Positions 1 to 46,631 of a DNA stretch of 46,631 nt are shown here, one piece after another (positions within the stretch are counted from its first letter, which is position 1; the number at the start of each line of letters is the position of its first letter). The notes beneath the pieces are model-generated. The model was not told the DNA's origin. It worked only from the letters and a program-made list of their open reading frames with translations, and did not search any database. Where the stretch lies: NCBI GenBank assembly GCA_026397235.1, contig JAPLVG010000012.1:24808-71438 (forward strand), read 5' to 3'. Both the position numbers and the translations under genes were made by a program. The DNA comes from Candidatus Berkelbacteria bacterium (GTDB taxonomy: Bacteria > Patescibacteriota > UBA1384 > XYA2-FULL-43-10 > CAINNR01).

Positions 1-938
1 GTTACGGCCCACGGCTTAAATGCCACTGCCAGCGCGGTTTTAATTGCCGTCGCTTTTGTTGCGTCGGGTTTGTCGTAAGCGGAAATTAGAACTTTGACCG
101 CATCAAGTTGCTTAATTGTATCAGCTGTTTTTGGATCGTCTTTATGTTTGGTTTGAACTTCTTGTTCAAAAGCAGATATTTCCGATAAGAGTGATTCTTT
201 GTTGCTGGCAATCATATTTTGCAGTTGGCTTGGGTCGGAAAGTGCCAGAACACTATTAATTAGCGAACGGTCGCTGACAATATCTACCGGCTGAACCGGA
301 GTTGTTCCTTCAGAACCATTAATTGCCCGAACTAAAAATATAATTGCGATAACTAATAATATTATGGCGGCAATAATCATCAAAGCCGGCACCCAAACTT
401 CCGATGTTGCTGCAACAATTGATTTCCATGCTGCCGCTGCCGCTTTTTTAACTGCTTCCCAGGCTAATTTTTTTGCTTGTTCTTTTAACCGATCTATTGC
501 TTGGTCTTTGATATCAGATACTTTTTGTTTGGCACCACCAAATACACTGCTAGAAGTTTGACGCTTCGGTTCGTCGGTTTTATTGTCGATTGGTGGTATG
601 TTTTTAGTTTGCACTGCCGGTCCGCCGGGCGGTGGTTCTTGCGCTGCGGCTGGTTGCTCAATGTATTCCGGGACTTTTGTTTGGGCTTCTTGAATTTGTT
701 GTTCCGGAGTTGCTGGTTGTTTTTTGGTTATGTTTTCAATGTTTTGTTGGCTAATTTGCGGCTGACTCTCATCTTCGTCTTGATTTTCATCGCCAGTATT
801 TTCATCTTCATTGTCAATATCAAGAGAAACCAGATTCTCATCAGGCAGATTTTCCTCATCTATTGACGGTTGATTTATCTGGGCGTTCTGAATATCAGCC
901 GCAATTCGCCGTTTGTACTCATCCTGTGATTCAGCCAC
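1..938 (-). CDS. Partial (runs off left edge) T4SS-cluster-associated membrane protein; Gln/Pro-rich N-terminus followed by amphipathic/TM segment
   Basis: Read by hand on minus strand: GTG start at 938 (VAESQDEYKRRIAADIQNAQINQPSIDEEN...), SD-like GGAGG just upstream, open to window edge; TM-like VWVPALMIIAAIILLVIAIIFLV. Absent from ORF track because truncated. Confidence 0.75.
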   Translation of the reverse strand, partial: MAESQDEYKRRIAADIQNAQINQPSIDEENLPDENLVSLDIDNEDENTGDENQDEDESQPQISQQNIENITKKQPATPEQQIQEAQTKVPEYIEQPAAAQEPPPGGPAVQTKNIPPIDNKTDEPKRQTSSSVFGGAKQKVSDIKDQAIDRLKEQAKKLAWEAVKKAAAAAWKSIVAATSEVWVPALMIIAAIILLVIAIIFLVRAINGSEGTTPVQPVDIVSDRSLINSVLALSDPSQLQNMIASNKESLLSEISAFEQEVQTKHKDDPKTADTIKQLDAVKVLISAYDKPDATKATAIKTALAVAFKPWAV

Positions 939-985
939 AAACCCCTCCAAAGATTAGTCAAATGAGTCTTATTGGTCAAATTAGA

Positions 986-2257
986 TTAATTTGATATTAG
1001 TTTTACAAAATATAACTTTCCTTTTGAAATGAAAATCGCACCTGATTTATTATCATTCAAAAAAATCTCGCTAATTTCTGAACTGCTTTGACCGTCAAAG
1101 TAAAAATCTGACGTTTTTCCGCTGGTCACGTCTACAAGTATCATTTTACTCCGCGTGTCATCAATCGGCAAGAAAACCTGGTTTGGATTCTGCCAGATTC
1201 GAATATCCGACGCCTTGGCTGCCAACCCTAGTGACTTATTGTCGCTGCCGTCTAAATTCATTACAAACAGAATTTGATGACCGGTATTTTCAATTTTGTC
1301 GGAATAGGTTGAATAAATAATTTTTTGGCTGTCTGTGCTGAAAGCGGCTTCTTTCTGATTACCAATCTTTTCCACGGATGATATTTCCCTGGTATAAATG
1401 TTCATCAAATAGACTTTATTTTGGCTAAAATCCGAATTTCTGGGGATTACCGCCAAATATTGCGAGTCGGGCGAAAAGGCTAGGTAGGGATTATCAATAC
1501 CAATTTGGGCCAAATTAGCCGCTCGGGTGATATTTTGATTGTTGGCGTCGGCAAATATTATCGATTTCTCACCGCCAGGGGGAGCGAAATAATAGGCCAG
1601 ACGGGAGTTATCTGGTGCCCAGACTATATCGCCGATATTGTTGCCAAATATCACTTCGTTTTGGTGAACGAAATCATATTTCATAAAATCAAGAACCGAA
1701 ACAGTTGTGCCTCGCTTGATGGCAACTAAATCTTTGTTTGGCGACCAAATAATTTTGTCGAAACTGCTGAGTGGTTTTGAGGTGATCACCTGAATTGAGG
1801 CAACTTTAGCTTGATCGGCGGCATCATAAGTAATTTTTGACAGATAAAACAGTCGGTCGGCCGGGTTAAAATAAAATATTTGATTGTCTTTGATTGCGAT
1901 ATATTGGGCGCTGCCGGCAATTTCTATCGGCACCGGAGCTTTGGTTAAGTTTATCTTTTTTGAATAATTTTTACCGCGAGCCAAATTTATTTCTTCTTTA
2001 AAGCCAACGTAATTATCGGCCTCAACCCGCAAAGTATGTTTTCCCAACGTTGTTATAAAATTGGCGGAGCCGTTGATTATCGCCGTCGGCTTATTATCCA
2101 AAGTAACTACAGCGCTTGTCGGCACAACCTCAACCGAAACCTGGGCGTGGAGGAAAAAAATAACATAAATCGCAACGGCCAAAAAAATAGCAAACCCGAC
2201 AAGCGACATTCGCATAATCATAACCATTTCTTTGTTTTTTGCTGACGATAGTTGCAT
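986..2257 (-). CDS. Membrane-anchored PEGA-domain protein with TolB/WD40-like beta-propeller repeats
   Basis: N-terminal TM; PEGA-like VSVEVVPTSAVVTLDNKPTAIINGSANFITTLGKHTLRVEADNYVGFKEEI; repeated blades (IIWSPNKDLVAI, IVWAPDNSRLAYY, LAFSPDSQYLAVI). Confidence 0.75.
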   Translation of the reverse strand: MQLSSAKNKEMVMIMRMSLVGFAIFLAVAIYVIFFLHAQVSVEVVPTSAVVTLDNKPTAIINGSANFITTLGKHTLRVEADNYVGFKEEINLARGKNYSKKINLTKAPVPIEIAGSAQYIAIKDNQIFYFNPADRLFYLSKITYDAADQAKVASIQVITSKPLSSFDKIIWSPNKDLVAIKRGTTVSVLDFMKYDFVHQNEVIFGNNIGDIVWAPDNSRLAYYFAPPGGEKSIIFADANNQNITRAANLAQIGIDNPYLAFSPDSQYLAVIPRNSDFSQNKVYLMNIYTREISSVEKIGNQKEAAFSTDSQKIIYSTYSDKIENTGHQILFVMNLDGSDNKSLGLAAKASDIRIWQNPNQVFLPIDDTRSKMILVDVTSGKTSDFYFDGQSSSEISEIFLNDNKSGAIFISKGKLYFVKLISN

Positions 2258-2261
2258 ATTT

Positions 2262-3524
2262 TTAGTTTGCTGTTAGTGGTCTGGCAACATATGTGACTGG
2301 ATCTTTGATGCCGCACAAATCATGAAATTCTCGTTTGACTACATCTTGGCTTGTATTGCCCTCAATGCTGTGGATTTGTTTATGTTCTACATCGACTGAT
2401 TCTACAATCCCAACATGATGAATATGGCCGTCTGGAGCAGCTAGGCCGAAAATATCGCCGGCTCGAATTCTTTTCGGGTCGCAATTAACCTGGATTACTT
2501 TTAAATGGGCACGGTCTGACACTAGGCCTTGTGCTGAGGCATTAAGCGGCCACTGCCAATAACCGGCCTGTTTATAAACCCAAGAAGCAAAATCGGCACA
2601 CCACTGCTCGCAACTTCCGGAGTATTTATTGCAATTGCCGTGAGCGCTAGCAGGCGCTGGAGGTATGGTCACATGCATATCATTTGTTGCTATGTAACCA
2701 AGTTGTTTTCTTGCAACCGTTAAAATTTTTTCACTGTGACTACCGGTCAAACCGCCAGATAAATTGTTTTGCACAATATTAACCCGGACTGTTGTCCCTT
2801 CTGTGCCGGTTTGCTTGACTCCTTGACTTTTTTGGACTGCTTTAAGCTGTTGATCAATAGTAGCACCTTCGCCACAGGTGTAGGAAAAATCAAGAAAGTT
2901 GCCGATTTGACCAGACGTGACGTGATTTCCTGAAATAACATTTTTCTTTTCATCAAGCTTGCCGGCATAAACATCATGAATTTCGTATGGGATGTCACCC
3001 ATAAAGCCCGGAATTTGAACCGCTTGTTGATCGATCAGATTCCAGGGAATAATGCTATAATTCACCGGTTCGGCGAAGATATGATCGAGTGTTTTTGTTT
3101 TGCTTACCCATTGAATTTTTCCGTTCTGAAAAACAAATTTACCATTACCATCAGCAGTGTTTGCACTGCCACCAGTTGACTTGTCACAATCATTTGATCC
3201 CATGTGAGGGCTATAGGTGGTAACGTTAACATCCATGGTTTTTATTATCTGATAATTGCCATCAGCGGTAAAAGAATTTCCATTTGGTTCGCCGCGAAAA
3301 TAGGCCATGGCCCAAATCGCCATGCCCCAGAAAGCAAAAACCAACAATCCGCATACTACTGCGGCAATAATTCCGGCGATAATTGCTTTTTTCCACTTTT
3401 CTTTATCGCCGCCCATGGTGAAAAACTGCTTTGCTTTGTCTGCAAAACTGCCCGAAGATTGCGGGCTGGATTCACTGGTGCTGTTATCGGAAGATGATTC
3501 TGGTTGTGGAGAATTTTCATCCAT
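2262..3524 (-). CDS. Membrane-anchored CHAP-domain peptidoglycan hydrolase, T4SS-associated
   Basis: N-terminal TM; C-terminal CHAP-like GSCEQWCADFASWVYKQAGYW...GDIFGLAAPDGHIHHVGIVESV...IEGN. Confidence 0.85.
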   Translation of the reverse strand: MDENSPQPESSSDNSTSESSPQSSGSFADKAKQFFTMGGDKEKWKKAIIAGIIAAVVCGLLVFAFWGMAIWAMAYFRGEPNGNSFTADGNYQIIKTMDVNVTTYSPHMGSNDCDKSTGGSANTADGNGKFVFQNGKIQWVSKTKTLDHIFAEPVNYSIIPWNLIDQQAVQIPGFMGDIPYEIHDVYAGKLDEKKNVISGNHVTSGQIGNFLDFSYTCGEGATIDQQLKAVQKSQGVKQTGTEGTTVRVNIVQNNLSGGLTGSHSEKILTVARKQLGYIATNDMHVTIPPAPASAHGNCNKYSGSCEQWCADFASWVYKQAGYWQWPLNASAQGLVSDRAHLKVIQVNCDPKRIRAGDIFGLAAPDGHIHHVGIVESVDVEHKQIHSIEGNTSQDVVKREFHDLCGIKDPVTYVARPLTAN

Positions 3525-3576
3525 AAAAACTGAATTAGTCTAATTGGTCAAATTAGACTCGTTGGTCCAATTTGAT

Positions 3577-5685
3577 TTACATTATTTCCTGATCTGTCGG
3601 TGTATTACCGCCTTGGGCCAGAAGCTGTTCTGGATTGGTGGTTATAACCTGATCTTCAGAATAGGAAGCGATGACTTTTATTGCCACGTGATTAAGGCCA
3701 GCGAAGAACAAACCTTCTCCAACATCGCTTTCGAGTAGCAGATATTTTTCGCCTTCGGTTAAGCCAAAGGTTTCAGCAATAATATCAACCGATGCCGTTG
3801 ATTGTTTCAACAAAATTTGCATTGATGAATTGGAAACAATGGCTTTGCCGTAACGGGAAGATAAAAAATCCTCAACATCTTGGCTGATAATTGTCAGACC
3901 GAGGTAATATTTTCTCGCTCGTTTAGCCAAACCATGCAAAAACTTTGCCGAATCTTCGTATTGCATCATCCACCAAGCTTCATCGATAATCATCAATCGG
4001 CGGCGCATATCCATGCGGATTTTGGTCCAGATATAATTTAATATCGTGTACATTGCCACCGGCCGCAAAGCTTCCTCCAAATCACGGACGGAGAAAACGA
4101 CAAAACCAGGTTTTAATTCAAAGTTAGTCGGAGCATTAAACAGACCGGCAAAAGTTCCCTCAACGTATTTTGACAGCCTTCTGGTAATACTCTGGGTGCC
4201 ATTCATGTTGGAAAGAACGTTGTATAAATCCTGCATAATTGGCGGTTCATTTTTTTGGCTCTCCGGATCGGTGGTAATATCTTTCAGCGCATAAGCTTCG
4301 TATAAACCTTTTTCCACCAAGGAATCTTCTTCCGGTGTCAAGCCGCCAACCATTAAGTTAATCAAACCGTGAACGGAGGAGATATTTGAACGCAAAACAT
4401 CTTCGCCGGATTCTTTTTCCGGATCCAAACCGCGCGGCAAATCAAACGGATTTATCCGCTGCTGGGAATTTAGTGAGTAACGCAGATATGAGCCGCCAAC
4501 GGCATCGCAAAGGTTTTTATATTCCGATTCCGGATCGACGATAATAATATCGGTGCCAAACATCAAGCTTCGCAGCGCTTCGAGTTTAATCATATAAGAT
4601 TTACCAGAACCGGATTTGGCAAAGACTACTGAGTTGGCATTTTCCAGCGAAAAACGATCAAAAATAATCAGCGAATTATTGTGGCGATTTATTCCATAAA
4701 GAATTCCATCCTCCTGAGTCAGCTCAGAGGAAGTAAAGGGGAAAATCGATGACATTGAACCGGTATCGAGATTTCGTAGGACGGAAATTGTGTCGCGCAT
4801 CATTGGTGCCGTGGAGATGAAGCCATCGGACATTTGTAACAAGGTTTCTTTGGTATAAATCAGCATTCCGCCAAGTGTTGATTCCAACTGCTTGGTCAAG
4901 GTATTTAGTTCTTCCAATGTGTGGGCGTAAAGAGTGAAATATAAACCAAGTTGAAATAATCGAACCTCGCCTCGTTGCAGTACATCGCGTAAAGCTTCGA
5001 CGTCGCCAAGTGCCGTTTCTAACTCCGGATCGCGCGGCTGGCCTTTTTCCTGAGCAATCATCATTGACGACTGAATTTTGCCGACCTGATTTTTCAAATC
5101 TTTCATAACGTTGGCGGTTTCCAAAGGATGAATATGCATGCCGATATCCATGGTAATATCGTAATTGATCAGCGGCGAAAGCCAATTGGCATCAAGATAA
5201 CGGGGGTAAGTATAAACAAATAGCGTTTTGCAAAATGTGTCGCCGAGCTGCAAATAATTTGGATTGATAACATAGGCCGCTGGCGCAATAATGTCGCGGA
5301 CGGTCAGCATTCCCTCTTGAAAAATCTTTTGTGCTTCGCGGACCTCAAGGTTTTCCTGAGCAGTTTCTCTGGCTGTGGGAGCAACTGTAGTGGGTTTTGC
5401 TGGCACTGATTCAATATTGACCGGTGCATCTGGTAGCTTTACTGGAGCGGCCGCTTGATTTGGAATCTCGACTTGCGGAGGTAATTTAAACTCCTTGACT
5501 TCGGTTCCTGAGCCAGAAAGACCGCTTTCGCTAGCCATTTCTTTGGCTTGGTCGTTCTGCCAAAAGTCGTTATTGGGTGTTGCCTGTTGTGACGTCGAAT
5601 TTACCGGGGCACCAAAAGCGTCACCATTTGTATTGGCTTGGGGAGTGGTGTTGGGTTGGGTGTTTTTTGGTATTAAATCGGCCAT
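3577..5685 (-). CDS. virB4: VirB4/TraC-family T4SS ATPase
   Basis: Walker A VVFAKSGSGKSYMIK, Walker B RRLMIIDEAWWMMQ, LGLTIISQDVEDFL motif; HerA/VirB4-type architecture. Confidence 0.93.
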   Translation of the reverse strand: MADLIPKNTQPNTTPQANTNGDAFGAPVNSTSQQATPNNDFWQNDQAKEMASESGLSGSGTEVKEFKLPPQVEIPNQAAAPVKLPDAPVNIESVPAKPTTVAPTARETAQENLEVREAQKIFQEGMLTVRDIIAPAAYVINPNYLQLGDTFCKTLFVYTYPRYLDANWLSPLINYDITMDIGMHIHPLETANVMKDLKNQVGKIQSSMMIAQEKGQPRDPELETALGDVEALRDVLQRGEVRLFQLGLYFTLYAHTLEELNTLTKQLESTLGGMLIYTKETLLQMSDGFISTAPMMRDTISVLRNLDTGSMSSIFPFTSSELTQEDGILYGINRHNNSLIIFDRFSLENANSVVFAKSGSGKSYMIKLEALRSLMFGTDIIIVDPESEYKNLCDAVGGSYLRYSLNSQQRINPFDLPRGLDPEKESGEDVLRSNISSVHGLINLMVGGLTPEEDSLVEKGLYEAYALKDITTDPESQKNEPPIMQDLYNVLSNMNGTQSITRRLSKYVEGTFAGLFNAPTNFELKPGFVVFSVRDLEEALRPVAMYTILNYIWTKIRMDMRRRLMIIDEAWWMMQYEDSAKFLHGLAKRARKYYLGLTIISQDVEDFLSSRYGKAIVSNSSMQILLKQSTASVDIIAETFGLTEGEKYLLLESDVGEGLFFAGLNHVAIKVIASYSEDQVITTNPEQLLAQGGNTPTDQEIM

Positions 5686-5773
5686 AATATATATTTAAAA
5701 ATCCAAATGTCAAAATCTAAATTACAAATGAAATCTAAATGACTTAATGTTTAAATAATTTAGTTTTTGAACT

Positions 5774-6736
5774 TTATTTGACATTTGAGCTCTGGATTTG
5801 GGATTTATCAGCTGCTGGTTTTGTCGGTTCGCTCTTATCCTCTTTGGCTACCGGTGCTGGAGCCTTGGCAGTCGGTGCACTTTTAGCCTTTTCTGCTGCT
5901 TCTGCCGCCTCAGCTTGTTTTTTCATTTTATCTTGTTCTCGAACGTATTCGGTATTATCGATAACCGGTGTTTCTTCAATGGTGTTAGCAGGCTTTTGAA
6001 CATCAATCTTTCCGCCAGCGTCTTTTCTGCTGACGATATTTGCTTGCAGGGTTTCTAAATCACCCAAGCGTTCTTTGTCGGCAATACCAGGATTGTAAAA
6101 GTTATAATACAGCTCAATTAGTTCACCGGTTGTTAATTGTTTGCAGTGCAGACCAATAGAGCCAAGGCCGCCAGCGATTACATTTGCTCTTTCCCGCAGC
6201 TCGTTGCTGTGAGTTTTAAAATCCTTCTCGGAGATTTTTAGCAGCGAAACCGAATTGCCGCGATTTAATAATTTATCAACGAATGATAGGTTTTGCAGCT
6301 CAATATTTTCCCAACCAATAACAACATAAAATCGTTTCTTCATAATATTGGCCATATTTATCAGCTCGGAAATAAAGTCGATGTAATCCAATGTCTGAGT
6401 TTTTAGCAGATCTATAGTTTGTTCGCTAGATCGCTTGCGGAGTTTTGTTAAATATGGCGTTAAATCAAGTTTTCTTGATTGAACTAAAATTTCAATTGGA
6501 AAATGGAGGGAGTTTAGAAATCCTTGAAATTGAAAAATTATCGAGTTTTGCTCCCGTTCACTTTTTAGACCAAAATTTACCGCGGTAACTTCAATAACCA
6601 GGCGGTATGAACCGTCTTTTAGAATTACGATGCTGTCTTCAACGCCAGCGATTTCCAGATTTTCCTGCGTTGAGGCGGCAAGTTTTGCATTACTTTGTGC
6701 CAGAATCCCCTCCTTAACTACACTGATTTTGTACAC
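5774..6736 (-). CDS. TraC-like domain protein (VirB4 N-terminal-domain-like)
   Basis: ILKDGSYRLVIEVTAVNFGLKSEREQNSIIFQFQGFLNSLHFPIEILVQSRKLDL resembles TraC-like domain; adjacent to virB4. Start uncertain: AAGGAGGGG lies inside the called ORF (see findings). Confidence 0.75.
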   Translation of the reverse strand: MYKISVVKEGILAQSNAKLAASTQENLEIAGVEDSIVILKDGSYRLVIEVTAVNFGLKSEREQNSIIFQFQGFLNSLHFPIEILVQSRKLDLTPYLTKLRKRSSEQTIDLLKTQTLDYIDFISELINMANIMKKRFYVVIGWENIELQNLSFVDKLLNRGNSVSLLKISEKDFKTHSNELRERANVIAGGLGSIGLHCKQLTTGELIELYYNFYNPGIADKERLGDLETLQANIVSRKDAGGKIDVQKPANTIEETPVIDNTEYVREQDKMKKQAEAAEAAEKAKSAPTAKAPAPVAKEDKSEPTKPAADKSQIQSSNVK

Positions 6737-6808
6737 AGAACTTGCACTGAATAAATCCGGATTTTTCTGTGTTTATTCTGTGTAACTGTCTGTGTGGTTT
6801 CTTCAATA

Positions 6809-7222
6809 CTACGGCGCAACGCGCCCGCGTCTATCAATTACATTTGCAACTTTCTCAATATCAGCCCTGGAATAATGTTTATTTGCGTAAGGATCGGTAA
6901 TCGCTTCGACTTTTGGTTGATAAATTTCAACCCGAACATTGCTTTCACTTTTGTGCCAAAGCCGGGTTTTGGGATTTGCAGCATAAGCGATTGCGTTTTT
7001 CAGAAATTGACCGAATGATCGACCGTTGACTTTAACGAAAACGATGCAAAAGGTAAAAATGAAAATCGGTAAAGCCAGTATCCAACCAATAAAACCGCCA
7101 ATTGAATTAAGAATAATATACCCGGCACCGGCGCCAAGTACGGCATAGACAAACTGGACCATGGTTAGCGGACCCATGATTTTATCTTCGATATCAATTT
7201 TTTGTGGCACTTTAAACTGCAT
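6809..7222 (-). CDS. PrgI family T4SS inner membrane protein
   Basis: MQFKVPQKIDIEDKIMGPLTMVQFVYAVLGAGAGYIIL...NGRSFGQFLKNAIAYAANPKTRLW; start chosen at the internal Met MQFKVPQ. Confidence 0.88.
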   Translation of the reverse strand: MQFKVPQKIDIEDKIMGPLTMVQFVYAVLGAGAGYIILNSIGGFIGWILALPIFIFTFCIVFVKVNGRSFGQFLKNAIAYAANPKTRLWHKSESNVRVEIYQPKVEAITDPYANKHYSRADIEKVANVIDRRGRVAP

Positions 7223-7386
7223 ATAACTACTCTGATTAAAACACAGAACGGACACAGAAAAAGTCAGTGTTTATTCTGTGTAACTATCTGTGTGATTTCT
7301 CCAACTTAATCTTATTGTAGCAGATTTTGTTTGAATTTTGGAATTTGTTTCGGATTTCGGCATTCGAATTTCGGATTTGATTTATA

Positions 7387-8691
7387 CTAGGTGGCTTTGT
7401 TTATTTCCTCTATCGGTGTAACGGCAGAAATGTCCGGTTCAGCAGATCTGTAAAGATCGATTAAACCACTGAATATTGATTTGAAAAATCCTTCCTCCTC
7501 GGAATTTTTTGCCGATTTTGAAGTGTCTGGAACCTGCGATTCGACGAAACTGTTACCAAAAAATTCATCGGTGTCAAAGTCAAAGTCGTCTGGCTGGCTT
7601 GATATTTGCGCTCTGGTCTTGGCGGTTGATGCCAGAATCTTTTCCTTCATTGCCGATTTATCCGCCATGAGAATTTTAATTTTGTCGAAGAAAAATTTGT
7701 TTTCCTCAGTCCAAGCATTTAGTACTAATTTGTCTTTCATTAAATTCTGTCGATTTTCCTTTGGGATAACTTCCAAGAGTGCTCTGATATATTCGGCAAA
7801 CTCGCTGCCGGATTGCAAATACGCCGCAACCTTTTCGGCCAAAAGTTCCTCGCCGAGCGATTTTAGCAATTGCTCCTTTTCCTCGTCCGCTGCGGATAAA
7901 TACTGGTCAATCATATTAATTGATCGATAACTTTCTCGATTTCGCAAATTTCCGACATCGGAAACTTGCTTGCCGATTGCGCCTTGCAGCTCATCGTCTT
8001 GTCCAAGTCCGCCGTGTATATCGAGAGGGTGAGCTAACTCATGATTTAAAATCCAATCGACATTATTTTTTAATTCGCCATCAGATCCCACTTCAAAAAG
8101 TTCTTCATGAACCCCGATCATTGGAAAATCGCGACTGTAATCAGCGACACGATTCGGACCGCCAGCGGTTTTTCGCTTGATGACTTTAAAAACCATCGCT
8201 TGCAAAGTTTCAGCGTCAAAAGTTCCATCAGCAATTCGTTCAGCCAAAGCGCAGACAATTTTGATTTTTCTCTCCGGCGGGAAATCGCTGGCAAACATTG
8301 ACTCGGTCAAATCTAAGTACTTTAAGGTTTCGGCCAAATTCTGCTCGGATAATCCAACAGTTTCAGACCAATCTTTTGTCGCCTCGATAATCTCTTCATT
8401 GCTCAACACGCCGGTATTTTTTATTCGCAAAAATGATTCGACGCCATATCGCCGCTCAATTTTCTGCTGATGTTTTCGAATCAATTCTCTTTGTTCTTCA
8501 ACTCCCAATTGCTGATCGGATTGATTTTCATCCGCCGTCAAAACCTCTGGCGGCTTAGCAGTTTTCACCTCAACATTAGAAACGACCGGTTTTGGAATCG
8601 GCGGGGCTTCGGCATCAATCAAATTATCCGGAGTAGGTTGTGTGGTTTGTGTTTCATCCATATAATTGAATTTACCTATTGACATATTCAT
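7387..8691 (-). CDS. Hypothetical protein with HExxH (HELAHPLDIH) putative metallopeptidase motif
   Basis: NHELAHPLDIHGGLG motif (plus-strand 8014-8043) within a 434-aa soluble protein; no other recognised domain. Confidence 0.6.
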   Translation of the reverse strand: MNMSIGKFNYMDETQTTQPTPDNLIDAEAPPIPKPVVSNVEVKTAKPPEVLTADENQSDQQLGVEEQRELIRKHQQKIERRYGVESFLRIKNTGVLSNEEIIEATKDWSETVGLSEQNLAETLKYLDLTESMFASDFPPERKIKIVCALAERIADGTFDAETLQAMVFKVIKRKTAGGPNRVADYSRDFPMIGVHEELFEVGSDGELKNNVDWILNHELAHPLDIHGGLGQDDELQGAIGKQVSDVGNLRNRESYRSINMIDQYLSAADEEKEQLLKSLGEELLAEKVAAYLQSGSEFAEYIRALLEVIPKENRQNLMKDKLVLNAWTEENKFFFDKIKILMADKSAMKEKILASTAKTRAQISSQPDDFDFDTDEFFGNSFVESQVPDTSKSAKNSEEEGFFKSIFSGLIDLYRSAEPDISAVTPIEEINKAT

Positions 8692-8794
8692 TATGCTTTG
8701 TTAAGCTTGCTTTAGATAAACGATCTTTGACCCTGCCCTTTTGGCAGACGAGGTCGTTTCAGAGGCAGCAACCAAATTATAACTTGCTAGTATT

Positions 8795-8932
8795 TTAATT
8801 AGATAACAGCTGAATATTGCCCGTATTGGACGAATGTCCGAAGATAACTCGAGATAAATCTTCGGAATAGGCTGCTCCCACCTCTGCTCCGGGCTGAAAT
8901 GCTTGGAAGTAAGTGGGTTTTTTGATTGTCAT
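8795..8932 (-). CDS. Possible 45-aa small protein MTIKKPTYFQAFQPGAEVGAAYSEDLSRVIFGHSSNTGNIQLLSN
   Basis: ATG-to-TAA frame read by hand; below ORF-track cutoff; no clear SD. Confidence 0.35.
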   Translation of the reverse strand: MTIKKPTYFQAFQPGAEVGAAYSEDLSRVIFGHSSNTGNIQLLSN

Positions 8933-8971
8933 AATTTTTTAATTATTTTTTTATCTGTAAGTTTCCGATCA

Positions 8972-9415
8972 GTCATTTCGATCCATTGCCGATTTTAGGC
9001 AAGGCGAGAAATCTACCGGCTAGTATCAATCAAATCCTAACTTGTATATTTCTCGTTATTTCATAATGTCGAAATGACTATTGGTCAGTGATTTCATCAT
9101 ACAAATCGCGCATTCCGGGATTATTTTTCATTATCAGCGCAATCTTTTTCTTTTGGCTATATTTCTTAATTTGTTTTTCTCGTTCGATCGCCACCAATGG
9201 ATCGCTGCATTCTTCAAAATACAATAATTTATCTAAATTATATCTAGCGGTGTATCCATCAACCACTTTATTTTTATGTTGATAAATTCTTTTGACTAAA
9301 TTGTTAGTCACACCAGAATAAAACAGTGTGTGATTTGTACAGGAAGTGATGTAAATATAATAAGACATAACTTGTATATTTCTCGCCTCAGATTAGGCTG
9401 ATGGCTCGAAATGAC
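8972..9415. mobile_element. Palindromic repeat element with perfect 10-bp terminal inverted repeats (gtcatttcga/tcgaaatgac) carrying a GIY-YIG ORF
   Basis: gtcatttcga at 8972-8981; tcgaaatgac at 9069-9078 and again at 9406-9415; 18-bp direct repeat taacttgtatatttctcg at 9038-9055 and 9368-9385 bracketing the ORF. Confidence 0.7.
9078..9368 (-). CDS. Stand-alone GIY-YIG nuclease superfamily protein
   Basis: MSYYIYITSCTNHTLFYSGVTNNLVKRIYQHKNK...YFEECSDPLVAIEREKQIKKYSQKKKIALI. Confidence 0.88.
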   Translation of the reverse strand: MSYYIYITSCTNHTLFYSGVTNNLVKRIYQHKNKVVDGYTARYNLDKLLYFEECSDPLVAIEREKQIKKYSQKKKIALIMKNNPGMRDLYDEITDQ

Positions 9416-9848
9416 CTAGTGTTTCTGCCACTTTTTTTGTCACGGCGACCGTCAGCTCGTCGGTAATTGCTTCGGCGTTGAGTTTTTGACCTTTGAGATT
9501 TGTAAAGTACGAGACAAGATAAGTCAGTATAATATTATAAATTTTCTCTGCCTGTACCGCTTTTTCATCCACCGACAATTTTGCAAACACTGCTTCAATC
9601 CGCGCATCAGAAAGTATAATCCGCTTGGCGGCGGTATCGGCCAAAGATTTTAAATCGCTTTTTTGGTGTAAAACATTATAAACAAAAAGTCCGATGTGAT
9701 TATTGGTGGAAACGTGAGCGGAAATATTCAAATCAACGGATTGTTTAATCTGTTCAAAACTTTGTCCCGGGTGATTCCTGATCACTTGTAGCGCTTTGCG
9801 GTCAGTAGCCAAAATTTCTCGTAATTTTTGTTCGCGCGGATCAACCAT
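9393..9848 (-). CDS. Hypothetical protein in T4SS cluster
   Basis: MVDPREQKLREILATDRKALQ...; start overlaps upstream stop (ATGGTTGA), suggesting translational coupling. Confidence 0.7.
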   Translation of the reverse strand: MVDPREQKLREILATDRKALQVIRNHPGQSFEQIKQSVDLNISAHVSTNNHIGLFVYNVLHQKSDLKSLADTAAKRIILSDARIEAVFAKLSVDEKAVQAEKIYNIILTYLVSYFTNLKGQKLNAEAITDELTVAVTKKVAETLGHFEPSA

Positions 9849-12390
9849 TTTTATTCTCCAAATTATTGGCAATAGTCGTTTCTGGATGATATTTTTCAAC
9901 AATCGCTTGTGCGCCGTCGATATTTCCCTTGTCTAGTTCGGCTTGTGCTTCACCAATAAATGCTTCAACTTGCTCCGGTTTTTGGTTGGTTTTTAAAATA
10001 TGAGCAATCGCTTGAAGTGTTGCGTCCTCTTTCTGCGCGAGACGCATTGCCTGAAGATTGGTAGTTTTTGCCACCCTGGTTTGCAATAAGCGAAGTTGTT
10101 CACTGGCAATTGGGTCAATGCCTTTAATCCGAACATTAATTTCCGGAACATTGAAAACTCCACCGTTGAGATTTGGCCTCGAGGCATCGGCAATGGTTTT
10201 GTCCGCATTAACATTACTGCCTTGTTTATCGATAAGTTGTTGTATTAATTCCTCCAGTCGCGAATTATCAACCTCAACTTGTTTTGATTCACCGGTTGGT
10301 TCGCCTGTGGTTGGTACTTCTCCAGATGGTGCCGGCGCAGCCCCGCCTGGGACACCGGAGGAGGGTAAAAGTGCCCCAGCCTCCGTTATGAATCCTTTTA
10401 GAGCGTCTTGTTTGTTGTCTCGGCGTCGCAAATTTTTTCTATATGCGTCAGCGATTGACTTCAAATCTCCTAGATCTCCCGCGCTGACACCCTGATGAGT
10501 TACATCCAATTTGGCTGCGCCTTTATCATCAAAGTCAGCCATAATAAGATGTTTTTGATATGCATCCTTACCTTCCTCAGTATCACTAAAACCCAAAATT
10601 TCTCGTTCGCGAGCTCTTGATGTTTTTCTTGATTCCAGCTTCATCCTATTAACATAGTCCGCGTTAAGCTGTGGCTTGATTTTATCAAGTTGTTTCCTGG
10701 CTTCCATGCCAGTATCAGTTGCAGTGCGATTTCTGTCACTTTCGAAACTTGATTGATACTTTGCGTCAATAGCAGCTGTTCTTCCGGCTAAAGTATTGTA
10801 CCAAGGAGTTTTATATGGTGCTTTTTGAGCATTGGCTGCGCCTGTTGCAAATCTGCTTTTAATTCCCTCTCTCAGCGCCCTAGGATTTGCTTTTGTCCAA
10901 CGATCAGCATTGCCTTCAAATTTTTTGGCTCGCTGCGCCCAAATGTCATTATCGCTTGTGGATCTAGATTTTGCCACCACTGCTTTTTGCTGATTGGAAT
11001 ATGCTCGCCATGATGCATAGCCACCATTACCCATCCATTTTGCACCTTTGACGGCTTGACCGCCAGTATTGCCCCAAGCTTTTTTGCCCAGGCCGGCCCA
11101 CTGGCCAACAGCTTTATCAACTTTGAATGGCGAAGTAATTGCCATATACAAACACAAACCGGCAAATGCCATTGGCAAAACCCAAATGGCGTTCGGGTCA
11201 ATTGCGCCGAGGAATTCGCCAGCCAACCAAAGCCAAAAAACCGAAACGACAGGCATAAAAATCCACTTTAGGAATTGACTCCACCACTGTTGAAAGTATT
11301 TCTTGGTAATCGGCAAAATCATTGCCATAAAAGCTGCCGGTGAAATGCAAATGAGAAAATAAATAAAATAATTACGAAGTAAAAAGATAAAGGCCAGAAT
11401 TGCGACCAGCACAGCACCGACACCAACAAAGATTTGTTTTAAAATATAAACTAAAATGTATCCGGCATAATTGCCGGTAAAACCAACCGGCCCGATCGGT
11501 TTTTCTGCAATCAAACCGCTAAATGCTCCGGTGACGCCATGAGCTTGGTTGCCGGTTAAGAATGCCGAAATTGCGATATTGGCAATATCAAGCAGCATTC
11601 TGGAAATCAAAAAACTGAAGTTTGCTAATATAATCGCCATAATAAAGGTCGGCAGGAATTTTTTCACCGCATATGAATCCATTTGAATGCGGAGGATATT
11701 CATAAAGGCGACCCAAATTAGCACTGCCAAAACCAATGAGTTGCAAACTGCCATAATGTCATACCAAATTCTGGCAGTTACGGCGCCCATTCCGCCATAA
11801 CACAATGAAGCATCTTTTACTGTGCCAGTAGCAGCAGAAACAACATCTTTACATTTGGGGTCTGGTGTTAGAACCTTGTAAATTGGTTCAATACCAGATG
11901 CTGTTACAGCTGCTGTCTGCGAAGTGGTGGACCCAATCGCTGTAGTATCATTGATTGTGCCTGAGCCTTTTGGAAGCTGGACATTTATAGGATAATCAAA
12001 ACTTTTCGAATTAGATATATCTCCATTTGACAACTTATCATAGTCTGCTTGTGATAGAAAAAACGTTGATGAAATATAGGTTTTATAACCATCTTTAACT
12101 AGTTTTACCTGATACTTGCTTGTTGGAGAATAGGTGACTTGGCAATAACCATTTACCCCAGCCGAAGCAGTCCGGCCAGAGTCGATAAAGCTACCGGAGT
12201 CCGTTTTGCAAAAAATTTCTGCCCCTGCAGTTGCCAGAGGTAAGTCGGAAAGAGTGGCCTTTATATTTATGTAAAGTGAATTGGCTTCAGCATGGGCTTT
12301 GGGTGGTGAAAAGAAAACAAAAACTCCAAATAAAAATACGATCGTTAGAAATGTTAGTAGCTTTTGAATTAGTTTTCTTTGATGTTTCAT
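9841..12390 (-). CDS. VirB6/TrbL-like polytopic T4SS protein with signal peptide and N-terminal carboxypeptidase-regulatory-like domain
   Basis: Signal peptide ending AHA; beta-domain AEIFCKTDSGSFIDSG...YQVKLVKDGYKTYISS; multiple TM segments; long soluble C-terminus. Confidence 0.75.
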   Translation of the reverse strand: MKHQRKLIQKLLTFLTIVFLFGVFVFFSPPKAHAEANSLYINIKATLSDLPLATAGAEIFCKTDSGSFIDSGRTASAGVNGYCQVTYSPTSKYQVKLVKDGYKTYISSTFFLSQADYDKLSNGDISNSKSFDYPINVQLPKGSGTINDTTAIGSTTSQTAAVTASGIEPIYKVLTPDPKCKDVVSAATGTVKDASLCYGGMGAVTARIWYDIMAVCNSLVLAVLIWVAFMNILRIQMDSYAVKKFLPTFIMAIILANFSFLISRMLLDIANIAISAFLTGNQAHGVTGAFSGLIAEKPIGPVGFTGNYAGYILVYILKQIFVGVGAVLVAILAFIFLLRNYFIYFLICISPAAFMAMILPITKKYFQQWWSQFLKWIFMPVVSVFWLWLAGEFLGAIDPNAIWVLPMAFAGLCLYMAITSPFKVDKAVGQWAGLGKKAWGNTGGQAVKGAKWMGNGGYASWRAYSNQQKAVVAKSRSTSDNDIWAQRAKKFEGNADRWTKANPRALREGIKSRFATGAANAQKAPYKTPWYNTLAGRTAAIDAKYQSSFESDRNRTATDTGMEARKQLDKIKPQLNADYVNRMKLESRKTSRAREREILGFSDTEEGKDAYQKHLIMADFDDKGAAKLDVTHQGVSAGDLGDLKSIADAYRKNLRRRDNKQDALKGFITEAGALLPSSGVPGGAAPAPSGEVPTTGEPTGESKQVEVDNSRLEELIQQLIDKQGSNVNADKTIADASRPNLNGGVFNVPEINVRIKGIDPIASEQLRLLQTRVAKTTNLQAMRLAQKEDATLQAIAHILKTNQKPEQVEAFIGEAQAELDKGNIDGAQAIVEKYHPETTIANNLENKNG

Positions 12391-12403
12391 TATTAAATAT
12401 TTG

Positions 12404-14224
12404 TTATCTAGCTTCCCATCCTTGGATTAGGTTGCCAGAGCAATCGGGATACATTGATATCCAATTTCCTCCGAGTGCGCAATAGTCTGTATTCTTTTTT
12501 GGTGTAGCCGCAAAATCACTCTTGGACATAACATTGACAGTAAAATCACCAATTCTAAAACCTGAACCAGCCAAACACATGCCGGCATTCCAACTATCCC
12601 AGGATATATCTTTATTGTCTCTCTGTTGTTTGCAAAGAGTCTTGGCTTTTGTTTCGGGAGTAGCAGTCGACGGGCCGTGATAATTCCAGTTTCGATCGAA
12701 GCAAGGTTCAGGGGTACAGGAAGTTGCTGTTGCTGTGTAGGATGTACCGGCAGCTGGAATTGATCCTGCAGTCGGCGTTGTAGTCGGTGTGGCTGTTGGA
12801 GTTGTTGGCCCTGCACCTGTATTGCCGCTCGCCCCAGTTGCGCCTGTTGCGGCGGCGGGAGTTGAGCTGTCACTGCTTTGGCTAATTGGCGCGGTATCGA
12901 TAGTCGCAGTAGCTAAGTGTGAACTAATATCGATACCAACAAAACTCATTAGCATTGTTTGTGCCTTGTCCATTCCCCAGGCCGCCGCATCGTGAATAAT
13001 CATGGCCATTCCGCAAAACATTCGAAGCAGAATATCAACGAGATTGTTTGTAGCCCCAAGACCTCCGCAGGAATCAGCTGTGCCCGTTGGTGTGTCCAAA
13101 GTAGTTTTAAATTTTTCGAATGTTTTTAGCAACTCATCGAACTTTGATGAAAATTCCCCCAGAGTATTATAGGTGTTGGAACTATTTTCTAGATTTTTGT
13201 TCCATTTGAATTTTGTTAATTTGGGACAACCGTCTGGCCAAGTTGACGATCCATATTTTTGAGCCAGAAGATTGGTATTTTGTTGAATTCTTAATGCAAT
13301 TTCGTGAATCGTATCATAAGCTGATTGTCCTGCTGGCGTTAAATCATAATCAACACTCGTGTCAAACAAATATGTTGCAGCAAGATCAGTACCTTTGTAT
13401 GGCGTAGTATCTTTTGAAGCAATATCTAAAGCTTTAATAATTCCTCCTGCCAAAACAGTGAAGACGACTGCTGTTGCGGTATTTGAATTCCACCCAACCC
13501 CTCCATTTTTTTGCCAAAAACTTTGGTCGGAAGATCCAGGAGAGGGAATAATCAAATTCCTAACATCGACTTTAATATCTTCCCAATCTTTATTTAACGC
13601 ACTGCAAGTGGTTGTCAAATCGAAAGTTGCCCCAGAATTCCAGGTAATAACCTTGTCCATTAGCAGGGAACCGGCCAAACGCATAAATTGCATAAAAAAT
13701 TGGGCGGTTTGTCCTATGTTGGTTGGGTTGCGAAAATTTGCACAAACATCAGTGAATCCAGTCTCTGTTGGGGAATAAGGGTCAGAAACTAGCGTGTATT
13801 TTTGGTTACGCTCATCATAGTAAGCAATTCCTTTCTGAATATATTGGCTCATAGAATTTTCTTTGGCGACGATCATCGCAAACCCATTTGTTCGAGCACC
13901 GTCTTCACTAGTACAGCTGATTGCAGGAGAAGTCATATTATAGGCATAAAAATAATTATATTTATTTTCTAAATAACCATTTATGTTTGTCTTTTGTAAT
14001 TGAGTGAATGAGGAAAAGTTAAAGTTTTGCGGTGTGTTGTTAATATTCACGCGTACCGAAATTGCCGAAGCATCACTATTAAGTTCTAATAAATAATCTG
14101 ACGTCGGCGTTGGTGGAGTTGGAGACGCCTTGGCTTTTTGGACAGCAAAAAACTGCCAGTAGCTGGCAAAAACCAAACTTACTAGCACAATTATAACTAG
14201 AGGAATCTTTCCGCTGCGAATCAA
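12404..14224 (-). CDS. Secreted/membrane T4SS-cluster protein with Pro/Thr/Ala linker and Cys-containing C-terminal domain
   Basis: Signal peptide MIRSGKIPLVIIVLVSLVFASYWQFFAVQKAKAS; central TM segments; linker TGATGASGNTGAGPTTPTATPTTTPTAG; paired Cys in C-terminus. Confidence 0.65.
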   Translation of the reverse strand: MIRSGKIPLVIIVLVSLVFASYWQFFAVQKAKASPTPPTPTSDYLLELNSDASAISVRVNINNTPQNFNFSSFTQLQKTNINGYLENKYNYFYAYNMTSPAISCTSEDGARTNGFAMIVAKENSMSQYIQKGIAYYDERNQKYTLVSDPYSPTETGFTDVCANFRNPTNIGQTAQFFMQFMRLAGSLLMDKVITWNSGATFDLTTTCSALNKDWEDIKVDVRNLIIPSPGSSDQSFWQKNGGVGWNSNTATAVVFTVLAGGIIKALDIASKDTTPYKGTDLAATYLFDTSVDYDLTPAGQSAYDTIHEIALRIQQNTNLLAQKYGSSTWPDGCPKLTKFKWNKNLENSSNTYNTLGEFSSKFDELLKTFEKFKTTLDTPTGTADSCGGLGATNNLVDILLRMFCGMAMIIHDAAAWGMDKAQTMLMSFVGIDISSHLATATIDTAPISQSSDSSTPAAATGATGASGNTGAGPTTPTATPTTTPTAGSIPAAGTSYTATATSCTPEPCFDRNWNYHGPSTATPETKAKTLCKQQRDNKDISWDSWNAGMCLAGSGFRIGDFTVNVMSKSDFAATPKKNTDYCALGGNWISMYPDCSGNLIQGWEAR

Positions 14225-14251
14225 TTTTCCTCCTAGAATTTATCAGCAATT

Positions 14252-14393
14252 AACATGCTAAAGCGTGGTCTCCGGTTAGGAATGGAGCACAAACTTCAGC
14301 TTGAAATCAACAGGCTAAAACCTGTTCTCTGAAATACAAACAGACTAAAGTCTGGCCTCCGTAAACTATGGAGTTCAAGCTTTAGCTTGTTCT
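14252..14393. repeat. Cluster of CANNCTAAAGNNTG-type palindromic hairpins
   Basis: Units catgctaaagcgtg, caggctaaaacctg, cagactaaagtctg, caagctttagcttg with ggag/ctcc spacers. Confidence 0.85.
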
Positions 14394-14478
14394 CTGGAAA
14401 ATTTACTGAGATATCTTGTTTAGATTATCTAACAATTTCTGCTAATAATCAATTTTTGTTTAATAATTTTGTTGAAAA

Positions 14479-15132
14479 TTAAATATTATCGACATATTCT
14501 AGTACAATCGACTCAAAAAACCTTTTAACAGTGTCTTGGCTTGTGATATTGTGAGTTTCATCTATCGGCAAAATTTCAAAATCAGTTAAATCATCAAAAT
14601 ATACCAATTGTTCCAGAAAAATTTTAGAATTAAAAACAGCGGCAAAAATATCTTCAGAATTTTTAATTATTTCTTCCAATGTTAAATATTTTTGATTTAA
14701 AATAGAGTAGAGATCATAATAATCACGATATGCTCCTCTGCGACCGATTGCGTAAGCTTTTTGGGCAGCGATTATTGACAGTGGAAAATATCGCAAGTCT
14801 TTATCGGTTGCAGTGTTTTTAAAAACTTCGACAAATGGATAATACAAAATTGTGATTTTAATATTTTTTGAATAAATAGTTAACTCATCGTTGGTGTCCA
14901 GTGCGACTCTGTCGACTGGGACAATTTCTTTTATCTTAAGCAACAAATTTTTCGGAATTGCTTTTGGAGAGAAAAAATCAAAATCAAAAGACTTGCGATG
15001 TTTAATTTGCATTGCAAGCGCTGTCCCACCACCCAAAATAAAATCTTTGAAATGATTTTCTAAAACACTAAGCAGTCGAAGCTGTTCTTGACTTAATATT
15101 TCGCGCTGAAGTTTTGAGATAGTCTGTTGCAT
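14479..15132 (-). CDS. AbiEii/AbiGii-type nucleotidyltransferase toxin
   Basis: LSVLENHFKDFILGGGTALAMQIKHRKSFDFDFFSPKAIPKNLL; GGGTALA and DFDFF nucleotidyltransferase motifs. Confidence 0.82.
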   Translation of the reverse strand: MQQTISKLQREILSQEQLRLLSVLENHFKDFILGGGTALAMQIKHRKSFDFDFFSPKAIPKNLLLKIKEIVPVDRVALDTNDELTIYSKNIKITILYYPFVEVFKNTATDKDLRYFPLSIIAAQKAYAIGRRGAYRDYYDLYSILNQKYLTLEEIIKNSEDIFAAVFNSKIFLEQLVYFDDLTDFEILPIDETHNITSQDTVKRFFESIVLEYVDNI

Positions 15133-15358
15133 CAATCTCCTGATCAATTTTTAGCAAATATTGTTTAACGAAATTAAAATCGGCTTTAGTGTAGATATTT
15201 CTTGGTTTTTGAATAAAAATTTCCCGTATTTTCTCGTTACCAACTTCAGATTTTAAGTCTGCAATATCTTCCAGCGTGCCGAAAGCTAAAATTTGGTGGA
15301 TCGTGTCGGCTGACCCAGTATCATCGATTTTTTTATACCATAAATATCTGTTTTTCAT
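15068..15358 (-). CDS. Putative partner/antitoxin of AbiEii-like toxin
   Basis: MKNRYLWYKKIDDTGSADTIHQILAFGTLEDIADLKSEVGNEKIREIFIQKPRNIYTKADFNFVKQYL; overlaps toxin start by 65 nt. Confidence 0.6.
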   Translation of the reverse strand: MKNRYLWYKKIDDTGSADTIHQILAFGTLEDIADLKSEVGNEKIREIFIQKPRNIYTKADFNFVKQYLLKIDQEIDATDYLKTSARNIKSRTASTA

Positions 15359-15454
15359 ATACTTTGATTTTACCACAAAATGGCTTGTTTTACTAGTACC
15401 CGCAGTACCAGTCTCTTCCAATTTTGTGGCCTATGCGACTTACACAAAATCCAC

Positions 15455-15545
15455 GGAGACCACGCTTTAGTCGTTCGATTTCACTCAGACCATGAGCAAT
15501 GTCGAATGGCGTGTTGGATAACAAGCTAAAGCTTGGACTCCATCG
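15455..15545. repeat. CANNCTAAAGNNTG-family repeat
   Basis: ccacgctttagtcgt and caagctaaagcttgg units. Confidence 0.7.
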
Positions 15546-15566
15546 CGTAAGTCGTAGCCTATTGAA

Positions 15567-16247
15567 TTATTTGCTAATTTTATTCAGATTATCCAAAATT
15601 GTTTGCCAGCGGTCAACTTCGGATTGGTTGCTGAGAATTTTGTTGACGGATATCGAATATTCTATCGCTGATTTATTTATCGGGTCGACTAAATAGGCTT
15701 TGGCGAAAGCATCGGCTGCATTTTGTCTGAAGCCTGGTTTAAATTCGGCAAACATATGGGAACTATCTGCAAGTTTAAGATTTGCCAATCCAAGAAATAT
15801 CCAACTTTGATAATCTTTAGGCCCATTATTGGCACAAAATTCTAAATTAATTGTGGCAATTTCTGCCAGGTTTTTTTCAATTAGAGTTCTGTCTGTGTCG
15901 AGTCTGCAGATTTTACTGTCGGCGTCAGTGATTAATTTCAGTAAGTCGTCGTTGTGATTTTCAGCCAAAAGCGGTTTTAGTGTCAAAGCATTCTTGGCGG
16001 AATCTTTTGCCAATTTTTGTCGTTCAAGCGCTTTGCCACTGTCGATTTTTAAGAGTCCGGCTTTTTGGTATTTGACATAAGCATCGGTATATTTTTGTTG
16101 GGTCAAAAAATCATCTCCCTGACTGATATTTTTGTTAAAAACATATTTGCGCCAAGGAATTGTGACAAGGAAAATAAAAATTATACCAATTGTAATCCAG
16201 GAGATTATTTTAATAGTGTTTTTTGGATTGTTTGTTAGTTTGACCAT
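15567..16247 (-). CDS. Membrane-anchored TPR-like protein
   Basis: N-terminal TM, then GDDFLTQQKYTDAYVKYQKAGLL and AADAFAKAYLVDPINKSAIEY TPR-like helices. Confidence 0.55.
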   Translation of the reverse strand: MVKLTNNPKNTIKIISWITIGIIFIFLVTIPWRKYVFNKNISQGDDFLTQQKYTDAYVKYQKAGLLKIDSGKALERQKLAKDSAKNALTLKPLLAENHNDDLLKLITDADSKICRLDTDRTLIEKNLAEIATINLEFCANNGPKDYQSWIFLGLANLKLADSSHMFAEFKPGFRQNAADAFAKAYLVDPINKSAIEYSISVNKILSNQSEVDRWQTILDNLNKISK

Positions 16248-16274
16248 TGACAGATTATTTATATTTGCTATAAT
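16247..16274 (+). promoter_or_regulatory. Sigma70-type promoter (TTGACA-16 bp-TATAAT) driving candidate sRNA
   Basis: TTGACA 16247-16252, TATAAT 16269-16274, both consensus. Confidence 0.7.
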
Positions 16275-16280
16275 TAAATT

Positions 16281-16346
16281 AAGAAATCGGGTGGGTTGCC
16301 GACCTGCAAGAATGTGAATTGCACTTAAGTAATCCCCGATTTTTTA
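16281..16346 (+). ncRNA. Candidate ~65-nt structured small RNA with intrinsic terminator
   Basis: AAATCGGG...CCCCGATTTTTT closing stem, GGTTGC/GTAATC extension, inner TGCAA/TTGCA hairpin; consensus promoter upstream. Confidence 0.5.
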
Positions 16347-16789
16347 TTTAAAGGCGATGCGATAAAATTCTTTAGCGGATAATTTTATGTTTGCTTTTTT
16401 GTTCCTATAAGCTTCAACTGCCAGATCATGTGCTTTTGATTTTCTGCCGATAGATCGAAAGTGGATTGCGGTTCTATCGATCTTACAGTGATTTTTATTT
16501 GCCAAATCACAAACTAAATCTTTTAGCAAAACTTCGTAGCCAGGATACTCTTTGTCAACAATAATTTGGTCGAAATTTTTTATTCCTTTTTCAATTAATA
16601 TAAAGATCATCGTGGCGAAAAGTTTGTAGATAAAATTTTTGGTTGGCCAATTTTTCGAAAAACAGTTTGTACCAGTTTTTTATCCTTTGCTGAAATAATA
16701 ATTGATGCTGATTTGCCGTTTGAAAAAGCAATAACCGTTGGTTTCCCAGTTTCTTCAATTTTCCCGCTTTGGTCAATCTCAATTTTCAT
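16344..16789 (-). pseudogene. Conserved hypothetical gene apparently split by a 1-nt frameshift into 60-aa and 88-aa ORFs
   Basis: ORFs 16607-16789 and 16344-16610 join as ...GQPKIFIYKLFATMIFILIEKG... if one T is added in ccaaaaattttatc (plus-strand ~16630-16642). Confidence 0.55.
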
Positions 16790-16790
16790 A

Positions 16791-17585
16791 TCATCGGATG
16801 AAATAAATTACCGTCACAACTATTGCAATTGCGACACGATAGAGAGCAAAAACAGAGTAGCCGTGTTTTTCGATATAGCGAAGCAAAAATTTAATGGCAA
16901 AATATCCAACGATAGCGCTGGTTATTACAGCGATAATGAATGGGACATTGATGGATGCCCAAGAATAATCTTTCAGTGTTAGCAAGAATGCGCCCAGAAG
17001 TGTCGGCGTTGCAAGAAGAAAGCTGAAGCGGGTTGCCGAATTGCGGTCCATGTTTAAAAATAGACCAGCCGTAGTGGTAATTCCACTGCGCGAAACTCCT
17101 GGAACAATAGCTAAAATTTGTGCAGCGCCAACGACCAATCCTTTCATATATCCAATATCTTTTACTTGTTCTTTACCATTTGTGATGCTATCGGCCCACC
17201 AGAGAAAAAGTCCGAAAAATGCCAGGGTGCCGGCAATCAAAAGCTCATTTCGAAAAGCATGTTGGGCCAAATTGTCGAGAAAATATCCACCAATAGCGGC
17301 TGGAATTGTTGAAATAACTAATATCCAAAACAAATTATGCGGGTATTTAGTCTCTTTTTTCTTGTCGGGTGAAATTGCTTGGTCGATCACCTCAACCCAG
17401 TCGTGCCAGAAGAAGGCGATGATAGCGATTGCGGTGCCAAAATGGAGGGCAACATCAAAATCCAGCCCTTGATAGTGCCAATTGAAAATATAGGGGATAA
17501 CGACAAGGTGCGCCGATGATGAAATCGGCAAAAATTCACTAAGACCTTGGATAACACCGAGAATGAAGGCGTGAAAAATTGACAT
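16791..17585 (-). CDS. uppP: Undecaprenyl-diphosphatase
   Basis: FHAFILGVIQGLSEFLPISSSAHLVVIP and PGVSRSGITTTAGLFLNM motifs. Confidence 0.96.
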   Translation of the reverse strand: MSIFHAFILGVIQGLSEFLPISSSAHLVVIPYIFNWHYQGLDFDVALHFGTAIAIIAFFWHDWVEVIDQAISPDKKKETKYPHNLFWILVISTIPAAIGGYFLDNLAQHAFRNELLIAGTLAFFGLFLWWADSITNGKEQVKDIGYMKGLVVGAAQILAIVPGVSRSGITTTAGLFLNMDRNSATRFSFLLATPTLLGAFLLTLKDYSWASINVPFIIAVITSAIVGYFAIKFLLRYIEKHGYSVFALYRVAIAIVVTVIYFIR

Positions 17586-17590
17586 AAAAT

Positions 17591-18151
17591 TTACTCCGCT
17601 GAATTATTAGCCCAGAAGTTTTCAAAATGCTCCATAAACCAGTATGCCAGTGTTCCAGAGAAAATGCCAATTGCAACTCCGCCCAAAACATCAGATGGAT
17701 AATGCAGGCCGGCGGCAATTCGGGAGATTCCTATTAGTAGTGCGACTATTAACATTAAAACTCCGAGTTTTTTGTGGCCGCATAGAATTACAGTTGTGGC
17801 AATGGCAAATGAAAGATAAGTGTGAGCCGACGGGAATGAACTTGCCGTCGTGTGGCCGGCAAGCTGAACTACACTGGCGGCGTAAGTAACGAAAGGTCGC
17901 GGCCGTTGCCACAAAAGATAAAGAATAAAACTAATGAAAGCGCTAAAAATACAGGCCAGAACTGCAGCAAAAAGGGTATTGATCCGACCGCGGACGATAA
18001 GATATATTAACCCAATGATTATTAGAACGATTCCGTAGTCTGCAAACCAGTGAATAACTTGAGTCCAGAATTCATTTTGTTTGGCAAAATCGTTGAGATA
18101 AAAAAAGAGATTGTGGTCAAAGTTGCCCAGGTTGTCAAAAAGTAGTTCCAT
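17591..18151 (-). CDS. PAP2-family phosphatase
   Basis: WQRPRPF...SFPSAHTYLSFAIATTVI...SRIAAGLHYPSDVLGGVAIG; start at MELLFDNLG since upstream sequence is the repeat element. Confidence 0.93.
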   Translation of the reverse strand: MELLFDNLGNFDHNLFFYLNDFAKQNEFWTQVIHWFADYGIVLIIIGLIYLIVRGRINTLFAAVLACIFSAFISFILYLLWQRPRPFVTYAASVVQLAGHTTASSFPSAHTYLSFAIATTVILCGHKKLGVLMLIVALLIGISRIAAGLHYPSDVLGGVAIGIFSGTLAYWFMEHFENFWANNSAE

Positions 18152-18158
18152 TTTTATT

Positions 18159-18677
18159 GAGGTAAGCCCACTGATCTTTACACAGATGGGACACGGATGA
18201 AATCCAAGAAAATTAAATTTGGGTAAGTCCACTGATCTTTTACACCGATAAAACACAGATCAGTTGACCAACCGCTTTATTAAAACTTTGTGCTTAGAAA
18301 AAACTAGCAGAAGTCCAACTTTTAATTTTTCCGCTTTAAGATAATTCAAAAGCTGTGTCCAATCGCTAGGAAAGATTTCTCGACGTACCTTCAGCTCAAT
18401 AGCCAATTTGTTTTCAACTAGGAAATCTAAATAAAACTTTCCAATTACTTCTCCATCGTACAATATTTTTGCATATTTTTCACGCTTGAAATTTATCCTA
18501 GAAGCTTCCAGTTCTTTGGAGAGTGCCTGTTGATAAATTTTTTCTTGGTACCCATATCCCAAGTTATTGTAGACTTTGAAAGCTAGACCAATAACTTTCT
18601 CGGTTAGGTCGTTAAAATTATTTTCAGTTGGATTTATCAGTGTTTCCATCTGTGTCAATTATCTGTGGGCTTACCTC
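18159..18677. mobile_element. 519-bp element with perfect 13-bp terminal inverted repeats (gaggtaagcccac/gtgggcttacctc) carrying a GxxExxY ORF
   Basis: TIRs at 18159-18171 and 18665-18677; internal acacagat/atctgtgt palindromes. Confidence 0.75.
18260..18658 (-). CDS. GxxExxY (PDDEXK_3-like) protein
   Basis: VIGLAFKVYNNLGYGYQEKIYQQALSKEL...FYLDFLVENKLAIELKVRREIFPSDWTQLLNYLKAEKLKVGLLLVF. Confidence 0.92.
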   Translation of the reverse strand: MTQMETLINPTENNFNDLTEKVIGLAFKVYNNLGYGYQEKIYQQALSKELEASRINFKREKYAKILYDGEVIGKFYLDFLVENKLAIELKVRREIFPSDWTQLLNYLKAEKLKVGLLLVFSKHKVLIKRLVN

Positions 18678-19661
18678 GATATTATCTTCAGTTCGTTTTC
18701 CATGAAATGCACGATGGATGTCGCGCAGGTGTTGATCCGTGACATGGGTGTAAATTTGAGTAGTTGAAACATTGGCATGACCCAAGAGTGATTGGACTGA
18801 ACGAAGATCTGCCCCATTAATCAGTAAATCAGTGGCGAAAGTGTGACGTAATGTGTGAGGAGAAACATGCTTAGTAATACCGGCAGCCTTGGCGTATTTA
18901 GCAACGATTCGTTCAATTGAACGTACCGTCAATCGATCGCCACCCAGTTTGTTAAGTATTAATTCCTCCGAATCACCAATCAATTTGATATAGCCGGCTA
19001 GTACTTCATGGGCCGAATCGGAAAGAAAGACTACTCGGACTTTGCCGCCCTTGCCACGAACGGGAATTTCGTCGCGCTCCAAATTAATATCGCCAACATT
19101 TAAATTGGCCAACTCCGAAACTCGGAGGCCAGTGGAAAATAAAAGTTCCAGTATCAGCCGATCACGCAAGCCCTTGAAACTGGAAATATTCGGCATTTTT
19201 ATTAATTCGATGATGTCATTGGCTTCAAGAAATTCAACTTTGCGTTCTTCGCTTTTAGCCAGAACGACTTTTTGCGGTGCTAGTGATGTAACTCCCTTGG
19301 TTGCCAAAAATCCTAGGAAAGCCCTAAGAGTGATGATGGAATAATTTTGTGTTGAGCGTTTCAATGGGCGACCCGATTTATCAGACAGGCGGTTTAGATA
19401 GAGGCGGTACTCCTTGACTGAGTCTTCAGTGATCAGGTCTGGTGTCATTGCGAGGTCGCTATCGGCGACCGCGGCAATCTCGTTTTTAGGATTGTCCACA
19501 GGGTCACCTTCGGAAGACTCCGCTTCGCTCGCAATGACGAGCGAAAACCAAGTTAAAAATTTTGTCAAATATCTATCATAATTCGCCACAGTTAAAAGAG
19601 ATTGGCCCTTTTCCAATTCGGTGTATTCCAAAAAATCACGTTTTAATTGCCATAAATCCAT
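18624..19661 (-). CDS. Tyrosine recombinase (XerC/XerD-like) with repeat-derived internal segment and C-terminal tail
   Basis: LRDRLILELLFSTGLRVSELANL, HTLRHTFATDLLINGADLRSVQSLLGHANVSTTQIYTHV; start at MDLWQLKRDF because longer N-terminus is encoded by repeat 19668-19753. Confidence 0.93.
   Translation of the reverse strand: MDLWQLKRDFLEYTELEKGQSLLTVANYDRYLTKFLTWFSLVIASEAESSEGDPVDNPKNEIAAVADSDLAMTPDLITEDSVKEYRLYLNRLSDKSGRPLKRSTQNYSIITLRAFLGFLATKGVTSLAPQKVVLAKSEERKVEFLEANDIIELIKMPNISSFKGLRDRLILELLFSTGLRVSELANLNVGDINLERDEIPVRGKGGKVRVVFLSDSAHEVLAGYIKLIGDSEELILNKLGGDRLTVRSIERIVAKYAKAAGITKHVSPHTLRHTFATDLLINGADLRSVQSLLGHANVSTTQIYTHVTDQHLRDIHRAFHGKRTEDNIEVSPQIIDTDGNTDKSN
19443..19539. repeat. tgtcattgcgagg...ctcgcaatgac palindromic repeat in frame inside recombinase CDS
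   Basis: Inverted ends gtcattgcgag/ctcgcaatgac; translates as VIASEAESSEGDPVDNPKNEIAAVADSDLAMT. Confidence 0.88.
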
Positions 19662-19667
19662 AATATT

Positions 19668-19753
19668 GAGGTAAGTCCACTGATCTTTGCACAGATTAGA
19701 CACAGATTTTCTTATCTGTGATTTATCAGTGTCGTTATCTGTGGGCTTACATC
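19668..19753. repeat. ORF-less 86-bp MITE-like copy of the 18159-18677 element
   Basis: Ends gaggtaagtccac / gtgggcttacatc, nearly identical to the GxxExxY element TIRs; internal atctgtg/cacagat. Confidence 0.8.
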
Positions 19754-19756
19754 TAA

Positions 19757-21091
19757 TCACTCTTCTGAAATTGGTAGTTTGTAGCGCTTTGCTAGTTCGT
19801 ATTTTACCACTCGACGATCAGAGAACGGTTCAAATTTATTTTCACCCACAGCCATAACTTCCTCCGCACCTTTGCCGGTGATAATAACAACGTCACCACG
19901 TGCTGCCACCCCAATTGCTTTGGAAATTGCTTCGTGCCGATCAAGAATTTTCCAGTAATTGGTGTTGAGTCGCCATTTACCTTTTTTACCCTTGAGTACT
20001 CCTGCCGCCACTGTATCAATGATTTCCAGCGGATCCTCATCATACGGATCTTCGTTGGTGACAAAAATCAAATCGGCAAATTTACCTGCTAATGCACCCA
20101 TAATTGGCCGCTTAGTTTTATCTCTTCGTCCGGTGGCGCCAAGAACAGCAATAATTTTTCCGCCACGTTTTGTCATTGTTTGTATGATCGTTTCGTAAAC
20201 ATTTTTCAGCGAATCGGCATTGTGGGCGTAGTCAACGATGACTTCAAAGTCTTGTTTCTGTGAAACTTTAATCCGCTCCATACGGCCGGGAACGCCAGTA
20301 ACTTTTTCCAGGCCTTTTTTGATATCATCAAACGGAATTTCACAAGCAATGCCAACTGCAATCGCGGCCAGCGCATTAGAAATATTAAACATGCCCGGAA
20401 TTTGCAGATCGATTGTAGTTTGATTTCCACCGTAAACCGCGGTAAAAATTGATCCTGTTGGGCTTTGAAGGATTTTTCTAGCGACTAAGCCGTTTTCAAC
20501 CGGTTTTTTGACTGAGTAAAAAATTTGTCGCTTATTTTTAGCACCGATAAAGGTTTCAGCGACAGCGTCATCAATATTAATAACCGCTGTTGCACTAGGG
20601 TTGTCTTTAAAAACTTTTAATTTAGCCTCGATATATTTTTCTTTGGTGCCGTGATAATCAATATGGTCATGAGAGATATTAGAGAAAACTAAAACATCAG
20701 AATTAATTCCCCAGACGCGATATTGATCAATGGCTTGGGAAGTTGTTTCTAAAATTGCATATTTACAGCCAGCGTCAATTGCTTTTCTCAAAAATCCGTT
20801 GATTACAGCTGTTGGTGGCGTGGTGACCCAGCGGGATTTTTCGGTGTGCATGGTGACAATATCGCCAATTTTGGTGTTGATAGTGGTTTCCATGGCATTT
20901 TTTTCGCCAGCCGCATCCAACACTGCCGCCACTAAATTGGCGATAGTGGTTTTGCCTTTAGTGCCGGTGATGCCAATGATTTTTATTTTTTTTGATGGGT
21001 TACCAGAAGAAAAGTTTGACAAATTGGCTTGGAGTTTATGGTATTTGTTTTTTGTTGATTGGGAGAAAAATTTCTTGATAAATTTTTTCAT
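19757..21091 (-). CDS. murE: MurE-like Mur ligase (UDP-N-acetylmuramyl-tripeptide synthetase)
   Basis: IIGITGTKGKTTIANLVAAVL, ETTSQAIDQYRVWGINSDVLVFSNISHDHIDYHGTKEKY, VDYAHNADSLKNVYE, GATGRRDKTKRPIMG. Confidence 0.92.
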   Translation of the reverse strand: MKKFIKKFFSQSTKNKYHKLQANLSNFSSGNPSKKIKIIGITGTKGKTTIANLVAAVLDAAGEKNAMETTINTKIGDIVTMHTEKSRWVTTPPTAVINGFLRKAIDAGCKYAILETTSQAIDQYRVWGINSDVLVFSNISHDHIDYHGTKEKYIEAKLKVFKDNPSATAVINIDDAVAETFIGAKNKRQIFYSVKKPVENGLVARKILQSPTGSIFTAVYGGNQTTIDLQIPGMFNISNALAAIAVGIACEIPFDDIKKGLEKVTGVPGRMERIKVSQKQDFEVIVDYAHNADSLKNVYETIIQTMTKRGGKIIAVLGATGRRDKTKRPIMGALAGKFADLIFVTNEDPYDEDPLEIIDTVAAGVLKGKKGKWRLNTNYWKILDRHEAISKAIGVAARGDVVIITGKGAEEVMAVGENKFEPFSDRRVVKYELAKRYKLPISEE

Positions 21092-21096
21092 AATAT

Positions 21097-21186
21097 TGTG
21101 GAAACCACACAGACATCAACACTGAAATAGCACAGAAAACCGAATTCTGTGTCAAATCTGCGTAACTATCTGTGTTGTTTCTTCCA
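21097..21186. repeat. acacagat-family palindromic repeat (ggaaaccacacaga...tctgtgttgtttcttcc)
   Basis: Fills the FemAB-murE intergenic gap; ends inverted. Confidence 0.8.
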
Positions 21187-21187
21187 T

Positions 21188-22093
21188 TTAATGCCTTCTA
21201 ATTAATTCCGCTATTTTAAATATTTGGTATTTGACAGGCGAGAATATCATATCCCAACTTCCAAGCGCAGTGAATTCATTGCCACCGAACTGTTTTTTGA
21301 ATCTGGTGACGCCAGCCCACGGATGCTTTTCATCATCATTTGGTGCGATTCCGAACATATCGTAGTATTTACATCCACGCTTTTTGGCTTCCTTCATAAT
21401 CTCCCAATGAAGTTTGTATGGCCCCATTTTCTCCCGCTGTTCATCACTGGATCCGCCAAACAAATAGGTGCAAATATCTTTGTAAAATACTATGATCGCC
21501 GAGGCGAGCACGGCGCCGTCAGCTGCTTTTGCGCTGAACACTTGAACATATTCTTTTGGCGAACCGATGTCAAGAAGAGTTTGGAAATAGGCGATATTGC
21601 GGTAGGTAATTTTTTGCCGTTTGGCCATGGTTTCATATAGTTTGAAAAAGTTCTCAACGCTACCTTTTTCTATTTTTACCTCATTTTTTTCAGCAACTTT
21701 AATGTTATAACGGCCCTTTTGTTTCATTTCTAGCAATATGTCTTCTTCTGATTTTGTTAGATAGATTAGCAAAGTGTGCTCAGGTTGCATCTCTTCAAAG
21801 GCCTTTTCGTAGCCGGATTTAGCCGGGTCGATGTCACCGTCGGCTTCCTCTACGGACTCCATTCGATAAAACAGAGCTTTTTCGTCTGCGGCAATTTTTT
21901 TGATTTGATCAAGGAAAATTTTCTGCATTGCCAACTTTGTCTGGTCGCGACTCATCATTGGCGAGTAAAGCATCGACCCAAGTAGTGGAATTTTCTTCTC
22001 CAGAACTAGGATATCAAAAACCCGCCAGTTCTTAGAGTAACCAGTAGCCAGTTTAAAGTTTTCCCACTCTTTGGTTTGAAAAATCGTTGCCAT
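21188..22093 (-). CDS. FemAB/FemX-family peptidoglycan interpeptide bridge protein
   Basis: MATIFQTKEWENFKLATGYSKNWRVFDILVLEKKI...KGRYNIKVAEKNEVKIEKG...GPYKLHWEIMKEAKKRGCKYYDMFGIAP; start below terminator at 22125-22152. Confidence 0.85.
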   Translation of the reverse strand: MATIFQTKEWENFKLATGYSKNWRVFDILVLEKKIPLLGSMLYSPMMSRDQTKLAMQKIFLDQIKKIAADEKALFYRMESVEEADGDIDPAKSGYEKAFEEMQPEHTLLIYLTKSEEDILLEMKQKGRYNIKVAEKNEVKIEKGSVENFFKLYETMAKRQKITYRNIAYFQTLLDIGSPKEYVQVFSAKAADGAVLASAIIVFYKDICTYLFGGSSDEQREKMGPYKLHWEIMKEAKKRGCKYYDMFGIAPNDDEKHPWAGVTRFKKQFGGNEFTALGSWDMIFSPVKYQIFKIAELIRRH

Positions 22094-22124
22094 TAGATTT
22101 AATCTAGCAAATTTGGCCGATAAA

Positions 22125-22152
22125 AAAAAGCGGTGTAACATCATTACACCGC
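22125..22152 (-). terminator. Intrinsic terminator of the 22173-22577 gene
   Basis: gcggtgtaa-catca-ttacaccgc hairpin with U-tract on minus strand. Confidence 0.85.
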
Positions 22153-22172
22153 AATTGGTTCGTTCTTGCTGC

Positions 22173-22577
22173 CTAGTGCTGCATTAGCTCTTCGCGCCGC
22201 TTTGCCTCAGAACTCCAGTTGGCGTTGGTGACAGTTGCCAACGCATCGTGAGCCGCCGCTTCAATGACACCCAACATCGGAAGTTCTTGCGATTTCATTG
22301 GGATGTTGCCGTCTGTTCCGGATGCGGACAAAACCGCCGTCCAGATTTCGCCGGCAAAGTCTGCAAGACAATCGGGGCGGCCGATGTTCATTATGACTCT
22401 GACCCGGCGCAGGACCACTGATACGACGACTCCGCACATGTCGAGGTCAATTTCCGTTCCTGCTTCCGCCAGCTTTCCCTGCAACGACTTGGCCAACTGC
22501 CATTTGACCTCCGAGTTGCCTGCTAGTCCAGGAAAGACATTGCTGGTGTCAATCGTCGTGTTGTAGGTGTCAGTCAT
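22173..22577 (-). CDS. Hypothetical protein (orphan monocistron)
   Basis: MTDTYNTTIDTSNVFPGLAGNSEVKWQ... with GGGAG SD and own terminator. Confidence 0.65.
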   Translation of the reverse strand: MTDTYNTTIDTSNVFPGLAGNSEVKWQLAKSLQGKLAEAGTEIDLDMCGVVVSVVLRRVRVIMNIGRPDCLADFAGEIWTAVLSASGTDGNIPMKSQELPMLGVIEAAAHDALATVTNANWSSEAKRREELMQH

Positions 22578-22677
22578 GATCGCACTCTCCCATTTAGGTT
22601 GAATAAAATATAGCACAAACAATAGAAAAAACAAGCAAAATCTGTTAAGATTTAGCATATGAAAAAAGAGATCAAAA

Positions 22678-22712
22678 GTAACTACACGGATTTATAACAC
22701 GGAAAATACACG
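22678..22712. repeat. acacggat-type repeat abutting tsaD start codon
   Basis: aactacacggatttataacacggaaaatacacgg-ATG. Confidence 0.65.
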
Positions 22713-22713
22713 G

Positions 22714-23937
22714 ATGAGAAATAAAGAAATTAGAATCCTTGCCATTGAAACTAGTTGTGATGAAACTGCGGCGGCAGTCATTTCTAATTGTCATTCTGAA
22801 CTTGTTTCAGAATCCAGATCCCGAAATAAATTCGGGATGACAGTTCCGGTGGTTTTGTCGAATGTTATTAGTTCGTCGGCTGATTTACACGCCAAAACTG
22901 GCGGCATCGTCCCCGAAGTTGCCAGCCGGGCGCAAATGGAGGCAATGGTTCCGGTTGTCGACGAAGCACTGGAAAAATCTAATTGCAAAATCGACGACAT
23001 CACGCATGTCGCTGTGACAAATGGCCCGGGCTTGATCGGTTCACTTTTGGTTGGTTTTAACGCCGCCAAAACCATCGCTTATGCCAAAAAATTACCATTT
23101 ATTCCAATAAATCACATCGAAGGACATATTTACTCGGCTTTCAGCAGAGAAAACAGAATCATGAATCATGAATTAAGAATTATGAATGAAACCCATAATT
23201 CAGCATTCAGTGTTCATAATTCATTTGAGTTTCCGATCCTGGCTCTTACCGTATCCGGTGGCCACACATCGCTGACCGTCATGCGCGACCATGGAGTATA
23301 TGAAACTATTGGGGAAACTATAGACGATGCTGCTGGCGAGGCTTTTGATAAAGTGGCAAAGCTTTTGGATCTCGGCTATCCTGGAGGACCGATAGTCTCA
23401 GAATTTGCCAGCAAATTCAGAGACAGAATTAAGAATAATGAATTAGGGATTATGAATGGAAACCATAATTCAGAATTCAGAACTCATAATTCAATCCGAT
23501 TCCCTCGTCCGCTAATGGATAAGCCAAATTTCAATTTCTCATTTTCTGGTCTGAAAACTGCAGTTCTAACCGAAGTGATGAAAAATGGCGCTGATAGTGA
23601 ACAGCGCAAGCAGGAGATTTGTTTTGCTTTCGAGGAAGCAGCAGTCGAGGTTCTTTGCGCCAAGGCAGTTAAAGCCGCCCGACAGTATCGCCCCAAGGGA
23701 ATCATCCTAGCAGGTGGCGTGGCGGCTAATCGCAGACTGCAAGAGGAACTAAAAAACCGCATTGACAAATATAACGACGAAGTTGAAGAGAAGTATAAAT
23801 TAGATTTTTATATGCCGGGCCCAGGCATGGCTGGTGATAATGCAGTCATGATTGGCTTGGCGGCGTACTATCACATCATCAAAGACGAAAAGTTTGAGCT
23901 ATTTGGCACCACGGTTGATTCGAATTTAGCTCTTTGA
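22714..23937 (+). CDS. tsaD: tRNA N6-adenosine threonylcarbamoyltransferase with three in-frame repeat insertions
   Basis: ILAIETSCDETAAAV, GGIVPEVASRAQMEAM, NHIEGHIYSAF, LALTVSGGHTSL, FSFSGLKTAVL, AGGVAANRRLQEEL. Confidence 0.96.
   Translation: MRNKEIRILAIETSCDETAAAVISNCHSELVSESRSRNKFGMTVPVVLSNVISSSADLHAKTGGIVPEVASRAQMEAMVPVVDEALEKSNCKIDDITHVAVTNGPGLIGSLLVGFNAAKTIAYAKKLPFIPINHIEGHIYSAFSRENRIMNHELRIMNETHNSAFSVHNSFEFPILALTVSGGHTSLTVMRDHGVYETIGETIDDAAGEAFDKVAKLLDLGYPGGPIVSEFASKFRDRIKNNELGIMNGNHNSEFRTHNSIRFPRPLMDKPNFNFSFSGLKTAVLTEVMKNGADSEQRKQEICFAFEEAAVEVLCAKAVKAARQYRPKGIILAGGVAANRRLQEELKNRIDKYNDEVEEKYKLDFYMPGPGMAGDNAVMIGLAAYYHIIKDEKFELFGTTVDSNLAL
22789..22842. repeat. tgtcattctgaacttgtttcagaatcc...cccgaaataaattcgggatgaca palindromic repeat inside tsaD (54 bp, 18 codons)
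   Basis: Inverted tgtcat/atgaca ends plus two internal hairpins; encodes CHSELVSESRSRNKFGMT. Confidence 0.9.
23150..23226. repeat. aattatgaat/attcataatt palindromic repeat inside tsaD
   Basis: Encodes ENRIMNHELRIMNETHNSAFSVHNS; related to 23427-23493. Confidence 0.85.
23427..23493. repeat. Second aattatgaat/attcataatt palindromic repeat inside tsaD
   Basis: Encodes RIKNNELGIMNGNHNSEFRTHNSI; homologous to 23150-23226. Confidence 0.85.
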
Positions 23938-23938
23938 A

Positions 23939-24066
23939 AACAGGCTAAAGCCTAGTCTACATTTTTGCAGAACAAGCTTTAGCTTGAGAAACAACAGACT
24001 AAAGTCTGGTCTACGTTTTTATTGTAGAACAAGCTTTAGCTTGTCTCCAACACGATAAATCGTGAG
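23939..24066. repeat. CANNCTAAAGNNTG-family hairpin cluster
   Basis: caggctaaagcctag, caagctttagcttg (x2), cagactaaagtctg, cacgataaatcgtg. Confidence 0.88.
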
Positions 24067-24067
24067 C

Positions 24068-24104
24068 TACAATTAAAAAAGCGGACACAACATCGTGTCC
24101 GCGA
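24068..24104 (-). terminator. Intrinsic terminator, identical in core to 24411-24445
   Basis: acaattaaaaaagcggacacaacatcgtgtccgcg: gcggacac/gtgtccgc hairpin with minus-strand U-tract. Confidence 0.85.
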
Positions 24105-24113
24105 ACGGATTCG

Positions 24114-24392
24114 TCATTTCTTGCCGGTGTGTAGTTGAGCGATATGTATCTCGATAGCGCTCTCTTCTAGTGGCGTTCCAGTCCGGACGAGCTCCTCCAG
24201 CTCACAGACTTCCTCTTCAGAAAGTTGTTGTGAGGCGAGGAACGGGAATCGATTTTCTGCTTCCTCGCACCAACGAAGGAAAGCACCCTTTGCTTCTTCG
24301 GCAGCCTCACCAAGACCAATCTCAACCATTGCGATTATTATTGATCTGGGAGGGTGATTCTCGCGTGGGTCGATTGCATGCATGGTTGTCAC
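24114..24392 (-). CDS. Hypothetical small acidic protein
   Basis: MTTMHAIDPRENHPPRSIIIAMVEIGLGEAAEEAKGAFLRWCEEAENRF...; bracketed by two identical terminators. Confidence 0.6.
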   Translation of the reverse strand: MTTMHAIDPRENHPPRSIIIAMVEIGLGEAAEEAKGAFLRWCEEAENRFPFLASQQLSEEEVCELEELVRTGTPLEESAIEIHIAQLHTGKK

Positions 24393-24410
24393 CTCGGAAT
24401 TATCATATCA

Positions 24411-24445
24411 CAATTAAAAAAGCGGACACAACATCGTGTCCGCGG
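24411..24445 (-). terminator. Intrinsic terminator of 24470-24784 gene
   Basis: acaattaaaaaagcggacacaacatcgtgtccgcg. Confidence 0.85.
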
Positions 24446-24469
24446 GAACGGTTTGCTGCCTGGTAGTAG

Positions 24470-24784
24470 TTAGAGACTGGGGAAGATAACCTCGAAGTTG
24501 CCGGCGTCGATCATGGCGAACAACTGGGCGAGGCGCTGGTTCAGTGTCTGATTGAGTGGCTCATGAAAGTCTTCAAGCCTGTCTGCCGCTTCGATAGCGG
24601 CTCGGAGGATCGCGGCCTCCAAATCGTCTTCCGGCGATGGAAACGACTTGGCATTAGCGATGAAACTCTCGTACATTTGCGGCGGTAGCGTTCGGGCGAA
24701 TCTGCTGATAAGCTTTGATTTGCCACGGCGCGCGTCAATGATCGCCTCGAGCGTCGTTCGCTTCGCTACAACAGCCTGATTCAT
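24470..24784 (-). CDS. Hypothetical small protein
   Basis: MNQAVVAKRTTLEAIIDARRGKSKLISRFARTLPPQMYESFIANAKSFPSPEDDLEAAILRAAIEAADRLEDF; own terminator. Confidence 0.6.
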   Translation of the reverse strand: MNQAVVAKRTTLEAIIDARRGKSKLISRFARTLPPQMYESFIANAKSFPSPEDDLEAAILRAAIEAADRLEDFHEPLNQTLNQRLAQLFAMIDAGNFEVIFPSL

Positions 24785-24955
24785 CTTCGGCCTCCGCGGT
24801 GGAAATAATGGATAGCCTATGCTATCCTGTGAGTAAGATGATATAACAAATTTGCGATTTTTGCAATCGCAAATAAAATTTCTAATCTCTAAATCCTAAT
24901 TTCTAAAAAATATCTAATGTCAAAAGTTTTCAAAAAAAATTGGCAACATTCCTCA

Positions 24956-24990
24956 ACTACACGGATCTTTAACACAGACTGGCACAAATA
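24956..24990. repeat. acacggat-type repeat abutting valS start
   Basis: aactacacggatctttaacacagactggcacaaataag-ATG. Confidence 0.6.
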
Positions 24991-24992
24991 AG

Positions 24993-27251
24993 ATGAAAAC
25001 ATTCAAAAAAAACTGGGAACATTTTGAAACGGAATCTAAACTCTACAACCATTGGGAGAAATCTGGATATTTTAAGCCGGAGGTAAATCCAGACGGCAAA
25101 CCATTTGTTATTGCAATTCCGCCGCCAAACGTTACGGGCAAGCTTCACATTGGCCATGCGTATGGCACAACGTTGCAAGACCTAATGATCCGCTATCATA
25201 GATTGCTCGGCGATGCCTCGCTTTATATTCCAGGCATGGATCACGCAGGAATTGCCACTCAAACTGTGGTTGATAAAAAATTGCGCAAGCAAGGCATTAA
25301 CAAAAATGAACTTGGGCGCGAGAAATTTGTTGAAGAAGTTTGGAAATGGAAAGAGGAATACGGTGGGGAAATTCTTAAACAACTTCGGGCCATCGGCGCG
25401 TCCTGTGATTGGGATCGCGAGCGTTTTACATTGGACGAAGGCCTGTCATCTGCCGTCCGAGAAGCCTTTGTACACCTCTATAAAAAAGATTTGATATATC
25501 GCGGGGAGTACATTGTAAACTGGTGTCCAAAATGCGGTACAGCCATTGCTGATGACGAAGTTGAACATGTTACGCAAAAAGCCAAACTCTATTATTTTAA
25601 ATACGACACAAACTTCCCAATAACCATCGCAACCACTCGCCCGGAAACTAAATTTGGCGACACAGCAGTTGCTGTAAACCCAGGTGATGAGCGATACAAG
25701 GAATTTATCGACAAAGAATTTGAGATAAATTTGGATGGTGTTAAGCGAACAATTAAAGTCATAGCTGATCGTGCAGTCGATAAAGAATTTGGCACCGGCG
25801 CCGTTGGTGTTACACCAAGTCACTCATTGATCGACTGGAAAATGGCTGAGGATCATGGTTTATCGAAAGTAAAAGTTATCAATGAATACGGCAAAATGAC
25901 GTCCGAAGCCGGCAGGTATGAGGGGATGAAAGTTTTAGAAGCCAGAGAAAAATTGGTTGAATATTTAAAGTCGTCAGAATTACTGGAAAAAGAAACAGAT
26001 ATCGAAAATAATCTTTCAATTTGCTACCGCTGTGGCGGAGCAATTGAACCACTTCCATCGCTCCAATGGTTTGTGAAAATGAAGCCGTTGGTCGAGAAGG
26101 CAAAAGCGGCGGTAAAGAGTGGGGAAATTGAGATTGTTCCAAAGCGCTTTGAGAAGGTGTATTTTCATTGGCTCGATAACATCCGCGACTGGTGTATTTC
26201 TCGCCAGCTTTGGTGGGGGCATCGTATACCGGTTTTCTATCGAAAATCGGCAAATTTAGAATTTAAAAATCAAAATTTAAAATTATCGAAAGATGACATC
26301 TTTGTAGGCGAAACTCCTCCAGGCAATCTCGACGATTGGGTTCAGGATGAGGATGTGTTGGATACTTGGTTTTCGTCTGGACTTTGGCCGTTTAGTACGT
26401 TGGGCTGGCCTAAAGAAACATCAGATTATAATAAATTTTATCCGACCACAGTAATGGAAACTGGCTACGATATCATTTTCTTCTGGGTTGCCAGAATGAT
26501 AATGATGGGGTTGGAGTTAACCGGAAAAATTCCATTCAAAACCGTCTATTTGCACGGTTTAGTTCGTGATGAACAGAATAGAAAAATGTCTAAGTCACTC
26601 GGTAACGTCTTGGATCCACTTGATTTGATTGCTAAATACGGCACCGACGCACTGCGGATGGCATTAATTGTTGGCTCAACTCCAGGGCAAGATGTTGCCA
26701 TTGGTGAGAGTAAAATCAAGGGTTACCGCAACTTCACCAATAAAATTTGGAACGCTTCGCGCTTTGTATCACTTCGAGTAACTGACGGTGATTTGCAAAG
26801 CGGGGAACTTGGCGAGGGAAAAATTGCTGATTTAAATATCGATGAAAAACTGTTAACAGCCGCTGACAAAAAAATACTTGGTCGCCACGAAGAAATTAAA
26901 AAAACAGTGACGGCTCACATTAACAAATTTCAATTCTCCCTTGCTGGAGAAGAGCTTTATGAGTACTTTTGGCATGAGTTTTGCGACGAATATATTGAAG
27001 CATCTAAGGATCAGCTAGGCTCTGTCATTGCGAGGAAGAATGACGAAGCAATCTTAAAAAAAGAGATTGCCGCGCCCGAAGGGCTCGCAATGACAAACAA
27101 TACTAAAAAAATTCTGATTAAAATACTAAGTGAATCGTTAGTTCTAATGCATCCGTACATCCCATTCGTCACCGATGCCGTTTGGCAGGAACTGCGGGAA
27201 TTTGTCCCCGACCTCGCCGATTCGATTATGATTTCAAATTGGCTTAAATAA
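24993..27251 (+). CDS. valS: Valyl-tRNA synthetase
   Basis: PPPNVTGKLHIGHAYGTTLQDLMIRYHRL (HIGH), GRKMSKSLGN-type NRKMSKSLGNVLDPLDLI (KMSKS), ETGYDIIFFWVARMIMMG. Confidence 0.96.
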   Translation: MKTFKKNWEHFETESKLYNHWEKSGYFKPEVNPDGKPFVIAIPPPNVTGKLHIGHAYGTTLQDLMIRYHRLLGDASLYIPGMDHAGIATQTVVDKKLRKQGINKNELGREKFVEEVWKWKEEYGGEILKQLRAIGASCDWDRERFTLDEGLSSAVREAFVHLYKKDLIYRGEYIVNWCPKCGTAIADDEVEHVTQKAKLYYFKYDTNFPITIATTRPETKFGDTAVAVNPGDERYKEFIDKEFEINLDGVKRTIKVIADRAVDKEFGTGAVGVTPSHSLIDWKMAEDHGLSKVKVINEYGKMTSEAGRYEGMKVLEAREKLVEYLKSSELLEKETDIENNLSICYRCGGAIEPLPSLQWFVKMKPLVEKAKAAVKSGEIEIVPKRFEKVYFHWLDNIRDWCISRQLWWGHRIPVFYRKSANLEFKNQNLKLSKDDIFVGETPPGNLDDWVQDEDVLDTWFSSGLWPFSTLGWPKETSDYNKFYPTTVMETGYDIIFFWVARMIMMGLELTGKIPFKTVYLHGLVRDEQNRKMSKSLGNVLDPLDLIAKYGTDALRMALIVGSTPGQDVAIGESKIKGYRNFTNKIWNASRFVSLRVTDGDLQSGELGEGKIADLNIDEKLLTAADKKILGRHEEIKKTVTAHINKFQFSLAGEELYEYFWHEFCDEYIEASKDQLGSVIARKNDEAILKKEIAAPEGLAMTNNTKKILIKILSESLVLMHPYIPFVTDAVWQELREFVPDLADSIMISNWLK
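27023..27095. repeat. tgtcattgcgagg...cgcaatgaca repeat in frame inside valS
   Basis: Inverted ends; encodes LGSVIARKNDEAILKKEIAAPEGLAMTNN. Confidence 0.88.
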
Positions 27252-27263
27252 TTTTTTTGTAAT

Positions 27264-27290
27264 AAAAAAACACCCGAACGGATTCGGGTG
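27264..27290 (-). terminator. Intrinsic terminator of 27298-27489 gene
   Basis: cacccgaa-cgga-ttcgggtg with minus-strand U-tract. Confidence 0.85.
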
Positions 27291-27297
27291 CTAGGTA

Positions 27298-27489
27298 TTA
27301 TTCTTTGTTGGGTTTAGCCACTTTTTCGGCTGCTAGACATTTACTGCAACGCCAATAGCCACGGTTATCTGAGTTAAGACTCTGCAGGAATATACCGCAG
27401 TTATTGTTGTATCGGTATGCGCAATTCCCGCACATTTCGTCATTTCTTCTATCCGGATTGATTGAAACGGGATGCTTAAACTCCGGCAT
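27298..27489 (-). CDS. Small Cys-motif (possible zinc-ribbon-like) protein
   Basis: MPEFKHPVSINPDRRNDEMCGNCAYRYNNNCGIFLQSLNSDNRGYWRCSKCLAAEK: CxxC...C...CxxC. Confidence 0.6.
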   Translation of the reverse strand: MPEFKHPVSINPDRRNDEMCGNCAYRYNNNCGIFLQSLNSDNRGYWRCSKCLAAEKVAKPNKE

Positions 27490-27559
27490 TACAACCACAC
27501 TCCTGTTTTTGCTGTCTGCATCATACAATTTTAATTTTTTTCTGTCAAGATTTTTTTAG

Positions 27560-27661
27560 CATATGTTCCATTTTGGAACATATGGAATGTGCAAAAATTG
27601 CACTATGCAAAAAAAGCATAATGCAATTGCAGTTGTTTCCAAAATAGAAATAACTGCAATT
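27560..27661. promoter_or_regulatory. Cluster of four perfect hairpin-forming inverted repeats
   Basis: catatgttcca-ttt-tggaacatatg; gtgcaa-aaa-ttgcac; tatgc-a7-gcata; aattgcagtt-N17-aactgcaatt. Confidence 0.75.
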
Positions 27662-27757
27662 GATTAGAAAATATATCAAGCTAAATCTTGTAATTTCTAA
27701 GTGAAAAGATAAGTACATGCGCAAAAATTGCACTGATATGACTTGAGTGGTTAATAA

Positions 27758-27793
27758 AAAAAACACCCGAACTCAGGTTGAGCGCGGGTGTGG
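27758..27793 (-). terminator. Intrinsic terminator of 27814-28080 gene
   Basis: aaaaaaaacacccgaactcaggttgagcgcgggtg. Confidence 0.75.
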
Positions 27794-27813
27794 TTGCGTG
27801 TTAGCCGGTTGGG

Positions 27814-28080
27814 CTAAATAGGTTGCGGAACGCAGGCAGTAAGAAAGTGCGGGCTGATGTCGAGATCTCTGCCTACTACCACCGGTCCAACATGACTGGC
27901 GATACGGTTGCGCACCTCTATCCTAGCAGTTAGATCAGAGGCTAGATTGGGCGGTATTTCTGGTAGAATTATCGCACCACAGAATCCGGCCTCAGTGATT
28001 AGCTGAGCAGCTTCGTCTGGACTGCTGGTCAAGACCAGGACTGGCTGTTGCGAATGTTGCTTCGGTGTGCAGATCAGCAT
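27814..28080 (-). CDS. Hypothetical small protein
   Basis: MLICTPKQHSQQPVLVLTSSPDEAAQLITEAGFCGAIILPEIPPNLASDL... Confidence 0.55.
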   Translation of the reverse strand: MLICTPKQHSQQPVLVLTSSPDEAAQLITEAGFCGAIILPEIPPNLASDLTARIEVRNRIASHVGPVVVGRDLDISPHFLTACVPQPI

Positions 28081-28175
28081 GGTTTAATTCTCCTGTGTCG
28101 AATTTTTGCGGGCTTAATTATCTTAAATCATAGATAATAGTTTGTCAATACTGCAATGGCTAAAATTTATTTGAG

Positions 28176-28204
28176 TTGACAAAAAAACAGATAAAACATA
28201 TAAT
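28176..28204 (+). promoter_or_regulatory. Consensus sigma70 promoter (TTGACA-17-TATAAT)
   Basis: TTGACA 28176-28181, 17-bp spacer, TATAAT 28199-28204; 33 nt between -10 and ATG. Confidence 0.85.
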
Positions 28205-28237
28205 TCTTGTAGTTTTATAATTAGTCGAAAGGTAGAT

Positions 28238-28402
28238 ATGGGTTCAGGATGTTGCGGATGTGATCATCGCGACGATTGCGGTGATCAGAAAGTTGAAAAG
28301 ACCGAAGGCTGTAAATGTACAGTTTGTGGTTGCGATCCTTGTAAATGTGGTGAGGAAGAAGCAAAAAAGGTTGATGAGAAAGAAGAAACTGAAGAAAAAT
28401 AA
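28238..28402 (+). CDS. Metallothionein-like Cys-rich 54-aa protein
   Basis: MGSGCCGCDHRDDCGDQKVEKTEGCKCTVCGCDPCKCGEEEAKKVDEKEETEEK; 10 Cys; consensus promoter, SD-like gaaaggt and terminator; below ORF-track cutoff. Confidence 0.8.
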   Translation: MGSGCCGCDHRDDCGDQKVEKTEGCKCTVCGCDPCKCGEEEAKKVDEKEETEEK

Positions 28403-28420
28403 TTTGGTTCTAAATAAATC

Positions 28421-28450
28421 AAAAATCCCTGGCGAAAGTCAGGGATTTTT
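28421..28450 (+). terminator. Bidirectional intrinsic terminator
   Basis: aaaaatccctggcgaaagtcagggattttt. Confidence 0.85.
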
Positions 28451-28465
28451 GATATTATCGAATAA

Positions 28466-29074
28466 ATGATAATTGATTTTTTGGCAAATTTTGTAACAAC
28501 AGTTATTTCACACCTCGGGTATCCGGGCGTGTTTTTATTGATGGCATTAGAATCTGCTTGCATTCCTATACCTTCTGAGTTTATTATGCCGTTCTCTGGC
28601 TTTTTGGTCGCAACCGGTCAAATGAATTTCTGGGTCGTGGTGCTCTTGGGATCAGTCGGTAATTTGGCTGGATCTTGGCTGGCTTGGTGGGTTGGGTACC
28701 GGGGCGGGCGTCCATTGGTTGAAAAATATGGCAAATATATTCTGCTTTCGCACCATGACTTAGATGCTGCCGATAAATATTTCCAAAAGTATGGTCAGAA
28801 TACTGTTTTGTTTGCCAGGCTAATGCCAATAGTTCGAACTTTCATCTCCTTGCCGGCCGGAATTTCCAAAATGGAATTCAAAAAGTTTTCTCTGTATACA
28901 TTTATTGGTGTCATTCCTTTTACCGCTGCACTTACATACGCTGGAGTTAAGTTAAAAGAGAACTGGGCCGGGCTTCAGCCGTATTTTCATAAATTTGATC
29001 TAATCATCGGAATAATAGTTGTTTTAGTGCTCGTCTGGTATGTTATCAGGCATCTGAAAAATAGGTCAAATTAG
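28466..29074 (+). CDS. DedA-family membrane protein
   Basis: MALESACIPIPSEFIMPFSGFL, LFARLMPIVRTFISLPAGISKMEFKKF. Confidence 0.93.
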   Translation: MIIDFLANFVTTVISHLGYPGVFLLMALESACIPIPSEFIMPFSGFLVATGQMNFWVVVLLGSVGNLAGSWLAWWVGYRGGRPLVEKYGKYILLSHHDLDAADKYFQKYGQNTVLFARLMPIVRTFISLPAGISKMEFKKFSLYTFIGVIPFTAALTYAGVKLKENWAGLQPYFHKFDLIIGIIVVLVLVWYVIRHLKNRSN

Positions 29075-29156
29075 TCCAATTAATCCGAAATTTAAGGGCG
29101 CTTTTTGGAATTTCGAAACAAATTATTGCTTAGCTCATGATGCGTTGGCAATACTT

Positions 29157-29810
29157 TTAGACAAACAGGTCGCTGTCGCTAGCTGCGGCTCCATTTTCGG
29201 TTGGAGCGGTTGCTGGCGCTTGGTTGGAAGCGACATTGGAAGCAGGTGCCCCGGCAATAGGTGCCGGCGATGGTTGTGCTACGCCGCCCGGTGACGATGT
29301 CGGTGCTGGCGAAACTTCAGGTACTGGCGCTTCTCCAACAGAGGCTGGAGGCGCATCTCCGACGCTGTCGGCCGGAGTCGAGACATCTACTTCGACTGGA
29401 ACGTCAATCGGTCCGCCGCTTTCGCTTTGGACAGGTGAACTATCTGTTGCAGCGCTTGTCTGGGTAGACTGCCCAGCCGCGAATGCATCAGTTTCCAGTG
29501 GTTTGGACCCACCGGCCACATCATCACCTTGTGGAACTTCGGCCCCGACGCTATCGGTCGGGACTAACGGAGTGACCTCCTCTACAACAGGAGTTTCGTC
29601 CGCTTTCTTTTCCACCATTGAAGTTAGCTCATCAGCGGTTTTGCCGGTCAACTTCTCTAAATGGTTGACACCAACAATAACGGCTGATGGCTTGCCGTTT
29701 TTTGTTAAAACATACATTGAGTCCGACCCCTCAACTTCGTCAATAATCTTATTGAAATTATCTCTGGCCTCTGTCACCGGCAGAATCTTATCGATATCGA
29801 CTTCTAGCAC
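29157..29810 (-). CDS. Phd/YefM-like antitoxin domain fused to long Pro/Ala/Glu-rich tail
   Basis: ILPVTEARDNFNKIIDEVEGSDSMYVLTKNGKPSAVIVGVNHLEKL, then low-complexity tail of about 150 aa. Confidence 0.75.
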   Translation of the reverse strand: MLEVDIDKILPVTEARDNFNKIIDEVEGSDSMYVLTKNGKPSAVIVGVNHLEKLTGKTADELTSMVEKKADETPVVEEVTPLVPTDSVGAEVPQGDDVAGGSKPLETDAFAAGQSTQTSAATDSSPVQSESGGPIDVPVEVDVSTPADSVGDAPPASVGEAPVPEVSPAPTSSPGGVAQPSPAPIAGAPASNVASNQAPATAPTENGAAASDSDLFV

Positions 29811-30074
29811 ATTCCCTCCGCCACTTCATTAATGAACTTTTATAGTATTTTGTGGCGCCCTCCGTAGCGAACATTCGTTTGCGAGGATGTAAACCTCGAG
29901 ACGAATTTGAGCGAAGGACGGGCTTTCCACTAAATTACTTTTAACTTTCGTTGTTTCCATTATAGCTGATCTGGAGGCGTTTGTCAATTGGCGCGGGATT
30001 TTTTCTAAACATGTATTGATAAAATTGATGTGTTATAATACATGACGGTAAACAAATCCAAGGGAGATGGTCTT

Positions 30075-30338
30075 GTGCCTATCGACCCGAATGAAACATG
30101 CAAAACAACATGCCCTTGTATCGAGTCCAAGACTATGTGTCGTTTTGAGCCGTATGACATGATTGACCATTCTCTTGGTGGAAAAACTATCACCTATTCG
30201 GGATGGTGGTGTCTAGTAAAGCTATGTGAAGTATCCCCCGATCGTCCGCGACCTTGCGGTGTCACTCAACACCAAGTTGACCGCTACGCTGTTTTGTTGA
30301 AACAGCGCTTGGATAGCATTCAAGCTTCAGTTGAATGA
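30075..30338 (+). CDS. Hypothetical small Cys-containing protein
   Basis: GTG start with AAGGGAG 8 nt upstream; VPIDPNETCKTTCPCIESKTMCRFEPYDMIDHSLGG...; terminator downstream. Confidence 0.6.
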   Translation: MPIDPNETCKTTCPCIESKTMCRFEPYDMIDHSLGGKTITYSGWWCLVKLCEVSPDRPRPCGVTQHQVDRYAVLLKQRLDSIQASVE

Positions 30339-30363
30339 TTGGCTAGACGATATGTTATCTACT

Positions 30364-30387
30364 TCCGCCACACCGGCGGATTTTTTT
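30364..30387 (+). terminator. Intrinsic terminator
   Basis: tccgcc-acac-cggcgga followed by ttttttt. Confidence 0.85.
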
Positions 30388-31252
30388 ATAGCCCCTGATT
30401 TTCTTTTAGGATTTCAATACATTTTGCCAGGGATTCTTGCCAGGGAACGGTTTTGACGTCGAGTTTCTGAATCTTTTTGCAATTTAGTGGCGAGTACTTT
30501 GGTCGCTCAGCGGTTAGTGTTTCACCTCGGCTGGCTGCATATTCAAATGATGTTTGTGGTAAAACCTTGGCTTTTCCGCCAGATAACTTAACAATTTCCT
30601 GGGCAAAATCAAACCAGGAACACTTTCCGTCACCGGCAAAATGATAAAGTCCGTATTCTGTTTTATCCAAAAGCATTTTCATTGCAATGGCTAAATCGTA
30701 GGCGTAGGTTGGACAGCCGATTTGATCTGACACAACTTTCAATTCCTCCTTCTCTGATCCAAGCTTAGCGATGGTTTTAACGAAGTTTTTTCCAAAGGGG
30801 GAGTAAAGCCAGGCGGTGCGAAGGATGAAATATTTTCCACCAACTTCAGCCACAGTTTTTTCTGACTCCAGTTTTGTTTGGCCGTAATATGAAAGCGGAT
30901 TTGTCTCATCGGTTTCAACATATGGCTTGGATTTTTTACCATCAAAAACAAAATCAGTTGAAACATGGAAAAATATAGCATCGACTTTTTTGGCTGCAGC
31001 CGCCAGATTTTTGGCTCCGTCAACATTAATTTTTCTTGCTAGCTCTTTCTCAATCTCAGCTTGGTCAACTGCAGTGTAAGCAGCGGCATTAATTACGACT
31101 TCTGGTTTTTTCGTATCAATGAAATTGTTGACAGTTTTAGCGTCTGTAATATCGAGTTCGTCGCGGTCAGTCAAAATTAAATCACTGCCAGCAAAAACAT
31201 CTTGAAGTGTTAGACCAAGTTGGCCATTAGCACCGGTGATTAAAATTTTCAT
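30386..31252 (-). CDS. rfbD: dTDP-4-dehydrorhamnose reductase
   Basis: MKILITGANGQLGLTLQDVF, VINAAAYTAVDQAE, HVSTDFVFDG, YGQTKLESE. Confidence 0.95.
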   Translation of the reverse strand: MKILITGANGQLGLTLQDVFAGSDLILTDRDELDITDAKTVNNFIDTKKPEVVINAAAYTAVDQAEIEKELARKINVDGAKNLAAAAKKVDAIFFHVSTDFVFDGKKSKPYVETDETNPLSYYGQTKLESEKTVAEVGGKYFILRTAWLYSPFGKNFVKTIAKLGSEKEELKVVSDQIGCPTYAYDLAIAMKMLLDKTEYGLYHFAGDGKCSWFDFAQEIVKLSGGKAKVLPQTSFEYAASRGETLTAERPKYSPLNCKKIQKLDVKTVPWQESLAKCIEILKENQGL

Positions 31253-32268
31253 TTTACTTTTTCGTTAGATTCTTTACGATTGGTGTCCAGATATTCTTTG
31301 GAGATAATTCTCTGCCACCACTCTTCATTTTCTTTGTACCAGTCGACTGTCTTTTTGATTCCCTCAGTAAAATTTACGGTTGGCTGCCAACCGAGTTCTT
31401 GGCTAATTTTTGTGTGATCGATGGCATAACGCATGTCGTGACCTCTGCGATCCTCAACAAAAGTTTTCAAGGAGTCGGGTTTGCCGGTAGCTCCCAGAAT
31501 TGCGTCTGCAACTTCCAAGCCGTTTTTCTCGGAATCACCACCGATACAGTATGTTTCGCCTGATTTTCCTTTGTGAATGATCAAATCAATTGCCGAGCAG
31601 TGATCGGTAACGTACAAATAATCGCGGATTGCTTTCCCCGTTCCGTAAATAGGCAAATTCTTGTCTTGAAATGCATTGGTGATAAAAAGTGGAATGACTT
31701 TTTCTGGGAAATGATATGGGCCATAATTATTGGAGCAATTAGAAATGGTTATATCAAGACCGAAGGTGTCGTGATAGGCCCTGACCAAATGATCTGACCC
31801 AGCTTTTGACGCCGAATATGGTGAGTGTGGCGCATAAAGTGTTTCTTCATTAAACTTCAGTTCCGGTTTATCAAGCGGCAGCGCACCGAAAACTTCATCA
31901 GTTGAGACATAATGGAATCGCTTGATATTTTTTTCTTTCGCAACGTCGAGCAAAACCTGAGTGCCGACGACATTTGTTTCGACAAAAACCGCTGGGCCAG
32001 TAATTGATCGGTCAACGTGTGATTCAGCGGCGAAGTGGACGACCATGTCGCAACCATCCATTGCTTCCTCAACTTTTTCCCGATCGCAAACGCTGCCATA
32101 AACAAATTTGTAGTGCGGATTTTTTTCAACTGATTTTAAGTTCTCGAGATTGCCAGCGTAGGTTAGCGCATCCAAATTGACAAACGAATAATCCGGATAC
32201 TTTTCCATCATGTAAAGGATGAAATTTGAGCCAATAAAACCTGCTCCACCGGTGACTAAAATTTTCAT
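31249..32268 (-). CDS. rfbB: dTDP-glucose 4,6-dehydratase
   Basis: MKILVTGGAGFIGSNFILYMM, FAAESHVDRSITGPAVFVETNVVGT, YSASKAGSDHLVRAYHDTFGL. Confidence 0.96.
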   Translation of the reverse strand: MKILVTGGAGFIGSNFILYMMEKYPDYSFVNLDALTYAGNLENLKSVEKNPHYKFVYGSVCDREKVEEAMDGCDMVVHFAAESHVDRSITGPAVFVETNVVGTQVLLDVAKEKNIKRFHYVSTDEVFGALPLDKPELKFNEETLYAPHSPYSASKAGSDHLVRAYHDTFGLDITISNCSNNYGPYHFPEKVIPLFITNAFQDKNLPIYGTGKAIRDYLYVTDHCSAIDLIIHKGKSGETYCIGGDSEKNGLEVADAILGATGKPDSLKTFVEDRRGHDMRYAIDHTKISQELGWQPTVNFTEGIKKTVDWYKENEEWWQRIISKEYLDTNRKESNEKVK

Positions 32269-32350
32269 AAAACTCCTTGAACTACTAATATATCTTCCGA
32301 CAGGTGACCCTGTGGGCGAATCTAGCTATTATACTAATAAACCAGATTAT

Positions 32351-32899
32351 TCATTCAAAATTTATATCACTATCTTTTAAAAGCGGGGCGTTTTTGTCTT
32401 TGTCAGACAATATTGGATCGTCAATTTCCCAATCAACCCCAATTTCCGGATCGTCAAAGCGAATGCTTCGATCGTGCTCGCTGGAATAATATTCGTCAAC
32501 TTTGTATTGAAATTCAACATCGGGAGTTAGAGTCAAAAATCCGTGGCCGAAACCGCGCGGGGCAAAAGCCTGGCGCTTATTTTCTGCCGAGATCTCGATT
32601 TTAATCCATTTTTTGTAGGTTGGAGAATTTTTTCGCAGATCAACGATGATATCCAATACCGCGCCTTTGGTGCAACGGGTAAGTTTGGCTTGCGCCATCG
32701 GATTATTTTGGAAATGAATTCCGCGCAGAGTTCCTTTCTCGGCTGAAAATGAGTGGTTGTCCTGAACAAAATTGGCGTTAATTCCCAGATCAGATAGCTT
32801 TTTTTTGCTGTATGATTCCATAAACCAACCACGGTTGTCGCCAAAAACATCAGGTTCGATAATTTTTATCTCAGGGATTTCGGTATCGACGATTTTCAT
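32351..32899 (-). CDS. rfbC: dTDP-4-dehydrorhamnose 3,5-epimerase
   Basis: DNRGWFMESYSKKKL, QDNHSFSAEKGTLRGIHFQ, PRGFGHGFLTLTPDVEFQYKVDEYYSSEHDRSIRFDDPEIGVDW. Confidence 0.95.
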   Translation of the reverse strand: MKIVDTEIPEIKIIEPDVFGDNRGWFMESYSKKKLSDLGINANFVQDNHSFSAEKGTLRGIHFQNNPMAQAKLTRCTKGAVLDIIVDLRKNSPTYKKWIKIEISAENKRQAFAPRGFGHGFLTLTPDVEFQYKVDEYYSSEHDRSIRFDDPEIGVDWEIDDPILSDKDKNAPLLKDSDINFE

Positions 32900-32954
32900 A
32901 AAAACCTCTAATTACTAATGTACTAATTTAGCTAATATACGAATAGAAAAATGA

Positions 32955-33830
32955 TTATTTTTTTGCTTCCCGTTCGACTCGGCGCAAGTAATCGGCATAA
33001 GAGGATTTGCCCATTTTTTCAATTGCAGCATCCAATTTTTTATCATCAATCCAACCTTGGCGGTAAGCAATTTCTTCGACGCAGGCAATATTCATACCGG
33101 TCATCTCTTGCATAATTTGAACGTAATTATTAGCTTTAATCATCGCGGCGTGAGTCCCTGTATCCAACCAAGCCAGGCCGCGCGGCAAAACCGTGACCTC
33201 TAATTCTCCGCGGTCCAAAAACTTACGATTTAAATCGGTTATTTCCAATTCGCCGCGTGGAGATGGCGCTAAATTCTTGGCTTCTTTAACAACCTCCGGG
33301 CCGTAGAAATAGAGTCCGGGAATTGCGTAACTGGATTTTGGATGCTCCGGTTTTTCCTCAATCGATAGAACTTTGCCGTTTTTGTCAAAATCAACAACAC
33401 CGAAACGCTCCGGATCCGGCACGTGGTAGGCGAAAATGTGGCCGCCCTTTTTAATTTTGCAAGCATCTTTCAAAATTCCAGTTAGCCCAGCGGAGTAATA
33501 AATATTATCGCCAAGAATCATAGCAACAGAATCGTCCCCAATAAATTCGTCTCCAATGATAAATGCCTCAGCTAAACCGTTTGGTTCCGGCTGAACTTTG
33601 TAGGAGAATTTCATACCAATGTCTGATCCATCGCCAAGAAGTTTTTCAAAGTTTGGCAGATCATGAGGTGTGGAAATGATCAAAATCTCTTTAATTCCCG
33701 CCAACATTAAAACTGAGAGAGGATAATAGATCATTGGCTTGTCATAAATAGCCATCATTTGTTTTGAAACCGCAATCGTTGCCGGGTAAAGTCGTGTGCC
33801 GGCGCCACCGGCTAAAATTATACCTTTCAT
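32955..33830 (-). CDS. rfbA: Glucose-1-phosphate thymidylyltransferase
   Basis: [55 protein letters not shown]. Confidence 0.96.
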
Positions 33831-33853
33831 AAGCTCCTTTCAGTCGCTAATAA

Positions 33854-33945
33854 TGTGGAAACCACACAGATTTATGACACAGAACAAACACAGAAAAGAC
33901 GACTTCTGTGGATTGTCAGTGTAAATATCAGTGTAGTTTCTTCCT
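33854..33945. repeat. acacagat-family palindromic repeat
   Basis: gtggaaaccacacagatttatgacacagaac...cagtgtagtttcttcc, same termini as 21097-21186. Confidence 0.8.
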
Positions 33946-34004
33946 TGATATGAATTTACCATCAAATCTTTCAAAATTCAACTTTTGTTTAGGACTTGCG
34001 TAAC

Positions 34005-34070
34005 GGAGTTCAAACTTTAGTTTGTTCTCTGGCACGCTAAAGCGTGGTCTCCGGTATTTTGCGTAAGTCC
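34005..34070. repeat. CANNCTAAAGNNTG-family repeat
   Basis: ggagttcaaactttagtttgttctctggcacgctaaagcgtggtctcc. Confidence 0.85.
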
Positions 34071-34096
34071 TGTTTTATTGATATAGTTTTTGAGCA

Positions 34097-35374
34097 ATGA
34101 GTGAAACCAAAAAGTTAGTTAAAAGTAGTTTCATTATTTTTGCCGGCACAATTGTCGGCAGTGTTTTTTCCTATCTCTTCAATATGTTGATGGGTCGCTA
34201 TCTAGGTCCAAAGTCGTATGGCGAAATGACGGCATTAATGTCGCTTTTAATGATAATTTCGGTCGCCGGCGGAGCAATATTAACAGTCGTAATGCGCTAT
34301 TCCAGTGAGCTTTACTCTGGCGGAAAATATCGAGCGCTGAAAAAACTTTTCGCTATTTTTACCCGCTATGTCTATTTTCTTTCGCTGGCATTAATCTTAA
34401 TTCTTTTAGTTTTGGTTAAACCAATCGCTAACTATTTCTCGATTGATAGTTTGTTGCCAGTATTTATTGCATTTTCCAGTTTGATTTTTGGTTTAGTTAT
34501 GATGGTTAATAAGGGGGTGCTGCAAGGAGCGCAAAGGTTTACCGCAGTTTCATTTCTTGGCGTTCTTGAGATGGCACTGCGCTTGGCTTTGGGAATATTT
34601 TTGGTAAAAATCGGTTTCGCCGTTTCCGGCGCACTTTTGGCAATCGTCGTCGCTACAGCCGTAAGTTACTTGGTTACGTTTGTGTCAATAAAACCAATAT
34701 TTCAAAATCTCTCTGGAGATAAAATTTCCAAAAATCATCTTTTTGACAAAAAAGAAATTGTAAAATATTTTGGACCAGCGTTTTTGTCATCAGTACTCTT
34801 GATCATCGCTCTGAACTTAGATGTAATTTTGGTTAAACACTATTTTTCTCCGACTGATGCCGGAATGTATGCCGCTATCTCTGCCATCGGTAAAATTGTA
34901 CTTTATATCACAGCACCAATTATTACCGTTATGTTTCCAATGATTTCAGAAAAAACCGTTTCCGGTGAACGACACTATAAACTACTGTTTTTCTCAATGC
35001 TGTTTGTAATTATTGGTGCACTTTTGGTTTTGATTGCCTATGTCATCGCCCCGGCAAAAATCATTGGTATTCTTTATGGCCAACAGTATGTTCCTCTCTA
35101 TTATCTTCTGCCGGAAATTGGTTTAGCTGTTTTGCTTTATTCGTTAATTAATTTATTGACCAGCTATTATTTGGTGGTTAAAGATTTTCATTTTTTATGG
35201 TTTTTTCTCGTTGCCGTCATAGGTTTAGTGACCGCAATTTCACTTTATCATCCATCACTACTTATTGTTGTCCGACTAATGATTCTGGATTTTGGCTTGC
35301 TTTTTGCCGCCATAATAGGGTATTATCTTTTTAGCAAAAAAGATCAAATTAAATTATTCTTGAGGGGAGAGTAA
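34097..35374 (+). CDS. Polysaccharide flippase (Wzx/MATE-like)
   Basis: About 12 TM segments; KSSFIIFAGTIVGSVFSYLFNMLMGRYLGPKSYGEMTALMSLL. Confidence 0.9.
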   Translation: MSETKKLVKSSFIIFAGTIVGSVFSYLFNMLMGRYLGPKSYGEMTALMSLLMIISVAGGAILTVVMRYSSELYSGGKYRALKKLFAIFTRYVYFLSLALILILLVLVKPIANYFSIDSLLPVFIAFSSLIFGLVMMVNKGVLQGAQRFTAVSFLGVLEMALRLALGIFLVKIGFAVSGALLAIVVATAVSYLVTFVSIKPIFQNLSGDKISKNHLFDKKEIVKYFGPAFLSSVLLIIALNLDVILVKHYFSPTDAGMYAAISAIGKIVLYITAPIITVMFPMISEKTVSGERHYKLLFFSMLFVIIGALLVLIAYVIAPAKIIGILYGQQYVPLYYLLPEIGLAVLLYSLINLLTSYYLVVKDFHFLWFFLVAVIGLVTAISLYHPSLLIVVRLMILDFGLLFAAIIGYYLFSKKDQIKLFLRGE

Positions 35375-35388
35375 GTTGCTTAAGGGTT

Positions 35389-37119
35389 TTGATGAAAAAA
35401 TCTCCCAAACTATCAATCATAATTCCGGCCTACAAAGAAGAAAAGAACATTTACCGGACAATAGACACTATTGTTAAAGCTCACGATGCTCTGAGCTATT
35501 CTTATGAAGTTATTGTCGTAGTTGATGGTTCGCCGGATAAAACTGCCGCCATGGCACGCAGGCACAAATCAAAAAACGTTAAAGTCTTTGAATACCACCC
35601 AAACCATGGCAAGGGCTACGCGCTGAAATTTGGGACTGTAAAAGCTGCTGGTGACATTATCACCTTTACCGACGCTGGCGGCGATTTTGATCCCAGGCAA
35701 TTTGATAAATGCGTTAAACTGATGGAGATTTTTGATGCTGACTTTGTTCTTGGCTCAAAACGTCATCCGGCGTCAAAAGTGAATTATCCAAAAAAACGAC
35801 GAATGTACTCCTGGATTTATCAGCGGGTGATTAAAATAATGTTTGGGTTAAATGTAACTGATACTCAGGCAGGGCTGAAATTCTTGAAGCGCGAAGTAGC
35901 TAAGGATGTCGTTCCTAGAGCTTTAGTTAAACAGTACGCTTTTGATTTGGAGATGCTGGTAATTGCTCATCAGCTTGGATACAGACGAGTTTTTGAGGCA
36001 CCGATTGAATTGGATTTTAACGCTGTCAATAGCGGTATCAATTTCAAAACTATCAAAAAAATGATAACAGATACGCTGGCAGTTTTTTATCGGGCGAGGA
36101 TTTTGAACTATTATCGGAAATCGAACCAGATCCAAAAGATCGAGGCTAAAAAATTGCCAGCTGGAGTTAAAAAGAAATATTCGAATAAAAATTATCTGAT
36201 TGCCGGCGGCGCCGGTTTTCTTGGCGCCAACATGGCTAAAAGAATTTTGGAAAATGGCGGCCAGGTTTTGGTTATCGATAATTTGCAAACAGGCAACAGT
36301 CGAAATTTGGCGGAGTTGAAAAAATTCAAAAAATTCTCGTTTAAAAAACATGACATTTGCCAACCACTAAAATTTGGCGGGAATTTTGATTTTGTTCTAA
36401 ACTATGCTTGCCCGGCGTCACCGCCAAAGTATTATCTCGATCCAATTAAAACCTTGGAAACTTGTTCACTTGGCACGGAGAATTTGCTCAAATTTGCGCT
36501 CTCAAATGATGCAAGATTTTTTCATACTTCAACATCCGAAGTTTACGGCGATCCACTGGAACATCCGCAGAAAGAAAGTTACGCCGGCAACGTGCAATCG
36601 TATAGCATGAGATCTTGTTATGATGAAGGTAAGCGTTACGCTGAAGCATTAATTTATCAGGCGAGACATCAGAAAGGTATCAATACTGGCATCGTGCGAA
36701 TTTTTAATACCTATGGCCCGCTGATGGATCCAGATGACGGCAGAGTAGTTTCTAATTTCATCAAGCAAGCATTATCCGGTGATGACATTACAATCCAAGG
36801 TAGCGGGAAACAGACACGATCATTTTGCTTTGTCGATGATCAAATTGACGCCCAGCTTAAATTTATCCACTCTGATCTTGAAGGGCCAATCAATATCGGC
36901 AATCCGGTTGAGTTCACTATGCTCGAACTGGCGGAAAAGATTATTAAATTAACCGACTCGAAATCAAAAATTGTTCATATTCCGCCGGCAATTTCCGATC
37001 CAAAAATGCGCAAACCAGACATATCATTGGCAAAAAAACAATTGAATTGGACACCGAAAATTGTTTTGGATGAGGGTTTAAAACGAACTGTTGACTGGTT
37101 TAAAAGTATTGAATACTAG
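35389..37119 (+). CDS. Fusion: GT2 glycosyltransferase + UDP-glucuronate decarboxylase-like SDR
   Basis: N-term LSIIIPAYKEEKNIYRTIDTIVK...VVDGSPDKTA; C-term YLIAGGAGFLGANMAKRI...ACPASPPKYYLDPIKTLETCSLGTENLL...TSEVYGDPLEHPQ...SCYDEGKRYAEAL...RIFNTYGPLMDPDDGRVVSNFI. Confidence 0.93.
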   Translation: MMKKSPKLSIIIPAYKEEKNIYRTIDTIVKAHDALSYSYEVIVVVDGSPDKTAAMARRHKSKNVKVFEYHPNHGKGYALKFGTVKAAGDIITFTDAGGDFDPRQFDKCVKLMEIFDADFVLGSKRHPASKVNYPKKRRMYSWIYQRVIKIMFGLNVTDTQAGLKFLKREVAKDVVPRALVKQYAFDLEMLVIAHQLGYRRVFEAPIELDFNAVNSGINFKTIKKMITDTLAVFYRARILNYYRKSNQIQKIEAKKLPAGVKKKYSNKNYLIAGGAGFLGANMAKRILENGGQVLVIDNLQTGNSRNLAELKKFKKFSFKKHDICQPLKFGGNFDFVLNYACPASPPKYYLDPIKTLETCSLGTENLLKFALSNDARFFHTSTSEVYGDPLEHPQKESYAGNVQSYSMRSCYDEGKRYAEALIYQARHQKGINTGIVRIFNTYGPLMDPDDGRVVSNFIKQALSGDDITIQGSGKQTRSFCFVDDQIDAQLKFIHSDLEGPINIGNPVEFTMLELAEKIIKLTDSKSKIVHIPPAISDPKMRKPDISLAKKQLNWTPKIVLDEGLKRTVDWFKSIEY

Positions 37120-37144
37120 GATTTACGCATCTGTTCACCCGCCT

Positions 37145-37272
37145 TGTCATTGCGAGGTCATTCGACTCTGAGGGAAGAGCCCTCAGGCTCAGACTCGAAG
37201 AGAGGAACGACGAAGCAATCTTTTTAATAGAGATTGCAGCGCCTCTCACTTTGTTCGATGGCTCACAATGAC
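37145..37272. repeat. tgtcattgcgagg-family palindromic repeat
   Basis: cgccttgtcattgcgaggtcattcgactc...gaagcaatctttttaatagagattgc...cacaatgac. Confidence 0.9.
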
Positions 37273-37383
37273 GAGTGAGCAGTTAAATTTTTCGATTGCG
37301 AACTAGCTGTGTTATTATCATTTGGTCTGATGATAACCAAGTGCTTCGCAAAACTGAAAATACAGACCACGGAGGATTTTAAA

Positions 37384-38472
37384 ATGAGCAAGCACATCAG
37401 TGACAAAATGCTGGTTCAGCCGGTCGTTATCCAAGTTCCGTCGCGAGTTTCTCTCGCTGGTAACCCGTCAGATCTTTTGGGCCAGGCGGAGGAAAAGGCA
37501 AAAAAAGCCGATCGCGAAATTCAGATCCAGGCTGATGGTGCCGTGCTTTCAATGCCGGTTTGGTCTTTGTCTGCTTCTGTCGCGCTGTTACCGTCAACTG
37601 TTTGCGAAATCATCGCCCCGAGGTCGCGGTTTGGAAGTTTTCGCCAATATGTTCAGGCGGTCAATGACCGCGGGATTGGCGACTGGGAACACATCGTTGA
37701 TCAAACTGTCAAAGTAATTGGTGAGATGCTATTGGCGATAGGTGAAGAGCCGTCTGATTCCAGTTGGTCAATTCATCTTGACACCAATATACCTCGGCAG
37801 CGCGGAGTCTCTGGTTCATCCGGCATGATACTGGCGTTGATTCAGAGCACGTTGATTGCACACGGTCTGGAAGATCAGTTTGATGTTGTGGAAAAGGCGG
37901 TCAAGGTACTTTCGGTTGAGACAGCACTCGGCATCAACGCCGGAATGCAGGACAGAATCTTGCAGTCGGTCGCCTTGCACGATCCGAAAGTTGGCGCGGT
38001 TTTTATGGATTTTTCCCGCGACGTCAGGCAAAATTCTTGTCCGTTTTTTGCCATCGATACTGTGATGCCTCCGATGGCTTTGGTTCTTTCCGGCCAACCA
38101 TCGCACAGCGGAGAAATTCACGAGCCGATCATCGCTAGACTGATAGACGATGATAAGAATTTGCTGGGTTGCTTTCAACATCTTCGGCTCTACGCATCTA
38201 CCGCCAAGAATTATATCGATGATGGCAATTGGTCTGGTCTTGGCGGATGTATGACTGCCACCTCCGAAATGCGGATCCGAATCTACGGCGAAGAAGCTCT
38301 TGGGTCAGTAAACATGGCGTTGATCGAGGCCTGCAAAGCGGCAAAGTGTCCAAGGAACTTTACCGGTTCCGGCGGTGCCGTTGTCGCTATGTTGCCGGAG
38401 GGTGAGGAATCATTCTCCCGTCTTTCCGAAGAGGTTGCCAAACGTGGCAATTTCACCATCTATCGGATCTAA
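37384..38472 (+). CDS. GHMP kinase, glucuronokinase-like
   Basis: VQVPSRVSLAGNPSDLLG-type start; ATP loop NIPRQRGVSGSSGMILALIQ; FTGSGGAVVAML C-terminal GHMP motif; ATG at 37384 with GGAGG upstream. Confidence 0.8.
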   Translation: MSKHISDKMLVQPVVIQVPSRVSLAGNPSDLLGQAEEKAKKADREIQIQADGAVLSMPVWSLSASVALLPSTVCEIIAPRSRFGSFRQYVQAVNDRGIGDWEHIVDQTVKVIGEMLLAIGEEPSDSSWSIHLDTNIPRQRGVSGSSGMILALIQSTLIAHGLEDQFDVVEKAVKVLSVETALGINAGMQDRILQSVALHDPKVGAVFMDFSRDVRQNSCPFFAIDTVMPPMALVLSGQPSHSGEIHEPIIARLIDDDKNLLGCFQHLRLYASTAKNYIDDGNWSGLGGCMTATSEMRIRIYGEEALGSVNMALIEACKAAKCPRNFTGSGGAVVAMLPEGEESFSRLSEEVAKRGNFTIYRI

Positions 38473-38484
38473 TTCCGGCCAACA

Positions 38485-38520
38485 AGTCCCGCGGCGTCGT
38501 GTCGCGGGCTTTGATTTTTA
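38485..38520 (+). terminator. Intrinsic terminator
   Basis: cccgcg-N9-cgcggg followed by T-rich ctttgattttt. Confidence 0.75.
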
Positions 38521-38546
38521 CCGCGAATCTGCTATTGTCAGCTCGC

Positions 38547-39530
38547 ATGAAAAACCAGCCAAAAGTTTCAATTATTATTCCAGTGAAACGAATAAATGAT
38601 TATGTCCATGAATCAATGGGCCATATTTTGGCGTTGGATTATCCTTCGTTTGAGGTTCTAATTTTTCCTGACGAAAAAGACAAAGTTCACACTTGGCCAA
38701 AAACAAGAATTATTCCATCCGGTAAAGTTGGACCGGCCGAGAAAAGAGATTTAGCTTTAAAATACGCAAGCGGAAAGATTTTAGCTTTTCTGGATGATGA
38801 CGCATATCCGCGAGCTGATTGGCTGAAAAAAATGGTGCCATTGTTTCGTGACGGCAAAGTTGCTGGCGTCGGTGGTCCAGCTATTACGCCTGCGTCAGAC
38901 GGAATTTTGCAAAAAGTTTCCGGCGCGATTTTCGAATCTTTTATTGGCGGTAATTTTACCAGAAATCGTTACTTGCCAATAGGCAAAATTGCCGAAACTC
39001 TTGATTGGCCAACAGTCAATCTTTTAGTTTGGAAGGAATCTTTTAAAGAAGTCGGTGGTTTTAACTGTGCTTACTGGCCGGGCGAAGATACCAAGCTTTG
39101 TTTGGATTTTCTAAATGCCGGCTACAAACTGCTCTACAACCCAAAGGGCATCGTTTATCACCACCGCCGAAGTGATTTGTTTAAACACTTTAGACAAATA
39201 GGCAACTACGCACTCCACAGGGGCCATTTTGCAAAGATATATCCGGAAACCTCAAGGAAGTTCGGCTATTTTGTACCGACCTTGTTTGATATTTATTTAC
39301 TATCATTTTTTATTTGGCCACTGTTGTCTAAGCAGTATCCGTTGGGAATGTTCTACGGATTACCGTTGGCAATTTATTTTCTTGGCCTCGTTATCGATGC
39401 CGTTGTAATTTCGCTTCGCTGGAAGAATCCTTTAGTTGGATTAATTACTATTCCAATGATCTTTCTGACTCATGTTTGGTACGGAATCCGTTTTGTCCAA
39501 GGACTAATTGTTCGAAAATTAGAACGATAA
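38547..39530 (+). CDS. GT2 glycosyltransferase
   Basis: MKNQPKVSIIIPVKRINDYVHESMGHILALDYPSFEVLIF...FLDDDAYPRADWLKKM. Confidence 0.92.
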   Translation: MKNQPKVSIIIPVKRINDYVHESMGHILALDYPSFEVLIFPDEKDKVHTWPKTRIIPSGKVGPAEKRDLALKYASGKILAFLDDDAYPRADWLKKMVPLFRDGKVAGVGGPAITPASDGILQKVSGAIFESFIGGNFTRNRYLPIGKIAETLDWPTVNLLVWKESFKEVGGFNCAYWPGEDTKLCLDFLNAGYKLLYNPKGIVYHHRRSDLFKHFRQIGNYALHRGHFAKIYPETSRKFGYFVPTLFDIYLLSFFIWPLLSKQYPLGMFYGLPLAIYFLGLVIDAVVISLRWKNPLVGLITIPMIFLTHVWYGIRFVQGLIVRKLER

Positions 39531-39548
39531 GTGATTGTTCTCCCGCCT

Positions 39549-39654
39549 TGTCATTGCGAGGAGGAACGACGTGGCAATCTTTTTAATAGAGATTGCTTCG
39601 CCTCTCACTTCGTTCGATGGCCCCACAGGGTCACCTTCGGAAGATCGCAATGAC
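39549..39654. repeat. tgtcattgcgagg-family palindromic repeat
   Basis: tgtcattgcgaggaggaacgacgtggcaatctttttaatagagattgcttcgcctc...gcaatgac. Confidence 0.9.
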
Positions 39655-39667
39655 GAATAAGCAAGTA

Positions 39668-39697
39668 TTGACATAAGTTATACAAATAATATATAGT
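39668..39697 (+). promoter_or_regulatory. Promoter of RHH/PIN operon
   Basis: TTGACA 39668-39673, 18-bp spacer, TATAGT 39692-39697. Confidence 0.6.
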
Positions 39698-39715
39698 TTT
39701 TGTTGAAAGGAGAAT

Positions 39716-39967
39716 ATGGATACAACAATTATTAATATTTCTATCAGCAAAAAATTGCTTAAAGAAGCCGATGTCATTGCTAAAAAAGAAAGTCGCAACA
39801 GGAGCGAACTTTTTCGTGAGGCTTTGCGTGGTTATCTAATCAAACAAAAAGAACTAAGTGAAATGTTTGATTATGGAAAAAGTCAGGCTAAAAAACTGGG
39901 GATAAAAAAGGCTGACATCAATCGCTTGATAATGGAAACTCGAGATGAAGTTAAAAATAGTGCTTGA
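39716..39967 (+). CDS. Ribbon-helix-helix (CopG-type) antitoxin
   Basis: TTIINISISKKLLKEADVIAKKESRNRSELFREALRGYL; SD aaaggaga. Confidence 0.9.
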   Translation: MDTTIINISISKKLLKEADVIAKKESRNRSELFREALRGYLIKQKELSEMFDYGKSQAKKLGIKKADINRLIMETRDEVKNSA

Positions 39968-40352
39968 CACAAATATTGTCATTTCAGCGTTAATTTATGG
40001 CGGTAAACCGCAAATAATTTACGAATCAATTACCCTTAAAATGTTCGCAGCATATTCCAGTGAAAATGCTGTTAATGAGTTGTTAAAAGTACTAAAGCAA
40101 AAATTTGAATATTCGGTTGAACGACTTAAAATAGTTGAAGATAATTTCAGGGTAAATTTTAAAATTATTCCGACTGGCAGAGTTCCGGATATTATCTCGG
40201 CTGATCCATCGGATAATGAATTTTTAGCAATTGCCGACAGTGCCAAAGCGGACTTCATAATTTCTGGTGATCGTCACTTGCTAGCGGTTAAAAAATATAA
40301 AAATATTGAAATTATTACACCAACAAAATTTTTAGAAGAGGTTTTGGGTTAA
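39945..40352 (+). CDS. PIN-domain toxin (VapC-like)
   Basis: KIVLDTNIVISALIYGGKPQIIYESI...DPSDNEFLAIADSAKADFIISGDRHLLAVKKYKNIEIITPTKFLE. Confidence 0.92.
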   Translation: MKLKIVLDTNIVISALIYGGKPQIIYESITLKMFAAYSSENAVNELLKVLKQKFEYSVERLKIVEDNFRVNFKIIPTGRVPDIISADPSDNEFLAIADSAKADFIISGDRHLLAVKKYKNIEIITPTKFLEEVLG

Positions 40353-40374
40353 TTGTTCGAAAATTGGATCGCTA

Positions 40375-40492
40375 GGACTTTTCGGAGAGCAAGCTTCAGC
40401 TTGTTTTTGAAGCACGATAAATCGTGGTCTCCAGTTTTCCGGAGTTCAAACTTTAGTTTGTTTAATTGCAGACTAAAGTCTGTTCTCCAATA
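40375..40492. repeat. CANNCTAAAGNNTG-family repeat cluster
   Basis: caagcttcagcttg, cacgataaatcgtg, caaactttagtttg, cagactaaagtctg. Confidence 0.88.
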
Positions 40493-40521
40493 AAAAAAGC
40501 TCCGCCGGTGAGGGCAGAGCA
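40493..40521 (-). terminator. Intrinsic terminator of 40559-41302 gene
   Basis: aaaaaaagctccgccggtgagggcagagc on minus strand. Confidence 0.75.
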
Positions 40522-40558
40522 GAACTATTGGTGGATTCCCGCCTTCGCGGGAATGACA

Positions 40559-41302
40559 TCAGGCGGAGTAGCCTTCGACCAGCTGTTTCATCTGGCAGAG
40601 GAAGTCAAACATGTGCTGGCGAGTTGCGCCGGGCAACATCATTGCTGGCTTGAATTCGGCAACGAAGTCGATTTCGTCGCGGTGATTTGACTGGAGCAAA
40701 TATTTGACGAACACCGCATCCGATAAGTCAGGATCGGTGTTCTTGACGTGAACGACTTGAATGTGCGGTGCCAGGATTCGCACCACGTCGCCGGTTATGA
40801 GTGAGCTGGTCATGCCGGCGTGTTTTTCGTCATTTTCGCGGTAGTTACGGGAGATGTGTTCGGTGTCGAGTACCAAACCGTAGCCTTCGGTGCGGCATTT
40901 GAAAGCGATCTCGTCCGGTGTCATGTCCAGTTCTGGACAAAGCTCGACCAGATAACCGGAGGCGTTTTCGAAATGGTGTGAGATTACCCGACCTGGTAGA
41001 TGGTCGAATATTTCCGCGCACTTTTCAGGACTCGGCGATGCAATCCAGTCGTTGAGACAAGAAGGCATACCTTCGGCGCCCGGTTCGTGCCGTCGGGCTT
41101 GACCGAAAGATCGGACCGGATTCCACGCCTTTTCCACATAATACATGGGCAATGGAAACCGCTCCCTGCCGGACATCCCCCGAAGCGGAATGCCCTGGAG
41201 AAACTGGTAGCCGGCTTCTTTCGCCCACCTGGCGACCATCATGGCCGACAAAAGCGAATGCGGAATCAACGACGCCAGCGAAATGCCAAAACGGATTTTC
41301 AA
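40559..41302 (-). CDS. TIM-barrel protein, sugar phosphate isomerase/epimerase-like
   Basis: RFGISLASLIPHSL...VISHHFENASGYLVELC...GLVLDTEHISRN...IQVVHVKN...DFVAEFKP; likely TTG start 9 nt after AAGGAG. Confidence 0.65.
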   Translation of the reverse strand: MKIRFGISLASLIPHSLLSAMMVARWAKEAGYQFLQGIPLRGMSGRERFPLPMYYVEKAWNPVRSFGQARRHEPGAEGMPSCLNDWIASPSPEKCAEIFDHLPGRVISHHFENASGYLVELCPELDMTPDEIAFKCRTEGYGLVLDTEHISRNYRENDEKHAGMTSSLITGDVVRILAPHIQVVHVKNTDPDLSDAVFVKYLLQSNHRDEIDFVAEFKPAMMLPGATRQHMFDFLCQMKQLVEGYSA

Positions 41303-41416
41303 CTGGACCAACTCCTTTGTTGTCCTTGTCAGATTTTTTTGCTATCGTGGTTTTGCGGGCTTGCTTGGAAGCCATATACTATATAACATAGTTTAATAAT
41401 TTAGTCAAGGTAAATT

Positions 41417-42958
41417 ATGGAAAAAAATCATCACATTACTGCGCCGACCGCTGAACAGCGAGAAAAAAATAAGAAATATAAAATCGCAATCTCTTATCCG
41501 CCAATGCCGGACGAAAAGGGAACTCCGTGCCTGGGACAGAACCGTCAGTTTCAGTGGTTTGCCAACCCAACATACATTTACCCAATGGTTCCAGCCTATG
41601 CGGCGACACTTTTGCAGTCTCAAGGTTACGATGTCATGTGGGATGATGGCATTGCCGAGGAATTATCACAAGAAGACTGGTTGGAACGAATTAAAAAATT
41701 TAAACCGAATCTGATCGTTTTTGAGACTAAAACGCCGGTGGTTAAGCGCCATTGGAAATTGATTGATGTCATCAAAGAGGAATTGCCCGAGACCAAAATT
41801 GTGCTTTGCGGTGATCACGTGACGGCTATGCCGGAGGAATCAATGAAGAATTCCAAGGTTGATGTTATTGCCACTGGTGGCGACTATGATTTTCTGGCTT
41901 TAAACATTGCAAACTCCTATAATCACAAAGTTCAACTTGAGCCAGGTATTTGGTATCGCAAAGGTAACGAAATTAAAAATACTGGTCATTTTGTTTTAAA
42001 TCATGATCTTGATGATTTACCAGTGATAGATCGCGACCTGACAAAGTGGCAACTTTACGCTTATAAAAATGGCAATTACAAACGAACGCCGGGAACCTAC
42101 ACTTTTGCCGCCAGAGATTGTTGGTGGGGCAAATGTACATTTTGTAGCTGGACGACTTTATATCCGGGCAAAGATTATCGCAAACATTCAGTCAAACGAG
42201 TTTTGGATGAAATTGGCATGCTGATTGAAAAATATCATGTTAAGGAAATTATGGATGACTCCGGCTCATTTCCAATTGGTCCATGGTTAAAGGAATTCTG
42301 TGAAGGTATGATTGAGCGTGGTTACAATAAAAAAATCAAAATTGATTGCAATATGCGACTCAAGGCCTTGAATCAAGATGAATATAATCTCATGGGCAAA
42401 GCCGGATTCCGCTTTATTCTCTACGGATTAGAATCAGCTAATCAAAAAACACTCGATCGTATCAACAAAAATTTGAAAGTTGAGGAAATTGAAAAAGGCG
42501 TCAAGATGGCCAAGCAGGGCGGGCTGGAACCGCACATTACAACAATGATGGGCTATCCCTGGGAAACAATTGCCGACGCCAAACGAACAATCGATCTATC
42601 CAAACATCTATTCGACAAAGGTTATGTTGATACTTTGCAAGCAACAATCGTCATTCCTTACCCCGGCACACCATTATTTAAAGAGTGCCAGGAAAATGGT
42701 TGGCTCAATACCGAAGACTGGGATAAGTATGATCAGCGAATGACGATTATGAAATCAGAGCTAACCGAGGAAAATATTAAAGAGTTAACCCAGGAGCTTT
42801 ATAAATCATTTGTGACGCCAAAGTTCATCTGGCGCAAAATTATTGGTATTAGGAGTTTTGATGATATTAAATTTCTCTTCCGTGCCGCTGGCAAAGTTAT
42901 TGGTCATTTAACTGATTTCTCGGCAAAAGGTAACCACGCTGATAAACACGCGGATTGA
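41417..42958 (+). CDS. B12-binding-domain radical SAM protein
   Basis: RDCWWGKCTFCSW (CX4CX2C), N-terminal cobalamin-binding-like region, GLESANQKTLDRINKNLKVEEI, MMGYPWET. Confidence 0.9.
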   Translation: MEKNHHITAPTAEQREKNKKYKIAISYPPMPDEKGTPCLGQNRQFQWFANPTYIYPMVPAYAATLLQSQGYDVMWDDGIAEELSQEDWLERIKKFKPNLIVFETKTPVVKRHWKLIDVIKEELPETKIVLCGDHVTAMPEESMKNSKVDVIATGGDYDFLALNIANSYNHKVQLEPGIWYRKGNEIKNTGHFVLNHDLDDLPVIDRDLTKWQLYAYKNGNYKRTPGTYTFAARDCWWGKCTFCSWTTLYPGKDYRKHSVKRVLDEIGMLIEKYHVKEIMDDSGSFPIGPWLKEFCEGMIERGYNKKIKIDCNMRLKALNQDEYNLMGKAGFRFILYGLESANQKTLDRINKNLKVEEIEKGVKMAKQGGLEPHITTMMGYPWETIADAKRTIDLSKHLFDKGYVDTLQATIVIPYPGTPLFKECQENGWLNTEDWDKYDQRMTIMKSELTEENIKELTQELYKSFVTPKFIWRKIIGIRSFDDIKFLFRAAGKVIGHLTDFSAKGNHADKHAD

Positions 42959-43396
42959 ACGCAGACGCAAAAGTAAGGAAAATTATGCCGGAGAAATTAC
43001 TCTACGAAGGATTAACCGATAAAATAATTGCAACATGTTTTAAGGTTTACAATCAATTTGGATATGGTTATCCGGAAAAAATATACCAAAAAGCGATTGA
43101 GTTAGAATTCCAAGATTTAAAAATCCCCTACAAAAGATAGCAATATTCAAAAATATTTTACGGTGGAAAAATTGCCGGTCGATTCTTTCTGGATTTTCTT
43201 CTTGATGATAAAGTGGCCTTGGAAGTAAAAGTTCGTAGAAATATCTATGAAAGCGACTGGATACAACTGTTGAATTATTTAAAATCAAAAGATTTGAGAG
43301 TGGGAATTTTGGCCGTATTTACCAGAAACAAAGTTGAGATTAAGAGAGTTATTAATCAGATCCGCGTTTAATCTGCGTGGATATCGGTGTTGTTAC
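42930..43396. mobile_element. 467-bp element with imperfect ~37-bp inverted repeats carrying a nonsense-disrupted GxxExxY ORF
   Basis: gtaaccacgctgataaacacgcggattgaacgcagac vs inverted gtaacaacaccgatatccacgcagattaaacgcggat. Confidence 0.72.
42985..43371 (+). pseudogene. GxxExxY (PDDEXK_3-like) gene with internal amber stop
   Basis: MPEKLLYEGLTDKIIATCFKVYNQFGYGYPEKIYQKAIELEFQDLKIPYKR*QYSKIFYGGKIAGRFFLDFLLDDKVALEVKVRRNIYESDWIQLLNYLKSKDLRVGILAVFTRNKVEIKRVINQIRV; TAG at 43138-43140. Confidence 0.88.
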
Positions 43397-43399
43397 ATT

Positions 43400-43837
43400 A
43401 TGATAAAAGACGAAACCATACATTTTATTTTTTCTGTTGCCGTGGGAGTTGTCGTTGGTTATTTTACCGGCCACTGGTGGGCAATTGGCTCGGCGCTGTT
43501 ATCTGGATTTTTGATCGACGCTGATCACTTACTTGATTATCTAATCTACACAAAATTCCGCCGCCTCGATTTGAAAGAGTTCTTCGATCAGGGAAAATTT
43601 TTTGATAAATTGGGCAAAGTTTATGTTTTGGCTCATGGGTTTGAGTATGCAATCATCCTGATTATTCTGGCGGTAATCTTTCCAAATTTGGCCTGGCTGT
43701 TTTATTCTCTGGGTTTTGCCAATTTAATTCATCTTTTATATGATACTTTTGCCAATGATGCAAGTTGGCCGGCGTATTTCATCACCTTCCGTATCAGCAA
43801 AAATTTTGATCATAATAAATTATGGATAGCAAAATGA
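43400..43837 (+). CDS. Integral membrane protein with His/Asp motifs (possible membrane-bound hydrolase-like)
   Basis: MIKDETIHFIFSVAVGVVVGYFTGHWWAIGSALLSGFLIDADHLLDYLIY... Confidence 0.6.
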   Translation: MIKDETIHFIFSVAVGVVVGYFTGHWWAIGSALLSGFLIDADHLLDYLIYTKFRRLDLKEFFDQGKFFDKLGKVYVLAHGFEYAIILIILAVIFPNLAWLFYSLGFANLIHLLYDTFANDASWPAYFITFRISKNFDHNKLWIAK

Positions 43838-44850
43838 AAGATAACCAACTAACCGTTTCCATTATTATCCCAACTCTAAACGCTGCCACGCCGCTGGGCG
43901 AGTGTTTGCGTCGGATTCGAAACCAGGAATATCCAAAATCAAAATACGAAATCATCATCGCTGATGGTGGATCGACTGACAAAACGTTGGCCATCGCCAA
44001 AAAATATGGTTGCCGCGTCGTGCCTAATAAGCTTAAAACCGGTGAAGCCGGAAAAGCGGCTGGTTTAAAAGCGGCGAAAAATGAGATTATTGCTTTAATC
44101 GACTCCGATAATTATTTGCCAGACAAAAAATGGTTGGGTCGGATGGTGGAACCGTTTGCAGACCCGGAAATTATCGGCTCGGAGCCAATTGAATATACTT
44201 ATCGCAAAACTGACGGCTACATTACCCGCTACTGCGCTTTAATTGGAATGAATGATCCAATCTGTATGTACCTGGGCAACTATGACCGAAAAAATTATCT
44301 CACTGGCCGCTGGACAGGTTTGCCGGTGAAAGAAGAAGATTGTGGCAACTACTTAAAATTAACTCTAGAAAAATACAAAGTGCCGACAATCGGTGCCAAT
44401 GGCACAATGATTCGCCGGGTGTTGATTGAAAAGCAAGTTGGCGATTATTTATTCGACATTGACGAAATTCACGAATTAATTGCTCATGGTAAAACTAAGT
44501 TTGCTAAGGTCAAAGTTGGTATTATCCACGTTTTTTCCGGTACAGTTTCAACATTTATCCGCAAACAAAAGCGAAGAATTAAAGACTACGGTTATTACAA
44601 CAAAATTGGCGCTAGAAAATATCCATGGAACAAACTAAACAAAGGTGGATTCGTCAAGTTCATCATTTTTTCCGCACTTTGGTTACCAACTTTCATTGAA
44701 GCCTGCGTCGGTTATATCAAAAAGCCGGACCGCGCCTGGTTTTTCCATCCGCTAGCTTGCTGGTTAACTCTGTGGGTTTACGGCTGGGGCAAAATTGGCC
44801 AAACAATATTTGGCGCTCGGGAATTAAACCGCGCCGGATGGAAACAGTAA
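43822..44850 (+). CDS. GT2 glycosyltransferase
   Basis: LTVSIIIPTLNAATPLGECLRRIRNQEYPKSKYEIIIADGGSTDKTLAIAKK...LIDSDNYLPD. Confidence 0.94.
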   Translation: MDSKMKDNQLTVSIIIPTLNAATPLGECLRRIRNQEYPKSKYEIIIADGGSTDKTLAIAKKYGCRVVPNKLKTGEAGKAAGLKAAKNEIIALIDSDNYLPDKKWLGRMVEPFADPEIIGSEPIEYTYRKTDGYITRYCALIGMNDPICMYLGNYDRKNYLTGRWTGLPVKEEDCGNYLKLTLEKYKVPTIGANGTMIRRVLIEKQVGDYLFDIDEIHELIAHGKTKFAKVKVGIIHVFSGTVSTFIRKQKRRIKDYGYYNKIGARKYPWNKLNKGGFVKFIIFSALWLPTFIEACVGYIKKPDRAWFFHPLACWLTLWVYGWGKIGQTIFGARELNRAGWKQ

Positions 44851-45078
44851 AAGCGAATTTAAAATTTTAATTTTGAAATTTTGGTGCTGATAACTTGCGG
44901 TGGCGACTAAAAGGTAATATGTTTTTCAGGCAGATTGAAGCTTACATATCTGGAGATCACGAGAAGTTATATCTAAGTAATTTGATATAATTACTAATTA
45001 GTTGCTCAACTGGTTGCCTCAATACTTTCATGAATTCCAATATTCTATTATTTTAAAAGAAAATTATTTTTCTCTTAG

Positions 45079-46512
45079 TTAATTTTCTTTCTCTAGCGAT
45101 TTTCTTGCCAAATCGATTCCTATTTTAAATAGTTTTTTGAATGGCAGTGTGCGCAATATTTTAAATATTCGATGGGGTTTTCTGTAAAATTTGATGTACG
45201 CTCGTGCCTGAATTTTTCTAAGCTTGTCGATAGAAATATTTTGCATCTCGAGCGGTCCACCTCTTTGTTTTGTGTATTCAGACCAATCATCGCACAATAA
45301 ATGATAGTTACCTAAGTTTGCCTCAGCAAGTGCCCGTATTCCAGTGCCTGGATATGGAATCATTATACCGATGTTAAAAATGTCTGGATCTAGCTCATTC
45401 GCAAATTTCAAGGTTCTATTTATTGTTTCCATGGTATCATTTGGATGTCCCATGATAAAATAACATTCTACCCGAAGACCAATTTTTTTTGCCGCAGAAA
45501 TAGTTTTTTTGACCTGTTTTATTGTTATACCTTTTCCGCTTTTTGCCAGTATTTTTGGGTCACCACTTTCTACCCCGAAACCAACCTCTACACAACCAGC
45601 TTCTTTCATTTTGCTTAATAGTTCTTTGCTGGCATCAACTCGAGTTTCTGATACCCACTTAATTTTATTGTGTAGATCTCTAGAGATAATTTCATCGCAG
45701 ATTTCGGCCCCATGAGAGTTTACTGCCCCAAAAGTACCTTCGACGAAAAAAAATTGTGTTGCGCCGTACTTTTTCATATCGTATTCGATTTCATCAACAA
45801 CCAACTTGGGATGACGATCACGAAGTGAAGGACCGTAAATTTTGTAACAGAAGTTGCATTGAAAAGGACATCCCCTAGAAGAAAGGATTGGCAATTCGAG
45901 CTCTTTTCCTTTTGTTTCTTCGCGCAACTGAAGAGTCAAAATTCCCCTATATTTTTCTAGTGGGAACATATCCCATGCCGGATATGGAAATTTACCCAAA
46001 TCTTTTTGAAGTGGGCGTTTTTTATTAATTATAATTTTACCTGATTTTCTGTATGCTAGGCCAAGAATTTCTTTTAGTTTTATTCCCTTTGCGATCTCAA
46101 GAATCGTATCTTCACCTTCCCCAAACACAACAAGGTCAATATCATTAAATTCTTCGAGAGTCCTTCGTGGGATTGCTGACGCATGTGGCCCACCCAAAAC
46201 AGTAATTATTTTCGAGTTTATTTTTTTTGTGATGGTACAAATTTCAACCGCGTCGAGAATTTCTTCAGTAAAGGGTCCGAGACCGACAATATCAGGAGCA
46301 TATTTTTTTATTTTTCGTTTTAATTCCGCTGGACCTAATCCTTCAGCTCTGCAATCAATCACACGAACATCAACTCCTTTGTTTCGAAGATATCCTGCAA
46401 TATATGCTACTCCGATTCGGGGCCATTTTGACCCAGTTTGTTTTATGTCTTTGACTTCTTTTTGGTATGGGATAACAAGCAGCACTTTTCTCATAATAGT
46501 ATTTTTACACAA
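45079..46512 (-). CDS. B12-binding-domain radical SAM protein
   Basis: SSRGCPFQCNFCYK (CX3CX2C), IVGLGPFTEEILDAVEIC...VLGGPHASAIPRRTLEE cobalamin-binding-like, GFGVESGDPKILAKSGKGITIKQV. Confidence 0.93.
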   Translation of the reverse strand: MCKNTIMRKVLLVIPYQKEVKDIKQTGSKWPRIGVAYIAGYLRNKGVDVRVIDCRAEGLGPAELKRKIKKYAPDIVGLGPFTEEILDAVEICTITKKINSKIITVLGGPHASAIPRRTLEEFNDIDLVVFGEGEDTILEIAKGIKLKEILGLAYRKSGKIIINKKRPLQKDLGKFPYPAWDMFPLEKYRGILTLQLREETKGKELELPILSSRGCPFQCNFCYKIYGPSLRDRHPKLVVDEIEYDMKKYGATQFFFVEGTFGAVNSHGAEICDEIISRDLHNKIKWVSETRVDASKELLSKMKEAGCVEVGFGVESGDPKILAKSGKGITIKQVKKTISAAKKIGLRVECYFIMGHPNDTMETINRTLKFANELDPDIFNIGIMIPYPGTGIRALAEANLGNYHLLCDDWSEYTKQRGGPLEMQNISIDKLRKIQARAYIKFYRKPHRIFKILRTLPFKKLFKIGIDLARKSLEKEN

Positions 46513-46631
46513 TAGACTTGTTACGAAATAAATAATTTTAACAACAAACTTGAATATAGCTATTAGTTTGTTTAAAAACCTTGTCTGTGGACAACCCGCA
46601 AGTTATGTAATCCACAAGCAACGCTCATTAA

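Follow-up and report, generated by a model that had tools for sequence, protein, structure and literature searches.

The window, that is, the whole 46,631-nucleotide stretch of DNA analysed here, belongs to a 99.7% complete draft genome (G000) of 925,359 bases in 28 contigs. An 86-bp repeat without ORF and a longer element with a single ORF lie on either side of a recombinase gene, and a second copy of that ORF is found further along. The features are the following.

18159..18677, minus strand: gene-bearing (putatively autonomous) element, with ends of the same type as the 86-bp repeat; inverted-repeat score 57 against a 99% null of 33
18159..18199, plus strand: outer left end of the gene-bearing element, 89% over 44 nt to the 86-bp repeat
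18221..18262, plus strand: second, internal left-end copy (GGGTAAGTCCACTGATC..ACACAGATCA), 87% over 38 nt to the 86-bp repeat
18260..18658, minus strand: GxxExxY protein of predicted PD-(D/E)XK nuclease fold, sole ORF of the element (PF13366, E=6e-33; TIGR04256, E=6.6e-34)
18638..18677, minus strand: right end of the gene-bearing element, from which the last codons and the new stop of the recombinase ORF come
18624..19661, minus strand: Xer-type tyrosine recombinase, neighbouring host gene (PF00589, E=4e-44)
19668..19753, no strand assigned: ORF-less (MITE/REPIN-like) copy, GAGGTAAGTCCAC...GTGGGCTTACATC, with CACNGAT words, three per arm
42985..43356, plus strand: second GxxExxY copy (C10:67792-68163), with one internal TAG and its own GCGGAT/GCTGAT-type ends

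The 86-bp repeat starts with GAGGTAAGTCCAC at 19668 and finishes with GTGGGCTTACATC at 19753; the gene-bearing element runs from GAGGTAAGCCCAC at 18159 to GTGGGCTTACCTC at 18677. An earlier note on this DNA had counted one mismatch per end between the two, which direct reading of both sequences found to be exact, and had seen no ORF in the repeat; indeed, there is none within the 86 bp. Its description of repeated acacagat palindromes has to be amended: the exact ACACAGAT occurs only once, and the true unit is the word CACNGAT, which recurs at a spacing of about one helical turn and in opposite orientation between the two arms. The repeat is lodged 3 nt from the stop codon of a murE-like gene and 6 nt from the ATG of the recombinase gene. 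The gene-bearing element, which has two end arrays on its left side (18159-18199 and 18221-18262), replaced the stop codon of the recombinase gene and is missing from the orthologous junction in G001, a genome of the same genus. The recombinase does sit between the full and the deleted form, as the note had it, but as an Xer-type host gene outside the element. Its orthologs in G001, G003 and G002 are 84%, 73% and 75% identical, and the one in G001 has neither element nearby; orthologs without the elements led us to reject the recombinase as an element component, and it is a bystander host gene. The second GxxExxY copy (42985-43356) is probably a decaying element.

Other palindromes are present in the window. 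The tsaD-like ORF 22714-23937 contains at 23156-23222 a word-type palindrome (GAATCATGAATCA...; peptide RIMNHELRIMNETHNSAFSVHNS) inserted in frame, and a second similar stretch (RIKNNELGIMNGNHNS) further along. Inside the recombinase ORF, positions 19445-19545 form a palindromic repeat (TCATTGCGAG...CGCAATGACGA) reminiscent of Rickettsia-type palindromic elements, and a related repeat (TCATTCTGAAC...GGGATGACA) is found in tsaD near 22785-22850. A further inverted repeat without ORF, imperfect and containing CACAGA/TCTGTG words (GTGGAAACCACACAGAC...TCTGTGTTGTTTCTTCCA), occupies 21098-21190 in the spacer that separates the murE-like gene from the following one.

The 86-bp repeat, whose arms are imperfect, escaped a simple search of the window for inverted repeats; the case for its reality rests on copy number. 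A search of G000 returned ten further full-length ORF-less copies, matched over nearly their whole length (E = 9e-27 to 2.5e-11), and both ends of the element at 18159-18677. Of the window type, G000 thus has 11 ORF-less copies of full length, a single copy with the gene and about 4 solo ends. This is the genome-wide terminus count proposed in the note (ORF-less to ORF-bearing, 11 to 1), and the outcome that would have refuted its idea, termini that are mere low-complexity words, is not met: the copies are dispersed in G000. In the alignment of the 11 copies the outer GAGGTAAG and the CACNGAT words are conserved, while the letters between the words drift and the spacers vary. Such copies are far beyond chance expectation and, together with the conserved ends and words, show the repeat to be genuine and dispersed.

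Of the nine GxxExxY genes in G000, eight have their own inverted word arrays and one, C20:65443, is a fragment with no visible repeat. When 20 ORF-less repeats were assigned to their best-matching gene-bearing element, 15 went to the window type, 3 to the C20/C7 type and 2 to the C27 type. One of the C20/C7-type repeats was a tie: it is a hybrid (L015, at C1:33652) of a window-type end (GACGTAAGCCCAC) and a C20-type end (GTGGCAGGACACTAC). The gene-bearing copies at C20:38464 and C7:33415 share 79% identity over 443 bp while their surroundings are unrelated, which indicates that a complete element moved or was copied too. The genome search found no other gene, and no transposase, between such ends in G000.

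The ORF-less copies are located between co-directional genes, according to a simple ORF scan, in most cases 0-12 nt after the preceding stop codon and 3-24 nt before the following start codon; the copy at L006 supplies the stop codon itself, hence the larger gap reported by the scan there. Most copies are in spacers syntenic with G001 (~937 kb compared, ~75% DNA identity to G000), where no GxxExxY gene and no match to the 86-bp repeat was found. Wherever both flanks align, the element is missing from the G001 junction, which answers favourably the note's call for empty sites in relatives. Three sites (L023, L034 and L035; two gene-bearing, one ORF-less) were not anchored on both sides, and exact insertion junctions cannot be read since the sister genome is only ~75% identical in DNA. 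At the sites of L009, L010 and L011, the G001 spacers hold other palindromes instead. Similarly, in G008 and G009 (81% identity), one spacer (L283, G008 C9:4785; L301) holds unrelated palindromic repeats between highly conserved genes, which we take from the flanking peptides to be tuf and rpsJ. With a different palindrome in the corresponding spacer and no clean junction, that pair was rejected as an exact empty site. The differing palindromes in equivalent spacers point to these spacers being hot spots with turnover.

An ordinary MITE of some undetected DDE insertion sequence, resembling the GxxExxY ends by chance, would match the observed size, inverted ends and copy number as well as the absence from the sister-species sites. 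Prokaryotic IS-derived MITEs are likewise short, AT-rich, multi-copy and devoid of ORF, with inverted ends as in the gene-bearing copy (PMC10969869); the GxxExxY elements differ from them in having no known transposase or target-site duplication, and ends made of iterated words. Our repeats qualify as MITEs by the TIRs they have in common with a gene-bearing element and by dispersed copies that are absent at alignable orthologous sites; what they lack is the target-site duplication and a partner encoding a recognised transposase. The search for a duplication, which was limited to the 11 copies, gave a mean direct repeat of 2.91 nt versus 2.95 nt for mismatched flank pairs. This absence argues against a DDE enzyme and a classical DDE MITE. 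That a genome 99.7% complete has no transposase between such ends, and that the gene-to-end link recurs in many phyla with different words, also counts against such an origin, which we regard as very improbable.

The GxxExxY protein scored 116.8 bits against a curated cut-off of 35 for its family (GxxExxY, TIGR04256; PDDEXK_3, PF13366). Six residues (E39, D78, E88, K90, Q102 and Y106) never vary among 52 homologs; D78, E88 and K90 make up the catalytic D-ExK, which is thus present. The AlphaFold2 model (pLDDT 89) has as best PDB match SSO0001 (E=2.8e-5, TM 0.60), which we take to be a Cas4 nuclease, and MGME1 and lambda-type exonucleases are the other close structures. By sequence, the only solved relative was Endonuclease I (E=0.93). 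Profile and structure comparison found no DDE, HUH, Y or S recombinase domain. On the strength of the model we are confident of the PD-(D/E)XK nuclease fold; nuclease activity itself is inferred. The protein resembles the Cas4/RecB type in its best solved-structure match but stands alone, is ~120-130 aa long with ~20% identity and is encoded within a repeat-bounded element. PADLOC matches were all weak (at best E=0.009, between a single homolog and Cas4b) and membership of a defence system was rejected; a PHROGs search gave a weak match to a family of unknown function. GxxExxY proteins are annotated without function in thousands of genomes. In the open-access literature searched, the name is mentioned in two papers, neither of which deals with repeats; subscription literature was outside the search.

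By analogy, the nearest functional precedent is the Rpn group (YhgA-like, transposase_31), multi-copy PD-(D/E)XK nucleases tied to RecA-independent recombination (PMC5350276), although RpnA shows little sequence specificity and the Pfam family is not that of GxxExxY. Rpn relatives have been described as non-specific endonucleases (PMC5350276) and, in a preprint, as anti-phage toxins (PMC10327210).

In layout the elements are closest to REPIN/RAYT systems, whose enzyme differs in fold from the nuclease here. Both have a single gene between inverted repeats, ORF-less extragenic doublets with some singlets, and a repeat class matched to, and co-evolving with, the enzyme (PMC3116915, PMC8266576). 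The REPIN definition is satisfied as regards extragenic inverted doublets cognate to one repeat-flanked enzyme gene and not as regards the HUH Y1 transposase, which profile and structure comparison did not find in GxxExxY; its ends, moreover, are tandem word arrays rather than bulged or perfect hairpins. REPINs also have a conserved hairpin that is recognised as a single strand. The 86-bp repeat does fold in silico (0 of 200 shuffles fold equally well; hairpin z = -5.1). Over 29 pairs in the 11 copies, the only ones available, there were 0 compensatory changes and the covariation score was that of shuffles; selection on a hairpin or RNA found no support in them. Could the repeats nonetheless be REP/REPIN-like sequences that an HUH (Y1) transposase has spread and that are retained as mRNA hairpins or operon spacers, their link with GxxExxY being secondary? 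Extragenic inverted doublets and singlets, an in silico hairpin and spacers of co-directional genes are REPIN architecture (PMC3116915). We nevertheless think this improbable: the missing covariation argues against a RAYT-type single-strand route and an HUH REPIN, direct word repeats within an arm are unnecessary for a hairpin, and the gene between the repeats encodes a predicted PD-(D/E)XK nuclease without HUH domain.

The ends of GxxExxY elements are arrays in which a short word of generic form ACNNAW is repeated, with a spacing of 7-11 bp (mostly 7-8 or 10-11) and a marked bias in orientation (652 forward versus 75 reverse). The word is common to both ends of an element and different between paralogs. 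Word similarity (cosine) climbs with protein identity, from 0.11 at 20-30% to 0.52 at 60-70%. With near-duplicates (4 of the 102 loci) taken out, which left the result unchanged, the Mantel r was 0.34 over all pairs and 0.19 among those with less than 45% identity (p ~0.0002 by permutation). At equal protein identity, same-genome and different-genome pairs had about the same word similarity (0.17 versus 0.16; 0.25 versus 0.27). Host composition was rejected as the source of the pattern, since the partial r controlling for GC was 0.31 and same-genome pairs were no more alike. The end word thus tracks protein identity rather than the host. The simplest inference, with no binding data behind it, is that the GxxExxY protein reads the words; shared descent is not excluded, and part of the correlation could come from gene and ends having been inherited together. 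Column-word mutual information named candidate residues, but these are confounded by phylogeny and no conclusion was drawn from them.

Inverted repeats close to GxxExxY ORFs extend to 33 loci of relatives and 80 loci of public genomes (CPR, Bacteroidota, Zixibacteria, Planctomycetota, an archaeon and others). For these 80 loci the median inverted-repeat score was 42, against 18-19 when control ORFs from those loci were scored (p = 9e-31, Mann-Whitney). With a strict cut, 29 of the 80 were above the 99% cross-locus null, a threshold inflated by the words that loci have in common; 13 of 78 were above the 99% control value. ORF-less copies of the local type gave 34 matches in G007, 12 in G008 and 20 in G061 (Uhrbacteria), both arms counted; comparison genomes gave none or merely marginal ones. 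This suggests that the design of the GxxExxY ends marks an overlooked kind of mobile DNA, present in many phyla. Solo ends are common. A few oddities were also seen. Four G007 copies (L268, L269, L271 and L276) are chimeras with outer CACGGA/CACAGA arms around an ACTAAT-type array, that is, they join end arrays that belong to two different GxxExxY elements of G007. On contig C4 of G061 (86750-87781; L297, L298), three Uhrbacteria-type palindromes recur every 467 bp together with shared flanking DNA: this is a tandem array containing the element.

Genes for S23/four-helix-bundle proteins (TIGR02436), carried by 26 of 31 relatives, are bounded by inverted word arrays too (L092-L121). Their end words are of the AG[AT][AT] type, with periods of 7-8 and 14-15 bp. 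The two families differ in words and rhythm: ACNNAW occurs 5.4 times per 100 bp in GxxExxY ends versus 0.95 in S23 ends, AG[AT][AT] 1.5 versus 5.7, and the word period is 8/10-11 versus 7/14. The 23S rRNA IVS (S23p) also has a small ORF between terminal inverted repeats and is considered selfish (PMC4990558). The window's elements differ from it in protein, word class and period, and do not fit its definition, namely an S23p ORF and a location in 23S rRNA: they have another ORF and lie in mRNA operon spacers between protein genes.

As S23 genes do not encode nucleases and have comparably built ends, shared host machinery could move both. GxxExxY and S23 genes would then be cargo of a common host or IS-encoded enzyme acting on the ends, and the nuclease would serve regulation, defence or immunity to excision. 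An IS could be hidden in the 28-contig draft, and the G007 chimeras, with an ACTAAT array inside CACGGA ends, can be read in the same way. Yet the words are specific to the protein family and, within the GxxExxY family, covary with the protein, and no other gene in G000 has these ends; we consider the cargo scenario unlikely without being able to dismiss it.

We favour, with a probability of roughly 0.6, a MITE/REPIN-like element family mobilised in trans by a Cas4/RecB-fold GxxExxY nuclease that recognises the end words. Shared ends, copy number, absence from the sister genome, word specificity by protein and intact nuclease residues are observed; word binding by GxxExxY, catalysis of movement and the insertion route are inferred. 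The relationship of autonomous element to MITE proposed in the earlier note is supported in the same terms by ends, copies and sister absence, with the autonomous role of the GxxExxY gene remaining an inference. The complete form would consist of two inverted word arrays around one GxxExxY gene, and the 86-bp repeat would be a non-autonomous member. The nuclease would recognise the arrays at both ends and nick or cut there, processing gene-less copies in trans. New copies would enter short spacers of co-directional genes, past the stop codon and ahead of the ribosome-binding site that follows; the probable route, inferred from the lack of a target-site duplication, is one linked to repair or replication. 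Solo ends and chimeric copies may fit such copying better than cut-and-paste, which remains speculation. Against a nuclease acting in this way stand the missing target-site duplication, the frequency of solo ends, the comparably built S23 ends and the activities described for the Rpn relatives, and we know of no PD-(D/E)XK enzyme that transposes alone. As a further difference from GxxExxY, Rpn genes are not known to be flanked by cognate repeats.

A broader claim can be put forward only tentatively, as we give it less than an even chance: that these elements form a separate and very widespread mobile class, in which one small Cas4-like nuclease, with no transposase, moves its gene and gene-less derivatives via element-specific end words, the co-evolution of protein and word being a nuclease/target code and the S23 elements a parallel class. 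If the ends serve as recognition sites, genomes already spell out hundreds of natural pairs of nuclease and target word. A DNA-recognition code and transposition without transposase would then become directly testable, and a large part of the short palindromes in the spacers of the tiny CPR genomes would be accounted for.
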